Positions 1 through 64,000 of a stretch of DNA of 64,000 nt are shown one piece after another (position 1 is the stretch's first letter; each line of letters opens with the position of its first letter). The notes under the pieces are model-generated. The model ran no database searches, was not told the origin of the DNA, and worked only from the letters and a program-made list of their open reading frames with translations. This DNA is from an uncultured Verrucomicrobiales bacterium. Lineage in GTDB: Bacteria > Verrucomicrobiota > Verrucomicrobiia > Verrucomicrobiales > Akkermansiaceae. The stretch covers positions 1 through 64,000 of the forward strand of contig CALFVF010000025.1 of NCBI GenBank assembly GCA_937928735.1, written 5' to 3'. Made by a program: the position numbers and the translations under genes.

Positions 1-301
1 AATGTGATGCTGGTTAGAAATGAAATCTGGGCAAGAAATTCTGTGTCGTTCTGATAATATCTGATAATCAGTGAGAAAACATAGACGGGAAAAAACTTAG
101 TGAATCAGGTGATTGAGCTCTGAAGACTGCTTCACGCATATATTCCTGCACCTCGCTGAAGTTACAGAACATCTCTTCTTAAGAAGCAAACTAAGAAACA
201 CTTTCTTGTCCATAATGTATTCCTTATAAATTCTCGTTCGTGTTGGCAATCTCTAATTGATTTGTTTTTGACCTATTGTTAGTTCATGGTCTCTCTAGAC
301 T

Positions 302-1882
302 ATGAAAACTGCTCATTCTCACCGATCTCTACAGACTCTTAAGGGAAAAGACCGCCTACGAGCGGATCTGTGGCTGCAGCTTTCCCACCAATTTCTCACT
401 CAGGGTGAGAAATCTCACGCGAGAGAGGCTCTGGCAAAAGCCTGCGCGGCCCCTCAAAAGTATGATCTCTTTGAGCTCCATGCCGCAGATATCGCACATC
501 AGCTTGATGATCTGCCATTTTCACTCAGCCTTCTCGAATCGGCCTTTCAAAAGCGCCAACCTAAGTACCCTGCTCTCTTCCTCGCTGCCTCAATCTCTGA
601 GCGTCTCAATCGCCTAGAGTCTGCCAACCACTGGATCGCAGAGGCTCTGAGTGTGGCTGAAGTCCCCCTCCAAATCGCTGAGGCGAAGATACTTCAGGCA
701 AAGATACTTGTCAGACAAAAGCAATCCCAAGAAGCGATCGAACTACTACGATCCTTCCCACATGCCGATCAACTGCCTGCAAAGGAAGGAACGGAATACC
801 ATCACACGCTCTTCCGCGCCCATGATGCTGAAGGTGACTATGAAAATGCCTACCAAGCTCTCTGCCGCTCCAAGGATATTAGTCGAGAATTCGTCACCGA
901 AAATCGTCTGCGACGTATGCAAACGCAAAAGAAACAAAGCTATCTGAGACTCAGAGAGATCGTCAAAGGCTGGGACAGTTCTGAGCTCATTCGCTGGCAA
1001 GACGAGGCCAACCAAGCACGAGAAAAATCAAAAAATAGGGCTCAGACTCAGCAAGATATCGCCTTTCTACTCGGACACCCGCGCTCAGGCACGACTCTGC
1101 TAGAAAACATTCTTGATGGCAACGACAGGCTCATTTCTTCTGATGAACAGACAAGCTTCCAAGATAAAGTCATCGACCCTCTGATGGGAGGCTTCCGACC
1201 TAGTCATTCATCTGGTATTTCTGAAATCAATGTTGAACTTGAGAATCAACAACTTGAAGAGTTCCGTCACTACCTCGACACGCTCTCTCCGATCACTCTA
1301 CAAAAAGGCAGAACACGATACTTGCAATCTCTTAATGAAGAGCTTGGCTGCAAGGTGTCTCAACATTTCCTCCTAGATAAGAATCCTGCGATTACCGATG
1401 CAGGCCTGCTCACGCTGAGGCTCTTTCCTTTCGCTCGCTTTCTTTTCGCTGTGCGGGATCCACGCTCTGTCGTCTGGAGCTCATTCACTCTCCCTTCCTA
1501 CGGTACGACCTGGATCAGTTGCTTCTGGTATGATCTGACAGAAGCGGCAGAAGCCTACGCGCTCTTCACAGATGTATGGCTAGCCTTTCGTGAAAAACTA
1601 CCTAGTGAACTCTCTCACACCACTCGCTACGAAGATGTCGTCTCCCTGCCCGATCAAGAAGGCCGTGCCGCTACTGAGTTCCTAGGCCTAACATGGCAGG
1701 ATAAGCAGGGGAAATTCTACGAACGTGCTGGAGAGAAGCATGTGCACTCACCCACCTACGCTGATGTGGCGAAGCCCGTGTACACCTCTGCACTGGAGAA
1801 ATGGAAGCACTATGAGCCCTACTTGCGCGAAGGTATACCTCATTTAGAAAAGCACCTGGAGCTCTTTGGGTATTCTCAATAA
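302..1882 (+). CDS. TPR-containing sulfotransferase family protein
   Basis: N-terminal helical repeat region; FLLGHPRSGTTLLENIL resembles the sulfotransferase 5'-PAPS-binding loop; RDPRSVVWSSF resembles the 3'-phosphate-binding region. Confidence 0.85.
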   Translation: MKTAHSHRSLQTLKGKDRLRADLWLQLSHQFLTQGEKSHAREALAKACAAPQKYDLFELHAADIAHQLDDLPFSLSLLESAFQKRQPKYPALFLAASISERLNRLESANHWIAEALSVAEVPLQIAEAKILQAKILVRQKQSQEAIELLRSFPHADQLPAKEGTEYHHTLFRAHDAEGDYENAYQALCRSKDISREFVTENRLRRMQTQKKQSYLRLREIVKGWDSSELIRWQDEANQAREKSKNRAQTQQDIAFLLGHPRSGTTLLENILDGNDRLISSDEQTSFQDKVIDPLMGGFRPSHSSGISEINVELENQQLEEFRHYLDTLSPITLQKGRTRYLQSLNEELGCKVSQHFLLDKNPAITDAGLLTLRLFPFARFLFAVRDPRSVVWSSFTLPSYGTTWISCFWYDLTEAAEAYALFTDVWLAFREKLPSELSHTTRYEDVVSLPDQEGRAATEFLGLTWQDKQGKFYERAGEKHVHSPTYADVAKPVYTSALEKWKHYEPYLREGIPHLEKHLELFGYSQ

Positions 1883-1904
1883 GCGCGGCCTAACAAGCTA
1901 ACAA

Positions 1905-2726
1905 CTATTGATCACCTTCTGCACTGATTGGCTCAAACCCTCCAGGCATCTGTGCTCTCAGTAGCATACCATTTTGCTTAGAGATCTCACGAAGTTGACT
2001 TCTAAAGGTCTCTTCCTCCATGACAGGGGCCTGCTCTAGTAGACTTAGGACTTCTTGATAGAGATTTCGTGAAGCTTCCCCGTGCTCAGGATCATCCTGC
2101 TGCTGACGTGTGCGATTAAGAATTCGTAGTAAACGCTCTGTCCGCTGGAGTCTCTCACGCTGCCAGCGCTGATTCTCACTGAGATTATTCTCGAAGTTTA
2201 GGAGAGTTTCTCTATTTTCTTTGGCACGCTCTCGCATGGCTAAGCGCCTCTCTTCTGGCGTTAATTGGGCCAATTGCTCAAAGACCTCATCACGGTTTTC
2301 TAGAAAATCCGGTTGGTATGTTAGTTCGCGCAGCTGCTCACTGACTTCATCACGGTAGTCACTAATGGCATCTTCTGTGTTAAGTTCTACTTCTCTGGAA
2401 CCATAGCCAGACAGAGCTCCCTGCTCTGGTCTACCTTCTGGGGCTCCTTTTAGACCTCCAGTTGATTTTGATTTCAAATATTCGCTTCGCCCTGAGTGGC
2501 GCTCTGGATTTCTTTCTCTATTTCGACCCAATTCACCTCTACCTGCTGAGTATCTCCCAGCACCTTGCTGACCACGTACCGAATGCACTCTTCTCTCTTC
2601 TTTTGGATCTGAACTTAGTCTCTCATCCGCACTCTGGCGCGTCGCACGATGGAGAGCGTATAAGCCAGAAAACAACAGAAGCACCCCGAGAGCAGCATAG
2701 AGAATCCAAGTTTGATACACTTTCAT
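1905..2726 (-). CDS. Membrane-anchored hypothetical protein, charged/coiled-coil
   Basis: Full ORF; single N-terminal TM segment (WILYAALGVLLLFSGLYAL) followed by Arg/Glu-rich low-complexity and helical region. Confidence 0.6.
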   Translation of the reverse strand: MKVYQTWILYAALGVLLLFSGLYALHRATRQSADERLSSDPKEERRVHSVRGQQGAGRYSAGRGELGRNRERNPERHSGRSEYLKSKSTGGLKGAPEGRPEQGALSGYGSREVELNTEDAISDYRDEVSEQLRELTYQPDFLENRDEVFEQLAQLTPEERRLAMRERAKENRETLLNFENNLSENQRWQRERLQRTERLLRILNRTRQQQDDPEHGEASRNLYQEVLSLLEQAPVMEEETFRSQLREISKQNGMLLRAQMPGGFEPISAEGDQ

Positions 2727-2894
2727 AGATATAAAGTACCTTTACCTCTGTCTGATGGTACTAGGCAATCATAATAGATTCTCAGGTTCAAAGACTCCCA
2801 GAAACCCTAAGATGGCTCTTAGGGTACACCGAAAGCGCATCTAAATTCGAGAAACCCTTGCATAGTCTGATCCCTTTGGTTATCACCCCACGAT

Positions 2895-3923
2895 ATGCCA
2901 GTTGCTACACCAGAACAATATGCACAAATGCTGGATGCCGCCCAAGAGGGTGGTTACGCATACCCAGCAGTCAATATCACGTCACTCGCTACCATCAATG
3001 GTGCTCTCAAAGCATTCGCTGAATCAGGCTCAGACGGCATCATCCAGGTTTCCACAGGTGGGGGCAAGTTCGCCTCTGGTATTGCGGGTGCGGATGAAGC
3101 CTTTGGAGCGATTGTTCTTGCGGAGGCGACTCACCGCCTTGCGGAGCAGTATGACATTCTCGTGGCTCTCCACACAGATCACTGCCATCCTGAGAAAGTT
3201 GACTCTTTCCTGCGCCCGCTTCTCGCTGAGTCTGCGAAGCGAAAGGCCGAGGGTAAGAATGTCCTATTCCAATCTCACATGCTTGATGCTTCTATTCTTC
3301 CTCTCGAAGAAAACATGAAGCTCTCTGCTGATCTCATTAAGGAGTGTGCAGCCCTTGACATCATCCTTGAGGTCGAAGCTGGTGTTGTCGGAGGTGAAGA
3401 AGATGGTGTGGATAATTCCGATATGCCTGACGATAAGCTCTACACGACCACTGAGGACATGATTACAGTGTATGAGACACTCAATGGTCTTGGCCGTTTC
3501 CTCTTTGCGGCTACTTTTGGCAACGTTCACGGTGCGTACAAGCCGGGTGCTGTTAAGCTGAAGCCAACGATTCTGCGTGACGGTCAAAAGGCTGTGACGG
3601 ATAAGTACGGCGCAGACGCTGAGATGGATCTCGTCTTCCACGGTGGATCGGGCTCTTCTCTTGAGGAAATCCGCGAGACTCTCGGCTATGGTGTGGTGAA
3701 AATGAATATCGACACGGACACTCAGTATGCTTTCACTCGCCCGATTGTGACGCATATCTGCCAGAACATCGAAAGCGTTCTCAAAATCGACGGTGAAGTC
3801 GGTGCCAAGGGTCAGTATGATCCTCGCTCCTACATCAAGAAGGGTGAGCAGGGAATTTGTGAGCGCCTTAAGGAGGCTTGTGACGACCTTCTCTCTACAG
3901 GGAACTCTATCTACAAGAAGTAG
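2895..3923 (+). CDS. fbaA: Class II fructose-bisphosphate aldolase
   Basis: Start MPVATPEQYAQMLDAAQEGGYAYPAVNITS; HTDHCHPEKVD zinc-site motif; FHGGSGSSLEEI. Confidence 0.93.
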   Translation: MPVATPEQYAQMLDAAQEGGYAYPAVNITSLATINGALKAFAESGSDGIIQVSTGGGKFASGIAGADEAFGAIVLAEATHRLAEQYDILVALHTDHCHPEKVDSFLRPLLAESAKRKAEGKNVLFQSHMLDASILPLEENMKLSADLIKECAALDIILEVEAGVVGGEEDGVDNSDMPDDKLYTTTEDMITVYETLNGLGRFLFAATFGNVHGAYKPGAVKLKPTILRDGQKAVTDKYGADAEMDLVFHGGSGSSLEEIRETLGYGVVKMNIDTDTQYAFTRPIVTHICQNIESVLKIDGEVGAKGQYDPRSYIKKGEQGICERLKEACDDLLSTGNSIYKK

Positions 3924-3950
3924 GTTCCCTCATTGGTATGAGAAATTTCT

Positions 3951-3983
3951 ATGCCTACAGGTTTCTGCCTGTGGGCATTTTTT
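3951..3983 (+). terminator. Rho-independent terminator downstream of fbaA
   Basis: ATGCCTACAGG-tttctg-CCTGTGGGCAT followed by T-run. Confidence 0.75.
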
Positions 3984-4021
3984 ATGCTCTAGGTTTACGA
4001 CTCTTTCTCAATTTGTGAGTG

Positions 4022-6601
4022 TTAATGAGCAGGTGGTTCCCAGTTATGCTTCGGATATCTCCCTGCGAGGTCTTTTTTCATCTGGGCAAATCCACTCTGC
4101 CAGAAACTCGCCAAGTCTGCAGTCATCTGCCAAGGTCGCTGATTTGGCGCGCAGATATTGATTTGTAGTGCCACACCATTGGCAATCGTGGGTGTTTCTT
4201 TCACACCGTAGAGTCTCTGCACAACGAGTGAGATAGTTGGCGGCTGTCCGAGTTTATAGCGGACTTTGACAGATTGCCCATTGGCGAGCTTCATGCGTAC
4301 AGGAGCATAAGCATCGAGACTGGCATGCTGCCCTGCCGAGAGCCAGCTCTCGAGTGCTGGCATCACCTCTCGATTCTTAATGTCTTTATAGCCAAGTGCT
4401 CCTTCACAGATCTGAACAAGAGCTAGCGCTCTATCTTCCTCATCAAAGGAGGGTAGCTCGAGTTCAGGCATCCATGCTCGTAGGCTCAGCAATCTCGCGA
4501 TCCACTGCTCTACCTCCCCATTCCAGTGTTTGAGCTTCAGCTCACCGGCAGCGACTCTCTCTGCTAATATCTGTGCTGCGAGGTCTGCTGAGGGGTTTGG
4601 CCCAGACTTGGACTCGATCACTAGTCCTTGATAGCAAATCTCGCGCTTCTCCACCACCCGTCTACTCGTCTCGTCATAGTGGGCACCCTCACTAAGTGTT
4701 AGATGTTCGGGCCACACTTCCTTAAGACTTTCTTGAGATAGAGTGATACAGCGCGATAGATGAATAATAATATCTTTCGCACCGACTTCGGTGCATTCTG
4801 TGGCTAGAAATAATTCTGCTGATTTCACAGGGCTATCGCTCGCTAGTTGTGCTGAGCGCCCACCTACCATGCGCGCGACTTGACTCGATGAAACAGGAAC
4901 TCCCACTTGAGACGGGAAAGCTTGCAACAAGGCTTTTTCTATAGACTTGTGGTTTGCTGAAAAATCCAGTGAAGCTATCTCCCACCCGCGAGACTGAATG
5001 GCTGCTGTGAGCTGCTTTAGCATGCGCTCCAGATCCCTCGCCTCTCGAGCGATGATACCTGCCTGCTCACAGCGGCTAGGCTGGAACTGCATCTGCCTCG
5101 CTGTCTCATAGGCACGATACTCTGCCTCGAAATCACTCTGATCTTCATCATAAGTGTAGGCGTCCTTCCCTACTACCCCTGCCTTTTTACGGAAAAGAGA
5201 CTGCCCTTGAGAAAGAGCTGCGATGAAGAGAGTTTCTGCAAGGCAATTGAGAGTCTGTCCTGCTAGAAGTAAGCGTGCGTATCTGGGATGAAGAGGAAAC
5301 CCTAACAAATCCTGACCAATCTCTGTGAGAGTTTCACCACTTTCATCCAGTGCTCCGAGTTCTATGAGTACACCCTTCGCTAGCTCATAGCGCTGTGCTT
5401 CAGGTCTCTCTAGCCAGCGAAATTCCTCTAAGTGCTTCTTCTCTATAGCTTGATAGTGGGCGATGAGTAAGAGTGCTTCACTGACTTCGACCCGCTTCAC
5501 CTCTGCTGTCTCGAACTCAGCTCGACTCGCGTGCTGGCGCTCACTCCATAGACGATAGCAAATACCTTCTGCTGTGCGACCAGCACGTCCAGCACGCTGC
5601 TTCGCTGAAGCTTGGGAAATGGACTCTATCATCAGTGAATTCAGGCCTCGCGCTGCATCATAGCGTGCCACGCGTGCGAGTCCTGAGTCAATCACCACAG
5701 ACACACCGTCTATTGTTAGTGATGTTTCCGCGACATTGGTTGCGACAATAATGCGCAATCCAGCACCTTTCCCAAGTACCGCGAGGTCTTGCTTCTCCGC
5801 GGGCAAGGCACTGTAGAGTGCGTGTATGCTGTAGTTCTTCGCTTCAGCTAGATACTGAAGTTGATCGATACAGCGCTGTATTTCGTACACTCCTGGCATG
5901 AATATGAGAATATGCCCTGCGCGGTCCTCTCTAATCGCGCGCTGGCAGACCTTTACCGTGCGCTCCCAGAGAGCTGTTTGAGATGAGCCTTTCATAGAAC
6001 GACTCGTTTTCTGCTGAACTGGGTCAGCCAAGTGCCTAATCTCTACGGGAAAGCTTCGTCCCTCTGATTCTAACAACCGACAGGGTTCTAAATAATCTTT
6101 GAGCAGCTCACTGTTGAGAGTTGCTGACATCACACAGAGCTTGAGCTCTGGGCGGCTTGTTTCTTGGAGATGAATGCATTTGGCGAGAGAAATATCTGAG
6201 CTAATACGGCGCTCATGAAATTCATCAAAGACCACACAACCCACGCGAGATAAGGTATGATCCTCAACGAAATAGCGCTGCAGCATCCCATCTGTAATGA
6301 AGAGAATCCTAGTCTTACCACAATAGTTCGAGTCATGCCTAACGCTATAGCCCACTGTCTGACCAACCCTTTCACCAAGTATCTGTGCCACACGACCCGC
6401 GAGCATACGAGCAGCTATTCTTCTGGGCTGAACAACAAGAATGAGTCCTTCTGTCTGACCCAGCAACATGGGCGCAATACCCGTGGACTTCCCAGAGCCA
6501 GTGGGAGAGCTCAGCAGCACGCGCCACGGCTGAGACTCAGGGAATGGAGCCTCTAACTCCTCTTTGAGCTCATAGACTCGCAAACTCTCTAACATAACCA
6601 A
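4022..6601 (-). CDS. hrpB: ATP-dependent helicase HrpB
   Basis: SSPTGSGKST, DEFHERR, SATLN, QRAGRAGR helicase motifs; HrpB-like length and C-terminus. Confidence 0.92.
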   Translation of the reverse strand: MVMLESLRVYELKEELEAPFPESQPWRVLLSSPTGSGKSTGIAPMLLGQTEGLILVVQPRRIAARMLAGRVAQILGERVGQTVGYSVRHDSNYCGKTRILFITDGMLQRYFVEDHTLSRVGCVVFDEFHERRISSDISLAKCIHLQETSRPELKLCVMSATLNSELLKDYLEPCRLLESEGRSFPVEIRHLADPVQQKTSRSMKGSSQTALWERTVKVCQRAIREDRAGHILIFMPGVYEIQRCIDQLQYLAEAKNYSIHALYSALPAEKQDLAVLGKGAGLRIIVATNVAETSLTIDGVSVVIDSGLARVARYDAARGLNSLMIESISQASAKQRAGRAGRTAEGICYRLWSERQHASRAEFETAEVKRVEVSEALLLIAHYQAIEKKHLEEFRWLERPEAQRYELAKGVLIELGALDESGETLTEIGQDLLGFPLHPRYARLLLAGQTLNCLAETLFIAALSQGQSLFRKKAGVVGKDAYTYDEDQSDFEAEYRAYETARQMQFQPSRCEQAGIIAREARDLERMLKQLTAAIQSRGWEIASLDFSANHKSIEKALLQAFPSQVGVPVSSSQVARMVGGRSAQLASDSPVKSAELFLATECTEVGAKDIIIHLSRCITLSQESLKEVWPEHLTLSEGAHYDETSRRVVEKREICYQGLVIESKSGPNPSADLAAQILAERVAAGELKLKHWNGEVEQWIARLLSLRAWMPELELPSFDEEDRALALVQICEGALGYKDIKNREVMPALESWLSAGQHASLDAYAPVRMKLANGQSVKVRYKLGQPPTISLVVQRLYGVKETPTIANGVALQINICAPNQRPWQMTADLASFWQSGFAQMKKDLAGRYPKHNWEPPAH

Positions 6602-6660
6602 TCAAAGACGAATCGATAAAATGAAAAGACAAGAAGACAGAATCGGCTAATCACCATTCT

Positions 6661-7125
6661 CTATGAATGATTCTCTAGAGATTCTATAATTGTAGGTATC
6701 GCGTGCGTAAATACCTCACCAACTTGGAGATATGCCGCATTTCCCATTCCGATAGGGTCAGGGACATCCATGCCTTTTCCTTGATCTTCCTCAAGGTGGT
6801 CACAGACCAGATAGCACTTTGACTGTACTGCGGGAAATGTTCCCACCAGCATTGCTAGGTGGCTACGAGTCATCGCGTAAATATGCGTCGCCGATTCTAA
6901 CAATTCCGTGGTTACCATTCGACTCGAGAAATCTGCGAGCTCAATTTGGTTATTTGCAAGTAAGGCAGCTGTTTCTGGGCTCATTCGATCACCATCATAG
7001 GCGGCGACTCCTGCCGAGCCTAGACACTCGATCTCTGAATGTCCTTGGATCGCTTTTCTAAAAAAACCTTCCGCCATGGGACTACGACAAGTATTCCCTG
7101 TGCATATGAATAAAACGCGTTTCAT
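6661..7125 (-). CDS. Low molecular weight protein-tyrosine-phosphatase/arsenate reductase-like
   Basis: MKRVLFICTGNTCRSPMAEGFF P-loop CX5R; DVPDP motif; start set at internal Met of the longer ORF (6661..7212). Confidence 0.88.
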   Translation of the reverse strand: MKRVLFICTGNTCRSPMAEGFFRKAIQGHSEIECLGSAGVAAYDGDRMSPETAALLANNQIELADFSSRMVTTELLESATHIYAMTRSHLAMLVGTFPAVQSKCYLVCDHLEEDQGKGMDVPDPIGMGNAAYLQVGEVFTHAIPTIIESLENHS

Positions 7126-7283
7126 TACAGCCACGATGCAAGAAGAACTCCTCAGCGTCAAGGAGCAGTGCGGGGAAGACTCCATACGGGATCTACGGCT
7201 AAAGACAATCAATGCGCTAAAAAAGACGCTTCTGGACTGACTCTCTTATTGATCTCATTGGCTCTTTTTTTTAACCTCTAAGC

Positions 7284-7820
7284 ATGCGTTACTTTATTTT
7301 GCTTCTCCTCCATTTCCAGACTCTTGCCTGGGCGCAGCACACAACCATCGACCAGCTCCATTTCGGCGATGATAGAAATACGATCCAAGACAAACTCGCA
7401 GCTAGTGACTTATTTATTAGTGAGAAGACTACAGGCATTCTCGATCGTGCCAATTTCAACGGATTCTACCGCAGTAAACAACCTATTCTTCATGTCGAAT
7501 ATTCTCTCCACTTCGACATGTCGGCAAATCGCCTCAAGCGCCTACACTTCCGCTCCGAAGACTTCTCACCCAAAGACTATGCAGAAACTCTTCAGAAACT
7601 ATGGGAAGAGACGGCTCAGTGGACATCACGCATTTATGAGAAAGCCCTTCAAGCTGGTACTTACCCGCCTCGCTCTCAAGTCATAGAAGGGCAAATGACC
7701 TATTCTCATGTCTGGCGGCATGAAGATGTTTATATCCTATCAGGTATTGGACTTGAAAATGGACGCTATTTCTCAGTCATCAGTTTCACGCCTGAGAAAC
7801 CAAACATTCTCAGACACTAA
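7284..7820 (+). CDS. Secreted hypothetical protein
   Basis: Full ORF with signal-peptide-like N-terminus MRYFILLLLHFQTLAWAQ. Confidence 0.6.
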   Translation: MRYFILLLLHFQTLAWAQHTTIDQLHFGDDRNTIQDKLAASDLFISEKTTGILDRANFNGFYRSKQPILHVEYSLHFDMSANRLKRLHFRSEDFSPKDYAETLQKLWEETAQWTSRIYEKALQAGTYPPRSQVIEGQMTYSHVWRHEDVYILSGIGLENGRYFSVISFTPEKPNILRH

Positions 7821-7856
7821 CAATCTCCCACAGAAGCACTAAGGCACCCCGCACTC

Positions 7857-9761
7857 TTGTTACTCAGTACTCTACAGACACATTTCGGCCATAGCGAGTT
7901 CCGTGCTGGTCAGCAGCTTGTCATTGAGCAGCTGCTAGCTGGTGTCAATACTCTCGCTCTCTTTCCCACAGGTGGAGGAAAGTCGCTCTGCTATCAACTC
8001 CCCGCTCTACTCTCCAAAGACCTCACCATCGTCATATCGCCACTATTGGCACTGATGAAAGACCAAGTCGATAGTGCTGTAGCTCATGGGCGAAATGCCC
8101 TTCGCTATGATTCTACCCTCGATAGCCAAGAGAAACAACTCTGCCTAGCACAGATAGAGTCACAGAATGTCAACTTGCTCTATCTCTCTCCAGAGAGCTT
8201 CGCTTCCAAAGAGGTGCAGCAACTACTCAAGCGTGTACCCATTCATCTCATAGCGATTGATGAAGTGCATTGTTATTCAGAATGGGGGCATAGCTTTCGC
8301 CCAGCCTATCTGCATTTACCCAGACTTATTAGAGCGCTCAAACCTCATGCCGTTTTAGCCCTAACAGCCACAGCGACTAAGAAAGTCGCCACAGAGATCC
8401 GAAAAGCCTTCCGTATCAAACGTGATCACCAAGTCTCAACGTCATTCTACCGCCCAAATCTCAGCTACACAATTATCCCAACAACTCTCGAGGACAGAAC
8501 TCAAGAAGTGCTCAAACTCCTCAATACAGGCCCCGCTGGCTCCTGTATTATTTACGTCATGCGCCAGATCGATACCATGCAGCTCTCTGCGCATCTAGAG
8601 AGCCATGGAATCACCTCTCGCTCTTATCATGCGGGAATGGACTCTCAAGCGAGAGAAAAGGTGCAAAATGGATTTTTAAATAACCACTTCCGAGTGATCG
8701 TCGCCACCATTGCATTTGGCATGGGGATTGATAAAAAAGATGTGAGGCAAGTCATCCACTACCACATGCCAAAATCCCCTGAAGGGTGGATGCAGGAAAG
8801 TGGCCGCGCTGGGCGTGATGGGAAAGCAGCCAACTGCACTCTCCTCGCCTGCGGGGATGACATTCGCCATCTCAGAAGTTTTATTGAGATGCGCGATATT
8901 GAGCCCCGCGCCTTAGAATCTATACTTCGCACCATACAAAGTGCTGGAAAACTCTGGCTCTGCGCTCCCTATATGCTTGGTGTTCAGCATGACCTCAGTG
9001 CGAGCACCATTGGGATATTGCTACTTCACTTCGAGCAGCTCAAGCTCATCAAACACCAAGTCACCTCCTGGAGATACTTGAGAGTTCGTAAGCTGCGATA
9101 CAGCGCCACCATCTCTGGCTTATCAAAGCGCCAGGCAAACATTATCCAATCTATCAGTGAAATGAGTCGTCGCTTCGACACCTTTGAGAGTGAAGATGCA
9201 TTCCAGATCCCTCGCCCACAGCTACTCAAGCTCATCGACACTATCGAATCATCAGGCGAGTTCTCCATACAGCGCAGTGGATGGACAGAAGAGTATAAAG
9301 TCATCAACGCAGAATTTGACCTGAAAGAAACTGCCAAACATCTTCACGAGCAGCATGCACTGCTTTCTCAACAAGATCACCAGCGCCTCGATGCTGTCAC
9401 CTCTCTGATCACTACAAAATCCTGCATCACTAAAAGATTGCTCCAAGGTTTTGGTGAAAAACTCGCCCAGCCATGCGGTCACTGCTCCACCTGCCGAAAA
9501 GAACCAAGACCTCGTAAAATCACAGCACCCACACTCCCTGAGTTAGAGAGCGAACAAGTCGAACTCATTGATAAAATCCACAAAGAATCTCTCACTGGTC
9601 TCAATAATTCAAAGACTCTCACCAAATTCCTCTGCGATATCCCTAGTCCGAAGATAAGATATTATCGACTCTATAAGCACCCCTACCACGGAGCGCTCAC
9701 TCGCTACGACTACCACGAAGTGGAATTACAGAGCCAAATACGTATGCAAGGCCTTCATTAG
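7857..9761 (+). CDS. recQ: RecQ family ATP-dependent DNA helicase
   Basis: TTG start; FRAGQQLVIEQLL, FPTGGGKSLCYQLPAL, AIDEVHCYSEWGHSFRPAY, QESGRAGRDG, CGHCSTC zinc motif. Confidence 0.92.
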   Translation: MLLSTLQTHFGHSEFRAGQQLVIEQLLAGVNTLALFPTGGGKSLCYQLPALLSKDLTIVISPLLALMKDQVDSAVAHGRNALRYDSTLDSQEKQLCLAQIESQNVNLLYLSPESFASKEVQQLLKRVPIHLIAIDEVHCYSEWGHSFRPAYLHLPRLIRALKPHAVLALTATATKKVATEIRKAFRIKRDHQVSTSFYRPNLSYTIIPTTLEDRTQEVLKLLNTGPAGSCIIYVMRQIDTMQLSAHLESHGITSRSYHAGMDSQAREKVQNGFLNNHFRVIVATIAFGMGIDKKDVRQVIHYHMPKSPEGWMQESGRAGRDGKAANCTLLACGDDIRHLRSFIEMRDIEPRALESILRTIQSAGKLWLCAPYMLGVQHDLSASTIGILLLHFEQLKLIKHQVTSWRYLRVRKLRYSATISGLSKRQANIIQSISEMSRRFDTFESEDAFQIPRPQLLKLIDTIESSGEFSIQRSGWTEEYKVINAEFDLKETAKHLHEQHALLSQQDHQRLDAVTSLITTKSCITKRLLQGFGEKLAQPCGHCSTCRKEPRPRKITAPTLPELESEQVELIDKIHKESLTGLNNSKTLTKFLCDIPSPKIRYYRLYKHPYHGALTRYDYHEVELQSQIRMQGLH

Positions 9762-12388
9762 GCATCACATGTCATACGAGGAAAGACAAAGCCTTCCTCA
9801 TCTACCTCAGCATTCAGCAGAAACGTTTGCTCCACTCCAGCAAGACTAAGTTCTAGGCTCTTCATTCCTCTAGTGCTTCCCTCTCCATCATCTGCCCTAT
9901 CGTGCTCTCTATAAGAAAACCCTGGCAATAGTCTTCCTAGACTCTTTGGTTTCCATCCTATTTGAGAATCTTGCCCACGCTGCTGCGCTGTCAGATGTGG
10001 CATCGATCTCGTTAGAAACAGAGAGTGCCTATAACCAATCACATAGCCATGAGAAGAATTTTCTAACATAGGTTTTGAGCTAACTCGGTAGCAATCTAAC
10101 TCGTTTTCACCAGCCAACCCCTCCATCGAAAAATCATTACCTACAATCAGCACCTTAGTTCTTTTTTTGCGTAATTCACTTTGCCCACCTCCAGTTTGCC
10201 CATTAGAATTGGGGGTTGAGAGACGCGCTTTTAGGACAAGAGCGAATGCTACGACATTCACAAGTGACTCACCAAGACTGTCCGCGTCCACTATCAGATC
10301 CATCGAGCGCTCAAAGCCACAGCCACCTGCGAGCTGTAAGGCATTGGTGAGAATAAGCCTTTGCTGCTCTGGCGAACTTTCCAGAAGCTGCCTTTGTGCC
10401 GCTTGAAAAGGATGAACATCCGCAGCATCATCACCCTCTCTCAACAAAAGAGTTCTCGAAAAGACCTTTTCTGGCTTCGTGAGTAGATCTCTCTGTTGAA
10501 ATGCGAGTGCTCCTAAATCATAGAGTTCTGAGCGCACTCGCTCTGTACTCGCTTCTTTCGCATTGAGAGGTTCTCCATAAACCACACTCACCCCATACTT
10601 GAGCGTGTATGGCCATTTCTTAAAATAACGCTGGCGCTCAAAAGAGGAAATGGAACCCCAGAGACCATCCATATAAACAGGTAAGACAGGAACTCCTGCA
10701 CGTCGAGCCATCAGCTGGTATCCCTTTTTGAGCTCATTCATACAGCCTGATCTCGTGAGTTGACCCTCCGGGAAAATACACACGACATCCCCTGCCTTTA
10801 GAGCATCTGCTGTGATCTGAATCGCATCTTTCGCTCTCGCTGGCGAAATGGGCACAGTACCGAATAACTTAGCGAACTTCGCCACCACTCCTCCCTGAGC
10901 AATGAGCTTCTCATCCATCAAGAAGCGAATAGGCCGTGGAGAGGCCGCAGAAAGAACTAGAGAGTCAATATAGGAAACATGGTTCGCAAGGAGTAATACC
11001 CCACCACTCTTTGGCATTTGCGCCACGCCCTCAATCTTGATTTTATAAATAAATCGAAACATTGCTAAAATCACAAAGCGCAGAGTTTGCTGAGGCAATA
11101 ATCGAGTCGCCACCCAAGTCGCCCATAATGCTAGTGCGCCAAACAGGAAGAACTGCGCACTCACAGAAACTCCATTTTGCTTAAGTATCAGCTGCAACCC
11201 CACCGCCCCTAGACCTCCAAAACAATTAAGCAAATTCGACGCGGCCAATACACTTCCACGCTCACTGGGCAGACTCGCGTCTTGTAATGTCGCATTCAAT
11301 GGAACAAGAAACATCGCAGCACCCGCACCCGCTACACTCATCGCCACATAAAATGCGACACTCTCTGGTGAACAGAGGCCAATCCACGCTGTCGCCAGCG
11401 CCATGACAAACCCACCCACAGGCACTAAGCCGAGCTCAATGCCGCGCTTTGAAATCCAAGAAGCCGCTAGACTACCCAGTGCAATTCCTAGACCAGATAC
11501 GAGCATCATCCACGCGAGAGAACTAGCCTCACCACCAAGAGAATGAAGATTATTCTCCTTAGCCACCTGGATTGAGACAAGTTGAATAAACCCCCCAAAC
11601 GTCCAGAAAAAAGCGACGCCAAACGCACTTAGGCGTAAGGACCTTTGTCTCATCACAACCTTTAATTGCTCGAGGTGATTGAACATCAAACCCCAGCGAA
11701 ATGGTAACTGAGAAGACGCCTGCACAGCCTCAATCCCATAAGAACAAAGTGTCGATACCGGCCCTAAACAAAGGAGTAAACACACAGGAAACAAAGCTGC
11801 TTCCCAAGGATCTAAACCCGCAAATAAGCGATGATCGTACCAAAAACTCATGAGAATGGAACCTGCTAAAATCGCCAAAATGGTTCCCATTTCGACAATA
11901 CCGCTCGCAAAGCCCAACTGCTTACTACCCACTAATTCTTTAATAATTCCCATTTTGGCAGGGCTCAAAAACGTGGACTGCACCGCAAGCAAGAAAAACG
12001 TCGCAATAGCCGCGACGATCCACTGCTGTGATAAACAAAGAAACAAACACGCTAGAACACAAAGCTGAAACCAGCTCGAGTACCGTATGACCCTTGTCTT
12101 AGAAAAACGGTCACTCACCCAGCCTGCTAGTGGTGCTAATACGATAAATGGCGTAACGATAAGACCAGCGAGAATATACTCGATATGAGCAATGCTTGTG
12201 GGCACACCTTCTGCGCTGATTTTTGTGAGGGCAACACCTAAGGCAACTAAAAGGAACTGAACGGCCTTATCATTAAAAGAATTCTGCACAAGCATCACCA
12301 TTAGGCTCACAAAAGAAAACCAATTACGGCGAGTGGGTGACGGCAGGTTAGAGAGATGATCATGCACAGGCATCGCGCGCATCATCAC
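9758..12388 (-). CDS. MFS transporter (LplT-like) fused to 1-acylglycerol-3-phosphate acyltransferase (PlsC-like), with divergent C-terminal extension
   Basis: 12-TM MFS region (aa ~20-420); LLLANHVSYIDSLVL (HX4D) and IFPEGQLTRSG acyltransferase motifs; ~240-aa C-terminal tail. Confidence 0.88.
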   Translation of the reverse strand: MMMRAMPVHDHLSNLPSPTRRNWFSFVSLMVMLVQNSFNDKAVQFLLVALGVALTKISAEGVPTSIAHIEYILAGLIVTPFIVLAPLAGWVSDRFSKTRVIRYSSWFQLCVLACLFLCLSQQWIVAAIATFFLLAVQSTFLSPAKMGIIKELVGSKQLGFASGIVEMGTILAILAGSILMSFWYDHRLFAGLDPWEAALFPVCLLLCLGPVSTLCSYGIEAVQASSQLPFRWGLMFNHLEQLKVVMRQRSLRLSAFGVAFFWTFGGFIQLVSIQVAKENNLHSLGGEASSLAWMMLVSGLGIALGSLAASWISKRGIELGLVPVGGFVMALATAWIGLCSPESVAFYVAMSVAGAGAAMFLVPLNATLQDASLPSERGSVLAASNLLNCFGGLGAVGLQLILKQNGVSVSAQFFLFGALALWATWVATRLLPQQTLRFVILAMFRFIYKIKIEGVAQMPKSGGVLLLANHVSYIDSLVLSAASPRPIRFLMDEKLIAQGGVVAKFAKLFGTVPISPARAKDAIQITADALKAGDVVCIFPEGQLTRSGCMNELKKGYQLMARRAGVPVLPVYMDGLWGSISSFERQRYFKKWPYTLKYGVSVVYGEPLNAKEASTERVRSELYDLGALAFQQRDLLTKPEKVFSRTLLLREGDDAADVHPFQAAQRQLLESSPEQQRLILTNALQLAGGCGFERSMDLIVDADSLGESLVNVVAFALVLKARLSTPNSNGQTGGGQSELRKKRTKVLIVGNDFSMEGLAGENELDCYRVSSKPMLENSSHGYVIGYRHSLFLTRSMPHLTAQQRGQDSQIGWKPKSLGRLLPGFSYREHDRADDGEGSTRGMKSLELSLAGVEQTFLLNAEVDEEGFVFPRMTCDA

Positions 12389-12559
12389 ATTTCGTCCAAA
12401 AGAAGCAATAGTACAAACCGAATTCTAGCAATGACTCAGAGCCAGAGACTGGATACGGTCAATTGTTGAAAAATGCACACCTGTTCTTGTTTTTGTGTTT
12501 GCACTGGTAAGAAATTCAGGCCTCCAACTATGCGATTCTATTGATTTCCTCCAAAAACA

Positions 12560-13108
12560 TCACTCAGTTCGTACCATCGTGCGGCTTTTTACGTAGGTGT
12601 CCCCTCCAATGGTATAGCTTAGATGACTCTGTAGCTCCCACATACTAATCCCCAAGTCAGTAAGACTTAAAAATTGAGGGGTTCCTGGAGAATTACGTAA
12701 AATCCTCGTTCTCGTCAAAGTTGCTGTGACATTCTGCCCATTGTTGAGAGTGCCGATAACAACATTATTGGTGACCGTATTGGCAGGAAACACTGGCCAA
12801 GGGCTCACATTACCATCACGCCCAGCAATGATATCAAAATCCATACTATTACCCAGTGCTACCTCTCTGGTGAGATACGCATCTGCGAGGTTTTGGCGGA
12901 TCACCCAGACTCTGGGTGTAATCACATCAATGGATAAGCTGAGCAATATAATAGCGATAGCCACGAGTAAACTCAATGCCACTGTCCCCTCGACTAGAAA
13001 GGAACCTGCTCGGCGCTTTAAACTATTTTTTGTAGTCTGTGAGGACTTTAGCCAAGAGCCTCTAGGAGTATTGAGCTGCTTTTTGATCGGGCCAAACTTC
13101 GTTATCAT
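12560..13108 (-). CDS. Type IV pilin/pseudopilin-like protein
   Basis: Prepilin-like class III signal: RRAGSFLVEGTVALSLLVAIAIILLSLSI after basic leader. Confidence 0.55.
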   Translation of the reverse strand: MITKFGPIKKQLNTPRGSWLKSSQTTKNSLKRRAGSFLVEGTVALSLLVAIAIILLSLSIDVITPRVWVIRQNLADAYLTREVALGNSMDFDIIAGRDGNVSPWPVFPANTVTNNVVIGTLNNGQNVTATLTRTRILRNSPGTPQFLSLTDLGISMWELQSHLSYTIGGDTYVKSRTMVRTE

Positions 13109-13344
13109 TGGTCGTCAGTCTTTGGAGTTTTTTGAAGTGCTACTTACTTTATCACGGTAAGTGGAACAAGGACAACTGTTCTTGTGCCTTCGGAAGTCAC
13201 AGAACTGCTAACATGCTTAAATCATACTGCCATTAAGACTTCCTTGTCAACGCTTCTTACAATGTATTGACAACTGACCATTCGGTTTCTCTATACCCTA
13301 AAATCACAATTGCCAAAAAACACCCAATCAACCATTCTGTCTCT

Positions 13345-14136
13345 ATGAAACACCATTTGATTTATGCTTCCTGTTTAAGTTTGATGATTTTTTTAGCAGC
13401 TTGTGCTCCGGTTCCTCCTTCTTTAGGGCCAAACGGTGAGGTACGCCTAAATTCTGGTTCCTCTAGCCTCAATAGCCGAGGAGTCAGTGAGTTCGCCAAG
13501 CTTAAAAACCAAAAGAAAATTTCCACTAATAGAGCCTACCGGGCACAGCTTAGCCGAGTGGGACAGCGCTTAGTTCGTGCGAATCAACTCCCCGGCAACC
13601 AATGGGAATTTGTGGTCTTTGAGGACAGCACACCCAATGCCTTTGCCCTGCCTGGTGGGAAAATTGGTGTGCACACAGGTCTCTTTCCCATCACCAAAAA
13701 CGATGCCGGCCTTGCTGCTGTCATAGGTCATGAGATCGCTCATATCACCTCCAATCACGCCGGCACTAGAATCCAGCAGCAGCAAGGACTCGCTCTAGGA
13801 GGTCTTGTTCTAGACTCCATTCTACAGTCCAGAGGTGGTACAGATAGCTCCCGTGCCGCAGTGGGTGGACTATACGGAGCTGGTGCTTCAGTAGGCTATG
13901 CGCTGCCCAATTCTCGCAAGCACGAATTAGAAGCAGATAAAATAGGCGCTATTTTTATGGCGCGAGCAGGCTATCACCCAGAAGAGGCGATTGCACTCTG
14001 GCAGCGATTCGCCGCTTATTCTAGAAAATCTGGCTCTCGGACACCTGAGTGGCTCAGTACTCACCCTGTGGACACCACGAGAATTCGCTCACTACGCGCT
14101 TTTTTACCAGTCGCACTGAAGGAATATAAACGCTAG
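13345..14136 (+). CDS. M48 family metallopeptidase, lipoprotein
   Basis: Lipobox LAAC; GHEIAH zinc motif; HELEADKIG; start taken at MKHHLIY. Confidence 0.9.
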   Translation: MKHHLIYASCLSLMIFLAACAPVPPSLGPNGEVRLNSGSSSLNSRGVSEFAKLKNQKKISTNRAYRAQLSRVGQRLVRANQLPGNQWEFVVFEDSTPNAFALPGGKIGVHTGLFPITKNDAGLAAVIGHEIAHITSNHAGTRIQQQQGLALGGLVLDSILQSRGGTDSSRAAVGGLYGAGASVGYALPNSRKHELEADKIGAIFMARAGYHPEEAIALWQRFAAYSRKSGSRTPEWLSTHPVDTTRIRSLRAFLPVALKEYKR

Positions 14137-14221
14137 CCATCACTCTAAGATGTATGAACAATGGTCAATGACGCATTCGATACGAATGTTTGTCATCGTC
14201 CATAGAGCTACACACACCACT

Positions 14222-14854
14222 ATGAAATTATCTTCCTTCGCCAAATTCACCCTTCTTTCTGTCTTTTCACTCTTTTCTTGTCAACAAGCCATGTCACAAT
14301 TTGATAGCACACCCGCCCCCATGCCCGAAATACCCGAAGGGCATGAAGTTGCGACACTTGGAGCAGGCTGTTTCTGGTGTGTTGAAGTCATCTATGATAG
14401 ACTCGATGGCGTACACTCATGCACCTCAGGCTACACAGGTGGGCATGTGGAAAACCCAACCTACGATGACATTCTGACTAAAAAATCCGGTCACGCCGAG
14501 GTTGTCCAAGTCGTCTTCGATCCAAAGGTTATCGCCTACGCTGAAGTTCTAGAATGGTTCTGGAAACTCCATGATCCTACACAAGCAGATGGCCAAGGCA
14601 ATGACATCGGCCCCCAGTACCGCACAGAAATATTCTATCACAACGAAGGGCAGAAAGCACAAGCCATCGCTTCTAAAGAAGCTGCCCAAGCAGCCTTCGA
14701 TAAGCCCATTGTCACAGCCATTACTGAGGCTTCACAATTCTATCCCGCAGAGATCGGCCATCAAGAGTACTATAAGCTCAACGGCAACAAAAACCCATAC
14801 TGCCAGGTCGTGATCGCGCCCAAGCTCGAAAAGCTCAATCTCACTGACAAATAA
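14222..14854 (+). CDS. msrA: Peptide-methionine (S)-S-oxide reductase MsrA, probably exported
   Basis: GAGCFWCVE active site; GYTGGHVENPTYDD; DPTQADGQGNDIGPQYR; N-terminal hydrophobic leader. Confidence 0.92.
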   Translation: MKLSSFAKFTLLSVFSLFSCQQAMSQFDSTPAPMPEIPEGHEVATLGAGCFWCVEVIYDRLDGVHSCTSGYTGGHVENPTYDDILTKKSGHAEVVQVVFDPKVIAYAEVLEWFWKLHDPTQADGQGNDIGPQYRTEIFYHNEGQKAQAIASKEAAQAAFDKPIVTAITEASQFYPAEIGHQEYYKLNGNKNPYCQVVIAPKLEKLNLTDK

Positions 14855-14864
14855 TTAAGAACTC

Positions 14865-15692
14865 ATGCAGGATGCCCACATTCACCTGCAAGACCCAAGA
14901 CTGGAAGACTCCCTTGAGGAGTACATCCAGCAGGCACATGAGCTAGGCATTCAGAGATGTGTGGTGAATGGAACGTCTCCAGAAGACTGGCCGCGAGTTG
15001 AAGAACTAGCTCGTAAGTACCCTGAATTCATCCTCCCAGCATATGGGCTCCACCCTTGGAAGGCTACGCACACACAGATTCAAAATCACTACCCTGACTG
15101 GGCAGAGCAACTAGAAGAGTTACTGCTCAATAATCCACATAGTAGCATTGGAGAATGTGGTCTCGATCGCTGGATCAAAGGGTATGAATTTGACCTGCAA
15201 CAAGAGGTGTTTGAGCTCCAACTTGACCTAGCACACCAGTATAATCGACCTATCTCTGTACACTGCTTAAGAGCTTGGGGACATCTACTGGATACTTTAC
15301 GCACACAGCCTAAACCTCACAGAGGTATTGTACTCCACTCTTATGGTGGGTCCAAAGAACTAGTTCCAGAACTAGTCAGTTTAGGCTGTTACTTCTCGTT
15401 TTCTGGATATTTTCTCCACCCCCGCAAACAAAAAGTTCAGGAAGCTTATCAAAAAGTCCCATTAGAGCGTCTATTGGTTGAAACAGACGCTCCAGACATG
15501 ACTCCTCCTGAATCACTAGTTGTCCATACAGTAGGCATAAATGCTCTGCCAAATAATCACCCCGCTAACTTACTCGTCAATATCCAAGGCCTTAGCCGTA
15601 TCCTAAAAACACCTGAAAATTCATTGCATCAGCGACTGGAAGAAAATTTTTATAATGTCTTTGCACTCGTTACAAATACAATAACAAATTAA
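14865..15692 (+). CDS. TatD family hydrolase
   Basis: MQDAHIHLQD; GECGLDRW; VETDAPDMTP. Confidence 0.88.
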   Translation: MQDAHIHLQDPRLEDSLEEYIQQAHELGIQRCVVNGTSPEDWPRVEELARKYPEFILPAYGLHPWKATHTQIQNHYPDWAEQLEELLLNNPHSSIGECGLDRWIKGYEFDLQQEVFELQLDLAHQYNRPISVHCLRAWGHLLDTLRTQPKPHRGIVLHSYGGSKELVPELVSLGCYFSFSGYFLHPRKQKVQEAYQKVPLERLLVETDAPDMTPPESLVVHTVGINALPNNHPANLLVNIQGLSRILKTPENSLHQRLEENFYNVFALVTNTITN

Positions 15693-15704
15693 CTCCCTAA
15701 CCTA

Positions 15705-15863
15705 ATACCAATAAGGAAAAATACCTGGTAGAAAGTGCGAAGAGATTTGGAGGGAGATCAGGGCGAAACCCATCGGTGATGCGAGCATCTCCAATGATGT
15801 GACAACGATGGCACCTCGTCAAAGATCTAGCGAATTCTACCACTTAGTTTTCTGAGTTGGTAT
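15705..15863 (+). repeat. MITE-like intergenic repeat, copy 1
   Basis: ~159 bp bounded by ATACCAA...TTGGTAT; ~79% identical by hand alignment to 48177-48334; internal 19-bp identical blocks; imperfect TIR ~29 bp (22/29 matches by hand). Confidence 0.8.
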
Positions 15864-15895
15864 AAGATCGAATGAATTCGTAGCTACTTAGAGCA

Positions 15896-16654
15896 CTAGC
15901 GTCGGCGAACGAAAAACCCTAAAGACGCAAGACCAAATAACACTGTCGTACTAGGTTCTGGAATGGTTGTTATCGCATTGAAAGAAACATTGTCTAAGGT
16001 AATAGATACACCCTCCTGAGCAGCAAAAGTCTGAACCACCAGTGTATCAATCGATGCGGGAAGTCCAGCTGAGTTTGCACTTTGAGACTGCTGTTCTTGC
16101 GTTAAAACATTATCCACAAAGAAATCATAACCTCCCGCTTCTAGTGTCTGTGAAACCCCAGCTGGGTCTGTGTAGACAAAATCACTCGTTGTCGTATTAA
16201 AGTAGTAGCGAACTGTACTAGTCACCCCATCAACTATTCCCACGGTTCCCGCTTCGAGTGTATCTGACAAATTAGCAACTGGACTACCTCCTGTGCTACG
16301 GGAATCTCCTGACACCAACTGTATGAAGCCTCGATCGGATAAAGTGCCTGGGCCCATTGCCTCAACAATCGTGAAGTCAAATTCAAAAAAACCTGTTGTA
16401 GCCTGCGCTGTAGATTCAAATTCTACACGATCTCCACCACCATTTGAAGTTAGCACAAAGGCATTATTGACAATAGTTAGTGCCGATCCCCCAGCTACAT
16501 CAATAAATCCTGCTCCACTGGATGCAGCTCGGTCTGAGAATTGACCATCAGCTTGTGTAAAATCTTCTGAGAAGATAACCGCTGCTTGGCTACTGGAAAA
16601 AGATATTAAACTAATAACACTGCAAGTGACTAATGCTTTCTTCATGGGTTTCAT
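15896..16654 (-). CDS. PEP-CTERM sorting domain-containing protein
   Basis: C-terminus IPEPSTTVLFGLASLGFFVRRR; N-terminal signal peptide. Confidence 0.85.
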   Translation of the reverse strand: MKPMKKALVTCSVISLISFSSSQAAVIFSEDFTQADGQFSDRAASSGAGFIDVAGGSALTIVNNAFVLTSNGGGDRVEFESTAQATTGFFEFDFTIVEAMGPGTLSDRGFIQLVSGDSRSTGGSPVANLSDTLEAGTVGIVDGVTSTVRYYFNTTTSDFVYTDPAGVSQTLEAGGYDFFVDNVLTQEQQSQSANSAGLPASIDTLVVQTFAAQEGVSITLDNVSFNAITTIPEPSTTVLFGLASLGFFVRRR

Positions 16655-17124
16655 TTTTGTGAGTTTATGATTTTTATAAATTAATTTTCATTTAATGAAA
16701 TTAGAACCCAAAGTCAATCTATTTCTTATATTCCAAACCTGTCGCCTCAAACTTTACATTAAATTAACAATCAATTACTTAGAAAAAAACAAACCAGGAA
16801 AGGAAAATAAGCACAAGCAGTAAGCATTCTCCTAATCACAGAATGATTAGCATAATATCTCTGTCACCCCTTCTACAGAATACCCCTGGTAACATCATAT
16901 CTAGAATACCATCAGATTTTTCAATCAAAAGCAGGTTACTAGAAGTATTCTTTATCCTCATATTTTTGATTTTGTTCTCTATTTCTAATGCCCTACACCA
17001 TGACTCCTTAAACTCTTTCTTACTGTAAAATTCTATCTGAGAGCAGAACTTTGAGCTAGACATTCAAAGTAATTGAAAAAATTCTTGCTTACCCCCGCCT
17101 CAAGAAACATAACATATTCTTGTT

Positions 17125-19533
17125 ATGTTTAAGTCTTTGATTTTGCTCTTAGTTTCCAGTTATTGTCTTATCGCTCAAAATCTTACCGCTCAAAATCAAC
17201 AAGTACTTAAGCCTGCCTCAAATCAGTGGTCTCAAATAACAAGAAACGCGCTCTTTGAGAAGCGCTTGCAACACAGACGACTTTTCTCAAACCCGCCTTC
17301 GGAGAAGACCTCGAGACTAAGGTCAAATTTGCTCACTTCTCGCATTGTTGGCGGCAAGGAGGCTACAGCCCAAGCTTACCCATGGATGGCTGCAATCACC
17401 TCCTCGGGCACTCCTAATTTGTTTCTTTCTCAATTTTGTGGAGGATCACTCATTCACCCCCATTGGATTCTCACTGCTGCACATTGTGTTGTTGGTGAAA
17501 CTCCAGATTCCATCCAAGTTGTTCTGGGAGCACATGATCTCACCGATCCTACTGGTATCCAGCGACTCAATGTGGATGAAATCATTCTTCATCCAAAATT
17601 TACTGAAGATACTGTCACTAACTTTGATGTCGCTCTACTCCGCTTATCGCAACCTGCTAACTCTCAATTCACCCCCATTGCTCTTATTGACGACGATAGG
17701 CTCGAGGAAGTTGGTACTCTGGCTCGAGTCATTGGCTGGGGAAACACTTCGGCCACAGGCAGTCAGTTTCCGACTATTCTGCAGGAAGTTGATGTCCCTA
17801 TCGTCTCTCTTGCCAGTGCGAACAGCCCTTCCTCATACAATAATCAAATCACTCGTTTCATGCTTCCCGCCGGCTTTACTGGTGGGGGCCAAGATTCATG
17901 CCAAGGTGACAGTGGCGGGCCTCTCATGGTCCCATCTCCTCTGAGTACAGGGTGGTCCATTGCTGGTATTGTCAGTTTTGGAAGCGGCTGTGCTCAGCCT
18001 AATTTTTTTGGTATTTATACAAGCGTGTCAACGTTCCGTGATTTTGTTCTTTCCCACATTTACCCCAATTATCTTCTCTGGGAAGAGACAAAAGGTATCC
18101 GCGGCGAGCTTCGTGATCCAGATGGAGACCAGCTTAATAATCTAGCAGAGTTTGCTTTTAACACTTCACCCCGGATCCCTGACACCCCTCTCATAGAATA
18201 TCGCCCAGAGACTGTCTCAGGCGAGCGTCGCCAGGCTATCACACTTCAGACTCCCTCCAAAACCGAGGAGATCGACTACTCTCTGCTACATTCTACTGAT
18301 CTCCAGTCCTCCACTCAGCAGACATTCGACCTAGAGGCTCTCACGACAAACACCCTTCCTGTCTCTGGCCGCAGTGATACCATCACTCGAACTGTTGTTA
18401 CAAAATTCTCTGCTGATGAGCCTCAAGCTTTCTTTCAGGTAGGGGCAGCAGCTGTAGAATCTCCCACAACGGGCCCTCGCACTCTCCATACGCCAGGAGG
18501 CGCTAATGGCTACCTGACGACCAATGACCTCATTCACCCTGACTTCCCTGCTAGAAATCAAAAACTCTTCTTTCTAGCAGACCCTTCTCCTGGGCAAATA
18601 GTCACTATTTCTGGTCGATCTACACAGTTTGACATGCGCCTTGAACTTCTCAATGCTGATACTCTCGAAGTCCTTCAAGTCGCCGACTCTAACAACGCCT
18701 TAGGACTCACAGGTCAAGATGAGTTTCTCACACTAATTCCAGACTCTGAAATCAACTATCTGATCCGCCTAACTAGTGCAGCTAATGGGCAAACGGGTTC
18801 TTTTAACCTCGGCTGCTTTCTCCCTAACTCTCTACCAGTCATCACTGAAACTTCGAGCGTGAATGCGGCCCTACAGAGCTCAGACGCTACAGACCCGACG
18901 CGCGAGCCTCACCGTGCTTTCATTGAGCAATTTCATCTTGCCAATCATAGTTTCGCTAGTCTGCAACTTAGACTCACTTCTTCTTTTGACTCTAATATCA
19001 CTGTCATAGACCTGGAAACAGGCAGCCGTATTGCTCATGTAGATCAATTCTTTGGCACTCCCGACAATGTCGAAATCCTTAATTTTCGGCCAACCCCTGG
19101 TCAGGACTATCTGATTCAAGTCTCTAGCTTCAGTCCCAATGAAACAGGTTCTTTTCGCCTAGAGCTCTCAGAATCCATTTCAGCACCTGCTGTCCTTATC
19201 TCTACTTCACAGATACTCACTGGTAGCCTTGATTCTAGTGATCCCAATAACGGATTTGTACAGGGTGCTTTATTCGATGATTACCGTTTGAATAACTCTA
19301 TCGCAGGTCAGCAAATCCGTATTGATTTAAGATCAAATACATTTAATAATGTCATCGAATTAATCCATGACGATACCGAACAGCTTCTCGCCATTAGTGA
19401 TCTTTCGGCACCCACGATAAACTCTTCACTCATTTTCACTGTGCAACCGGGAGTACCCTACCGAATACGTGCAACCTCATTTTCACCTGGAGATACTGGG
19501 AACTATACTCTAGAGACAACTCTCATTCCTTGA
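17125..19533 (+). CDS. Trypsin-like (S1) secreted serine protease with C-terminal PPC-like repeats
   Basis: RIVGGKEA, LTAAHC, FDVALLRL, DSCQGDSGGPL catalytic motifs; repeated LELxDxxT-like beta domains at the C-terminus. Confidence 0.9.
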   Translation: MFKSLILLLVSSYCLIAQNLTAQNQQVLKPASNQWSQITRNALFEKRLQHRRLFSNPPSEKTSRLRSNLLTSRIVGGKEATAQAYPWMAAITSSGTPNLFLSQFCGGSLIHPHWILTAAHCVVGETPDSIQVVLGAHDLTDPTGIQRLNVDEIILHPKFTEDTVTNFDVALLRLSQPANSQFTPIALIDDDRLEEVGTLARVIGWGNTSATGSQFPTILQEVDVPIVSLASANSPSSYNNQITRFMLPAGFTGGGQDSCQGDSGGPLMVPSPLSTGWSIAGIVSFGSGCAQPNFFGIYTSVSTFRDFVLSHIYPNYLLWEETKGIRGELRDPDGDQLNNLAEFAFNTSPRIPDTPLIEYRPETVSGERRQAITLQTPSKTEEIDYSLLHSTDLQSSTQQTFDLEALTTNTLPVSGRSDTITRTVVTKFSADEPQAFFQVGAAAVESPTTGPRTLHTPGGANGYLTTNDLIHPDFPARNQKLFFLADPSPGQIVTISGRSTQFDMRLELLNADTLEVLQVADSNNALGLTGQDEFLTLIPDSEINYLIRLTSAANGQTGSFNLGCFLPNSLPVITETSSVNAALQSSDATDPTREPHRAFIEQFHLANHSFASLQLRLTSSFDSNITVIDLETGSRIAHVDQFFGTPDNVEILNFRPTPGQDYLIQVSSFSPNETGSFRLELSESISAPAVLISTSQILTGSLDSSDPNNGFVQGALFDDYRLNNSIAGQQIRIDLRSNTFNNVIELIHDDTEQLLAISDLSAPTINSSLIFTVQPGVPYRIRATSFSPGDTGNYTLETTLIP

Positions 19534-19577
19534 TCATTCTAGGGTTTTACAACAAAAGACCATCCGTATCGCATTTT

Positions 19578-21062
19578 ATGACTGCTCCCTTCCAAACACG
19601 ACAACACTGGTTTTATTTACCTCTCAGCATACTAGGCGTCTACTCTTCCTTCCCCACAGAGGGTATGGCACAGGATTTGATCTCATTGGAACAAAGCGCT
19701 GAGGATGAGATTACTCTTCGCTGGAGTGGTGGTTTTTCGCTGTTTTCTTCATCCGATTTATCGACTTGGAACGAAGTGGCTGGAGCTACGAGTCCTTTTA
19801 GCGTTTCTACCAAAGCTGCCTCCAGCGAGTTTTACCAGCTCCTACTCACCCCAGCAGCGACTAGCTTAGACATCCCAACAGGAATCTACACTGCAGGGAC
19901 TGGGCAGATTCCATTAGCTGGTACCCTCTCTCCTACCTTTAGCCGCACTGAGGGCTTAAGTGTTCGTGTTGGTACGCAAGAAGCAGAGATTATTCGTGGT
20001 GAAGATGGCTCTGTGCAATTTCGTTTTGAAAACCTTCCTCTAGCTCTTGGTTCTAACTCACTCACAGTCGAGGTTAGTAATGCTACAGGTACCGTTGAGA
20101 CATTAGACTTTGATGTCACGTTTGATCCGATTGTTGCCAACAATGTGGTAACTGATGAGCAATACGCCTACGCTGCACTAGGTGGTGAGGGTATCGCTAT
20201 TATGGATCTTCAGACTCGTAATTATACGGTATTGGCTCCGCCTAGCCCTAGTGATAGTGTGGATGATATTTCTCTGGATGGTGATGTTCTTTTCACTATG
20301 GATGCGACAGGTAGTGATTTTCTATCTTCTATCAATGTCGCAGACCCTCTGAGTCCTACTTTAGCCTCAGGCCCCGTAGCTCTCACTGCCGATGTGTTCT
20401 CTGGTGTTTCCGCAGCCAATGGCCGAGTCGTCGTCTCAGGGGGGACGAGTCTTCTGACATCTAGAAGCTACAGCCCAACTGGAGTCTTAGCGAATGATGT
20501 CGCCTCAATGGATCTAGGTATCGGCCAGCCAGATGTGCTCATTGCGCCAGATGGAGAATTAGCTTACGTTTCCACTGATTTTTTTGGTACGTTTAACGGA
20601 CAGACATTCGGCATCACGACACTCGACTTAACAAATAGCCCACTAAATATCGTTTCTCGAACTGGCCTTGTTGGTGCTGGATTCTCCGCGGGGTTTCAAG
20701 CTCCTGCGAATTTCCCGATCGAAAGTGCGATTTCTGGTGCGACTCTTGTCGTCGCCCACGGTGGAGGGCTCTCAATACTCAATGCGGCTGACGGCGCGCT
20801 ACAAAATACGATTCCTGCCGCAGCTCTGGGCTTCTCTGCCGTTAATGTTGATATCGTCGATCAAATAGCCTTTGTCATAGGTCTAGCACCTAGCGGTTCT
20901 TCGATGCTGGCACAGATCGACCTCACAAATCCATCTACTCCACCTGCCATACAAACTCTCAGTGGTGTCACTTCTGCCACTGGTGTAGACGCAAATGATG
21001 ATTTCATTGTCATCGCGGCCAATGCAAACGGCCTACAGGTCATTGAGCGTAGCTCTGAATGA
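19578..21062 (+). CDS. Secreted hypothetical protein with LVIVD/beta-propeller-like repeats
   Basis: Repeats such as YAYAALGGEGIAIMDLQTRN and QIAFVIGLAPSGSSMLAQIDLTNPS. Confidence 0.6.
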   Translation: MTAPFQTRQHWFYLPLSILGVYSSFPTEGMAQDLISLEQSAEDEITLRWSGGFSLFSSSDLSTWNEVAGATSPFSVSTKAASSEFYQLLLTPAATSLDIPTGIYTAGTGQIPLAGTLSPTFSRTEGLSVRVGTQEAEIIRGEDGSVQFRFENLPLALGSNSLTVEVSNATGTVETLDFDVTFDPIVANNVVTDEQYAYAALGGEGIAIMDLQTRNYTVLAPPSPSDSVDDISLDGDVLFTMDATGSDFLSSINVADPLSPTLASGPVALTADVFSGVSAANGRVVVSGGTSLLTSRSYSPTGVLANDVASMDLGIGQPDVLIAPDGELAYVSTDFFGTFNGQTFGITTLDLTNSPLNIVSRTGLVGAGFSAGFQAPANFPIESAISGATLVVAHGGGLSILNAADGALQNTIPAAALGFSAVNVDIVDQIAFVIGLAPSGSSMLAQIDLTNPSTPPAIQTLSGVTSATGVDANDDFIVIAANANGLQVIERSSE

Positions 21063-21064
21063 AA

Positions 21065-22216
21065 CTAATCTTTAAGAAACGCGGCTTCTGTACGATGTCG
21101 GATTAGCCGACTCGTCCACAGTAGCCAGCCTAGAGTGAGAGTGAGGGTCACAGACATTGTTAGAACCCACTGCATTAAGGTCAAACTCCCCTCAACGGCT
21201 GCTCGTAGCGCTAAGGCGACATTGAGCACTGGAACCCACACCAGAGAATTGCTGTACTCCACTCCGGGTAGTGTACTGTACATGAGTATTAGGGCGACAA
21301 AGAGCAGCATCAGACTTCCACGCATGTGAGCTTCTTTGATCGTCTTTGCCCTTAGTGATAGGCTCAGAAGTGCTGAGGCAAAAAAACCAATCACACTGAG
21401 CACTAAACTCAGAGAACTCAAAATTAGGCGGCTATCTAACTCAATATTGCCTACACCGCTGATGGAAGTACCAAGTGCAATGAGTGTCCCCATGCCAATC
21501 ATCGTCGCTAGGACTGAGAGTACCCCCATGAGTATCACATGTACTAACTTACCGAGCACGATAGAACTCAGCTCTGCGGGTGTCGCTAAAAGAGCCTCTA
21601 AGGTCCCTCTTTCTTTCTCACCAGCCCCCGTATCAATAGCGACAGAAAGACAACCTGTGAATGCCAAGAAGACAATAAAATAAGCTCCCACACCCCCCCA
21701 GCGACTACCTGCACTCTCGCGCACTGTAGCTTGATTATGCCACTGCACGGACAGAGGTTCGATAAAACCCTGGTCAAGTCCTTTTTCTGTTAGGCGTTTT
21801 TTAATCAGTTTCTTCTCAATGTCTGAGAGTACTTTCTGCACTCGATTCCGAGCAAAATCCCCTTGGGCTGTATCTCTATAATAAATCTCTATGGGAAAAT
21901 GATTGTATGATTTCTCCTCGACATGGACAAAGAAAGAAAACCTATCTCGCTGCTCCAGAGAATCCACAGTGACCCAGTCTACACCTTCTGCTTCTGGAAA
22001 CACAATACTATCTGACTGATTCCACACTCCGATTTTGAGAGGCTTACTCGACTCTTTTTGGATTTGATCATGCTGCATCCAGCCTGTGAGACCGAGCATC
22101 GCAGGATAGAAGACAAGAGGTACAATCAGAGTTAAAAAGAGAGCACGCTTGTCTCTGAGAGCTTCTCTAATTTCTTTCTTCCAGCTCGCAAGAAGAATAG
22201 CCAATGAGATCTTCAT
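21065..22216 (-). CDS. ABC-2 type transporter permease (NatB-like)
   Basis: N-terminal KKEIREALRDKRALFLTLIVP; GAGEKERGTLEALLATP; 4-nt overlap with upstream ATPase gene. Confidence 0.85.
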   Translation of the reverse strand: MKISLAILLASWKKEIREALRDKRALFLTLIVPLVFYPAMLGLTGWMQHDQIQKESSKPLKIGVWNQSDSIVFPEAEGVDWVTVDSLEQRDRFSFFVHVEEKSYNHFPIEIYYRDTAQGDFARNRVQKVLSDIEKKLIKKRLTEKGLDQGFIEPLSVQWHNQATVRESAGSRWGGVGAYFIVFLAFTGCLSVAIDTGAGEKERGTLEALLATPAELSSIVLGKLVHVILMGVLSVLATMIGMGTLIALGTSISGVGNIELDSRLILSSLSLVLSVIGFFASALLSLSLRAKTIKEAHMRGSLMLLFVALILMYSTLPGVEYSNSLVWVPVLNVALALRAAVEGSLTLMQWVLTMSVTLTLTLGWLLWTSRLIRHRTEAAFLKD

Positions 22217-22971
22217 GCAGCACCCCCTTCTTTCTCGAATTCATGCAGCATCCGCACAAACTCTTCTTCTAGACTCGCGGCGCTCTGCTGCTCCTTTAGC
22301 TGCTGGTAGCTCCCCTCATAGACCGGTGAGCCTTTATGAATCATCACGACATCATCGGCTAGGAGGGAGACCTCACCCATAATGTGGGTCGAAAAAAGCA
22401 CTGTTTTCCCCGCGTCACGGCATGCTTTCACAATATCCATGAGAGTCTGCGCCGCTAAGACGTCCAGTCCCGCAGTCGCCTCATCAAACACCACTACAGC
22501 TGGATCATGGATCAAAGTGCGCGCAATCATGATGCGCTGGCGCTGCCCCATCGATAACTTCCCTGCGACCCGATCCACAAAGGAATGCATTTCTAAAGTC
22601 TCTATGAGAGTCTCCATACGAGTGGCTAAATACTCATCTCCCAGTGCATAGAGTTTTCCAAAATAGGCTAAAGTCTCACGCGCTGTTAACTTATCATGCA
22701 GCTTTGCTGACCCTGTCAGAAAACCGATCTGCTCCCTCACCTTTAGGCTATCTCTGGTAGTATCAAAGCCACAGACCTGCACTTCTCCCTCATCTGGCTG
22801 GAGAAGTGTCGCCATCATTCTTAGCAACGTCGTTTTCCCTGAGCCGTTTGGCCCAAGCAGGGCTAGCACCTTGCCGGGCTGCGCCTGAAAGCTGACGCCT
22901 TTGAGCGCCTTCACTGCCTCTTTACGGCGTTTAGGAGTGTAGGTTTTATGAACATTCTCGACTTTGATCAC
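22213..22971 (-). CDS. ABC transporter ATP-binding protein (NatA-like)
   Basis: LLGPNGSGKTTLLRM Walker A; LSMGQRQR signature; VVFDEATAGLD. Confidence 0.92.
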   Translation of the reverse strand: MIKVENVHKTYTPKRRKEAVKALKGVSFQAQPGKVLALLGPNGSGKTTLLRMMATLLQPDEGEVQVCGFDTTRDSLKVREQIGFLTGSAKLHDKLTARETLAYFGKLYALGDEYLATRMETLIETLEMHSFVDRVAGKLSMGQRQRIMIARTLIHDPAVVVFDEATAGLDVLAAQTLMDIVKACRDAGKTVLFSTHIMGEVSLLADDVVMIHKGSPVYEGSYQQLKEQQSAASLEEEFVRMLHEFEKEGGAA

Positions 22972-23054
22972 GGTAGTACGCTAATGGCTTTTCCCACGAA
23001 GACCACAAGAATCGAATCTCCCTATTCACTCGCTCAATCAGACAATAATCTGAG

Positions 23055-23909
23055 TTGAACCCGATCCCCCTTTCGCTCGTATTTCACCATTTGACATCAC
23101 TCCCTAGAGCCCGCATCTTCTCTAAGATGCTACAGCGATTAATCACCTGCTTTTTATTCTCAGCCGCGCTGCTAAGGGCTGAAGAAAGGCTTTCTGCTCC
23201 TACTTCAGAAGTGTTGCCCACCACTGAAAAGCCAGAGACTACAGTAGAAGCAAAGAATGAGATAAAGGTAGACGCTAAACAGCTATCTAGTGAGATCAAA
23301 CAACTGCCCAATGGTCAGTTCCAGCTCGGCCAAATCACCTTTGACGCCCAGAGCAGAGAAATCTCTTTTCCGGCACGGGTGGAGCAAACTCGCGCGATCA
23401 TCGAGTATGTGCTGGTTTTATCCAAAGGGAAGATCCACGAATCACTCTTTGTCACAGACATCACGCCCTCCCAGCTCAACGTCGTCCTTAAGCTTCTTAA
23501 CTACAAGGAATCCAAGGAACTATTCCCCATCATCACAGAAGCTCAAGCGGGTGAGCAGCTCCATGAAGTGCCTCTAGAAACTCGTAAGCAAGCGCGACTC
23601 GAAGTCTTTGTCACCCTACAAAACCCACGAAGAACTCTCGCTCTCCACGAACTCATCACTCACAACCACACCAAGGCCGACATGACGCCAACAGACTATG
23701 TCAATGGTGGTTCTTATCTAGAAAACGGCACCTACTTAGCGGATCGAAACGGTGATATTATCGCCCTACTCACAGACTCTGCCGCCATGCTCAACTACCC
23801 AGGTGAAGACAGACTCGATGACACCCTCTGGGTGCCTAACACAAAACGCCTGCCAGAATACGGCAGCCCCGTCACCATCACGCTAAAGCCATCTAAGCGC
23901 CCAATTTAG
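23055..23909 (+). CDS. YdjY domain-containing protein
   Basis: PNGQFQLGQITFDAQSREISFPARVEQTRAIIEYVLVLSKGKIHESLFVTD resembles YdjY proteins. Confidence 0.6.
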   Translation: MNPIPLSLVFHHLTSLPRARIFSKMLQRLITCFLFSAALLRAEERLSAPTSEVLPTTEKPETTVEAKNEIKVDAKQLSSEIKQLPNGQFQLGQITFDAQSREISFPARVEQTRAIIEYVLVLSKGKIHESLFVTDITPSQLNVVLKLLNYKESKELFPIITEAQAGEQLHEVPLETRKQARLEVFVTLQNPRRTLALHELITHNHTKADMTPTDYVNGGSYLENGTYLADRNGDIIALLTDSAAMLNYPGEDRLDDTLWVPNTKRLPEYGSPVTITLKPSKRPI

Positions 23910-23910
23910 A

Positions 23911-25119
23911 ATGATCATCTCTCACACAATGAAATCTCCTAGCTTACTTCTCACATCTCTTTGCCTCGTGCTCGCTAGCTCGCCAATCAGCCCAGCACAA
24001 GAGAATAGCACCCCTGTGACAAAGCAGCAACTCCAGCAGCAAAGCTCAGCCTATCTTTCAATCAAGTTAGAAATCGAGCGTGCGATAGAGAAGGGGAATA
24101 AATACTTAGCCACTCAGCAAAACCCCGCTGGATACTGGGGCAATGAAACGACCCCTGCCTATACGGCTCTCGCAGCGACTGCCGCCGTAGTCGCTCCTCC
24201 TGCGACACTTGGAAACACTCCCCCTCCTCATATCCAAAAGGCCTATCAATGGCTACTTAGTCAGCAAAAACCAGACGGTGGTATTTATGGCAAAGGCCTC
24301 GCCACCTATAATACCTCTCTATCAGTCACCGCTCTCGTAGCCTCTGATCAGAAGGAGCACCATGAAGCGATTCTCAAAGCACGACGCTTTCTCATTAACC
24401 TACAGGCAGACTGGGACACACCTGGCACCACAGATAATGTCATGGATGGAGGTATTGGCTACGGGGGGACTTATCCCCACTCGGATATGTCTAACACCTA
24501 TCTCTCTATCGAGGCACTAAAGGCCTCTGAATTGATCGCGAAAGATGGTGATTACGGTTCCCAGCCAGATCTGAACTGGGAGGCGGCACTGCAGTTTATC
24601 TCCCGCACGCAGAACCTAGAGTCTACCAATGACCAGCCGGGCATTGATAATGACGGAGGATTTGTCTATTTCCCCGGTAACTCAAAGGCGGGTACACGGA
24701 CAAAAGAAGATGGGAAAACTGCCCTACGCTCCTATGGTTCTATGTCCTACGCTGGCTTACTCTCCTTCATCTATGCTGATCTAGATATCCATGACCCACG
24801 TGTGATTGCGGTGAAGCAGTGGCTCGCTGAAAACTACACACTAGAGGAGAACCCAGGTCTCGGTGCTCAAGGCCTCTATTACTACTACCATGTGATGGCC
24901 AAGGCACTAAGTGCAGCACAGATACAGCAGCTCTCGACAGCAGACGGCCGCATGATTGACTGGCGCCAGCAGCTCGCTGTGAAAATCCTCACTAGCCAGC
25001 GTGAAGATGGTTCATGGGTGAATGAGAACTCACGCTGGTGGGAAAATGAGCCCGAGCTCGTCACGTCTTACGCTGTTCTTACACTCGCTCAGATCTATGC
25101 GGCGATGCCCACGGAGTGA
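23911..25119 (+). CDS. Prenyltransferase/squalene cyclase repeat-like secreted protein
   Basis: Signal peptide; QNPAGYWG, QQKPDGGIYG, SQREDGSWVNE QW-like repeats. Confidence 0.8.
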   Translation: MIISHTMKSPSLLLTSLCLVLASSPISPAQENSTPVTKQQLQQQSSAYLSIKLEIERAIEKGNKYLATQQNPAGYWGNETTPAYTALAATAAVVAPPATLGNTPPPHIQKAYQWLLSQQKPDGGIYGKGLATYNTSLSVTALVASDQKEHHEAILKARRFLINLQADWDTPGTTDNVMDGGIGYGGTYPHSDMSNTYLSIEALKASELIAKDGDYGSQPDLNWEAALQFISRTQNLESTNDQPGIDNDGGFVYFPGNSKAGTRTKEDGKTALRSYGSMSYAGLLSFIYADLDIHDPRVIAVKQWLAENYTLEENPGLGAQGLYYYYHVMAKALSAAQIQQLSTADGRMIDWRQQLAVKILTSQREDGSWVNENSRWWENEPELVTSYAVLTLAQIYAAMPTE

Positions 25120-25137
25120 ACCCCACAAACACCATTG

Positions 25138-26271
25138 TTAGAATAACTGCTTCACATAACTCTCCATCTCTTCCTCCTTCTCCTCAAGTGCCTTCACTAG
25201 TGCTAACTGATTGCGACAGCGCACTAAGTTATGCTCTGGGTATTGCACCGGGAAGTACTGATCTCCGTCGAGATAATCTGTGAGAAACCGAATGGCTAGC
25301 TCAAGGGTGATCACACGAATAGCTCGAACAAGATTTTCCTTTTCCACCCTTGTCAGTGAGGGACAGCCTTGCAGAAAGCCACGGCAGAGTGCCTGAAAAA
25401 TAGGAAGCCGCACCTCGACTCGGCTCAAATCTGGCTCATCCTCAGCAGCAGGACTGACAGAAGCTCTCGCTAAGTCACCAAAGTCGTAGAGAGAAAGCCC
25501 CGGCATCACAGTATCAAGATCGATCACACAAACTGCTTCTCCAGAACTGCGAGAGAGCATCACGTTATTGATCTTTGTGTCATTGTGGGTCACTCGCTCA
25601 GGGAGTGACTTAGAGTCTCGTAGATTTTGTAAAGACGCACAGATTGACTCTCTAACAAGAATCACCTCTATCTCTGCTTTCGCCAGCTCGACACGGGATG
25701 ACTCATCACGCTTGATACTCACGCGGAGTGTGCTCAGACGTTTTGGGGTATGATGGAAGTCTGGAATGACCTCGTAGAGGGCACTCGCATCAAGACTTGC
25801 GACATTCTCTAGAAATTCTCCATAGCCCTTTGCCGCAGCATAAGCCTGGTCTTCATTCTCCACCACATCTACTGTATAAGCATCTTCTATGCAATTATAA
25901 CAACGCCAGTAACCACCACTGTGGTCGATAGCATAGGCTAAGCCCTCACTCGTCGAGAAAAGTTTGAGCTTCTGTTTTCCTGCCAGAATAGTCTGAGCTC
26001 CGATATGTTCTGTGACGAGTTTCACATTCTCTATGACACGAACTGGCTCAGAGAAGACCTCACCATTGAGTTTCTGTAAAATATAGCCCCTCACATTACC
26101 TCTACTAGTGAGTTCTACTTTGTAGGTGCGATTCATTAGCCCAATTTCGAGAGTCTCCCAGTTCTGCATATCACCTTCTAGCTGAAAACGGGCGCACAAT
26201 TCAGAGAGCCACAGCTCAGTGTCGACGTTTTGTTGATCCATCCCTGTCGATGCTCTCTCCTTATGACTCAT
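25138..26271 (-). CDS. Phosphotransferase (APH/choline-kinase fold; N-acetylhexosamine kinase-like)
   Basis: VTHNDTKINNVMLS catalytic loop; CVIDLDTVMPG; N-terminal GLMNRTYKVEL...YILQKLN. Confidence 0.78.
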   Translation of the reverse strand: MSHKERASTGMDQQNVDTELWLSELCARFQLEGDMQNWETLEIGLMNRTYKVELTSRGNVRGYILQKLNGEVFSEPVRVIENVKLVTEHIGAQTILAGKQKLKLFSTSEGLAYAIDHSGGYWRCYNCIEDAYTVDVVENEDQAYAAAKGYGEFLENVASLDASALYEVIPDFHHTPKRLSTLRVSIKRDESSRVELAKAEIEVILVRESICASLQNLRDSKSLPERVTHNDTKINNVMLSRSSGEAVCVIDLDTVMPGLSLYDFGDLARASVSPAAEDEPDLSRVEVRLPIFQALCRGFLQGCPSLTRVEKENLVRAIRVITLELAIRFLTDYLDGDQYFPVQYPEHNLVRCRNQLALVKALEEKEEEMESYVKQLF

Positions 26272-26407
26272 TCATCCCATGCTTTCACCCTCTCGCTAGG
26301 AGTTCAAACCATTTCAGCATCAGATATTTCTAAATCACCAACATCGACCTATGTGACTTGCTTCATCCACCCTCTGGGGCTTAGCCTCTCTGAGAATCTC
26401 CTAGATT

Positions 26408-27028
26408 ATGCCTTTACCTTTTTCCAACAAGTACGCGCAAGCCGACCTCAGAGTGCTCAAGCAAGTCCTGCTCCCCATGTTTGCGGAGCAGCTCCCGAAG
26501 CACTCCCAGCAACTCCAGCTTCTCAATATCGCCTGTGGTCGTGCGGATGAGACAGGTATTCTGGCAGAAATTCTCGCGCAATTTGCTGATTCTGTGGAAA
26601 TCACAGGTGTGGATATTCGCCGGCCAGAGATCAGTGAAGCGAACACTCGATGGAGGCCCTCAAAAATCGCAGATTGCCGATTTCTTGTGCATGATGCGAG
26701 TCAGCTCGACCATATCAAGGAGCTCGACGGCCCTTATGACATCGTGATGATGCGCCACCAAAACTACTGGAATGGCGCGGAAGTCTGGCACAAGATCTAC
26801 GATCAGGCACTCCACCGTGTAAAACCCACCGGCATACTTGCAATCACCTCCTATTTTGATAAAGAACACCACCAGGCACTACAGGCCATTAGCGGCCTAG
26901 GCGGCCATCTACTCCAGTCCTCTAAAAATCCATTTTCAAGACCGCTCAATGACGCTCCCAATAAATCTGTGGATCGCCACCTCGCCCTCTTCTCCACCTC
27001 AGTCCCTGAGAATCTGATTCAGGTGTAA
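26408..27028 (+). CDS. Class I SAM-dependent methyltransferase-like protein
   Basis: LLNIACGRADETGIL motif I; VEITGVDIR; Rossmann-like pattern. Confidence 0.65.
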   Translation: MPLPFSNKYAQADLRVLKQVLLPMFAEQLPKHSQQLQLLNIACGRADETGILAEILAQFADSVEITGVDIRRPEISEANTRWRPSKIADCRFLVHDASQLDHIKELDGPYDIVMMRHQNYWNGAEVWHKIYDQALHRVKPTGILAITSYFDKEHHQALQAISGLGGHLLQSSKNPFSRPLNDAPNKSVDRHLALFSTSVPENLIQV

Positions 27029-27072
27029 GCTGAAATAACGATGGTTAGCTGCCCAAATAGGATTAATTAATT

Positions 27073-27417
27073 GTGATGACATACAGGGAACAACTTTGCA
27101 GCTTTCTTGAAACTGTTTCTTTAGCAAACGAGTTACTAAAATATGAGAAAGAGGTTGCGATAGCATACGTACCAATAGAGGTAGCAGAGCAGTTTTTCGA
27201 TATCTTCCGACCAAAAGAGATCAAATTTACTGATGAATTTAATCGAGACGAACTTATCGAAGTATCGATTTTTTCAGGTTACTTAGACATAGCTGTGAAT
27301 GCAGTAATAGCTGCCGAAAGCCCACCAATTAGTGAGGTTTTAAAGATTTTAAAATGGAGAGAAATGATGAAGAAGGCGCAGGCTCTGCTGCAGAGATTAA
27401 ATAGCAGTAATACTTGA
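27073..27417 (+). CDS. Small hypothetical protein
   Basis: Isolated 114-aa ORF with plausible composition and no recognised family. Confidence 0.4.
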   Translation: MMTYREQLCSFLETVSLANELLKYEKEVAIAYVPIEVAEQFFDIFRPKEIKFTDEFNRDELIEVSIFSGYLDIAVNAVIAAESPPISEVLKILKWREMMKKAQALLQRLNSSNT

Positions 27418-27584
27418 TACAAATAGTATGTATAACTCTGCATTCAATCTATGCTCCATTCCAAGTTCTTATTGTCTGATTATTTGGGTGTCATAAAGTG
27501 AATCTCCGCTCACTCACATGGTCATGGATATGAAATCTAAACCGCTCTATCAGTATCTTACTCTGTCGCAAATTTCAATGAAAA

Positions 27585-29264
27585 CTACTCAAGCTCGACT
27601 AGCACATAGTCACAAGCTGGGAGAAGCTCGATTTCCACCACCTCTGGATTCTCTCTCCCTAGCCATTCTCTCGCATGCGTGGGGATTTGCACTCTAATGT
27701 TCTCTAGTGCAGCACTCGGAGAGAGATTCACGACAACAAGTACCGCATCTCTCGACTCAGGGTCATGGCGTAAGAAGGCATAGAGCCAATGCCCACTATG
27801 AGTCTCCCCCTCTAGTCGCCCAAAGTCAGGGTTATCCTGGTTTGCGTAGTTTAGCCCATAGACATCACCCGCATCAAAGGCTGGGCGATTAAGTGCATGG
27901 AGCAGTTTCCCGTACCACGCGCGCAGAGCTTTCTGCTCACTCGATAGTTTTCCGCCATCATAGGCATGATCATTCACCCACTTTGCGAGCTCAGGGACAT
28001 TGGTGTAGTCAAAGATACTCGTGCGGCCATTATCTCCCGCGAAACCTTCACTGCCGATCGCAGGCTCTCCCACCTCTTGGCCATTGTAGAGCATCACAGG
28101 CCCTCGCCCTAGAGTATAAAGCAGAGCACTCACCGCCCTGCCAACTTGCGCGCCATGCCCTCCAAAATGCTGTGGGTTGGCGATTCTCACCTCATCGTGG
28201 TTCTCAGCGTAGCGCAGCATTTTATGAAGTCTGCACGCGTCCCAGAGAACATCATCAAGATCATTCGCCCATTTCCCCTCCTCATAAATCGCCTTCACGA
28301 GCTCATAGCTATCCCCATCGTATACGGCGTGGAACCCAGCTTCGAGGAGCGCATGGAGTATATTGTCTTCGGTAAGTTTCGCAGGGTCGCCATCATAGGC
28401 CTCTGCCATAAAGTACACGTCCTGAGATCTTTCCTTCGCTCTCTCAATTTGCCAGCTCCAGTACTCCACAGGAACCATGTGAGCCATATCACAGCGAAAG
28501 CCACCCACACCGAGTTCCTGCCAGTACGCTAGAATCGCGTCCATGGTTTTCCAAGTTCTCGGTACTGCCTCACAAGAGAGCCCCTCAAGGTGCTCAGTAT
28601 GACGCCCTTGGCGATAATCATGACCATAATTTAACTTCACAGTTTCGTACCAATCATGGCTCCCCGGAGTCCAGGTTGCTGCATTATTCCCCGTTACTCG
28701 GCCAATCTGGCTTTCCCCATCATACACACCATCTGGAAGTGTCAGGGGGGCAGAACCATGTGAGTCATCCAGGTAGAAAAAGTGATTATCACGGTGAAAG
28801 AAGTCTTCTGTCTGGTCTCCTTCACCAAACGAAAGTTCAGGTATCACATCACTGCCATAGGATCTCGCGACATGATTGGGAATGAAATCGATCAGCACAA
28901 CAAGCCCTACATCATGAGCACGCACCATGAGCTCAGAGAACTCCTCGATTCTATTCTCTACGTCTTGTGCTAAATCAGGACTGACATCAAAGTAGTCACG
29001 CACCGCGTATGGACTTCCCGCCCTCCCTTTGAGAATACTCTGGGGGTCTGCCTTTCTCCCTGGATAGTCTGTGCCACTGGCATGCTCAAGAATGCCCGTC
29101 AGCCAGACATGGGTAAAACCGAGAGCCTTGATCTCAGCGAGAGCTTTCTCTGAGATATCCACAAACTTCCCACAACCGTTCTCAAGCAGACTTCCATTGT
29201 GCACTTGATGCTTATTCACATTGCCAAAATGGCGCACCATGAGTTGATAAATTTTCTTCTTCAA
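27585..29264 (-). CDS. Alpha-amylase family (GH13) protein
   Basis: VVLIDFIPNHV, GFRCDMAHMV, FMAEAYD, AENHDEVR conserved GH13 regions. Confidence 0.88.
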   Translation of the reverse strand: MKKKIYQLMVRHFGNVNKHQVHNGSLLENGCGKFVDISEKALAEIKALGFTHVWLTGILEHASGTDYPGRKADPQSILKGRAGSPYAVRDYFDVSPDLAQDVENRIEEFSELMVRAHDVGLVVLIDFIPNHVARSYGSDVIPELSFGEGDQTEDFFHRDNHFFYLDDSHGSAPLTLPDGVYDGESQIGRVTGNNAATWTPGSHDWYETVKLNYGHDYRQGRHTEHLEGLSCEAVPRTWKTMDAILAYWQELGVGGFRCDMAHMVPVEYWSWQIERAKERSQDVYFMAEAYDGDPAKLTEDNILHALLEAGFHAVYDGDSYELVKAIYEEGKWANDLDDVLWDACRLHKMLRYAENHDEVRIANPQHFGGHGAQVGRAVSALLYTLGRGPVMLYNGQEVGEPAIGSEGFAGDNGRTSIFDYTNVPELAKWVNDHAYDGGKLSSEQKALRAWYGKLLHALNRPAFDAGDVYGLNYANQDNPDFGRLEGETHSGHWLYAFLRHDPESRDAVLVVVNLSPSAALENIRVQIPTHAREWLGRENPEVVEIELLPACDYVLVELE

Positions 29265-29332
29265 AATATATAATTTATTTAACTAATTCTTTAGCCTAAA
29301 GCGACTTACATCTATTTTTACATAGAAATCAC

Positions 29333-30601
29333 TTATTCACATTTTTCTCTATACACCTTCGAGACTTCTTCTCCAATCACTCGAATCCCCTCCTCGACAA
29401 TCTCTGCTGGCATCGTGTAGGTCACCCGAATACACTCCTGCGTATGCTGCCATTCTTCCTCTAAGCCAAAGAAAAAGTAATCCCCTGAAATCACAAGAAC
29501 ACCGCGTTTCTTGAGCCGCTCATAGAGTTCTCTAGAGGAGATAGGCAACCCCTCAAAGTGAATCCACAGAAACAGAGCCCCCTCACTCAAATGGACTCGA
29601 TAAGGTAGAGTTTCCTCAAAATATTGTGCCACCCAGTACTGCGCTAAATGTGATTTCTCCTGATAAAATGGCTTCACGACCTGCTTTGAGAGTCGGTAGA
29701 GCTCTCCATTTTCGATCAAAGGTAGAGTCAAGCGCTGCCCCAGATTCCCATTCGCCAGACCACTAATCGCCACCATAGAGGTCACCGCTGCTGCCACATC
29801 TGGAGAGGCGAGCACGATCCCTGTTCTCGTGCCAGGTAGTCCTATTTTTGAGAGACTCATCGTCAAAATGACATGATCGTCCCAGCAAGGACTCGCCTCC
29901 GCGAAGAAAATATGAGGAAACGGAGCCCCGTAGGCATTATCGATAATCAGAGGAATGCCATGTTCTTTCGCGATATCAGAGAGCTGCTGAATTTCCTCAT
30001 CCCTCAGTACATTTCCAGAGGGATTCGTGGGACGAGAGACACAGATTGCAGCGATCTCCTCAGTCACCTCGAGAGCCTCGAAGTCCACTTTATACTTAAA
30101 CTGATGCTCACCGATCGCTTCAATTTTTGGCATAAGGGCGACAAAGATGTCCTCACTGACAGCCTGATTCGCATAGCCGATATACTCAGGGACGAGTGGC
30201 AGCAAAATCTTCTTTCGAGAGCCATCAGGCTGGAGCCCCGCAAGAGCATTAAAGAGTAAAAAAAAGGCAGTCTGCCCACCAGCAGTGATGGCTAGATTCT
30301 CACGACTCAGTGCCCAGCCGAATTCTTCTTTAAAAAAAGACACCAGAGCTTCCAGAAACTCAGTCTGCCCACCAGGCGGGTCATACGTCCCCACGAGATT
30401 TTCCACGCCACCGTCCTGCTCGAGTATTTCCTGAAGTCTCTCACGCCAGAGAGTCGTCAGCTCAGGAATCATGGCAGGCTGACCACCTCCCAGCATCATC
30501 ATCCCCTCACCACCCTCCTCCATAGCACGTCCGAGATCATGCATTAACTCCTCGATACCACTGCCCTGCGCTAAGCGCTCCCCAAAGACTGAAAATTCCA
30601 T
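29333..30601 (-). CDS. avtA: Valine-pyruvate aminotransferase
   Basis: MEFSVFGERLAQGSGIEELMHDLG; MLGGGQPAMIPE; PLP motif SLSKIGLPGTRTGI. Confidence 0.9.
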   Translation of the reverse strand: MEFSVFGERLAQGSGIEELMHDLGRAMEEGGEGMMMLGGGQPAMIPELTTLWRERLQEILEQDGGVENLVGTYDPPGGQTEFLEALVSFFKEEFGWALSRENLAITAGGQTAFFLLFNALAGLQPDGSRKKILLPLVPEYIGYANQAVSEDIFVALMPKIEAIGEHQFKYKVDFEALEVTEEIAAICVSRPTNPSGNVLRDEEIQQLSDIAKEHGIPLIIDNAYGAPFPHIFFAEASPCWDDHVILTMSLSKIGLPGTRTGIVLASPDVAAAVTSMVAISGLANGNLGQRLTLPLIENGELYRLSKQVVKPFYQEKSHLAQYWVAQYFEETLPYRVHLSEGALFLWIHFEGLPISSRELYERLKKRGVLVISGDYFFFGLEEEWQHTQECIRVTYTMPAEIVEEGIRVIGEEVSKVYREKCE

Positions 30602-30976
30602 AGTTATCTCATATTGACCATATCTCCACTATGCCACCCAGTAGCATAGCAATCCTTCTACCCCTTCTGGCAGCACGAGTCTAATTTCAGAGAACACACA
30701 TGGTCAACCCATCCTCATAAAGACTTTTATTTCCCATAGAGAAAGATATCGTAAACAATTGATAGACAGTCATTTTCCTCGTGGCATAAAACTCTCTCAA
30801 ATCACTCTCTGCTCCCAAAACTCACCCTTCGCTATCCTACCAGAATCTTCAAGCCTGTCATTCAGAATCAAAAGTTTTGACCTTCCTCTAATTCCTGCCT
30901 AGTTTTCGCGATTCGCCTCTCTGGCAGGTAAAACCGGTGAGGGATACAAATTTCTCTATTAGAACGAGCATTTACT

Positions 30977-32302
30977 ATGAACATTACTGTTGAAAAGCAA
31001 GAAAAGACCACCGCTACAGTGAACATCGAAGTTCCAGCGGATAAAGTTTCCACCGAGCGCAAGGAGATCGTAAAAGGCTTCACTAAGCAGGCTAAAATAC
31101 CAGGATTTCGCCCAGGTAAGACACCTACCTCAGTAATCGAAAAGCGCTATGCGGATGAGATTAAGAATGAGCTCTCTAGCCGTCTAGTCAATGAAGGTGT
31201 CTCTGAGGCGATTCGCCAAAATGACCTCAAAGCTCTCCACGTTCGTATGAATGAAGAGCCTAACTTTGCAGAATCTGGTGCGGTTACCTTCACCACAGAC
31301 ATTATTCTAGCTCCAGAAATCGAACTTCCTGAGTACAAAGGCCTTAAAGTCGAAGTCCCTAATGAGGAGGTAACAGACAAGGAAATGGAACTCGCTTTTG
31401 ATGATCTGCGCCAGCGCTTCGCGGAGCACACAGACGTTGAGCGTGAGCTCGAAGATGGTGATTTCGCAGTGATTGACTTCACGTCCACGCTAGATGGTAA
31501 GCCACTGGAAGAAGCTCTTGGTAAGTCTGCTGGTTTCCTTGGTGGCCGTGAAGGACACTGGGTGAAAATAGATGAAGAGAGCTTCATCTCTGGCTTCGCC
31601 CCTCAGCTCAAAGGCCTCAAAATCGGCGACAAAAAGGAAATCACAGTCACCATTCCAGAAGACTTCCCTCTAGAGGATATTCGCAGTGCAGACGTCACAT
31701 TCGATGTCACGCTCAAAGGTGTGAAGGAGCAGCAGCTCCCTGAACTCGATGACAAATTCGCAGGCATGCTCCTCCCAGACAAGGGAATGGAAGAGCTCAG
31801 AGAAGTTATGTCCGAGCAGCTCGCCAGCGAGAAAAGCCGCAGAATCGCTGACTCAAAGGTGAATCAAATTGTCGCTCAAATCAATGACGCGACAGATGTT
31901 GATCTCCCTGAAGAACTTCTCGAAAGTGAAATCGCCGCGAACAAGCAAGAGATGGCTCAGCGTGCACTTCGCCAGGGCATGACAGAGGAAATGCTCAAGG
32001 ATCAAGAAGCTGATATTCAGAATGCAGCCAGAGAACAAGCCACCTCTAGCCTGAAGACGAACTTCATTCTTCAGGAAATCGCGACAAAAGAAGAAATTGA
32101 GGTTAATGACCAAGATATGATAGGCCGTGTTTCTGCGATGGCTCAAGAAGCGGACAAGCCCCTGAAAAAGTTTGTCAAAGAGCTCCAGAAGGAAAACCGT
32201 CTCGATAGCATCCGCAATTCTGTGCTCATCGGAAAAACCATTGACTTCCTCGTCGAACAAGCTGAGGTGTCAGAGATAGAAGCAAAGGACAATGATGAGT
32301 AA
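30977..32302 (+). CDS. tig: Trigger factor
   Basis: Ribosome-binding region [19 protein letters not shown]-like and C-terminal chaperone regions; followed by clpP. Confidence 0.92.
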
Positions 32303-32942
32303 TATACAGCAGCCAAACCCAATGATCCCTCAGAATAATCACTTCGTCCCTACTGTGATCGAGCAGGATGGGCGTGGAGAGCGTGGATATGATATCTACT
32401 CACGTCTTCTCAAGGATCGTATCATTTTTATCGGTACAGGGATTGATGACTTTGTTGCGAACTCTGTGATAGCCCAGATGCTCTTTCTGCAAATGCAGGA
32501 TCCTAAAAAGGATATCCACATTTACATTAATTCCCCCGGTGGCTCTGTCACAGCGGGACTGGCTATTTACGATACTATGCAGTTCCTCACCTGTGATGTG
32601 AATACTTACTGTATTGGTATCTGCGCGTCAATGGGAGCAGTGCTACTCACAGCAGGGACCGAGGGTAAGCGCTTCTGCCTGCCGAACTCACACGTCATGA
32701 TTCACCAAGTCTCTGGTGGTGCTCAGGGTACCGCCTCAGATGTCGAGCGTACCGTTGAGTTCATGTACGGCCTCAAGGGTAGACTCAATAAAATCATCGC
32801 CCACCACACAGGCAAGACAGAGGAAGAAGTCGAAAAGGATGCTGACCGTGATAACTACATGTCCGCTGAAGACGCGACTAAGTACGGCCTCGTCGATAAG
32901 GTCTTAGAAAACAAGTCTGACTCTGAAGACAGCGAGAAGTAG
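32292..32942 (+). CDS. clpP: ATP-dependent Clp protease proteolytic subunit
   Basis: [33 protein letters not shown] (catalytic Ser); [11 protein letters not shown] (catalytic His). Confidence 0.96.
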
Positions 32943-32976
32943 TCACTATAACTACATTACTAACTCTCTTTCACAA

Positions 32977-33007
32977 AAACGGTATGATTTTATCATGCCG
33001 TTTTTTT
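32977..33007 (+). terminator. Terminator downstream of clpP
   Basis: AAACGGTATGA-ttt-TATCATGCCGTTTTTTT hairpin plus T-run. Confidence 0.8.
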
Positions 33008-33101
33008 ATTTCTCTATTGGCAGAATAACCACCCAACGATCTAACAAAATAAATTGCGGAAAATCACACAAAGCATCTGCCTACTACTTCCTGAGACGGT
33101 T

Positions 33102-34472
33102 TCACCAAGTAAGAGTTTGATTCAAGATCTCTAGAATCTTCGCTTTTTCCCGCTCACCGAGGTGTGCGCTCGCAGTATGATTGGGTTCTGTGAGTGCTGC
33201 TTTGAGGCGCGTGTAGACACGCTGTTTCACTGTCTCTGGTAGAGACTCAAATGCCTCACTGTGAATCATATATGAGCAGCGATACTTAAAGAGCCGCCCC
33301 ACTGCTCTGAGTTTACGCAGAGTCTGCTCTGACTCTGTGCGGTAGCTGGCCTGCTCAAAGGCATCAATAAAGGCTGAGTCTCCACTCAATCCGTCACCTT
33401 CTATCAAAGCCTCGTTTACAAAGAGCAAGGCATTCACAATATTCTCCGCAAGACTATCTGCCACTCTCCAGGACGAACTCGTCACATCACTTTGCAATGC
33501 CTCTGGCTCAATGGACTGGTACAAATACCACGCTCTCTGGTAGCGCAGCCGTGCCATGATGAGTGCATTATGAATCGTGCATTGGTGCTCTAACACTGCT
33601 AGAGCCACCACATCACTTGTCTTTAGCGGAAAATGATTCTTAGTGAGAAAGTCTAACTCGGTGAGCTCTCCAGCCTGATTTGTGCGCCGACGAATCTCGG
33701 CGGTGTTTCCTAGATGGGCATTCGTGTTCCAATTTCCTGTCACATACCACCCTCCCCAGCGCTCTCCATAGGGACTCTTGTGTGTGGTATCAAAAGAACC
33801 TGGTTCGAGTAGCTCTGTCTCTTCATTCACCGATACGGAGCGAATAAAGACTCCTGGTATATCCTGAGTGCGTCTGGAGACATGACAGTTGAGACAAGAA
33901 TCTGGTCGCTCAATCTCTATGTCTTGACCAACTACTCTCGGTGGGGCGATGAGATAAAATGCAATCCCCAGATTCTCATCATGAATGGCAATCTCAATAT
34001 CTCCTCCACGCACATAGCCGATGTAAGTGGTGTCATTATAATAGATCGCGCGTGGATTACGCATCGAGATGAGGCCTCTCTGTAGACTCGTCTTTGAGTA
34101 GACAAGAACTTGCGAACTCACAGGTACATTGAGAGCCTCTAGCAGTAATTCAAGAAATTCACTCTCTGAGCGCACCTCAGAGCCAAAGCCCTCTATGAGC
34201 TTTAGTGACTCTACGGCATTATTGGGCTTACTCTGGCTGTAGAGAATAGGCTCTAGCTCAAAGAACTCTCGCGCAGTAGTCACTTGTGATCCAAGTAGCG
34301 TGATCCATAGAGCGAAACAGCTCACTAGAGGCGTCATCATTAACTTGCTCATCAGTGTGTGTTTCACAAGAACCTTTCCTCCCAGAACACCATTCATCCA
34401 CCGAGAAACCATTCTGCTAGGTTTCTGGTGATTCATGGAGTTCTGCGCTCTTTGTTGTGAGACAATAGACAT
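33102..34472 (-). CDS. Conserved hypothetical exported protein with a single CxxCH heme-like motif
   Basis: RPDSCLNCHVSRRTQDIPGVFIRSV; GERWGGWYVTGN; hydrophobic N-terminal segment. Confidence 0.7.
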   Translation of the reverse strand: MSIVSQQRAQNSMNHQKPSRMVSRWMNGVLGGKVLVKHTLMSKLMMTPLVSCFALWITLLGSQVTTAREFFELEPILYSQSKPNNAVESLKLIEGFGSEVRSESEFLELLLEALNVPVSSQVLVYSKTSLQRGLISMRNPRAIYYNDTTYIGYVRGGDIEIAIHDENLGIAFYLIAPPRVVGQDIEIERPDSCLNCHVSRRTQDIPGVFIRSVSVNEETELLEPGSFDTTHKSPYGERWGGWYVTGNWNTNAHLGNTAEIRRRTNQAGELTELDFLTKNHFPLKTSDVVALAVLEHQCTIHNALIMARLRYQRAWYLYQSIEPEALQSDVTSSSWRVADSLAENIVNALLFVNEALIEGDGLSGDSAFIDAFEQASYRTESEQTLRKLRAVGRLFKYRCSYMIHSEAFESLPETVKQRVYTRLKAALTEPNHTASAHLGEREKAKILEILNQTLTW

Positions 34473-34636
34473 GCTGAGAATGCGTTACGATGGGCAATGC
34501 GTTTCTAGCCCCCCCGCAGTCTATGGCCTTCTCGCCGATGAAACACGCTAAATCATGGAGAAAATCACAGAATCATTACTCAGCTCAGAGCGATCCCTAG
34601 AGCACGTTCTTCTACCATCTATAGACTATGCCCTAC

Positions 34637-35851
34637 CTACTCGGGGCCAAAGTACTCGTAATGGATTTGGCCACTAGGATGACCCAGTGAATCAAGAATG
34701 GCTAAAGTACTCTTCATCATCACCTCTGGCCCACAGAGATAGACTTCTGTGTTTTCGCTCAGGAAGCTACTTAAGAACTCCGCATCCAGATAGCCTTCAC
34801 TCTCACAGGCTGCTTGCTCACGATCTGTGTGACTCGCAGCAGTGTAGCGAAAATGCAGTTTTAAGTTATCTTTTGATTTTACGAGTTCTTCCACCTCAGT
34901 GCGGCAGGCATGCGTCTCAGAGTTCTGCGCCACATGGAGAAAAGTCGTTGGTTGATTTTCCACACTATGCAACATAGATAGTACAGGGGTGAGTCCCACA
35001 CCAGCTGATAGTAATAGTATCGGAGTTTCCTCAGTGTGTGTGCCGAGATAAAAATCACCACAGGGAGGACCGATCTCTAGCTGAGCCCCTACTTCGACAT
35101 TCTGGTGCAAGTAATTCGACACGTAGCCACCTGGAGTGACCTCATCCCCCACTTCCTGCTTCACGCTAATCCGGTAATGATCCCAGCTCGGTGCGCCCGA
35201 GAGTGAATAATTGCGCATCGTTGTCGCCGGTGCTGTCGGATCATCTGAGCTCGGCATAGGCACGCGCACCGTGAGGTACTGGCCAGACTGAAATGTTGGC
35301 AAGCTTTTACCTTCACCAGCTTTTAGGTAGAATGACGTAATACTCTCACTCTCCTTTTGCTTACGCACCACAGTGAGGTTCTGGAAGCCGCTCCAGCCGT
35401 GCTCGCGTGACTCTTGCTCCTCATAGAGATCTCCCTCAGTCTGAGTGAGCACACCGGCTAAGAATCCGTAGGCCTCTCCCCAGGCTTCGAGGATTTCGGG
35501 TGGGGCTGGATTTAAAAGGTCATCAATCGAGCCTAAAAGATGCTCTCCAACAATCGGGTAGTGCTCAGGCTTCACACCTAGAGCAGCGTGTTTATTGGCG
35601 ATACGGCTCACAGCTGCTGCGAGGACTTCGGGAGTTTCTATATTCTGGGCAAAAGCACAGATCGCGCCACCGAGAGCTCTTTGTTGAGCACCAGACTGCT
35701 GATTGGACACATTAAAGAATGCCTTCACTTCTGGATTCCCTTCAAACAGACGTTTATAGAAATGCTTGGTAAGGTCTAGGCCATTTTCCTGAAGAAAAGG
35801 AATTGTCGCCTTCACGCTCTCAATGGTTTTTGCTGATAATGCGGTACTCAT
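34637..35851 (-). CDS. hmp: Flavohemoprotein / nitric oxide dioxygenase
   Basis: Globin domain followed by FAD/NAD(P)-binding reductase: RNYSLSGAP, LLSAGVGLTPVLSMLH, YLCGPEVMM. Confidence 0.93.
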   Translation of the reverse strand: MSTALSAKTIESVKATIPFLQENGLDLTKHFYKRLFEGNPEVKAFFNVSNQQSGAQQRALGGAICAFAQNIETPEVLAAAVSRIANKHAALGVKPEHYPIVGEHLLGSIDDLLNPAPPEILEAWGEAYGFLAGVLTQTEGDLYEEQESREHGWSGFQNLTVVRKQKESESITSFYLKAGEGKSLPTFQSGQYLTVRVPMPSSDDPTAPATTMRNYSLSGAPSWDHYRISVKQEVGDEVTPGGYVSNYLHQNVEVGAQLEIGPPCGDFYLGTHTEETPILLLSAGVGLTPVLSMLHSVENQPTTFLHVAQNSETHACRTEVEELVKSKDNLKLHFRYTAASHTDREQAACESEGYLDAEFLSSFLSENTEVYLCGPEVMMKSTLAILDSLGHPSGQIHYEYFGPE

Positions 35852-35899
35852 AATAGATAGTATAGAAAACAGTTCCTTCTCCTATCTGTCAATGGATTA

Positions 35900-35910
35900 A
35901 ATATGAATTT
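35900..35910 (+). promoter_or_regulatory. Candidate NsrR-like half-site in the hmp / Rrf2 divergent promoter
   Basis: AATATGAATTT matches 9/11 of the classic NsrR half-site AAGATGCATTT; partner half-site is weak. Confidence 0.25.
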
Positions 35911-35971
35911 TACAGTCGTATTATATGATTGTCTTTGCTTCGGTTCTCAAGTAACTAACATTATCGAGAAC

Positions 35972-36409
35972 ATGCGAATCAACTACTCCACCGAATACGC
36001 CTTTCGTATTCTCATCTATCTACAGACACGGCCTGATCAATGTGTCTCAACAAGAGAGATCGCAGAAGCCTTCGGGCTCTCCGTGAACCATCTCAATAAG
36101 GTCAGCCACACTATGGTCAACCTAGAGTTACTGAGTGCCAGCCGCGGTAGGGGTGGTGGTATCCAGCTGAAAGAAAAAGCCCTCGAGTATCCCATCGGCC
36201 AGCTCATGAAAGCTCTCGAGCCACAAGAAGAAGTCGCCCAATGTCAGGGCACCACAAGCATCAGCCCGTGTATGATCTCCACGGCCTGTCGCCTGCGCTC
36301 CCTCTTAGCAGAGGCGCAGCAGGCCTTCTGGAACCACCTTGATGAGTACAAGGTTAAAGACCTCACCCCGAACCTAGACGCCCTCACAAAACTCATCCAT
36401 CGATCATGA
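35972..36409 (+). CDS. Rrf2 family transcriptional regulator (NsrR-like)
   Basis: MRINYSTEYAFRILIYL; SVNHLNKV HTH; GRGGGIQL; C-X8-C-X5-C cluster-ligand-like cysteines. Confidence 0.88.
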   Translation: MRINYSTEYAFRILIYLQTRPDQCVSTREIAEAFGLSVNHLNKVSHTMVNLELLSASRGRGGGIQLKEKALEYPIGQLMKALEPQEEVAQCQGTTSISPCMISTACRLRSLLAEAQQAFWNHLDEYKVKDLTPNLDALTKLIHRS

Positions 36410-37215
36410 AATCATGCTTCCTTGTTTTTCTGATAGTTTACTCTCACTCGCTATCTCTCCTCTGTGCAGAAAGTGAAGGGAATCAAACAACCCCAGAAAA
36501 AGACCAAGTTACCTTTAAAACAAACTGGGCATTGCATTTTGAAGGTCGCCACATTTACCAAAAACTCTGTGTCCAATGCCATGGCAAATTAGGTAAAGGT
36601 GACGGACCTTGGTCAAAAGACCTGAGGACAAACCCTCCAAGAGACTTCCACGCCGCGATCTATAAGCTACGTTCCACACCCCGTGGTAAACTCCCCACAG
36701 ACGAAGACCTCAGACGCTCCATATCTCAAGGGGTCTCAGGTACAGCGATGCCGAGTTTCTCAAACACATTCCAAGAGCATGAGTACGCCGCTGTCATCGA
36801 ATACATCAAATGCTTTTCTAAAAAATGGAGAGACCCCAGCCACTACGCTCCAGCGATCCCCATTCCCCAGCCACCCGCTTGGCTCACAGCCCCCAAAGCA
36901 CATCCCAAGATTCACGCAGAGCAAAAAACCAAAGGCCAAGAAATCTACATCCAGCACTGCGCTAGTTGCCATGGTGACAAAGGAGAGGGAGACGGCCCTG
37001 CCGCAAAAGACCTCAAAGACAGTGTCGGCTATCCCAGCCACGCCGCGAATCTCACCCACCCCATCAAATCTGGGAAAACGCACCAAGATCTCTACCGAGC
37101 CATAGCCACAGGTCTCGATGGCACACCGATGCTTGGCTACGCAGAAATTCTCAGTCCGCTAGAAATCTGGCAGATCGCCAGCTGGATCGAATCAATCCGA
37201 ATCGAATTTAAATAA
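36406..37215 (+). CDS. Di-heme c-type cytochrome
   Basis: Two CxxCH motifs (CVQCHGKLGKGDG; CASCHGDKGEGDG) with distal Met regions (AMPSF, PMLGY); signal peptide. Confidence 0.9.
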   Translation: MKSCFLVFLIVYSHSLSLLCAESEGNQTTPEKDQVTFKTNWALHFEGRHIYQKLCVQCHGKLGKGDGPWSKDLRTNPPRDFHAAIYKLRSTPRGKLPTDEDLRRSISQGVSGTAMPSFSNTFQEHEYAAVIEYIKCFSKKWRDPSHYAPAIPIPQPPAWLTAPKAHPKIHAEQKTKGQEIYIQHCASCHGDKGEGDGPAAKDLKDSVGYPSHAANLTHPIKSGKTHQDLYRAIATGLDGTPMLGYAEILSPLEIWQIASWIESIRIEFK

Positions 37216-37317
37216 ACGCAGCATACGCCCAAATTTGAACATTTATCAGTTTGGAAACTCTAAGTCATAAGAAGATTCTATGTTTCAGAATGGAATCTAT
37301 AGAATCCTATAAAACAA

Positions 37318-38190
37318 ATGTCGTTTTCACACCATTTCACTAGACGTAGAGCTCTGGGTACTCTCGGTGGCCTCATAGGTTCTGGAGCCTGCTCTGCTGG
37401 CTGGGCGTTCCTCATCGAGCCGAATCAATTAAGTGTGAATCACTTCACGATTCCACTGAATTTTCTACCAGAATCTCTCGATGGACTGCGCGTCGGCCAG
37501 CTCACGGACTTCCACTACCACCCTGATCAGGATGACTCCCTTATCACTGATGTCGTTGAAACGACCAACGCCCTTGATCTCGACCTCATTTTTCTAACAG
37601 GTGACTTTATTGACTCTGATGTCTCTACATTCCCCCCACTAGCCAAACACTTCGCCAACCTCAAGGCGAAGCACGGAATTTACGCGGTTCTGGGCAATCA
37701 CGATGGCTGGGCAAGAGGATCTTCAACACCACATATTATTGAAAAAGAATTGCGTAAAATTGGTATTGAACTCCTAATCAACCAGAACTCCATCATTCAG
37801 GTGCACAACACTCCCCTCGCTATTGCTGGCACACACTACGTCTGGCACGGAGTGCCTAACCCCCAGCGAACATTCAAAGGAATTGCTGATGATATCCCTA
37901 CCCTCGCTCTAGTTCATGAGCCAGACTACTACGATACGATGCGACAATACCGTAAAGAGTTCCTACAGTTCTCTGGTCACACCCATGGAGGACAGTGCCA
38001 AGTGCCATTCACAGGTTATGCGCCCGTGAGCGTGAAATACGGGAAAAACTACAACTACGGACTCTTTGAAGAAGCACAATCCAAGCTCTTTGTTTCCCGA
38101 GGTGTCGGCACCACAGGGATTCGGGTACGGTTTGCCTGCAGCCCAGAGCTTGCCGTCCTCACACTAAAGTCGGAGATTCCTTCTGCTTAG
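37318..38190 (+). CDS. Metallophosphoesterase, probable Tat/Sec-exported
   Basis: TRRRALGTLGG leader; QLTDFHYH, GDFIDSD, GNHDGW, SGHTHGGQ motifs. Confidence 0.9.
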   Translation: MSFSHHFTRRRALGTLGGLIGSGACSAGWAFLIEPNQLSVNHFTIPLNFLPESLDGLRVGQLTDFHYHPDQDDSLITDVVETTNALDLDLIFLTGDFIDSDVSTFPPLAKHFANLKAKHGIYAVLGNHDGWARGSSTPHIIEKELRKIGIELLINQNSIIQVHNTPLAIAGTHYVWHGVPNPQRTFKGIADDIPTLALVHEPDYYDTMRQYRKEFLQFSGHTHGGQCQVPFTGYAPVSVKYGKNYNYGLFEEAQSKLFVSRGVGTTGIRVRFACSPELAVLTLKSEIPSA

Positions 38191-38329
38191 TCGCAACTAG
38201 GACACTTTATCCCTCTAACTCACTCTGTTTGATTTATCTAGTGACTTTCATAAACTAGGCTTCCGTTTTTATTTGGTATTTGAGCATACTTTTGGGAATA
38301 AGATATTCCCTATTTATCTCTTCCCTTGT

Positions 38330-39472
38330 ATGGCCGAAACTATTTCAGCCCCCAATTCCACCCCACCTCCAACTCCTGATTCTAGCTCTACTTCAGATTC
38401 TTCTTCTGACTCTAGTAGCGCCTCTGCTTCTTCGCAGGATACTCTCTTCACACTCCTGCTAGGCCTACTCGTAGTTCTTGCTCTGGCTCTGGGCTCTATT
38501 GCCATTAATCGCTACAGTGATTCACACATTCTTAGCCCTATGATTCTCGCGGTCATCTTGGGTGCCATGCTTCGCAATTTTGTTTTATGCCAAGATGAGA
38601 TCCTCCAACCAGCAATTACCTTCTCGCTCAAGAAGCTTCTGCGCCTCGCTGTGATATTACTTGGTCTTCGGATTAGCTTTAGCCAGCTCTTAGACATTGG
38701 CGTTTATGGATTTATACTAGTAACAATCACTCTTGGTAGCACCTTTATCTTCACCTGTTGGTTAGGCCGCTACTTGGGCCTTAGTCGGTCACTGTCCCGT
38801 CTAGTGGCTGCGGGAACCTCTATTTGTGGGGCCTCTGCTGTCATGGCGACAAGTGGCGTCACTCGAAGCTCTCGCGAAGATGTGGCCTACTCGATCACAG
38901 TTGTGACTCTACTCGGCACTTGTTCCCTCTTTCTCTACCCGCTGGTGAATCAACTCTTCTCGCTCACTCCGGAGCAATACGGTATCTGGTGTGGTGCGTC
39001 GATTCATGAGGTCGCCCAAGTCATTGCCGCTTCCTTCCAAGTTGGTGAAATTAGTGGCACAGCAGCCACCGTGTCTAAGCTCTCGCGAGTTGTTTTCCTC
39101 ATTCCTGTGATGCTCATTCTCGGCCATCTTGATTTGCGTAGGCATCAGCTCGCAAAAACTCAAGAATCCTGTACTGCTGAGGCAGATAGTACATCACAAG
39201 CACTTCACCTACGCAATCTGCCGATTCCCTGGTTTGTCATGGGGTTTTTAGTCTGTGCGGGGCTCAATAGCCTCGAGATCTTTAGTGAACCTCTCCGTAT
39301 GGGTCTCATTAAGGGAAATCAAATTCTCCTCACCATGGCCTTAGCCGCTATGGGACTGGGCATCCAATTCAAGAAGTTCCGCCAACTCGGCTGGAAACCG
39401 CTCTACTTAGGTCTCGTTTCCTGGACCTTTCTCTCCTTTTTGAGCCTAGGACTCATCTTGCTATTGTTTTGA
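38330..39472 (+). CDS. YeiH family putative sulfate exporter
   Basis: AAGTSICGASAVMATSGVTRSSREDVAYSI signature; multiple TM; start at MAETISAPN. Confidence 0.88.
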   Translation: MAETISAPNSTPPPTPDSSSTSDSSSDSSSASASSQDTLFTLLLGLLVVLALALGSIAINRYSDSHILSPMILAVILGAMLRNFVLCQDEILQPAITFSLKKLLRLAVILLGLRISFSQLLDIGVYGFILVTITLGSTFIFTCWLGRYLGLSRSLSRLVAAGTSICGASAVMATSGVTRSSREDVAYSITVVTLLGTCSLFLYPLVNQLFSLTPEQYGIWCGASIHEVAQVIAASFQVGEISGTAATVSKLSRVVFLIPVMLILGHLDLRRHQLAKTQESCTAEADSTSQALHLRNLPIPWFVMGFLVCAGLNSLEIFSEPLRMGLIKGNQILLTMALAAMGLGIQFKKFRQLGWKPLYLGLVSWTFLSFLSLGLILLLF

Positions 39473-39493
39473 GGGTACCTCTGGCACCCATAC

Positions 39494-39520
39494 TAAAAAA
39501 CCTGAGGCAGAACACCTCAG
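39494..39520 (-). terminator. Terminator downstream of the rpiB-glyA ORF
   Basis: CCTGAGG-tgttctg-CCTCAGG then T-run on the minus strand. Confidence 0.7.
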
Positions 39521-39569
39521 GCTTGTTAATCAATCCATAGGCTAATACCTATTATTTAGAAAATATACT

Positions 39570-41273
39570 CTAACGTGGCAGTGGGAACGCTTTATTGAAT
39601 GCGTACACTTCTTCACGAATCTGGTGAAGCTTTGCCTCATCATCGTGAGCTTGCAGCGCCTGATGAATGAAGTCTGCGACTTGGACTATGTCCTGCTCCT
39701 TCATGCCTCTTGAGGTCACTGCTGGAGTACCGATACGGATGCCACTAGGTTTGAAAGGTCCTGCTGTATCGAAAGGAATCGAGTTCTTATTAATGGTGAT
39801 TCCCGCTTCATCCAGAGCGTGTGAGGCGATTCCTCCATCGATCCCTGCTGGACGTAGATCCACGAGGAGTAGGTGATTATCTGTACCGCCAGAGACGATT
39901 CTGTAGCCATGCTCAGCGAGGCGTTTTGCCATGGCTTGTGCGTTTTTCACCACTTGCTGTGAGTAGTCCTTGAACTCAGGAAGTAAGGCTTCGCCGAAAC
40001 AAACTGCCTTTGCGGCTATCACGTGCATGAGTGGGCCACCTTGTATGCCGGGAAAGACAGTGGCATTAATCTTCTTCGCGTGCTCTTCCTTACAGAGGAT
40101 GATACCTCCACGAGGGCCGCGCAGTGACTTGTGTGTCGTCGATGTGACAAAGTCTGCGTGTGGCACAGGATTCGGATGGACTCCTGCGGCGACGAGACCT
40201 GCGATGTGCGCCATATCCACAAAGAGATACGCGCCGACTTTCTTCGCGATCTGTCCCATGCGCTCGAAGTCAATCTCACGCGGGTAGGCACTGGCTCCTG
40301 TGGTGATGAGGGCTGGCTTCAGCTCTACGGCCACAGCCTCTAGCGCATCATAGTCGATGCGTTCATCTTGCTCAGAGACTCCGTAGTGAGTCACATCGTA
40401 GAATTTTCCAGAGAAGTTCGCTTTATGACCATGTGTGAGGTGGCCACCGTGGGCGAGATCCATTGTCAGAATCTTATCCCCTGGCTTAAGAACGGAGAAA
40501 TAAACCGCTGTATTCGCCTGCGAGCCCGAGTGTGGCTGGACATTCGCGGCTTCTGCTCCAAAGAGTTCTTTGGCACGGTCAATGGCGATCTGCTCGATCA
40601 CATCGACATGATCACAGCCACCATACCAGCGGCGCCCTGGATAGCCCTCAGCGTACTTGTTAGTCAGCAGAGAGCCTTGTGCCTCCATGACAGCAGGGCT
40701 TGTGAAGTTCTCCGAAGCAATGAGTTCGATATTCTGGCGCTGGCGCTTATTCTCTAACTCAATGGCCGCATAGACATCTGGATCCACCAAGGCGAGGCTA
40801 CTACCAGAGGCTTTGCAGAGGCGGCGCTCGTGACGCCCTCCCTCAAATTCTGCGGCCAGAAAGGCCTCGACCATCGCAATGCCTGTCTGCTCATCTGTCG
40901 CCTTCTGACTGAGGCAGAGGACATTGGCGTCATTGTGGTTTTTGGTGATGCGCGCTTCTTCCTCTGTGCGGACATTGGCCGCGCGGATGCCCTTGTGGCG
41001 ATTCGCCGCGATGCACATGCCCACACCTGAGGTGCAGACGAGAATCCCATAGTCAAAGTGCTCATCACTCACTCCGTAGGTCACTTCACTCGCAAAATCT
41101 GCATAATCAACAGACGTCTTAGAGTTTGTGCCGAAATCAGTCACTTCGTGACCTTTTTGAGTAAGATGGCGAACAAGGGCGTCTTTGAGTTCTAGTCCGC
41201 CATGGTCGGCTCCTAGAGCAATTCGGTAAGTAGCTTGATTCATTGTCGTGTGCACTAAATTATGGTGAGCCAC
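39570..41273 (-). CDS. Ribose-5-phosphate isomerase B / serine hydroxymethyltransferase fusion
   Basis: aa ~11-150 RpiB ([46 protein letters not shown]); aa ~160-567 GlyA ([45 protein letters not shown]). Confidence 0.93.
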
Positions 41274-41466
41274 TAGTGACGGTTATTTACTAAAAACGCA
41301 ACCGCCAAGTTATGAAATTTATTCTCTCTCAAGAGTGATTCTGGGTAAAAAATAATGGAGTAGAATGAGTTGTTTGTCTCTTTTCAACTTATTACTCTCT
41401 CTGTAGACTTCTCCACCCAGCGGTAGTCAATCCACACAGCGTACCTACGACTACCGTTCTTCTCCG

Positions 41467-42384
41467 ATGATTTCCAAACTCACTTTTCTAGATTGGCAAG
41501 AGCGCACCTCACAGTTTCGCGAGGAAGTGCTGAAGAGAACGACCCCTCATCGCAAGCGAAAGTCAATGCGCCAAGTCCACCCCATTGAGGACTTCCTCTT
41601 CACTTATTACTCCTATCCTCCTGGTCGGCTAGAAACATGGCACCCGGGACTGGATACCCTCTTAGAACTCCCGACTCATTCTGAGAATAGTCAGCAACGC
41701 CTCGATAAGCTCACTAACAAGCACTACAGCCAAGCTGGCAATACTCTCTTCCTTGATCTAGCAAAACTCCCAGAAAGCCGCCTGCGCACCCTGCACTGGA
41801 TTCATAGTTTACTCCAGGCCACTGAGGCAAATCCTCCTAACTACGGCTGCTATGGGATGCACGAGTGGGCGATGGTCTATAAGGGTGAGGAAGTCAGACA
41901 CAAAGAGTCTCTTCCCCTTCGCCTCAGTCAGTGTGAGATAGATAGTTTTGTGGAGAGCCGCCCAATCTGCTGCAGCCACCATGATGCCTTTCGCTTCTTC
42001 ACCCCTTCAAGTATTCGCTTCAACCGCCTACAACCCCAAGCAACGGAGCGCATGGAGAATGAACAACCTGCCTGTATTCACACCAATATGGACGTGTACA
42101 AATGGGCATACAAGTGCATGCCTTGGATCTCCAGTGACTTACTCTGGAGGTGTTTTCTCAATGCTTTAGAAATTCGAGAACTCGATATGCGAGCCGCGCC
42201 CTATGATCTCTCCAACTACGGCCTAGAGTCCATAGCTGTAGAAACCAAGCAAGGCCGCACAGAATACGAGACCCTACAGCGCGCACTCGCAGAGCAAACT
42301 AAACCTCTGCGCCAAGAACTCACGACAGCCATAGAGACGATTCTTCAACGTGCCCCAAACACCAAACACACACGCTCCAAGTAA
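41467..42384 (+). CDS. Conserved hypothetical protein (members often labelled 3-methyladenine DNA glycosylase)
   Basis: HPIEDFLFTYYSYPPGRLETWHPG and GCYGMHEWAMVY resemble a conserved family known from actinobacteria; function unverified. Confidence 0.55.
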   Translation: MISKLTFLDWQERTSQFREEVLKRTTPHRKRKSMRQVHPIEDFLFTYYSYPPGRLETWHPGLDTLLELPTHSENSQQRLDKLTNKHYSQAGNTLFLDLAKLPESRLRTLHWIHSLLQATEANPPNYGCYGMHEWAMVYKGEEVRHKESLPLRLSQCEIDSFVESRPICCSHHDAFRFFTPSSIRFNRLQPQATERMENEQPACIHTNMDVYKWAYKCMPWISSDLLWRCFLNALEIRELDMRAAPYDLSNYGLESIAVETKQGRTEYETLQRALAEQTKPLRQELTTAIETILQRAPNTKHTRSK

Positions 42385-42443
42385 GTTCTAGAACAATGCT
42401 CGCACTCACTTGACTAATGCCTAGGCACACGCAAGATTCTGGC

Positions 42444-42929
42444 ATGAGCGAGCTCACTCACATTGACGACAATAATCTACCAGGAATGGTGGATGTCTCC
42501 CAAAAGAATATCACCACACGCGAAGCCACAGCTCAGAGTCACGTCCACCTCGGTGAGTCGATCATGCAGCTCCTAGAGGGTGACGATATTCAGACAAAAA
42601 AAGGTCCCGTTTTCCAGACAGCTATTATTGCGGGCACCATGGCCGCTAAGCGCACATCTGAGTGGATTCCCTTCTGCCACCCACTCCCTCTTGAAAAGTG
42701 CAAAATTACGATTACGCCTCTCAATACAACCACTGTAGAAATCACCTGCACCTGCCTCACCTCTGCGCGTACAGGAGTGGAAATGGAAGCTCTCACTGGT
42801 GCCAGTGCCGCGGCACTCACGATCTATGATATGTGCAAGGCCGCCAGTAAGAGTATAGTCATTGATCAAACCAAGTTACTGAAGAAAACCGGGGGTAAGT
42901 CGGACTTCCAGCATAACCAATCAGCGTAA
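42444..42929 (+). CDS. moaC: Cyclic pyranopterin monophosphate synthase MoaC
   Basis: MVDVSQKNITTREA; IPFCHPLPLEKCKI; TGVEMEALTGASAAALTIYDMCKA. Confidence 0.92.
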   Translation: MSELTHIDDNNLPGMVDVSQKNITTREATAQSHVHLGESIMQLLEGDDIQTKKGPVFQTAIIAGTMAAKRTSEWIPFCHPLPLEKCKITITPLNTTTVEITCTCLTSARTGVEMEALTGASAAALTIYDMCKAASKSIVIDQTKLLKKTGGKSDFQHNQSA

Positions 42930-42950
42930 TCTAACGACATTTTAGCACAC

Positions 42951-43757
42951 ATGATCGCGGCACTACTCACAGGCGGAAAGTCCTCACGTATGGGGAAAGA
43001 AAAAGCCACGCTCATCTACAGGAATGAGACCACCGAGGTGCAGAGACTCTTCGCGCTTCTTCAGACACATAGTGAAGATACCATTCTCTGCCACCGCGAA
43101 GACCAAGACCACGGACTACCCTTTGTCACTGATCCAGGTGAAGGCCCTCTCTCAGCCATTCATGCACTCCAGCAAGCCTATCCCCATGACGCTATTTTAG
43201 TGCTAGCTTGTGATCTACCTTTGTTAGAAGATATCGATATTCGCTATCTCCTTGAACAAAGAGATCGTAGTAAAGACGCCACTAGCTACATTAGCCGCCA
43301 TGATCAGCGACCAGAGACACTCTGCACCATCTATGAGGCAAGTTCCTCGACTATGGTAGAACAAGCGATCAAAGCAGATTCCTACTGCCCTCGTGATGTC
43401 TTGGCCAAGCTCAATATCAAACTCATCGAAACCTTAAAGCCGACCTCACTCATGAATGCGAATACTCCCGCTGAACGACTTGAGGTTCTATCTCACCTTA
43501 ACAACACCCGCGTGCAAAAAACAATCCAACTCCGCTACTTCGCCCAACTTCAGGAACAAGCAGGCATCGCCGCAGAGACTCTCACAACATCCGCGCTCAC
43601 TCCAGCAGGACTCTATGAAGAGCTCTGCCAAAAGTATAATTTCACCCACAAGCAGCGCAGTCTCATGGTCGCTATCAATGAAAATTTCTCCACCTGGGAG
43701 CACGAACTTGCAGAGGGAGACGAGGTTGTCTTCATCCCGCCTGTCGCCGGCGGTTAG
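42951..43757 (+). CDS. MobA-like nucleotidyltransferase fused to MoaD
   Basis: N-terminal LLTGGKSSRMGKEKA; DPGEGPLSAI; LACDLP; C-terminal ~80 aa ubiquitin-like domain ending EGDEVVFIPPVAGG. Confidence 0.9.
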   Translation: MIAALLTGGKSSRMGKEKATLIYRNETTEVQRLFALLQTHSEDTILCHREDQDHGLPFVTDPGEGPLSAIHALQQAYPHDAILVLACDLPLLEDIDIRYLLEQRDRSKDATSYISRHDQRPETLCTIYEASSSTMVEQAIKADSYCPRDVLAKLNIKLIETLKPTSLMNANTPAERLEVLSHLNNTRVQKTIQLRYFAQLQEQAGIAAETLTTSALTPAGLYEELCQKYNFTHKQRSLMVAINENFSTWEHELAEGDEVVFIPPVAGG

Positions 43758-43851
43758 ATTCTCCGAGCTGTATAACTAACAGATAAACACACCTAATTGC
43801 TCAACTCTCTCGACCTTCTTTCCACACTCCTAACACTTTCTTAATCTTTTT

Positions 43852-44295
43852 GTGAATTTCAGCATACAATCTACAAACCTCTGCCCGGATGAACTACGTA
43901 AAGCTTGTCTTGATCAGACCTCAGGAGGCTTCACAAGCTTTGAGGGCTGGGTGCGCAATCACCACGAAGGCCAAGCTGTCGAGTCACTGGAGTACTCTTG
44001 TTACGAAGAGCTCGCCCTAAAGGAAGGTGAGCGCATTATCAGTGACGCGCTGGAGCGCTTCTCCATCGTACATGCGAAGTGCGCGCACAGAGTCGGCCAC
44101 TTACAAATTGGAGATATGGCAGTCTATGTCGCTGTCTCTGCCGCCCACAGGGATGCCGCCTTTGAGGCCTGCCGCTATATTATTGATGAGATTAAGCACC
44201 GCGTGCCGATCTGGAAAAAAGAACACTATGTGGATGGCTCAACGGCATGGCCACACTGCGAGGCTTGTGCTAAGGGTATCAAACACAGCCATTGA
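43852..44295 (+). CDS. moaE: Molybdopterin synthase catalytic subunit MoaE
   Basis: GGFTSFEGWVRNHHEG; HRVGHLQIGDMAVYVAVSAAHRDAAFEAC; VPIWKKEHYVDGS; GTG start. Confidence 0.93.
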   Translation: MNFSIQSTNLCPDELRKACLDQTSGGFTSFEGWVRNHHEGQAVESLEYSCYEELALKEGERIISDALERFSIVHAKCAHRVGHLQIGDMAVYVAVSAAHRDAAFEACRYIIDEIKHRVPIWKKEHYVDGSTAWPHCEACAKGIKHSH

Positions 44296-44334
44296 TCCCA
44301 CCTCGGCACCATCACCACTAGACATGATTTCACC

Positions 44335-45318
44335 TTGATCCCGCTAGAGACAAAACCCTCACTCTATCTCCCTGAGTTAGGCCTCCATCTCGATAGCCTA
44401 ACATCCCAGAAGTTTGGCTTTATATCCCATGCCCATGCCGATCATGTCGGCTCGCACGAGACTATTCTCTGCTCACCAGTCACTGCTGTCATCCTCAGAG
44501 CACGCTACCGTTTTGGCAAAAAACGCTTTCGTACACTTGAGTTTCAAACTCCCCTTGAGCTCAAAGGCTACCGCATAGAGCTTCTTCCCGCAGGCCATAT
44601 CACAGGCTCGGCCATGCTCCATATCACGCGCCTCTCCGATGGAGCCACCCTGCTCTACACCGGTGACTGTAAAACCAGAGACTCTCTCACTGCCGAAGCC
44701 ATTGTCATAAAACCCGCCAATCAGCTCATTATTGAGAGCACATTCGCCAATCCCATCTACACGTTTCCAGCGCATTCAGAAACCAGCCAGCAGCTAGTCC
44801 ACTTTGTGCAGCAAGCCCTCACAGATGGCGTCACCCCCATTCTCATCGCCTATGCTCTGGGGAAAGCTCAGGAAGCGCACGCGATTCTTAGCAAGAATAA
44901 CATCTATCCAGTTCTCCACCACGCCACAGCAAAGATGGCTCTCACCTGTATCAAGGCTGGTGTGAACCTAGGTGACTACGGCACCCTCGAGGAACTCGCT
45001 CCTGACAGGCACTGTCTCATCATTCCTCCTGGGTACTTAAAGCACCCAGATATTGCCTCCATTAAACACAAACGTACCGCCATGCTGACAGGCTGGGCTC
45101 TCGACCCTGATGTGCAGTACAAACGCAGAGGCATTGATGCCTTCATCCCGCTCTCTGATCACGCAGACTATCCGGGGCTTCTAGAGATCATTGAGCGCGT
45201 CAATCCCCGTGACATTCTCACCGTGCATGGCTCGACAAAATCATTCGCCACAGATTTGCGCCGCCGTGGCTACAATGCGTGGAGTATCGAGGGTGAAGAT
45301 CAGATTGAATTATTCTAA
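44335..45318 (+). CDS. MBL-fold exonuclease-like metallo-hydrolase
   Basis: SHAHADHVG; PAGHITGSAML; YTGDCK; C-terminal VHGSTKSFATDLRRRG as in Ysh1/CPSF-like exonucleases; TTG start. Confidence 0.8.
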   Translation: MIPLETKPSLYLPELGLHLDSLTSQKFGFISHAHADHVGSHETILCSPVTAVILRARYRFGKKRFRTLEFQTPLELKGYRIELLPAGHITGSAMLHITRLSDGATLLYTGDCKTRDSLTAEAIVIKPANQLIIESTFANPIYTFPAHSETSQQLVHFVQQALTDGVTPILIAYALGKAQEAHAILSKNNIYPVLHHATAKMALTCIKAGVNLGDYGTLEELAPDRHCLIIPPGYLKHPDIASIKHKRTAMLTGWALDPDVQYKRRGIDAFIPLSDHADYPGLLEIIERVNPRDILTVHGSTKSFATDLRRRGYNAWSIEGEDQIELF

Positions 45319-46313
45319 GTGAATTTGTCGATTCTTAGGAGCTTCTGCATCGCGAGTGGTTCCCCCTGCTTTGTCCTCAGTAGAGAGAGTAAAAGAAGAG
45401 GCACTAGCCAGTGTGAACTTCTGACTATTGTTTCTAACAACCATGGATCCAGACCATACCACTTCTGTGTAGAGTCTATATAGCTAAGTACACGAGCCAA
45501 GGCGGTCACTAGCCCCCAGAATGCCATGTAGCCCAGAGCTAGCTGGCGTAACCGCGCAACAAGTAGTGCCGCTACTACGAGAATATCCAGTGTCCCGACG
45601 ATAGTTAGAAACACCCTCGCACTCTCTATATCTATGGAAAGTAATTTCATCGTCATCAGAAGGTAGTGCGCTGGAACTGGATAATAGCCGATGGCATAAC
45701 TCCCATGCCCAATAAAACAACACGCCACACTCAAGATCGTAGCTGGATAGATCAGGCGCCAGTGTGGTTTCTTAGCTAACAGCAAATAGAATAACCACGG
45801 TGTGAAAGCTTGCAGCATATATTCAATCGCCATACCTACTTGGAAATCCTTCTCTGCATAGCGAGCAAAGACATCCACCAGCATAAAGAGCATCACAGGC
45901 ACCAAGAGAATACGCCATTTCTGCCAGAATCTCTGCCTGAGTAACAAAACGAAACCACCAGTCAGCATCAATCCTAGACCCAGAGCCTCAATACAAGGCG
46001 TAATCCACGTGTCTGATGTCTGGGCAAACTCGCTCCAGGAAATACCAAAACATGTCCTAAGCACAGGCGTCCACCACTCCTCATACCAGATAAGTCCACG
46101 CACAGGGTGATCCCAGTGATAAGTCAGCCAGCCACGAGCGAGTAAGGTCAGGGCCAGGGTAAGCTGAGCTAGGCTGACTAGATGACGCGGTAGAGTTCTC
46201 CCTACATGCGCGGCTTCTGCTGAAAAGTAACCCGCGCTCAGGTAACCCCTCCAACCCTGCCTCCAAAATGAAGACCAGCCTTTTAACCATCTATGGAATA
46301 GCTCTGGAAACAT
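45315..46313 (-). CDS. Multi-pass membrane protein of unknown function
   Basis: Several hydrophobic segments across 332 aa. Confidence 0.65.
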   Translation of the reverse strand: MFPELFHRWLKGWSSFWRQGWRGYLSAGYFSAEAAHVGRTLPRHLVSLAQLTLALTLLARGWLTYHWDHPVRGLIWYEEWWTPVLRTCFGISWSEFAQTSDTWITPCIEALGLGLMLTGGFVLLLRQRFWQKWRILLVPVMLFMLVDVFARYAEKDFQVGMAIEYMLQAFTPWLFYLLLAKKPHWRLIYPATILSVACCFIGHGSYAIGYYPVPAHYLLMTMKLLSIDIESARVFLTIVGTLDILVVAALLVARLRQLALGYMAFWGLVTALARVLSYIDSTQKWYGLDPWLLETIVRSSHWLVPLLLLSLLRTKQGEPLAMQKLLRIDKFT

Positions 46314-46417
46314 ACTTTTCTAATGAATCGTAGCTCCAAAAACCAATCTTTGGAAAGAAAATGAAGTCAGAGTGATTTCCTAATTACCCTAATTCATGAC
46401 GCCTCTAACAGATTCCC

Positions 46418-46452
46418 AAAAAAAACGCTGTAGCTAAATGCACTACAGCGTT
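46418..46452 (-). terminator. Terminator downstream of purH
   Basis: AACGCTGTAG-tgcatttag-CTACAGCGTT followed by T-run on the minus strand. Confidence 0.8.
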
Positions 46453-46525
46453 ACTTTCTACCATGGTGAGAACTCTTCCACACCATGGTTCTTTTTGATT
46501 CCTGCGGAACCCCTTAAGACGACAT

Positions 46526-48070
46526 TTAGTGTCTAAAATGGCGGTGACTCGTGAAGACCATGGCAATACCCGCAGCATCTGCCGCGGCAATGACCTCTTC
46601 ATCACGGATCGAGCCACCAGGCTGAATACACGCTGTCGCACCAGCATCAATGGCCGCCTGAATCCCATCCGCAAATGGGAACATCGCATCTGAGGCGACA
46701 ACACTACCCTTGATCGCGAGTCCCGCTTCTTGAGCTTTCCAGACAGCAATACGCGATGAGTCAACACGACTCATCTGTCCAGCCCCTATCCCCACGGTAC
46801 GGTCAGCAAGAGCGTAGACAATGGCGTTTGATTTCACGTTTTTCACCACTTTCCAGCCGAAGCGCATCGCTCTGAGTTCTTCCTCTGTCGGTGGGCGCTT
46901 TGTCACTACGCGGCCTTCTAAGTTATCTAGACCGAGGGCTGTATGGTCACGATCCATGACCATCAGTCCACCAGGGGCCGAGCGAAGCATTGGCGCCTTA
47001 CGGGCGATATCCCAAGCGTCCTTGTTCATTTTAATCAGGCGCAGGTTCTTCTTCTTCTGTAGAATAGCGCGTGCTTCTGGCTCAAAGTCTGGAGCAATAA
47101 TCACATCGGTGAAAATACCTGAGATCACGCGAGCAAGTGCCTCGGTCAAAGGGCGGTTACAAGTAATCACACCACCAAAGGGTGCCTGTGTGTCTGTCGC
47201 AAAGGCCTTATTCCACGCTTCACGTAGGCAGACTTCATCCTGCCCGACTCCGCATGGATTCGTATGCTTGAGAATAGCCACTGTAGGTCTTGCGAAGTCG
47301 CTAATGAGATCTCCAGCAGCCTCGATATCGAGAATGTTTGTGTAACTTAGTTCTTTCCCCTGAAGTTGAGTGAAGCACTCACTGAAGCTACCATAGAGCG
47401 TGGATGCTTGATGTGGATTATCCCCATAGCGGAGTTCTCTGTCCAGTGGCAGAGTGATCGAAAAGCTAGAGCGCGTGCCCTCAGCAGCTTGGCTGAGGTA
47501 GTTAGTAATCGCTCCATCATAGGTAGATGTTCGCTGGAAGACCTTCACGGCGAGCTCTTCTCTGGTTTTGAGTGTGGTATCTCCATCGTGTTCCTTCATC
47601 TCCTCGAGCACACGTGGGTAATCTGTCACATCAGTAATCACTGTGACACTGGTGTAATTCTTCGCGGCACTACGCAGCATAGAGGGGCCACCGATGTCTA
47701 TTTTCTCAATCGCCTCAGAAAGTGTCACGCCTTCCTGGGCCACTGTTTCTTCAAAAGGATAGAGATTCACCACGACGATATCGATCGGTGGAATATCATG
47801 CGCCTTCGCCTGCTTCACGTGATCTTCGCTATCGCGTCTATGCAGTAGTCCGCCGTGGACTTTCGGGTGTAGGGTCTTCACGCGGCCTTCAAAGAGTTCT
47901 TCCGCACCCGTATAGTCTGCTACGTCAATCACAGGGAGACCTGCATCACGTAGAGCGGCGGCTGTTCCTCCCGTAGAGAGAAGTTCTACCCCGAAATCAT
48001 TGAGTCCCTTGGCGAAGTCCACCAAGCCTGACTTGTTTGACACTGAAAGAAGTGCGCGTTGAATAGCCAT
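46526..48070 (-). CDS. purH: Bifunctional AICAR formyltransferase/IMP cyclohydrolase
   Basis: ALLSVSNKSGLVDFAKGL; RVKTLHPKVHGGLL; RYGDNPHQ; SDAMFPFADGIQAAIDAGATACIQPGGSIRDEE. Confidence 0.96.
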   Translation of the reverse strand: MAIQRALLSVSNKSGLVDFAKGLNDFGVELLSTGGTAAALRDAGLPVIDVADYTGAEELFEGRVKTLHPKVHGGLLHRRDSEDHVKQAKAHDIPPIDIVVVNLYPFEETVAQEGVTLSEAIEKIDIGGPSMLRSAAKNYTSVTVITDVTDYPRVLEEMKEHDGDTTLKTREELAVKVFQRTSTYDGAITNYLSQAAEGTRSSFSITLPLDRELRYGDNPHQASTLYGSFSECFTQLQGKELSYTNILDIEAAGDLISDFARPTVAILKHTNPCGVGQDEVCLREAWNKAFATDTQAPFGGVITCNRPLTEALARVISGIFTDVIIAPDFEPEARAILQKKKNLRLIKMNKDAWDIARKAPMLRSAPGGLMVMDRDHTALGLDNLEGRVVTKRPPTEEELRAMRFGWKVVKNVKSNAIVYALADRTVGIGAGQMSRVDSSRIAVWKAQEAGLAIKGSVVASDAMFPFADGIQAAIDAGATACIQPGGSIRDEEVIAAADAAGIAMVFTSHRHFRH

Positions 48071-48176
48071 AAAGTCGTATATATAGATTACCTCACCAGA
48101 GTAGTGAGGAGGCAGACCTAGCCCCTAGAACCTGAATGAGCAAGATTAATTTACCCACTAGCTCAAGAGTGATTTT

Positions 48177-48334
48177 ATACCAATGAGGAAAACAATCTGG
48201 CAAAAAACGCAGCAAGATTTGACTAGAGACTGAGGCGGAACTTATCGGTGATGCGAGCATCTTCGATGAGTGACAACGATGGCATCTGCTCAAAGATCTA
48301 GCGAATTCGACCAGTTCGTTTTTTGAGTTGGTAT
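48177..48334 (+). repeat. MITE-like intergenic repeat, copy 2
   Basis: 158 bp bounded by ATACCAA...TTGGTAT; same orientation as copy 1; 19/29 terminal inverted-repeat matches by hand. Confidence 0.8.
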
Positions 48335-48555
48335 TATTTTAAAGATTTCTTGGCGGTCTCTCACTGGAGCTGTTTGCTCTGTATCTAAAAGCAATAAAAC
48401 GTAATTTAAGACATCAAGGTCATCCAGATATTTTATAAAACCTTAAAATCACCTTGATTTTTATAAAAATTTGAGGTTTAAATCTACCGCACTCAACCAC
48501 TCGTCTTCATTCCACACAGAGATTTTAAAAAGTCTCTAGCTTCACACCACACACA

Positions 48556-48999
48556 ATGAATTCCAACTCATCTTCCGGAATAAACAGCGTAGACGCTGAA
48601 CGCCTCGCAGACTTTGTCTTATTCACCCAGCGTTCCTGTATTCTAAATCTATCCGCTGAGCTCAACAAGGATAACATCTCTTTTCCCCAGTTTTTCCTTC
48701 TCGCTTACTTATCGAGCGAAGAATATCTCACTATGTCAGACATTGCTAAGAAAATGGGGCATTCTACGGCAGCTGCTACAGGTCTAGTGGATCGCCTTGA
48801 AAAACTTGGCTTTGTCGAGCGTGTTCACGCCGCAGAAGATCGTCGTAAAATCATGGTTCGCATCACCTCTAAGGGCATTCACCTCGTGACAAAAATGCGC
48901 GGAGAAATCGCTGAAAACCTCTCTGAGCTTATGGCCGAAATGGACCACGAAGAGCTCGATACCATCAGCCACGCAAAACGCGCCATTCAGAATAAATAG
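48556..48999 (+). CDS. MarR family transcriptional regulator
   Basis: LTMSDIAKKMGHSTAAATGLVDRLEKLGFVERVHAAEDRRKIMVRITSKG. Confidence 0.92.
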   Translation: MNSNSSSGINSVDAERLADFVLFTQRSCILNLSAELNKDNISFPQFFLLAYLSSEEYLTMSDIAKKMGHSTAAATGLVDRLEKLGFVERVHAAEDRRKIMVRITSKGIHLVTKMRGEIAENLSELMAEMDHEELDTISHAKRAIQNK

Positions 49000-49047
49000 A
49001 TCAGAACAAGCAGATCACCACAGCTCAGCATCTATAGATCTTAGGCT

Positions 49048-49926
49048 CTAAGGAGCGTTTTCAAGAAAGCCTAAAGAGACCAAAAACGCATCTGCTAGCT
49101 TGATAGTCTCCTCGAACTTGCGCTCATTAAAGAAACCGTGTTTTTCGCCGGGGAAGAGGTGCAGATCTGAGCGCACACCATGAGATTGCATAGTAGCTTG
49201 ATATTCTTTCGCTAATTTCACAGAAATATAGCGATCTTGATCCCCAAAAAACACCGTTGTCGGTGGCGTGGTTGGAGAGAGATTATGCCGCGGTGAAAAC
49301 TCCCTCCAGTAAGGCCTCACTCTCTTGTGAGCATAGCCTTTCTGACTATTATCGTAAACGGGATTAAATAGCACCAGAGCTGCGGGCACACAGCTCACTG
49401 CTTTTGATTCACCTGGTTCATCATACCCTTTGAGAGTCGCTGTCGCTGCCGCTATATGTCCACCAGCTGAGCCTCCACCAGCGCAGAGCTTTAGAGGATC
49501 AATACCTAGCTTATGAGCATTGGCACGAATGTAGCGTACCGCAGATTTCGCATCCTGCACACAGGCTATAGGAGCTGTGCCGTGTGACTGCTTTGTCCTA
49601 TAGTCCGCAGAGATGGCAACCATTCCCCTTCTTGCTAAATACCGGCACTGCCCAAAGAACTGCTTGGGCTCACCTTTGGACCAACCACCCCCAAAAAAGA
49701 AAACAATCGAGGGGCGCGCTACTCCGGAGTGATGCCCTTCTGGGTAAAAGACATGCAGCTTAAGATCCTCGCCCTCAGGAAAGGTCTTGTAGATGATTTC
49801 CTCATCCGCCTTGAGAGTATGAACCTCGATGGAGGGCGAACGACTCTCCTGTCCCTGCAACTGAGGCACATGGCCCACTAGTAACGTATACAAGAAGGCC
49901 ATAAAGGTAAACTGAGGTAACTTCAT
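49048..49926 (-). CDS. Alpha/beta hydrolase (esterase/lipase-like), exported
   Basis: FFFGGGW oxyanion region; CAGGGSAGGHIAAA nucleophile elbow; GEKHGF. Confidence 0.88.
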   Translation of the reverse strand: MKLPQFTFMAFLYTLLVGHVPQLQGQESRSPSIEVHTLKADEEIIYKTFPEGEDLKLHVFYPEGHHSGVARPSIVFFFGGGWSKGEPKQFFGQCRYLARRGMVAISADYRTKQSHGTAPIACVQDAKSAVRYIRANAHKLGIDPLKLCAGGGSAGGHIAAATATLKGYDEPGESKAVSCVPAALVLFNPVYDNSQKGYAHKRVRPYWREFSPRHNLSPTTPPTTVFFGDQDRYISVKLAKEYQATMQSHGVRSDLHLFPGEKHGFFNERKFEETIKLADAFLVSLGFLENAP

Positions 49927-49971
49927 GGCTTTCTCTATGATTCAAAAAATACGCCTACCAAGACTCGCTCC

Positions 49972-51846
49972 CTATTTGAGTAACGTGACGTTCTTACTCA
50001 CTTGATTCTTCTTTTTCGGAGCTCTTCTCTTCTTTGGCTTCGGCGTTCCTTCTCCAGTTAGGATGTACTGCTGGATTTGGTACTCGATGTGTTCGAGATC
50101 CTTCACTCCAGCAACCGCTTCTTTAAGTGGCTCATTCGCCCCCTTCATCCAGGCGATCTGATTGAGAATATCGAGCATCGCATAGCTTTTCTTCTCTAGT
50201 AAACCTCTAAGTGCCGCATAACCTTTCTCTTCTTCGCCGACTTTAATCGCTGCCCACGCCGCTGACATCACAACGGTATGACTCTCGTCCACTAAAGCAT
50301 TGAGTATCTCCTCTTTCGCGGACTTTGCCTCCGTGCCTAGCATAAGCATCCCTTGAGCCGCCCAGTAGCGTACCGCAGGGTCTTTATCCTGAAGGAGTGT
50401 CACTAGCTCTGCGAGACGAGCAGGATCCTGTTCAAGAGCGATATCTGCTGCTACCTGTGCTGATTCTATATCATAGGCAGCTGGGTCAGAGAGGATTTCA
50501 TAGGGTGTCACGCCTGCACTCTGAGCTCTATGGTTTAGCATCGACTCTGGTAATAAAGCGGCATCACGTATCTCTAGCTGCTTGGCGAGAAGTGCCTTTT
50601 TAAGCTCTGAAATCTTTTGTTTATGCTGCGGCTGCTCAATGAGATTATGAATACAGTGTGGATCTTCTTTCGTGTCGTAGAGCTCATAGCTTGAGCGCTC
50701 CTTAAACCAGCGAGATTGCGTCTCATTTAAGCGTCCAGCTTTGTACTCTTCCTCCCACGTTCTCTGCATAGGAATTCTCCACTGATAGAAGAGGTTCTGA
50801 CCTCTTGGCACATAAGGCAGGTAGTTTTTTACTAATAAATAGCGCTTATCTCTGATCGCTCTGACGTTTTCGACACGCTCGTCATTGCGTCCACGGAAGC
50901 TGTAGTGATACTTCGCCTCTGGCTCGATTTCACCTCCCAAAAATACACGCCCTTGGTAGTTCGCAGGGCGCTCGATACCAGCCAATGATAACCAAGTCAC
51001 TGGCATATCAACAAAACTCACCAGTCTCTCAATGACACTGCCCGGCTGTTCTGCTGGGTAGAGTTTTTTCCATTTCTCAGGAATATAAACAATCAGTGGG
51101 CAGTGCGTACCACTGTTATACATGTAGCGCTTGCCGCGCGGAAGTGCCCCTCCGTGGTCTGAGCAATAAATAATAATCGTATCCTCTGCGAGCCCTGCCT
51201 CGATGAGTTGTGCGCGAGCTTCACCGACTCTTTTATCCATATTGGTAATCGCATCATAGTAGACTGCTGTATTTTTCTTCGAATCTTCTGTATTTGGGTG
51301 GTAAGGCGCCATTTTCACCCTGTCTACAGGATGAGTGTTCTCGATGTGCATCGCCTGACTCTCATGAGACTCTTTGTAGTTAATAATCTGAAAGAACGGC
51401 TTTCGCTTCTGAAGCACTTCCCAATCCAGAGTGCCTCCTCCTTCCCATAAATCTTGGGCGTACTGGATATTATAATCACATTTGTATCCATTGGCTGTAT
51501 AATACCCTGCGGAAGACAGTGCCTGAGGGTACATCACAAGTGATTCTGGGACATCCACAACAGAGCGATGATGATGGGCTCCCGCCGAAACAGAAATCAT
51601 TCCCATAATCCAACTTGAGCGCGATGCAGAGCACACCGCTCCATTCGAGTAACAGTGGGTGTAGCGGAAACCCTCTTTCGCCAGCTGGTCGATATGAGGC
51701 GTGACCGCGTATTCATTCCCATAGCAACCAATATAGGAGGTGCTATTATCCTCACTGGTTAGCCAAAGAAAATTCGGTCGTTCCTCAGCAACTGTAGCTA
51801 GAGAGCTAAAACACAAAGTCCAAGAGGTAAGAAGAAATGCTTTCAT
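49972..51846 (-). CDS. Sulfatase with C-terminal HEAT-like repeats
   Basis: GAVCSASRSSWIMG matches C/S-X-S/P-X-R type sulfatase site; YCSDHGGALPRGK; HEAT-like DPAVRYWAAQGMLMLG. Confidence 0.9.
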   Translation of the reverse strand: MKAFLLTSWTLCFSSLATVAEERPNFLWLTSEDNSTSYIGCYGNEYAVTPHIDQLAKEGFRYTHCYSNGAVCSASRSSWIMGMISVSAGAHHHRSVVDVPESLVMYPQALSSAGYYTANGYKCDYNIQYAQDLWEGGGTLDWEVLQKRKPFFQIINYKESHESQAMHIENTHPVDRVKMAPYHPNTEDSKKNTAVYYDAITNMDKRVGEARAQLIEAGLAEDTIIIYCSDHGGALPRGKRYMYNSGTHCPLIVYIPEKWKKLYPAEQPGSVIERLVSFVDMPVTWLSLAGIERPANYQGRVFLGGEIEPEAKYHYSFRGRNDERVENVRAIRDKRYLLVKNYLPYVPRGQNLFYQWRIPMQRTWEEEYKAGRLNETQSRWFKERSSYELYDTKEDPHCIHNLIEQPQHKQKISELKKALLAKQLEIRDAALLPESMLNHRAQSAGVTPYEILSDPAAYDIESAQVAADIALEQDPARLAELVTLLQDKDPAVRYWAAQGMLMLGTEAKSAKEEILNALVDESHTVVMSAAWAAIKVGEEEKGYAALRGLLEKKSYAMLDILNQIAWMKGANEPLKEAVAGVKDLEHIEYQIQQYILTGEGTPKPKKRRAPKKKNQVSKNVTLLK

Positions 51847-52042
51847 AAGAAACCTATACCACAGTGCCCAGCGAAATTGAGCATAAAAATTTCCTCCAAA
51901 ACTAGACCATACACTTCAACCAATACCCTCACATTCAGGAAGTAACCCCAGCACCCAGAATTTAGGAACTACTTTACTAAATCACAAAATGCTCCAAAAA
52001 TTCTCTTGCATATTTGACTATTCTGGCTAGCTTGCGCCTCCC

Positions 52043-52252
52043 ATGGCCAGAGCATCAGGAAAAGCGAAGACCAGAAAGGCAGTTGCAAAACGCTTTAAGG
52101 TAACAGGCACCGGTAAAATTCTGCGCCGCAAGCAAGGTAAGCGCCACATTCTTCAAAAGAAGTCTAGTAAGCGTAAGCGTTCCCTAGGGAAAGCGACTTT
52201 GGTTTCGGACGCGGACATCAAGAACGTGAAGGCAGGCCTTCCGTTTGCGTAA
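52043..52252 (+). CDS. rpmI: 50S ribosomal protein L35
   Basis: [38 protein letters not shown]. Confidence 0.95.
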
Positions 52253-52291
52253 CCACCGCTAACTACCTAAAAGCAAGGCACTCGCCTCGCA

Positions 52292-52365
52292 CCATCCGCA
52301 AATCGGGTGGAACTCCACACAGCCTAGCCCTCTCTGAGGGATACGAACAGGTGAGACTGTGGGAG
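52292..52365 (+). promoter_or_regulatory. Structured rpmI-rplT intergenic leader, candidate L20 autoregulatory RNA
   Basis: CCATCCG/CGGGTGG stem (52292-52310); CTCCACACAG/CTGTGGGAG (52313-52322/52357-52365) enclosing CCCTC-tct-GAGGG (52328-52340). Confidence 0.5.
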
Positions 52366-52403
52366 CTAATTAGAAACAATCTGTTCAAAGAAAAGACAAA
52401 TAA

Positions 52404-52775
52404 ATGCCAAGAGCAACAAATAGTCCAGCGAGCCGCGCCCGCCGCAAGCGTATTCTACTACGCGCTAAGGGTTTCCGTGGTTTCCGCTCCAAGCTATATC
52501 GTTACGCGAAGGACGCTGTTTTCAAAGCACGTCAATACGAGTATCGTGACCGTAAGAAACGTAAGGGACAATTCCGCCGTCTCTGGATTCAGCGTATCTC
52601 TGCTGCCGCACGCGCACAGGATATCACATACAGCCGCTTTATTGAGGGCTTAAAAGCTGCTGACATCCAGGTCGACCGCAAGATCCTTGCCGACCTCGCT
52701 GTCAACGACATCGCAGCCTTCAATGTGATTGCTGAGCAGTCTAAAGCTGCACTCGAGAAGAAAAACGCAGCCTAA
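52404..52775 (+). CDS. rplT: 50S ribosomal protein L20
   Basis: MPRATNSPASRARRKRILLRAKGFRGFRSKLYRYAKDAV; WIQRISAAAR. Confidence 0.95.
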   Translation: MPRATNSPASRARRKRILLRAKGFRGFRSKLYRYAKDAVFKARQYEYRDRKKRKGQFRRLWIQRISAAARAQDITYSRFIEGLKAADIQVDRKILADLAVNDIAAFNVIAEQSKAALEKKNAA

Positions 52776-52805
52776 GCGCTGTACTTACTTCCATTCAATT
52801 TACTC

Positions 52806-52846
52806 ACAGCCACGTTGGGTCTCGTTCCCTCCGTGGCTGTTTTTTT
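52806..52846 (+). terminator. Terminator downstream of rplT
   Basis: ACAGCCACG ... CGTGGCTGT perfect 9-bp stem plus T-run. Confidence 0.8.
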
Positions 52847-53001
52847 CAACGTACACTCTCACAGCACTCCCGCTGTACTGAGAGACTGGGAATTCAGAAT
52901 GATCCATAATTCGATGGAAACTTAAAGTGTACCATTTGAAGTCCCAATCACCAGGCATTCACTTGCTCCATTCCAATTAGTTTCCTCACACCACACACAC
53001 T

Positions 53002-54735
53002 ATGTCATTCCAAAAATTAGGCCTTATCCCTGAGCTTCTCGAAGCCATTAACGAACTAGGCTATGAAGAACCCTCCAATATCCAGAGCTCTGCGATCCCT
53101 GAAATCCTCAAAGGTCATGATATCGTGGGCCTTTCAGAAACTGGCTCAGGTAAAACAGCCGCTTTCACCCTCCCTGCTCTGCAGCGCATTGACCCACATC
53201 AGCGCACCCCACAAATACTCATTCTCTCCCCAACTAGAGAACTCTGCGTTCAAGTTTGTGAAGAAGTTCGCAAGCTCAGCAAGACCTTGCCAGGTATCCG
53301 CTCCGTTCCTGTTTATGGTGGAGCCCCGATCGATCGCCAGATTCGTGGTCTTCGGGACGCACAGATTGTTGTCGGCACCCCGGGGCGCCTGATGGATCAT
53401 TTACGCCGAGGCACCATTCAGACAAAGAAGATCTGCCTCATCGTCCTCGATGAAGCCGATAGAATGCTCGATATGGGATTCCGCGAGGACATGGAAGAGA
53501 TACTCTCTCAATGCCCAAAAACTCGCCAGACACTCTTCTTCTCCGCCACAATGAACAAGAATGTGGAGAGACTCATCAAGGGCTTTGGAAACGACCCCGT
53601 TAAGATCCAAATTGCCAAGCAAAATCAGACAGTTTCCCGTATTGACCAGAGTTATTACGAGGTGCGCAACCGCTCTAAGGTCGAAGTCGTCTCAAGAATT
53701 CTCGACACCCAACCACCAAGACTCGCAGTTGTCTTCTGCAATACAAAGCGCAGTGTGGATGAATGCACCGAAGCACTCCTCGCAAGAGGCTACTCCGCGG
53801 ATAGACTCCACGGTGATGTCACCCAGCAAATGCGTGAGCGCACCATATCGCGCTTCCGTGACAAAACTATTGAGCTACTCATCGCCACAGATGTCGCAGC
53901 ACGTGGTCTCGATATTGATGAAGTCGACCTCGTGATCAACTACGACCTCCCCCAAGATCCAGAAGACTATGTTCACAGAATTGGTCGAACTGGGCGTGCT
54001 GGTAGAGATGGTCGAGCCGTGAGCTTCGTCTTTGGCCGCGATGTCTACCGCCTACAAAATGTCGAGCGCTACACTCGCCAAAAAATCCGCCGTGAGAAAA
54101 TCCCTTCACAAGAAGAAGTCGAGGGTAAGCGCGGTGATGTTCTCTTTGAACAAATCAAAGAACAGTTAGAAAAGAAGCCTCTACTCAAGTACCAGACCTA
54201 TGTCGACCGTCTACTAGAGCAAGGTCACACACCAACTGACATTGCTGCCACCATGTTTGGACTCTGGCGCGAATCCATAGGCCGTGAAGGGGAAGAAATT
54301 CAAGAAGACAGACCACAGAGAGAGCAACCACGCCGCGAGCGAGGCGAAGGCCGTGATCGAGGAGACCGCCGTGACCGTGGCGATAGAAATGATCGCAAAG
54401 AGCGCGGTGGACGCTTCGAGCGTGAGGAACGCCATAGTCGTGGTGAGCGAGGTGGTGACCGCTACGAAAAGCGCGAGGTCAAACTCCGTGAAGGGATGAC
54501 CCAGCTCTTCCTCAGCCTAGGAAGCAAGCTCGGCGTGAGTCCCGGTGAAATCGCAGGCATGCTCTACTCAGAAAGCGGTATTTCCAATGGCAAGATTGGA
54601 AAAATCCGTATGTTTCCAAAGCATTGTTTGGTGGAAGTCCCTAAAGATCAAGCAGATAAGATCATCAAAAGTGTCAAAGGTGCCAAGCTACGTGGCAAGA
54701 CCTTCATGATCGGAATGGATCGTGACATCGGATAA
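53002..54735 (+). CDS. DEAD-box RNA helicase (DeaD/CsdA-like) with C-terminal RNA-binding domain
   Basis: [43 protein letters not shown]; Arg/Asp/Gly-rich linker; DbpA-like C-terminal domain. Confidence 0.93.
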
Positions 54736-54774
54736 CCTAGTCTAACAACCCTTTCCCTATTCTCCAGCTTACCA

Positions 54775-54805
54775 AACCTTAGAGTGTCTGCTCTAAGGTT
54801 TTTTT
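54775..54805 (+). terminator. Terminator downstream of DEAD-box helicase
   Basis: AACCTTAGAG-tgtctg-CTCTAAGGTT plus T-run. Confidence 0.85.
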
Positions 54806-54823
54806 CTACTGTAATCGGTCAAC

Positions 54824-56350
54824 CTAAGGCCTAAAAAACTCTAAACGATAAAACCTCCGCGCACTCGGTGCAGGATCAGTGAAGTCAAAGGTTCCTGTAC
54901 TACTTGAGGTGAAATCCAGAATAGGGCTCCAATCCGTGAGATTCTCAGATGATTGGAGCTCATAGGGATAACTAGGAATCATTGAGGAATAGCTCACACC
55001 TAACTCCGTCGTGTTTGCAGCATGCCTTGGTGTGATTTCCGCGCGCCAAGCCAAACAATATTCTGTCATCGCTGTGTCTGCTGAATTCACTTCTAGCGTA
55101 TAGTCACCAGGCGGTAATTCTGTATGCCAAATATGCTCATTATTATCCATTGAGCTATCACTTTGAGAAACTATATCTCCCTGACTATTTCTCAATAATA
55201 GACTCAAATCAGCAAGGTCTTGAAACGTATAGCTACTCACACCAAATCTCGTGGCTTCGACTACATCGCGCTGCCAACTAAGGTTCACACTCAGAGAGGC
55301 CTGACCACTATATGGTGGAATCGTAATTTGAAAGTTATCCGTGGAGCGTGAAGAAATCGTCTGCTTTGACCAGCCTCGCAGAGCCACGGAACCCCCGCTT
55401 TGGTTCCCAGCATCGAGTATTCGGTAGCTATGGAAGATATTTAACTCCCCAGCTCCAAAGGTATCATCCAGAGGGCGAGTTGGGCTATTACTCCAGTCTA
55501 ATTCTCCCTTAGTCGCTCCAGCCATGAGGACAGATTTCAGAATGAGTGGCTGATCATTTTTATCAATTCCTAGTTCTTTCGCCTTCGCTGCTAACAGAGC
55601 CCCCGCTGAGGACACATTCGCTGTCGCCCAGCTGGTGACAGATTGGGGAGCGACAATCTCTGGTTTTTGCCGACCAGCGACCAATAGGCTAGTGCGCGTG
55701 TCTCCCGAACTATGGCTACCAGAACTCACTCCCACAGAAATGCCGTTATAACTCTCCGCCCATATAGCGGGAACAATCGTAGACGCCCCATTATTCAAAC
55801 CGACAACATTGAGTACCGCGGAGTCTTGGCTAAAAAAATCAAACCGAGAAACCACAGCCAATGCCGCCTCTTCTGTCGAGGGACTCGCCACATAAGAGTG
55901 ATTCATCACATCAACACTCGAACTATCGACAGTACCCGTTATGAAGTCATTGATGAAATCCTCCGCAAGCCATAGATCCACATCGACAATATCAGGAGCA
56001 ATACTTGTGAGATTTCCATAGAAACTAGCTGCTACAGAATTCGCATGGCTTGAGTTCCCCGCTGAAGGTGTTGCCCCTTGTATCGTTAATGTCTTCCCTG
56101 AGTTCTCACTAGAAGCACTTGTCGGTGTGTAAATAGCCGCCGTAGTCGATGTCGAGGCTTCTACTTGGCCTGCTCTGACACCAGAGGTGCTCGGCAATGT
56201 CGTCGCACCAGACTCAGCCCATGCTAGGAGCTCATTGTAGCCTATCTGCTCATTGAGCTGAGCCATCACAGAGAAAGGGCACAATAAAATAGCGACAGCT
56301 CCTATCCATGACTGCCTCCAGTGCCTTCTAGTGAATTTCAACCTACTCAT
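54824..56350 (-). CDS. Secreted subtilase-like protein (divergent S8)
   Basis: RQKPEIVAPQSVTSWATANVSSAGALL resembles the S8 Ser-region; SSHANSVAASFYG resembles the His-region; signal peptide. Confidence 0.6.
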   Translation of the reverse strand: MSRLKFTRRHWRQSWIGAVAILLCPFSVMAQLNEQIGYNELLAWAESGATTLPSTSGVRAGQVEASTSTTAAIYTPTSASSENSGKTLTIQGATPSAGNSSHANSVAASFYGNLTSIAPDIVDVDLWLAEDFINDFITGTVDSSSVDVMNHSYVASPSTEEAALAVVSRFDFFSQDSAVLNVVGLNNGASTIVPAIWAESYNGISVGVSSGSHSSGDTRTSLLVAGRQKPEIVAPQSVTSWATANVSSAGALLAAKAKELGIDKNDQPLILKSVLMAGATKGELDWSNSPTRPLDDTFGAGELNIFHSYRILDAGNQSGGSVALRGWSKQTISSRSTDNFQITIPPYSGQASLSVNLSWQRDVVEATRFGVSSYTFQDLADLSLLLRNSQGDIVSQSDSSMDNNEHIWHTELPPGDYTLEVNSADTAMTEYCLAWRAEITPRHAANTTELGVSYSSMIPSYPYELQSSENLTDWSPILDFTSSSTGTFDFTDPAPSARRFYRLEFFRP

Positions 56351-56555
56351 ATCCTTTTATCGTGATGACGTAAAATTTCCGCATGCGGAATACTATAAAC
56401 TACACTATAAGAGGTCAGAAACTCAGAAAATTCTCTCTATTTTTGAAAATTTTAAACCTATTCAATAAAAAACCTTTCAAAACACACAAAACACCACCCC
56501 AATCAATGGCACTTGCTGGATCGAATTTCACCCTACACCACAGCGAAACCCTAGA

Positions 56556-57758
56556 TTATGGAAAAGGTAACTTAATGGTAAAGTTCGTTTCCACTCCGGG
56601 TACAGAAGTCAATGTAATTGTACCTCCATGGGCCTCCACAGCCCGTCGTACAATTGAAAGGCCTAAGCCCGTGCCCTTAATCTCAGAATTCGTGTGATGC
56701 TTATCGACTCTATAAAACCTCTTAAAGACAAACGGCACATCATTCGCAGGGATACCCTTCCCATTATCTGAGACTGAAATCACAAACTCCCCTCCTTGCT
56801 CACATGCCTTAGTGATCACTTGAAGGTCATCTTTCTTCTGGTTCTGCTTAATCGCATTTTCGATGAGATTAAATAAAATCTGAGTCCAGTAAAACCGATC
56901 TCCAATAATCTCTAGATCATCTGGTTCGACCTCGATCGTTAAGGTGACACCATGTTCAATAATGAGTGCTGAGAGGCGCTCAGCCACATCTTCGACACAT
57001 TCACGGAAGAAGAATGGCGCACTATTCATCGAATCACGAGCAGACTCTAACTGAGAAATCGAGAGCATATCCTCAATAATCTGGCTAATCCTCTGACTAT
57101 GCTTTTGCATAATACCAATAAACTTCCTAGCCATCACGGGATCCTCTAGCACCTCGTCTTCTAATAAGTTTTCTATGTACCCACCAACTATCGCCATGGG
57201 TGTGCGTAGCTCGTGGGAAGCATTCGCCACAAAGTCACGCCTCACTTGATCCGCTTCCGCATCCGCCGTGACATCACGCAGTATTACACAGACAGTGAGG
57301 CCAGCATCAGCGAGTTGCGCCTGAGAGACCTCGATGCGGCAGACACTATCGCGCCTCTCCAGGCTCACTCCCATGATATTGGTCAGATCACCGAGAGGAA
57401 GCTCCGTAGAATAAGGCTTCCCACTATGTAAACATTCACGAATACCTTGCGTGACAGAACTTTCATAGAGAAGTTCATTCACCATCACCCCCTCTAGACG
57501 GCGCCCTTGAAAAAGGGACTCAACAGATGAGTTATAATACAACAGTCTCTCTTTATCATCAAAAAATAACACTTCATCAACAAGACAGTCGAGCAAGCAT
57601 CGCCTTTCACGATCAAGATCCTCTCGCAGGCTCTGCTTTTCTTTCCTGAATGTTTGAGCCATACGCTCACGCTCCCTTAATCGACGCCGAAGACTCATGC
57701 ACAGCAGAGCCGTGCTGAATGCCAAGATAAGGACGAGTAGAATCAGAAAGGTTTTCAT
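56556..57758 (-). CDS. phoR: Sensor histidine kinase (PhoR-like)
   Basis: FVANASHELRTPMAIVGGY H-box; NLIENAIKQN; GKGIP; GTGLGLSIVRRAVEAHGG. Confidence 0.88.
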   Translation of the reverse strand: MKTFLILLVLILAFSTALLCMSLRRRLRERERMAQTFRKEKQSLREDLDRERRCLLDCLVDEVLFFDDKERLLYYNSSVESLFQGRRLEGVMVNELLYESSVTQGIRECLHSGKPYSTELPLGDLTNIMGVSLERRDSVCRIEVSQAQLADAGLTVCVILRDVTADAEADQVRRDFVANASHELRTPMAIVGGYIENLLEDEVLEDPVMARKFIGIMQKHSQRISQIIEDMLSISQLESARDSMNSAPFFFRECVEDVAERLSALIIEHGVTLTIEVEPDDLEIIGDRFYWTQILFNLIENAIKQNQKKDDLQVITKACEQGGEFVISVSDNGKGIPANDVPFVFKRFYRVDKHHTNSEIKGTGLGLSIVRRAVEAHGGTITLTSVPGVETNFTIKLPFP

Positions 57759-57801
57759 AACATCGAGTTCATAGAGTTACTGAAGTGCTTAAATTCGCTT
57801 C

Positions 57802-58485
57802 TCAGCGAGATAACTCAGCAATTCTATAGCCCACTCCGCGCACTGTTTCCAGCAACTCTGAATGTTCACCTAACTTTTGGCGCAAGCGCTTCATGTGAGT
57901 ATCCAGTGTACGGGAATGAACATCGTCATGATAGCCCCAGACTTCTTTGAGTAAAACAAAGCGATCTTGTACCTCACCAGCTCTCTCACAGAGGTAGAGC
58001 ATGAGTTTGAACTCTGTCATAGTGAGATCTAACACACTCTCACCTGCATAAAACTGTAATGACTTCCGATCAAATCGAAATGGTCCAGCTTCTATATCAC
58101 TGCTCGATGCCTGCAGTAAATAGCGCTTCATCACAGACTTCACCCTAAGAACGAGTTCTTTTGGGCTAAATGGTTTTGCGATGTAATCATCCACCCCCTT
58201 CTCTAATCCCTTAATTCTATCCTCCGTTTGTCCCAGAGCAGTCAGCATAATGACTGGTATATCCACTGTCTCTGTGTGGTCTTTGAGCTGCTGGAGGACA
58301 CCATAGCCATCTAGCTTTGGCATCATGACATCCAGAATAATTAAATCTGGGCGCTTATCTTGAGCGAGCTCAAAGCCTGACATGCCATCAAACGCTGTCA
58401 GCACATCGAATTCGTGTCGTTTTAGATTAAATTCAATGAGCTCTACAATATCGATTTCATCCTCGATAACTAATACAGTCGGCAT
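57802..58485 (-). CDS. phoB: Response regulator, OmpR/PhoB family
   Basis: LVIEDEIDIVELI; DLIILDVMMPKLDG; KPFSPKEL; winged-helix C-terminus; adjacent to PhoR-like kinase. Confidence 0.88.
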   Translation of the reverse strand: MPTVLVIEDEIDIVELIEFNLKRHEFDVLTAFDGMSGFELAQDKRPDLIILDVMMPKLDGYGVLQQLKDHTETVDIPVIMLTALGQTEDRIKGLEKGVDDYIAKPFSPKELVLRVKSVMKRYLLQASSSDIEAGPFRFDRKSLQFYAGESVLDLTMTEFKLMLYLCERAGEVQDRFVLLKEVWGYHDDVHSRTLDTHMKRLRQKLGEHSELLETVRGVGYRIAELSR

Positions 58486-58580
58486 AATAGAAAGTGTGTC
58501 TTATTTTCACCTATTTTGTCTCTCTATGCTCTGTGACGATCTAGTCACAGATCACACCTCTTTGTGTCCATACAGTTCCA

Positions 58581-59603
58581 TCACTCTTCCCCGTTAAAAT
58601 AACGCTTACAAAATGGATGAACCAATACCAGCATGAGTGCAGCACTCATATAGCGACTCACATCATCCGAAGAAAGCACAACTCCTAAGAAAGCCCCTAT
58701 AATTAATACAGTGAGACAAATCAACTGGAGCTGGCTATGATCTAATGAGACTTTGGGTTCTTCTCGATATTGTTCCTTGGGGCTATCGATAGGTCCCTCG
58801 TCTAACTCTTCGGTGGGTTCTTCAGTCAAGCCTGTTTCTGCCCTATACTCCACAGTTGACCCTTCCTCACTAGCAGACGTGTTCGCTCTGAGCTTTTCAG
58901 TCTGACTTTCTACATTCATGATATCTTCTTCATGAAGAATCACTGCTTCTGTATTTGATTCTTGTTGATCTTCTGGTTGATCTTCTGGCTGATCTTCTGG
59001 CTGATCTTCTGGTTGATCTTCTGGTTGATCTTCTGGCTTAACAACATCCTGCACCTTTTGCGTAGGAAAAAGCTGCTCAATGTGCATATCTTCAGGAGAT
59101 TTTGTTAGCTTAGAATACTCTGTGGATCTCGAAGGCTGCGTAGAGTTAGCAGAGTTAGCAGAGTTAGCAGAGTTAGCAGAGTTAGCAGGGTTAGCAGGGT
59201 TAGCAGGGTTAGCAGGGTTAGCAGGGTTAGCAGGGTTAGCAGGGTTAGCAGGGTTAGCAGGGTTAGCAGGGTTCGTTAGATTTGAAAATTCTCTTGGATC
59301 AGGAGGCTTGGGCAAGCGGGTTGCTTGAGCTACCGTCACTACAGAACCAATAATATCTCCTGCTCGAAATAAATCTCCCACCAGAACCTTATGTTCTAGC
59401 ACCCCTGTGTGCTGCACTTCCAGATCGAGAGTTAAGTCCCGCTGCATAGACTTCACCTCGACCACAGCCATGGCTGCTACCACGAGTCCAGCATCTTTAA
59501 CACGCCAATCCACCAGCACCCAGTCACCCTGAGCATCAGCTATATCAGTCAAACAGTCTGTTCTGATAGGATAACGTATCTGCTTCTTTAGCCCATCACG
59601 CAT
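58581..59603 (-). CDS. Hypothetical protein: biotin/lipoyl-like N-terminus, NPA/NSA and EDQP tandem repeats, C-terminal TM
   Basis: HTGVLEHKVLVGDLFRAGDIIGSVV lipoyl-like pattern; tandem repeats; ICLTVLIIGAFLGVVL TM segment. Confidence 0.65.
   Translation of the reverse strand: MRDGLKKQIRYPIRTDCLTDIADAQGDWVLVDWRVKDAGLVVAAMAVVEVKSMQRDLTLDLEVQHTGVLEHKVLVGDLFRAGDIIGSVVTVAQATRLPKPPDPREFSNLTNPANPANPANPANPANPANPANPANPANPANSANSANSANSANSTQPSRSTEYSKLTKSPEDMHIEQLFPTQKVQDVVKPEDQPEDQPEDQPEDQPEDQPEDQQESNTEAVILHEEDIMNVESQTEKLRANTSASEEGSTVEYRAETGLTEEPTEELDEGPIDSPKEQYREEPKVSLDHSQLQLICLTVLIIGAFLGVVLSSDDVSRYMSAALMLVLVHPFCKRYFNGEE
58967..59038 (-). repeat. 12-bp minisatellite, 6 units (GATCTTCTGGYT), coding EDQP repeats
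   Basis: Six consecutive 12-bp units read directly. Confidence 0.95.
59143..59277 (-). repeat. 9-bp tandem repeat, ~15 units (5x GAGTTAGCA, 9x GGGTTAGCA, 1 degenerate), coding NSA/NPA repeats
   Basis: Units read directly. Confidence 0.95.
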
Positions 59604-59653
59604 GCAGGAGGGTAACTGGTTCCTCTCAGTGCTGCAACTTTAGAATCACGCAC

Positions 59654-59698
59654 AAAAAAAGCGGAAGTCCAAACCTCGATACCAAGGTGAACTTCCGC
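59654..59698 (-). terminator. Terminator of the tpiA transcript
   Basis: GCGGAAGT ... ACTTCCGC then TTTTTTT on the minus strand. Confidence 0.8.
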
Positions 59699-59758
59699 GA
59701 TCTAAATCCTCTCTGGTCGCACCGTGATACAACCAAGAGAACAAGTTTAACTTAAAGT

Positions 59759-60517
59759 TTAAGTTAAAGCATTATGAATCAAGTCCGCAAATATCTGCGG
59801 GTCTAATGAAGCACCACCCACGAGAGCACCGTCAATGTCCTCTTGGCCGAGTAGTTCAGCAGAATTCGCAGGCTTTACAGAACCCCCGTATTGAATACGG
59901 ATCTTATCTGCGGCCTCTTGACCATAGAGTTCAGCAATCACTGAGCGGCAGAATGCGTGCGCATCCTGTGCTTGCTGTGCCGAAGCAGTCACTCCTGTGC
60001 CAATTGCCCAGACAGGCTCATAGGCGATCACAGTTTCTGCGAGATCTTCTACAGACACACCAACGAGTCCGTCTGTGATCTGTGTGCGAAGCACAGCTTC
60101 TAGCTGCCCCCCTTCTCTCTGTTCGAGAGTTTCTCCGATGCAGAAAATAGGCTTAAGATTCGCCGCACGCGCCTTTTTGATCTTCGCGTTAATGATCGCA
60201 TCTGTCTCGCCATAGATACTACGGCGCTCACTGTGACCAATGATGACATATTGCACAAAGAGCTCCTTGAGCATCAGTGTGGAAGTTTCCCCTGTAAAGG
60301 CTCCGTTGTCATTCTCTGAGACATTCTGAGCAGAAAGTCCGATGGATGAACCAGCAAGCTTCGAGGAAGCGGCAGCGAGTGACACCATGGGAGGTGAGAG
60401 GACGATATCCACACCCTTGGCATCAGCGACTTTTTGTGAAAAGGAATCAATGAAGTCAGCGGCTTCCTGAGGCCCCATGTTCATCTTCCAGTTTGCAGCA
60501 ATAATGAGTTTACGCAT
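59759..60517 (-). CDS. tpiA: Triosephosphate isomerase
   Basis: AANWKMN; IIGHSERR; AYEPVWAIGTG; YGGSVKPANS. Confidence 0.96.
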   Translation of the reverse strand: MRKLIIAANWKMNMGPQEAADFIDSFSQKVADAKGVDIVLSPPMVSLAAASSKLAGSSIGLSAQNVSENDNGAFTGETSTLMLKELFVQYVIIGHSERRSIYGETDAIINAKIKKARAANLKPIFCIGETLEQREGGQLEAVLRTQITDGLVGVSVEDLAETVIAYEPVWAIGTGVTASAQQAQDAHAFCRSVIAELYGQEAADKIRIQYGGSVKPANSAELLGQEDIDGALVGGASLDPQIFADLIHNALT

Positions 60518-60544
60518 AATTGAATGATTTAAATAATAAAAATG

Positions 60545-61735
60545 TTAGACTTCACTCAGAGCAGCTACACCCGGCAGATCTTTACCCTCAAGAAGTTCGA
60601 GAGAGGCTCCACCACCAGTGGATAGGAAGCTAAAGTCTTCTGGATTCGCGAACTTATTGGCTGCAGTCACTGAGTCACCACCACCGACAATTGTCAGTGC
60701 ACTTGACTTCGCGACTGAGGCTGTGAGAGCCTTTGTGCCCTTGGCAAAATTATCCATTTCAAAGACACCCATAGGGCCATTCCAGAGAATCGTTCCTGCA
60801 CGTGCTACGATTTCTTCAAACTGTGGAATCGCGGCATCACCAATGTCAATCCCTTCCCAGCCATCATCGATACCGCCACCATCAGCATAGGGGACTGTGA
60901 CTTTGGTTTCCGCAGTCGGGGAGAACTCCTGGGTGATACGTGTATTCGCTGGTAGGTGGAATTGAATGCCTTTGGCCTCTGCTTCCTCAAGAATCTCCTT
61001 CGCGAGTTCCACAAAGTCTGGCTCAACAAGTGAGTTTCCAACTTTATGCCCTTGAGCAAGGCGGAAGGTGTAGGCCATGGCACCACCAATGATGAACTCA
61101 TCGGCCTTCTCCATCATTGCCTTAATCACCTGAATCTTATCAGAAACCTTCGCCCCCCCCATGATGGCGAGGAATGGCTTTGCAGGTGACTTTAACTTGT
61201 CTTGTAAAAACTCGAGCTCGAGCTCAATGAGGAAACCCATTGCACTCTGAGACACATGGTGAGTCACACCCTCAGTGGACGCGTGTGCACGGTGTGCTGT
61301 GCCAAAGGCATCATTGACAAAAATCTCCGCATTCCCAGCAAGTGCCTTGGCAAAGTCCGCACAGTTCTTTGTCTCACCTTCTTCAAAGCGAGTGTTTTCT
61401 AGAAGAACAACTCCACCTTCTCCTAGAGCTGCGCGTTTTGCTGTGGCGTTAGCACCTACTGTGTCAGTGGCGAAGGCGACTTCTTGACCAAGGTGCTCAC
61501 TAAGGCTCTTCGCTACAGATTCGAGGCTGAGTCTCTTCTTCTCTGGGCGTCCCATATGAGAGCAGAGAACAAGCTTAGCTCCTCCTGCGATAAGGTGTTT
61601 GATGCTCTTGAGTGCGCCAAGAATACGAGTTTGGTCTGTGATGTTGTTCGCATCGTCATAAGGGACATTGAAGTCAGCACGCATGAGTACTTCTTTGCCT
61701 TTCACATCGAGGTCACGAATAGATAATTTTGCCAT
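60545..61735 (-). CDS. pgk: Phosphoglycerate kinase
   Basis: RADFNVPYD; HMGRPEKKR; LLENTRFEEGE; GGAKVSDKI; STGGGASLELLEGK. Confidence 0.96.
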   Translation of the reverse strand: MAKLSIRDLDVKGKEVLMRADFNVPYDDANNITDQTRILGALKSIKHLIAGGAKLVLCSHMGRPEKKRLSLESVAKSLSEHLGQEVAFATDTVGANATAKRAALGEGGVVLLENTRFEEGETKNCADFAKALAGNAEIFVNDAFGTAHRAHASTEGVTHHVSQSAMGFLIELELEFLQDKLKSPAKPFLAIMGGAKVSDKIQVIKAMMEKADEFIIGGAMAYTFRLAQGHKVGNSLVEPDFVELAKEILEEAEAKGIQFHLPANTRITQEFSPTAETKVTVPYADGGGIDDGWEGIDIGDAAIPQFEEIVARAGTILWNGPMGVFEMDNFAKGTKALTASVAKSSALTIVGGGDSVTAANKFANPEDFSFLSTGGGASLELLEGKDLPGVAALSEV

Positions 61736-61811
61736 AATATATGTTCAATTAAAAGTGGAGATTCTAAAAAAAATGGGATTTTACTTAGAGAGATGAGTCT
61801 AGGGAGAAAAG

Positions 61812-61846
61812 AAAAACGGGGAAGGTAAAAGACCCCTCCCCGTTTG
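61812..61846 (-). terminator. Terminator downstream of gap
   Basis: AACGGGGA ... TCCCCGTT followed by T-rich run on the minus strand. Confidence 0.7.
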
Positions 61847-61872
61847 GAAAAATTCCGATCATCTAGTGATGA

Positions 61873-62889
<1,017 letters not shown>

Positions 62890-63124
62890 CTAGTTTAGGT
62901 TAATGTGAGAGCCAGTTCGCTCTAGCGCACTGACGCGCGGATTATCAACAGAGAAGGCTTCACGTCAATGATGAGTTCTGTTTTTTCCAGAGTTTCTCGA
63001 AATAAAATCACTTTTTGTGGAACAAAACTCAGCTTTCATCTTGATCCCAGAGCACACAGAATCTGACCAAATTTAGCTCAGTTTGTTCCAATTTAAGATC
63101 TTAAGAGCATCTCTCGTCACTCAG

Positions 63125-63922
63125 CTACAGCTTCGAGCGGTCTCCCTTCCGAGACAAGGGCGACCATAGAGGTGCTGGTTTAGTCCCCGTACCGGCATCA
63201 CCATACTTTGCCTGCTCGCGTACAGCCTCAGCGATCGCTCTTGCCATACGTTCTCTATAAGACGCCTTTTTAGCGAGCGAGCGCTCCGAGTAATTCGATA
63301 AATATCCGACTTCCACAAGCACACTGGGCACTCTTACATTACGCGTGAGGCGTAGACGTCGGCGAGTGAGACCAGCGTTACTACGCTCTCTGGGGCTGAC
63401 TTTTTCCATCTTGCGCTGAATACGAGTCGCCAGACCATGGCTATCGACTCTCCAGTAGTAAGTCTCTGGCCCCCTCACCCAGCTAGGCCCATGATTATAA
63501 TGAAGACTAAGAAACACCGCTCCTCTGCGAGCGCTCGCAAGGGCAGCTCGCTTATCGAGATCTAGGAACCGATCATCATCTCGCAGTAGCACAATATGAA
63601 AGTCATTCTGCAGGGCTTTCTTCAGCCTAAGGGCTGTATCCAGAGCCAGCTCCTTCTCATGCACCCCTGAGACACTCGCTCCTGGATCCTTTCCCCCGTG
63701 CCCTGCATCAATCACCACGGTATCAAAGCCCCTGGGTCCTGCTCGGTGCCCCCATGAATCTTTCTTTAGACTCACAGGTAGTGAGCGCTGGACTGAGGAA
63801 TTCAATGCTGGGCTCACAGTGGGCCCACTACTACAACTAACAAAGCTGAGTAAAATAAGAATCAAGCTGCTGTAGCACATGCAGCGTGTCCAAAACTGTC
63901 GTGAAATTATAGAATAAACCAT
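63125..63922 (-). CDS. N-acetylmuramoyl-L-alanine amidase
   Basis: VVIDAGHGGKDPGA; FLSLHYNHGP; VLVEVGYLSN (Amidase_3). Confidence 0.9.
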   Translation of the reverse strand: MVYSIISRQFWTRCMCYSSLILILLSFVSCSSGPTVSPALNSSVQRSLPVSLKKDSWGHRAGPRGFDTVVIDAGHGGKDPGASVSGVHEKELALDTALRLKKALQNDFHIVLLRDDDRFLDLDKRAALASARRGAVFLSLHYNHGPSWVRGPETYYWRVDSHGLATRIQRKMEKVSPRERSNAGLTRRRLRLTRNVRVPSVLVEVGYLSNYSERSLAKKASYRERMARAIAEAVREQAKYGDAGTGTKPAPLWSPLSRKGDRSKL

Positions 63923-64000
63923 CGATAAGGTGAGACTAATTCAATAGCTCCAAAACCCAGAAACACCAGATATTCCTTCCATTTCCATCATCTTTCACTC

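Follow-up and report, generated by a model that had tools for sequence, protein, structure and literature searches.

A probable MITE family with TNA target-site duplications and short derivatives in an uncultured Verrucomicrobiales bacterium

The window, meaning the whole stretch of 64,000 nucleotides that was analysed (positions 1 to 64,000 of contig CALFVF010000025.1 from an uncultured Verrucomicrobiales bacterium of the Akkermansiaceae), harbors two copies of a short repeat whose borders and parts are collected in Table 1. Copy 1 (159 bp, 15705–15863) sits between the genes for a TatD DNase (14865–15692) and a PEP-CTERM protein (15896–16654) and is 79.2% identical to copy 2 (158 bp, 48177–48334; BLAST within the window, E 2.5e-34) across an alignment of 159 columns that contains a single 1-nt gap. 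This agrees with the original prediction, made from the letters of the window, of a non-coding repeat of about 159 bp between tatD and a PEP-CTERM gene that recurs once with about 79% identity and a 1-nt gap. The copies carry no transposase gene and, at 156 bp, contain stops in most or all frames. The imperfect inverted ends of about 29 bp described earlier gave the same count in copy 1 (22/29), and this terminal inverted repeat matches at 19/29 positions in copy 2 and at 24/29 in the genome-wide consensus. The element proper, TACCAAT...TTGGTA, is about 156 bp long with termini TACCAATGAG/TACCAACTCA, and either of its 25-bp ends is itself framed by TACCA/TGGTA. An Rfam scan of the window gave no match at the gathering threshold. 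Elsewhere in the window, on the minus strand at 3924–3938, TACCAATGAGGGAAC adjoins the stop of an ORF (2895–3923) with TCA/TGA on its sides; it is possibly a degenerate lone left end, or chance.

Table 1. Coordinates of the two repeat copies and their parts in the window
Feature	Positions	Strand	Basis
MITE copy 1, element proper TACCAATAAGG...GAGTTGGTA, 157 bp	15706..15862	+	sequence, BLAST, copy alignment
Copy 1, left target-site duplication TAA, preceded by C15702	15703..15705	.	sequence; pattern from 39 copies
Copy 1, right target-site duplication TAA, followed by G15866; target CTAAG	15863..15865	.	sequence
Copy 1, left-type 25-bp end, TACCA...TGGTA, with own borders TACCA/TGGTA	15706..15730	+	sequence, copy alignment
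Copy 1, right-type 25-bp end; also found alone as a 25-bp unit with own TNA duplication	15838..15862	-	end-pattern scan
Copy 1, central mini-hairpin GATGC-GA-GCATC	15778..15789	+	sequence; equivalent with changed bases in relatives
MITE copy 2, element proper, 156 bp; most diverged of 43	48178..48333	+	sequence, BLAST, copy alignment
Copy 2, left target-site duplication TTA	48175..48177	.	sequence
Copy 2, right target-site duplication TTA	48334..48336	.	sequence
Copy 2, central mini-hairpin GATGC-GA-GCATC	48250..48261	+	sequence

A search of the host assembly (2,647,913 bases or 2.65 Mb in 40 contigs, 94% complete) returned 40 scored full-length matches with 86–100% identity, and a search with the core pattern added three more, including copy 2 of the window. 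The repeat is thus present not only twice but in 43 near-full-length copies of 157–161 bp distributed over many contigs, with a mean pairwise identity of 0.917 (range 0.79–0.98) and an average distance of 4.9% from the consensus. Two further loci were noted. One, around position 2515 of locus L184 (host contig C30), is a shorter diverged member (TACCAGTGAAGAAAACTATCTGGTAC...) closer to copy 2 than to the main group, which may be the mark of an older subfamily. The other is a lone right end (1881–1909 of locus L035; host contig C8, 61798–61828) that covers the last codons and the stop of a gene that reads by eye as a 2-oxoacid dehydrogenase beta subunit, with a full copy 90 bp off.

The original prediction saw no clear target-site duplication, and in this respect it has to be corrected, since a 3-bp duplication (TAA in copy 1, TTA in copy 2) is plain once the copies are compared. 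Of the copies with both ends intact, 37/39 carry an identical TNA on both sides (TTA in 19, TAA in 17, TCA in one), whereas shuffling the right flanks among the copies in 10,000 trials gave 17.1 identical pairs on average and never more than 27. The middle base of TNA is the same, and not complementary, on both sides, which makes it a duplication rather than an extension of the terminal pairing. Aligned on their flanks, the copies read ...CTNA|TACCAAT...TTGGTA|TNAG...; a C precedes the duplication in 24 of the 37 and a G follows it in 14, with at least one of the two in 30. Insertions are seen next to genes, at stop codons and occasionally within genes. The duplicated TAA or TGA serves as the in-frame stop of a reading frame that is open for 100 codons or more at 11 of 76 sites (all element sizes), compared with 1 and 4 of the 76 in the two other registers. 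As the duplicated TAA restores the stop, insertions at stop codons are presumably tolerated.

A single interrupted gene demonstrates insertion directly, at one site, at the protein level and between species. One copy (locus L003; host contig C5, 23647–23804) lies within a gene for a DUF1287 protein, which in the host genome is matched in two pieces (1–178 and 177–258). When the flanks are joined after removal of the element and of one TAA, they encode one protein that covers positions 2–162 of the 163 of PF06940 (E 4e-68). Homologues are present in 11/11 genomes of the same genus, and in the five orthologues that were aligned the junction motif NIDHRRVPNL is unbroken and without a gap. An empty site, which the original prediction had proposed to look for in sister strains, is accordingly found in five genomes of sister species in the same genus, at the point where the gene of the host is interrupted; the element carries an in-frame stop, so the gene is broken in the host.

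The many copies, their inverted ends, the regular 3-bp duplications, the lack of coding capacity and an insertion into a conserved gene that sister species keep intact together indicate that the repeat is a non-autonomous DNA transposon of the MITE type with short derivatives, mobilised in trans by what would be an IS5/PHIS-type DDE transposase; we put the probability of this reading at roughly 0.8. It is the first of the two possibilities offered originally, a MITE or a folded RNA/DNA repeat, that is borne out by the copies, the TNA duplications and the interrupted gene. In the mechanism envisaged, a transposase acting in trans would excise or copy the element of about 156 bp, which would then be joined to target ends left by staggered cutting at TNA, most often in the context CTNAG, and filling of the 3-nt gaps would leave a TNA duplication on each side. 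Forms with internal deletions (109–112, 41–42 and 25 bp) retain two usable tips and appear to have undergone further moves at the shorter size.

MITE ends are far commoner in the host genome than full elements; some belong to truncated copies, and three recurrent shortened forms account for derivatives that look amplified at their own sizes. The 109–112-bp form occurs at three loci with a common internal deletion and its own TNA duplications. The 41–42-bp form occurs at six loci with one breakpoint (GAATTC|CTCATTGGTA) and an exact TNA duplication at 4/6 of them; a breakpoint shared by six separate loci is difficult to account for without movement of the 41-bp form as such. The 25-bp form, TACCAACTCAAAAAACTAACTGGTA, shows an exact duplication at 24 loci and an imperfect one at about ten more, a set of solo units that was selected by exact duplication, so that its duplication rate is no independent statistic. 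Among the 24, 22 are of the right-end type and two of the left (p = 3.6e-5 versus equal odds), and the CTATC variant, present in 23/54 right ends of longer copies, occurs in 0/22 right solos (p = 7.5e-5). The chance that a DDE-type system moves the 41- and 25-bp units as complete transposons, with TNA duplications of their own, is a little short of even; for independent mobility of the 25-bp form by itself the odds appear to be about even.

The most serious alternative for the 25-bp solos, doubtful but with a substantial chance of being right, is that they are immobile remnants of 156- or 41-bp copies, formed in situ by slippage between TGGTA...TGGTA with the old TNA kept. The endpoints of the deletion coincide with a 5-bp direct repeat, whose two units are separated by a mere 16 bp when the longer copy is the 41-bp form. 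Remnants of full-length copies, however, predict left and right solos in equal numbers, and the observed right-type bias, together with the missing CTATC variant, speaks against repeated deletion from such copies. An origin from the 41-bp form explains the bias but needs independent slippage in most of about 30 copies, six having escaped it. It is possible that the 25-bp form arose through TGGTA deletion from the 41-bp form, in a single event with later amplification or in repeated events. If the 25-bp TACCA/TGGTA unit does work as a transposon on its own, it would rank with the smallest elements known to transpose with a target-site duplication.

The 25-bp unit also has an imperfect dyad symmetry; it is found singly, and two units in inverted orientation form the ends of the 156-bp element. 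The chemistry of the IS200/IS605 type is not known to leave a target-site duplication. A REP/REPIN-like system, in which short palindromic units, single or in inverted pairs, are moved single-stranded by a RAYT (an IS200/IS605-type tyrosine transposase), is thus very improbable here: REPs in REPINs are arranged likewise (PMC3116915), but the 156-, 109-, 41- and 25-bp forms bear constant 3-bp TNA duplications, and no GTAG/CGTC tag lies at a set distance beyond the dyad.

For a MITE, the TNA duplication points to a mobiliser that is probably a DDE transposase of the IS5/PHIS supergroup, since the IS1031 group of IS5 inserts into TNA with 3-bp repeats (PMC12016507) and the NuwaII group of the PHIS superfamily has the target C|TNA|G (PMC4482050). 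IS5-family MITEs and the IS1031 group likewise combine a 3-bp TNA target and its duplication with, in the MITEs, a non-coding body between inverted ends; IS1031-type ends (GA(A/G)CC, e.g., GAACCTGTC; PMC12016507) are unlike the TACCAAT ends of the present family, which has no cognate IS found and whose ends are each bordered by TACCA/TGGTA. The target also resembles the TWA of PIF/Harbinger elements (PMC4482050), eukaryotic transposons with Tourist-like MITEs; the likeness to these eukaryotic groups, NuwaII included, is confined to the target. A full-length IS with the same ends, sought as the original prediction suggested, did not turn up: none of the DDE_Tnp_1 and DDE_Tnp_4 genes of the host and of four family-bearing relatives has TACCA ends, which, with an assembly 94% complete in 40 contigs, is weak evidence against a transposase. 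An IS in one relative (G016) has ends that read GGGCGTGTTTGCAAA and not TACCA, and six copies with atypical ends, inspected for an autonomous element, have no transposase adjoining; the genes beside them are ordinary by eye (peroxiredoxin-like, FtsH-like, tRNA, etc.). Several IS transposase genes of the host (DDE_Tnp_1 matches, L114–L119) are frameshifted or contain internal stops, so that active IS elements in this organism may be few.

Among bacterial repeats of comparable appearance, RUP, NEMIS/Correia, ERIC, QMITE1/2 and Chunjie are likewise about 100–200 bp long, foldable, intergenic and present in many copies with size variants, those of QMITE1 ranging from 39 to 400 bp (PMC10969869; PMC2229807). 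Most of the bacterial MITEs reviewed duplicate TA (IS630-type) or a longer target, in contrast to the TNA and the duplication-flanked 25-bp form found here. Small dispersed repeats of cyanobacteria (SDR, 21–27 bp), reportedly described by Elhai in 2008, are said to be tiny units that seem mobile, with RNA intermediates suggested; the 25-bp form differs from these in its TNA duplications and in having a parent MITE with the same ends. The family is a new one of a known kind, and its unusual part is the 41- and 25-bp derivatives, apparently amplified, with their duplications.

The fold of the consensus is a single long hairpin (-75 kcal/mol), and the pairing of its central hairpin is kept with other bases across genera (GATGC-GCATC, GGTGC-GCACC and GGGGC-GCCCC). 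Within the host genome, divergence is equal in columns that pair (0.049) and in those that do not (0.050), double changes among the copies number 12 against 14.2 expected and thus show no excess, and the mean fold energy is -63.8 compared with -60.9 (sd 6.8) for a randomly mutated consensus. Decay of the copies looks neutral, selection on folding leaves no trace within the genome, and the fold seems relevant, if at all, to mobility and not to the host. That the repeat is a structured RNA or a protein-binding DNA repeat which spread through duplication or recombination and is retained by the host as, for example, a terminator or for mRNA stability is hardly credible despite its hairpin and the exchanged base pairs in other genera, given these divergence values, the insertion marks left by the TNA duplications and the broken gene, and its absence from 11 same-genus genomes; as a host function, this second half of the original suggestion finds no support.

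The distribution of the MITE family is patchy. No match was obtained in the 11 other genomes of the same genus at E 1e-5, while the 25-bp end (with up to three mismatches), searched in 261 genomes of the bacterial family, is found 94 times in the host and also in four other genomes (G016, G058, G090 and G101) from three to four other genera; a reversed control pattern had no hit in the 261. The elements of these four are about 200 bp long, with the same ends, other middles and TNA flanks. G016 is listed in GTDB as an uncultured Verrucomicrobiales MAG, and exact matching of a degenerate end pattern across GTDB gave 10 stretches, of which only two (L126 and L130), from the uncultured Verrucomicrobiales MAG, are real. 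Those in Syntrophomonadaceae, Psychrobium, Emticicia and a Bacteroidetes MAG have no second end and are apparently chance matches. Phages and plasmids gave no match by BLASTN, and the end patterns were absent from viral contigs. This patchy presence fits occasional horizontal arrival followed by a burst in the host species. G058, from another genus, also has a short element of a different kind, TACCAAGCAGTAAACAGACG...CGTCTGTTTTGCGGAGTGGTA, flanked by TTA. It is placed directly beside or inside a family copy (L049/L050, L092 and L096), so that elements sharing the TACCA tips are nested in one another.

The repeat adds to the Verrucomicrobiota an undescribed MITE family with the target TNA/CTNAG, which until now was reported as characteristic of IS5 relatives and of eukaryotic PHIS elements. 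Its series of sizes (156, 109–112, 41–42 and 25 bp) is a natural experiment in how little DNA a transposase needs, and a duplicated TAA that remakes the stop of a gene is presumably one way for insertions to stay harmless.
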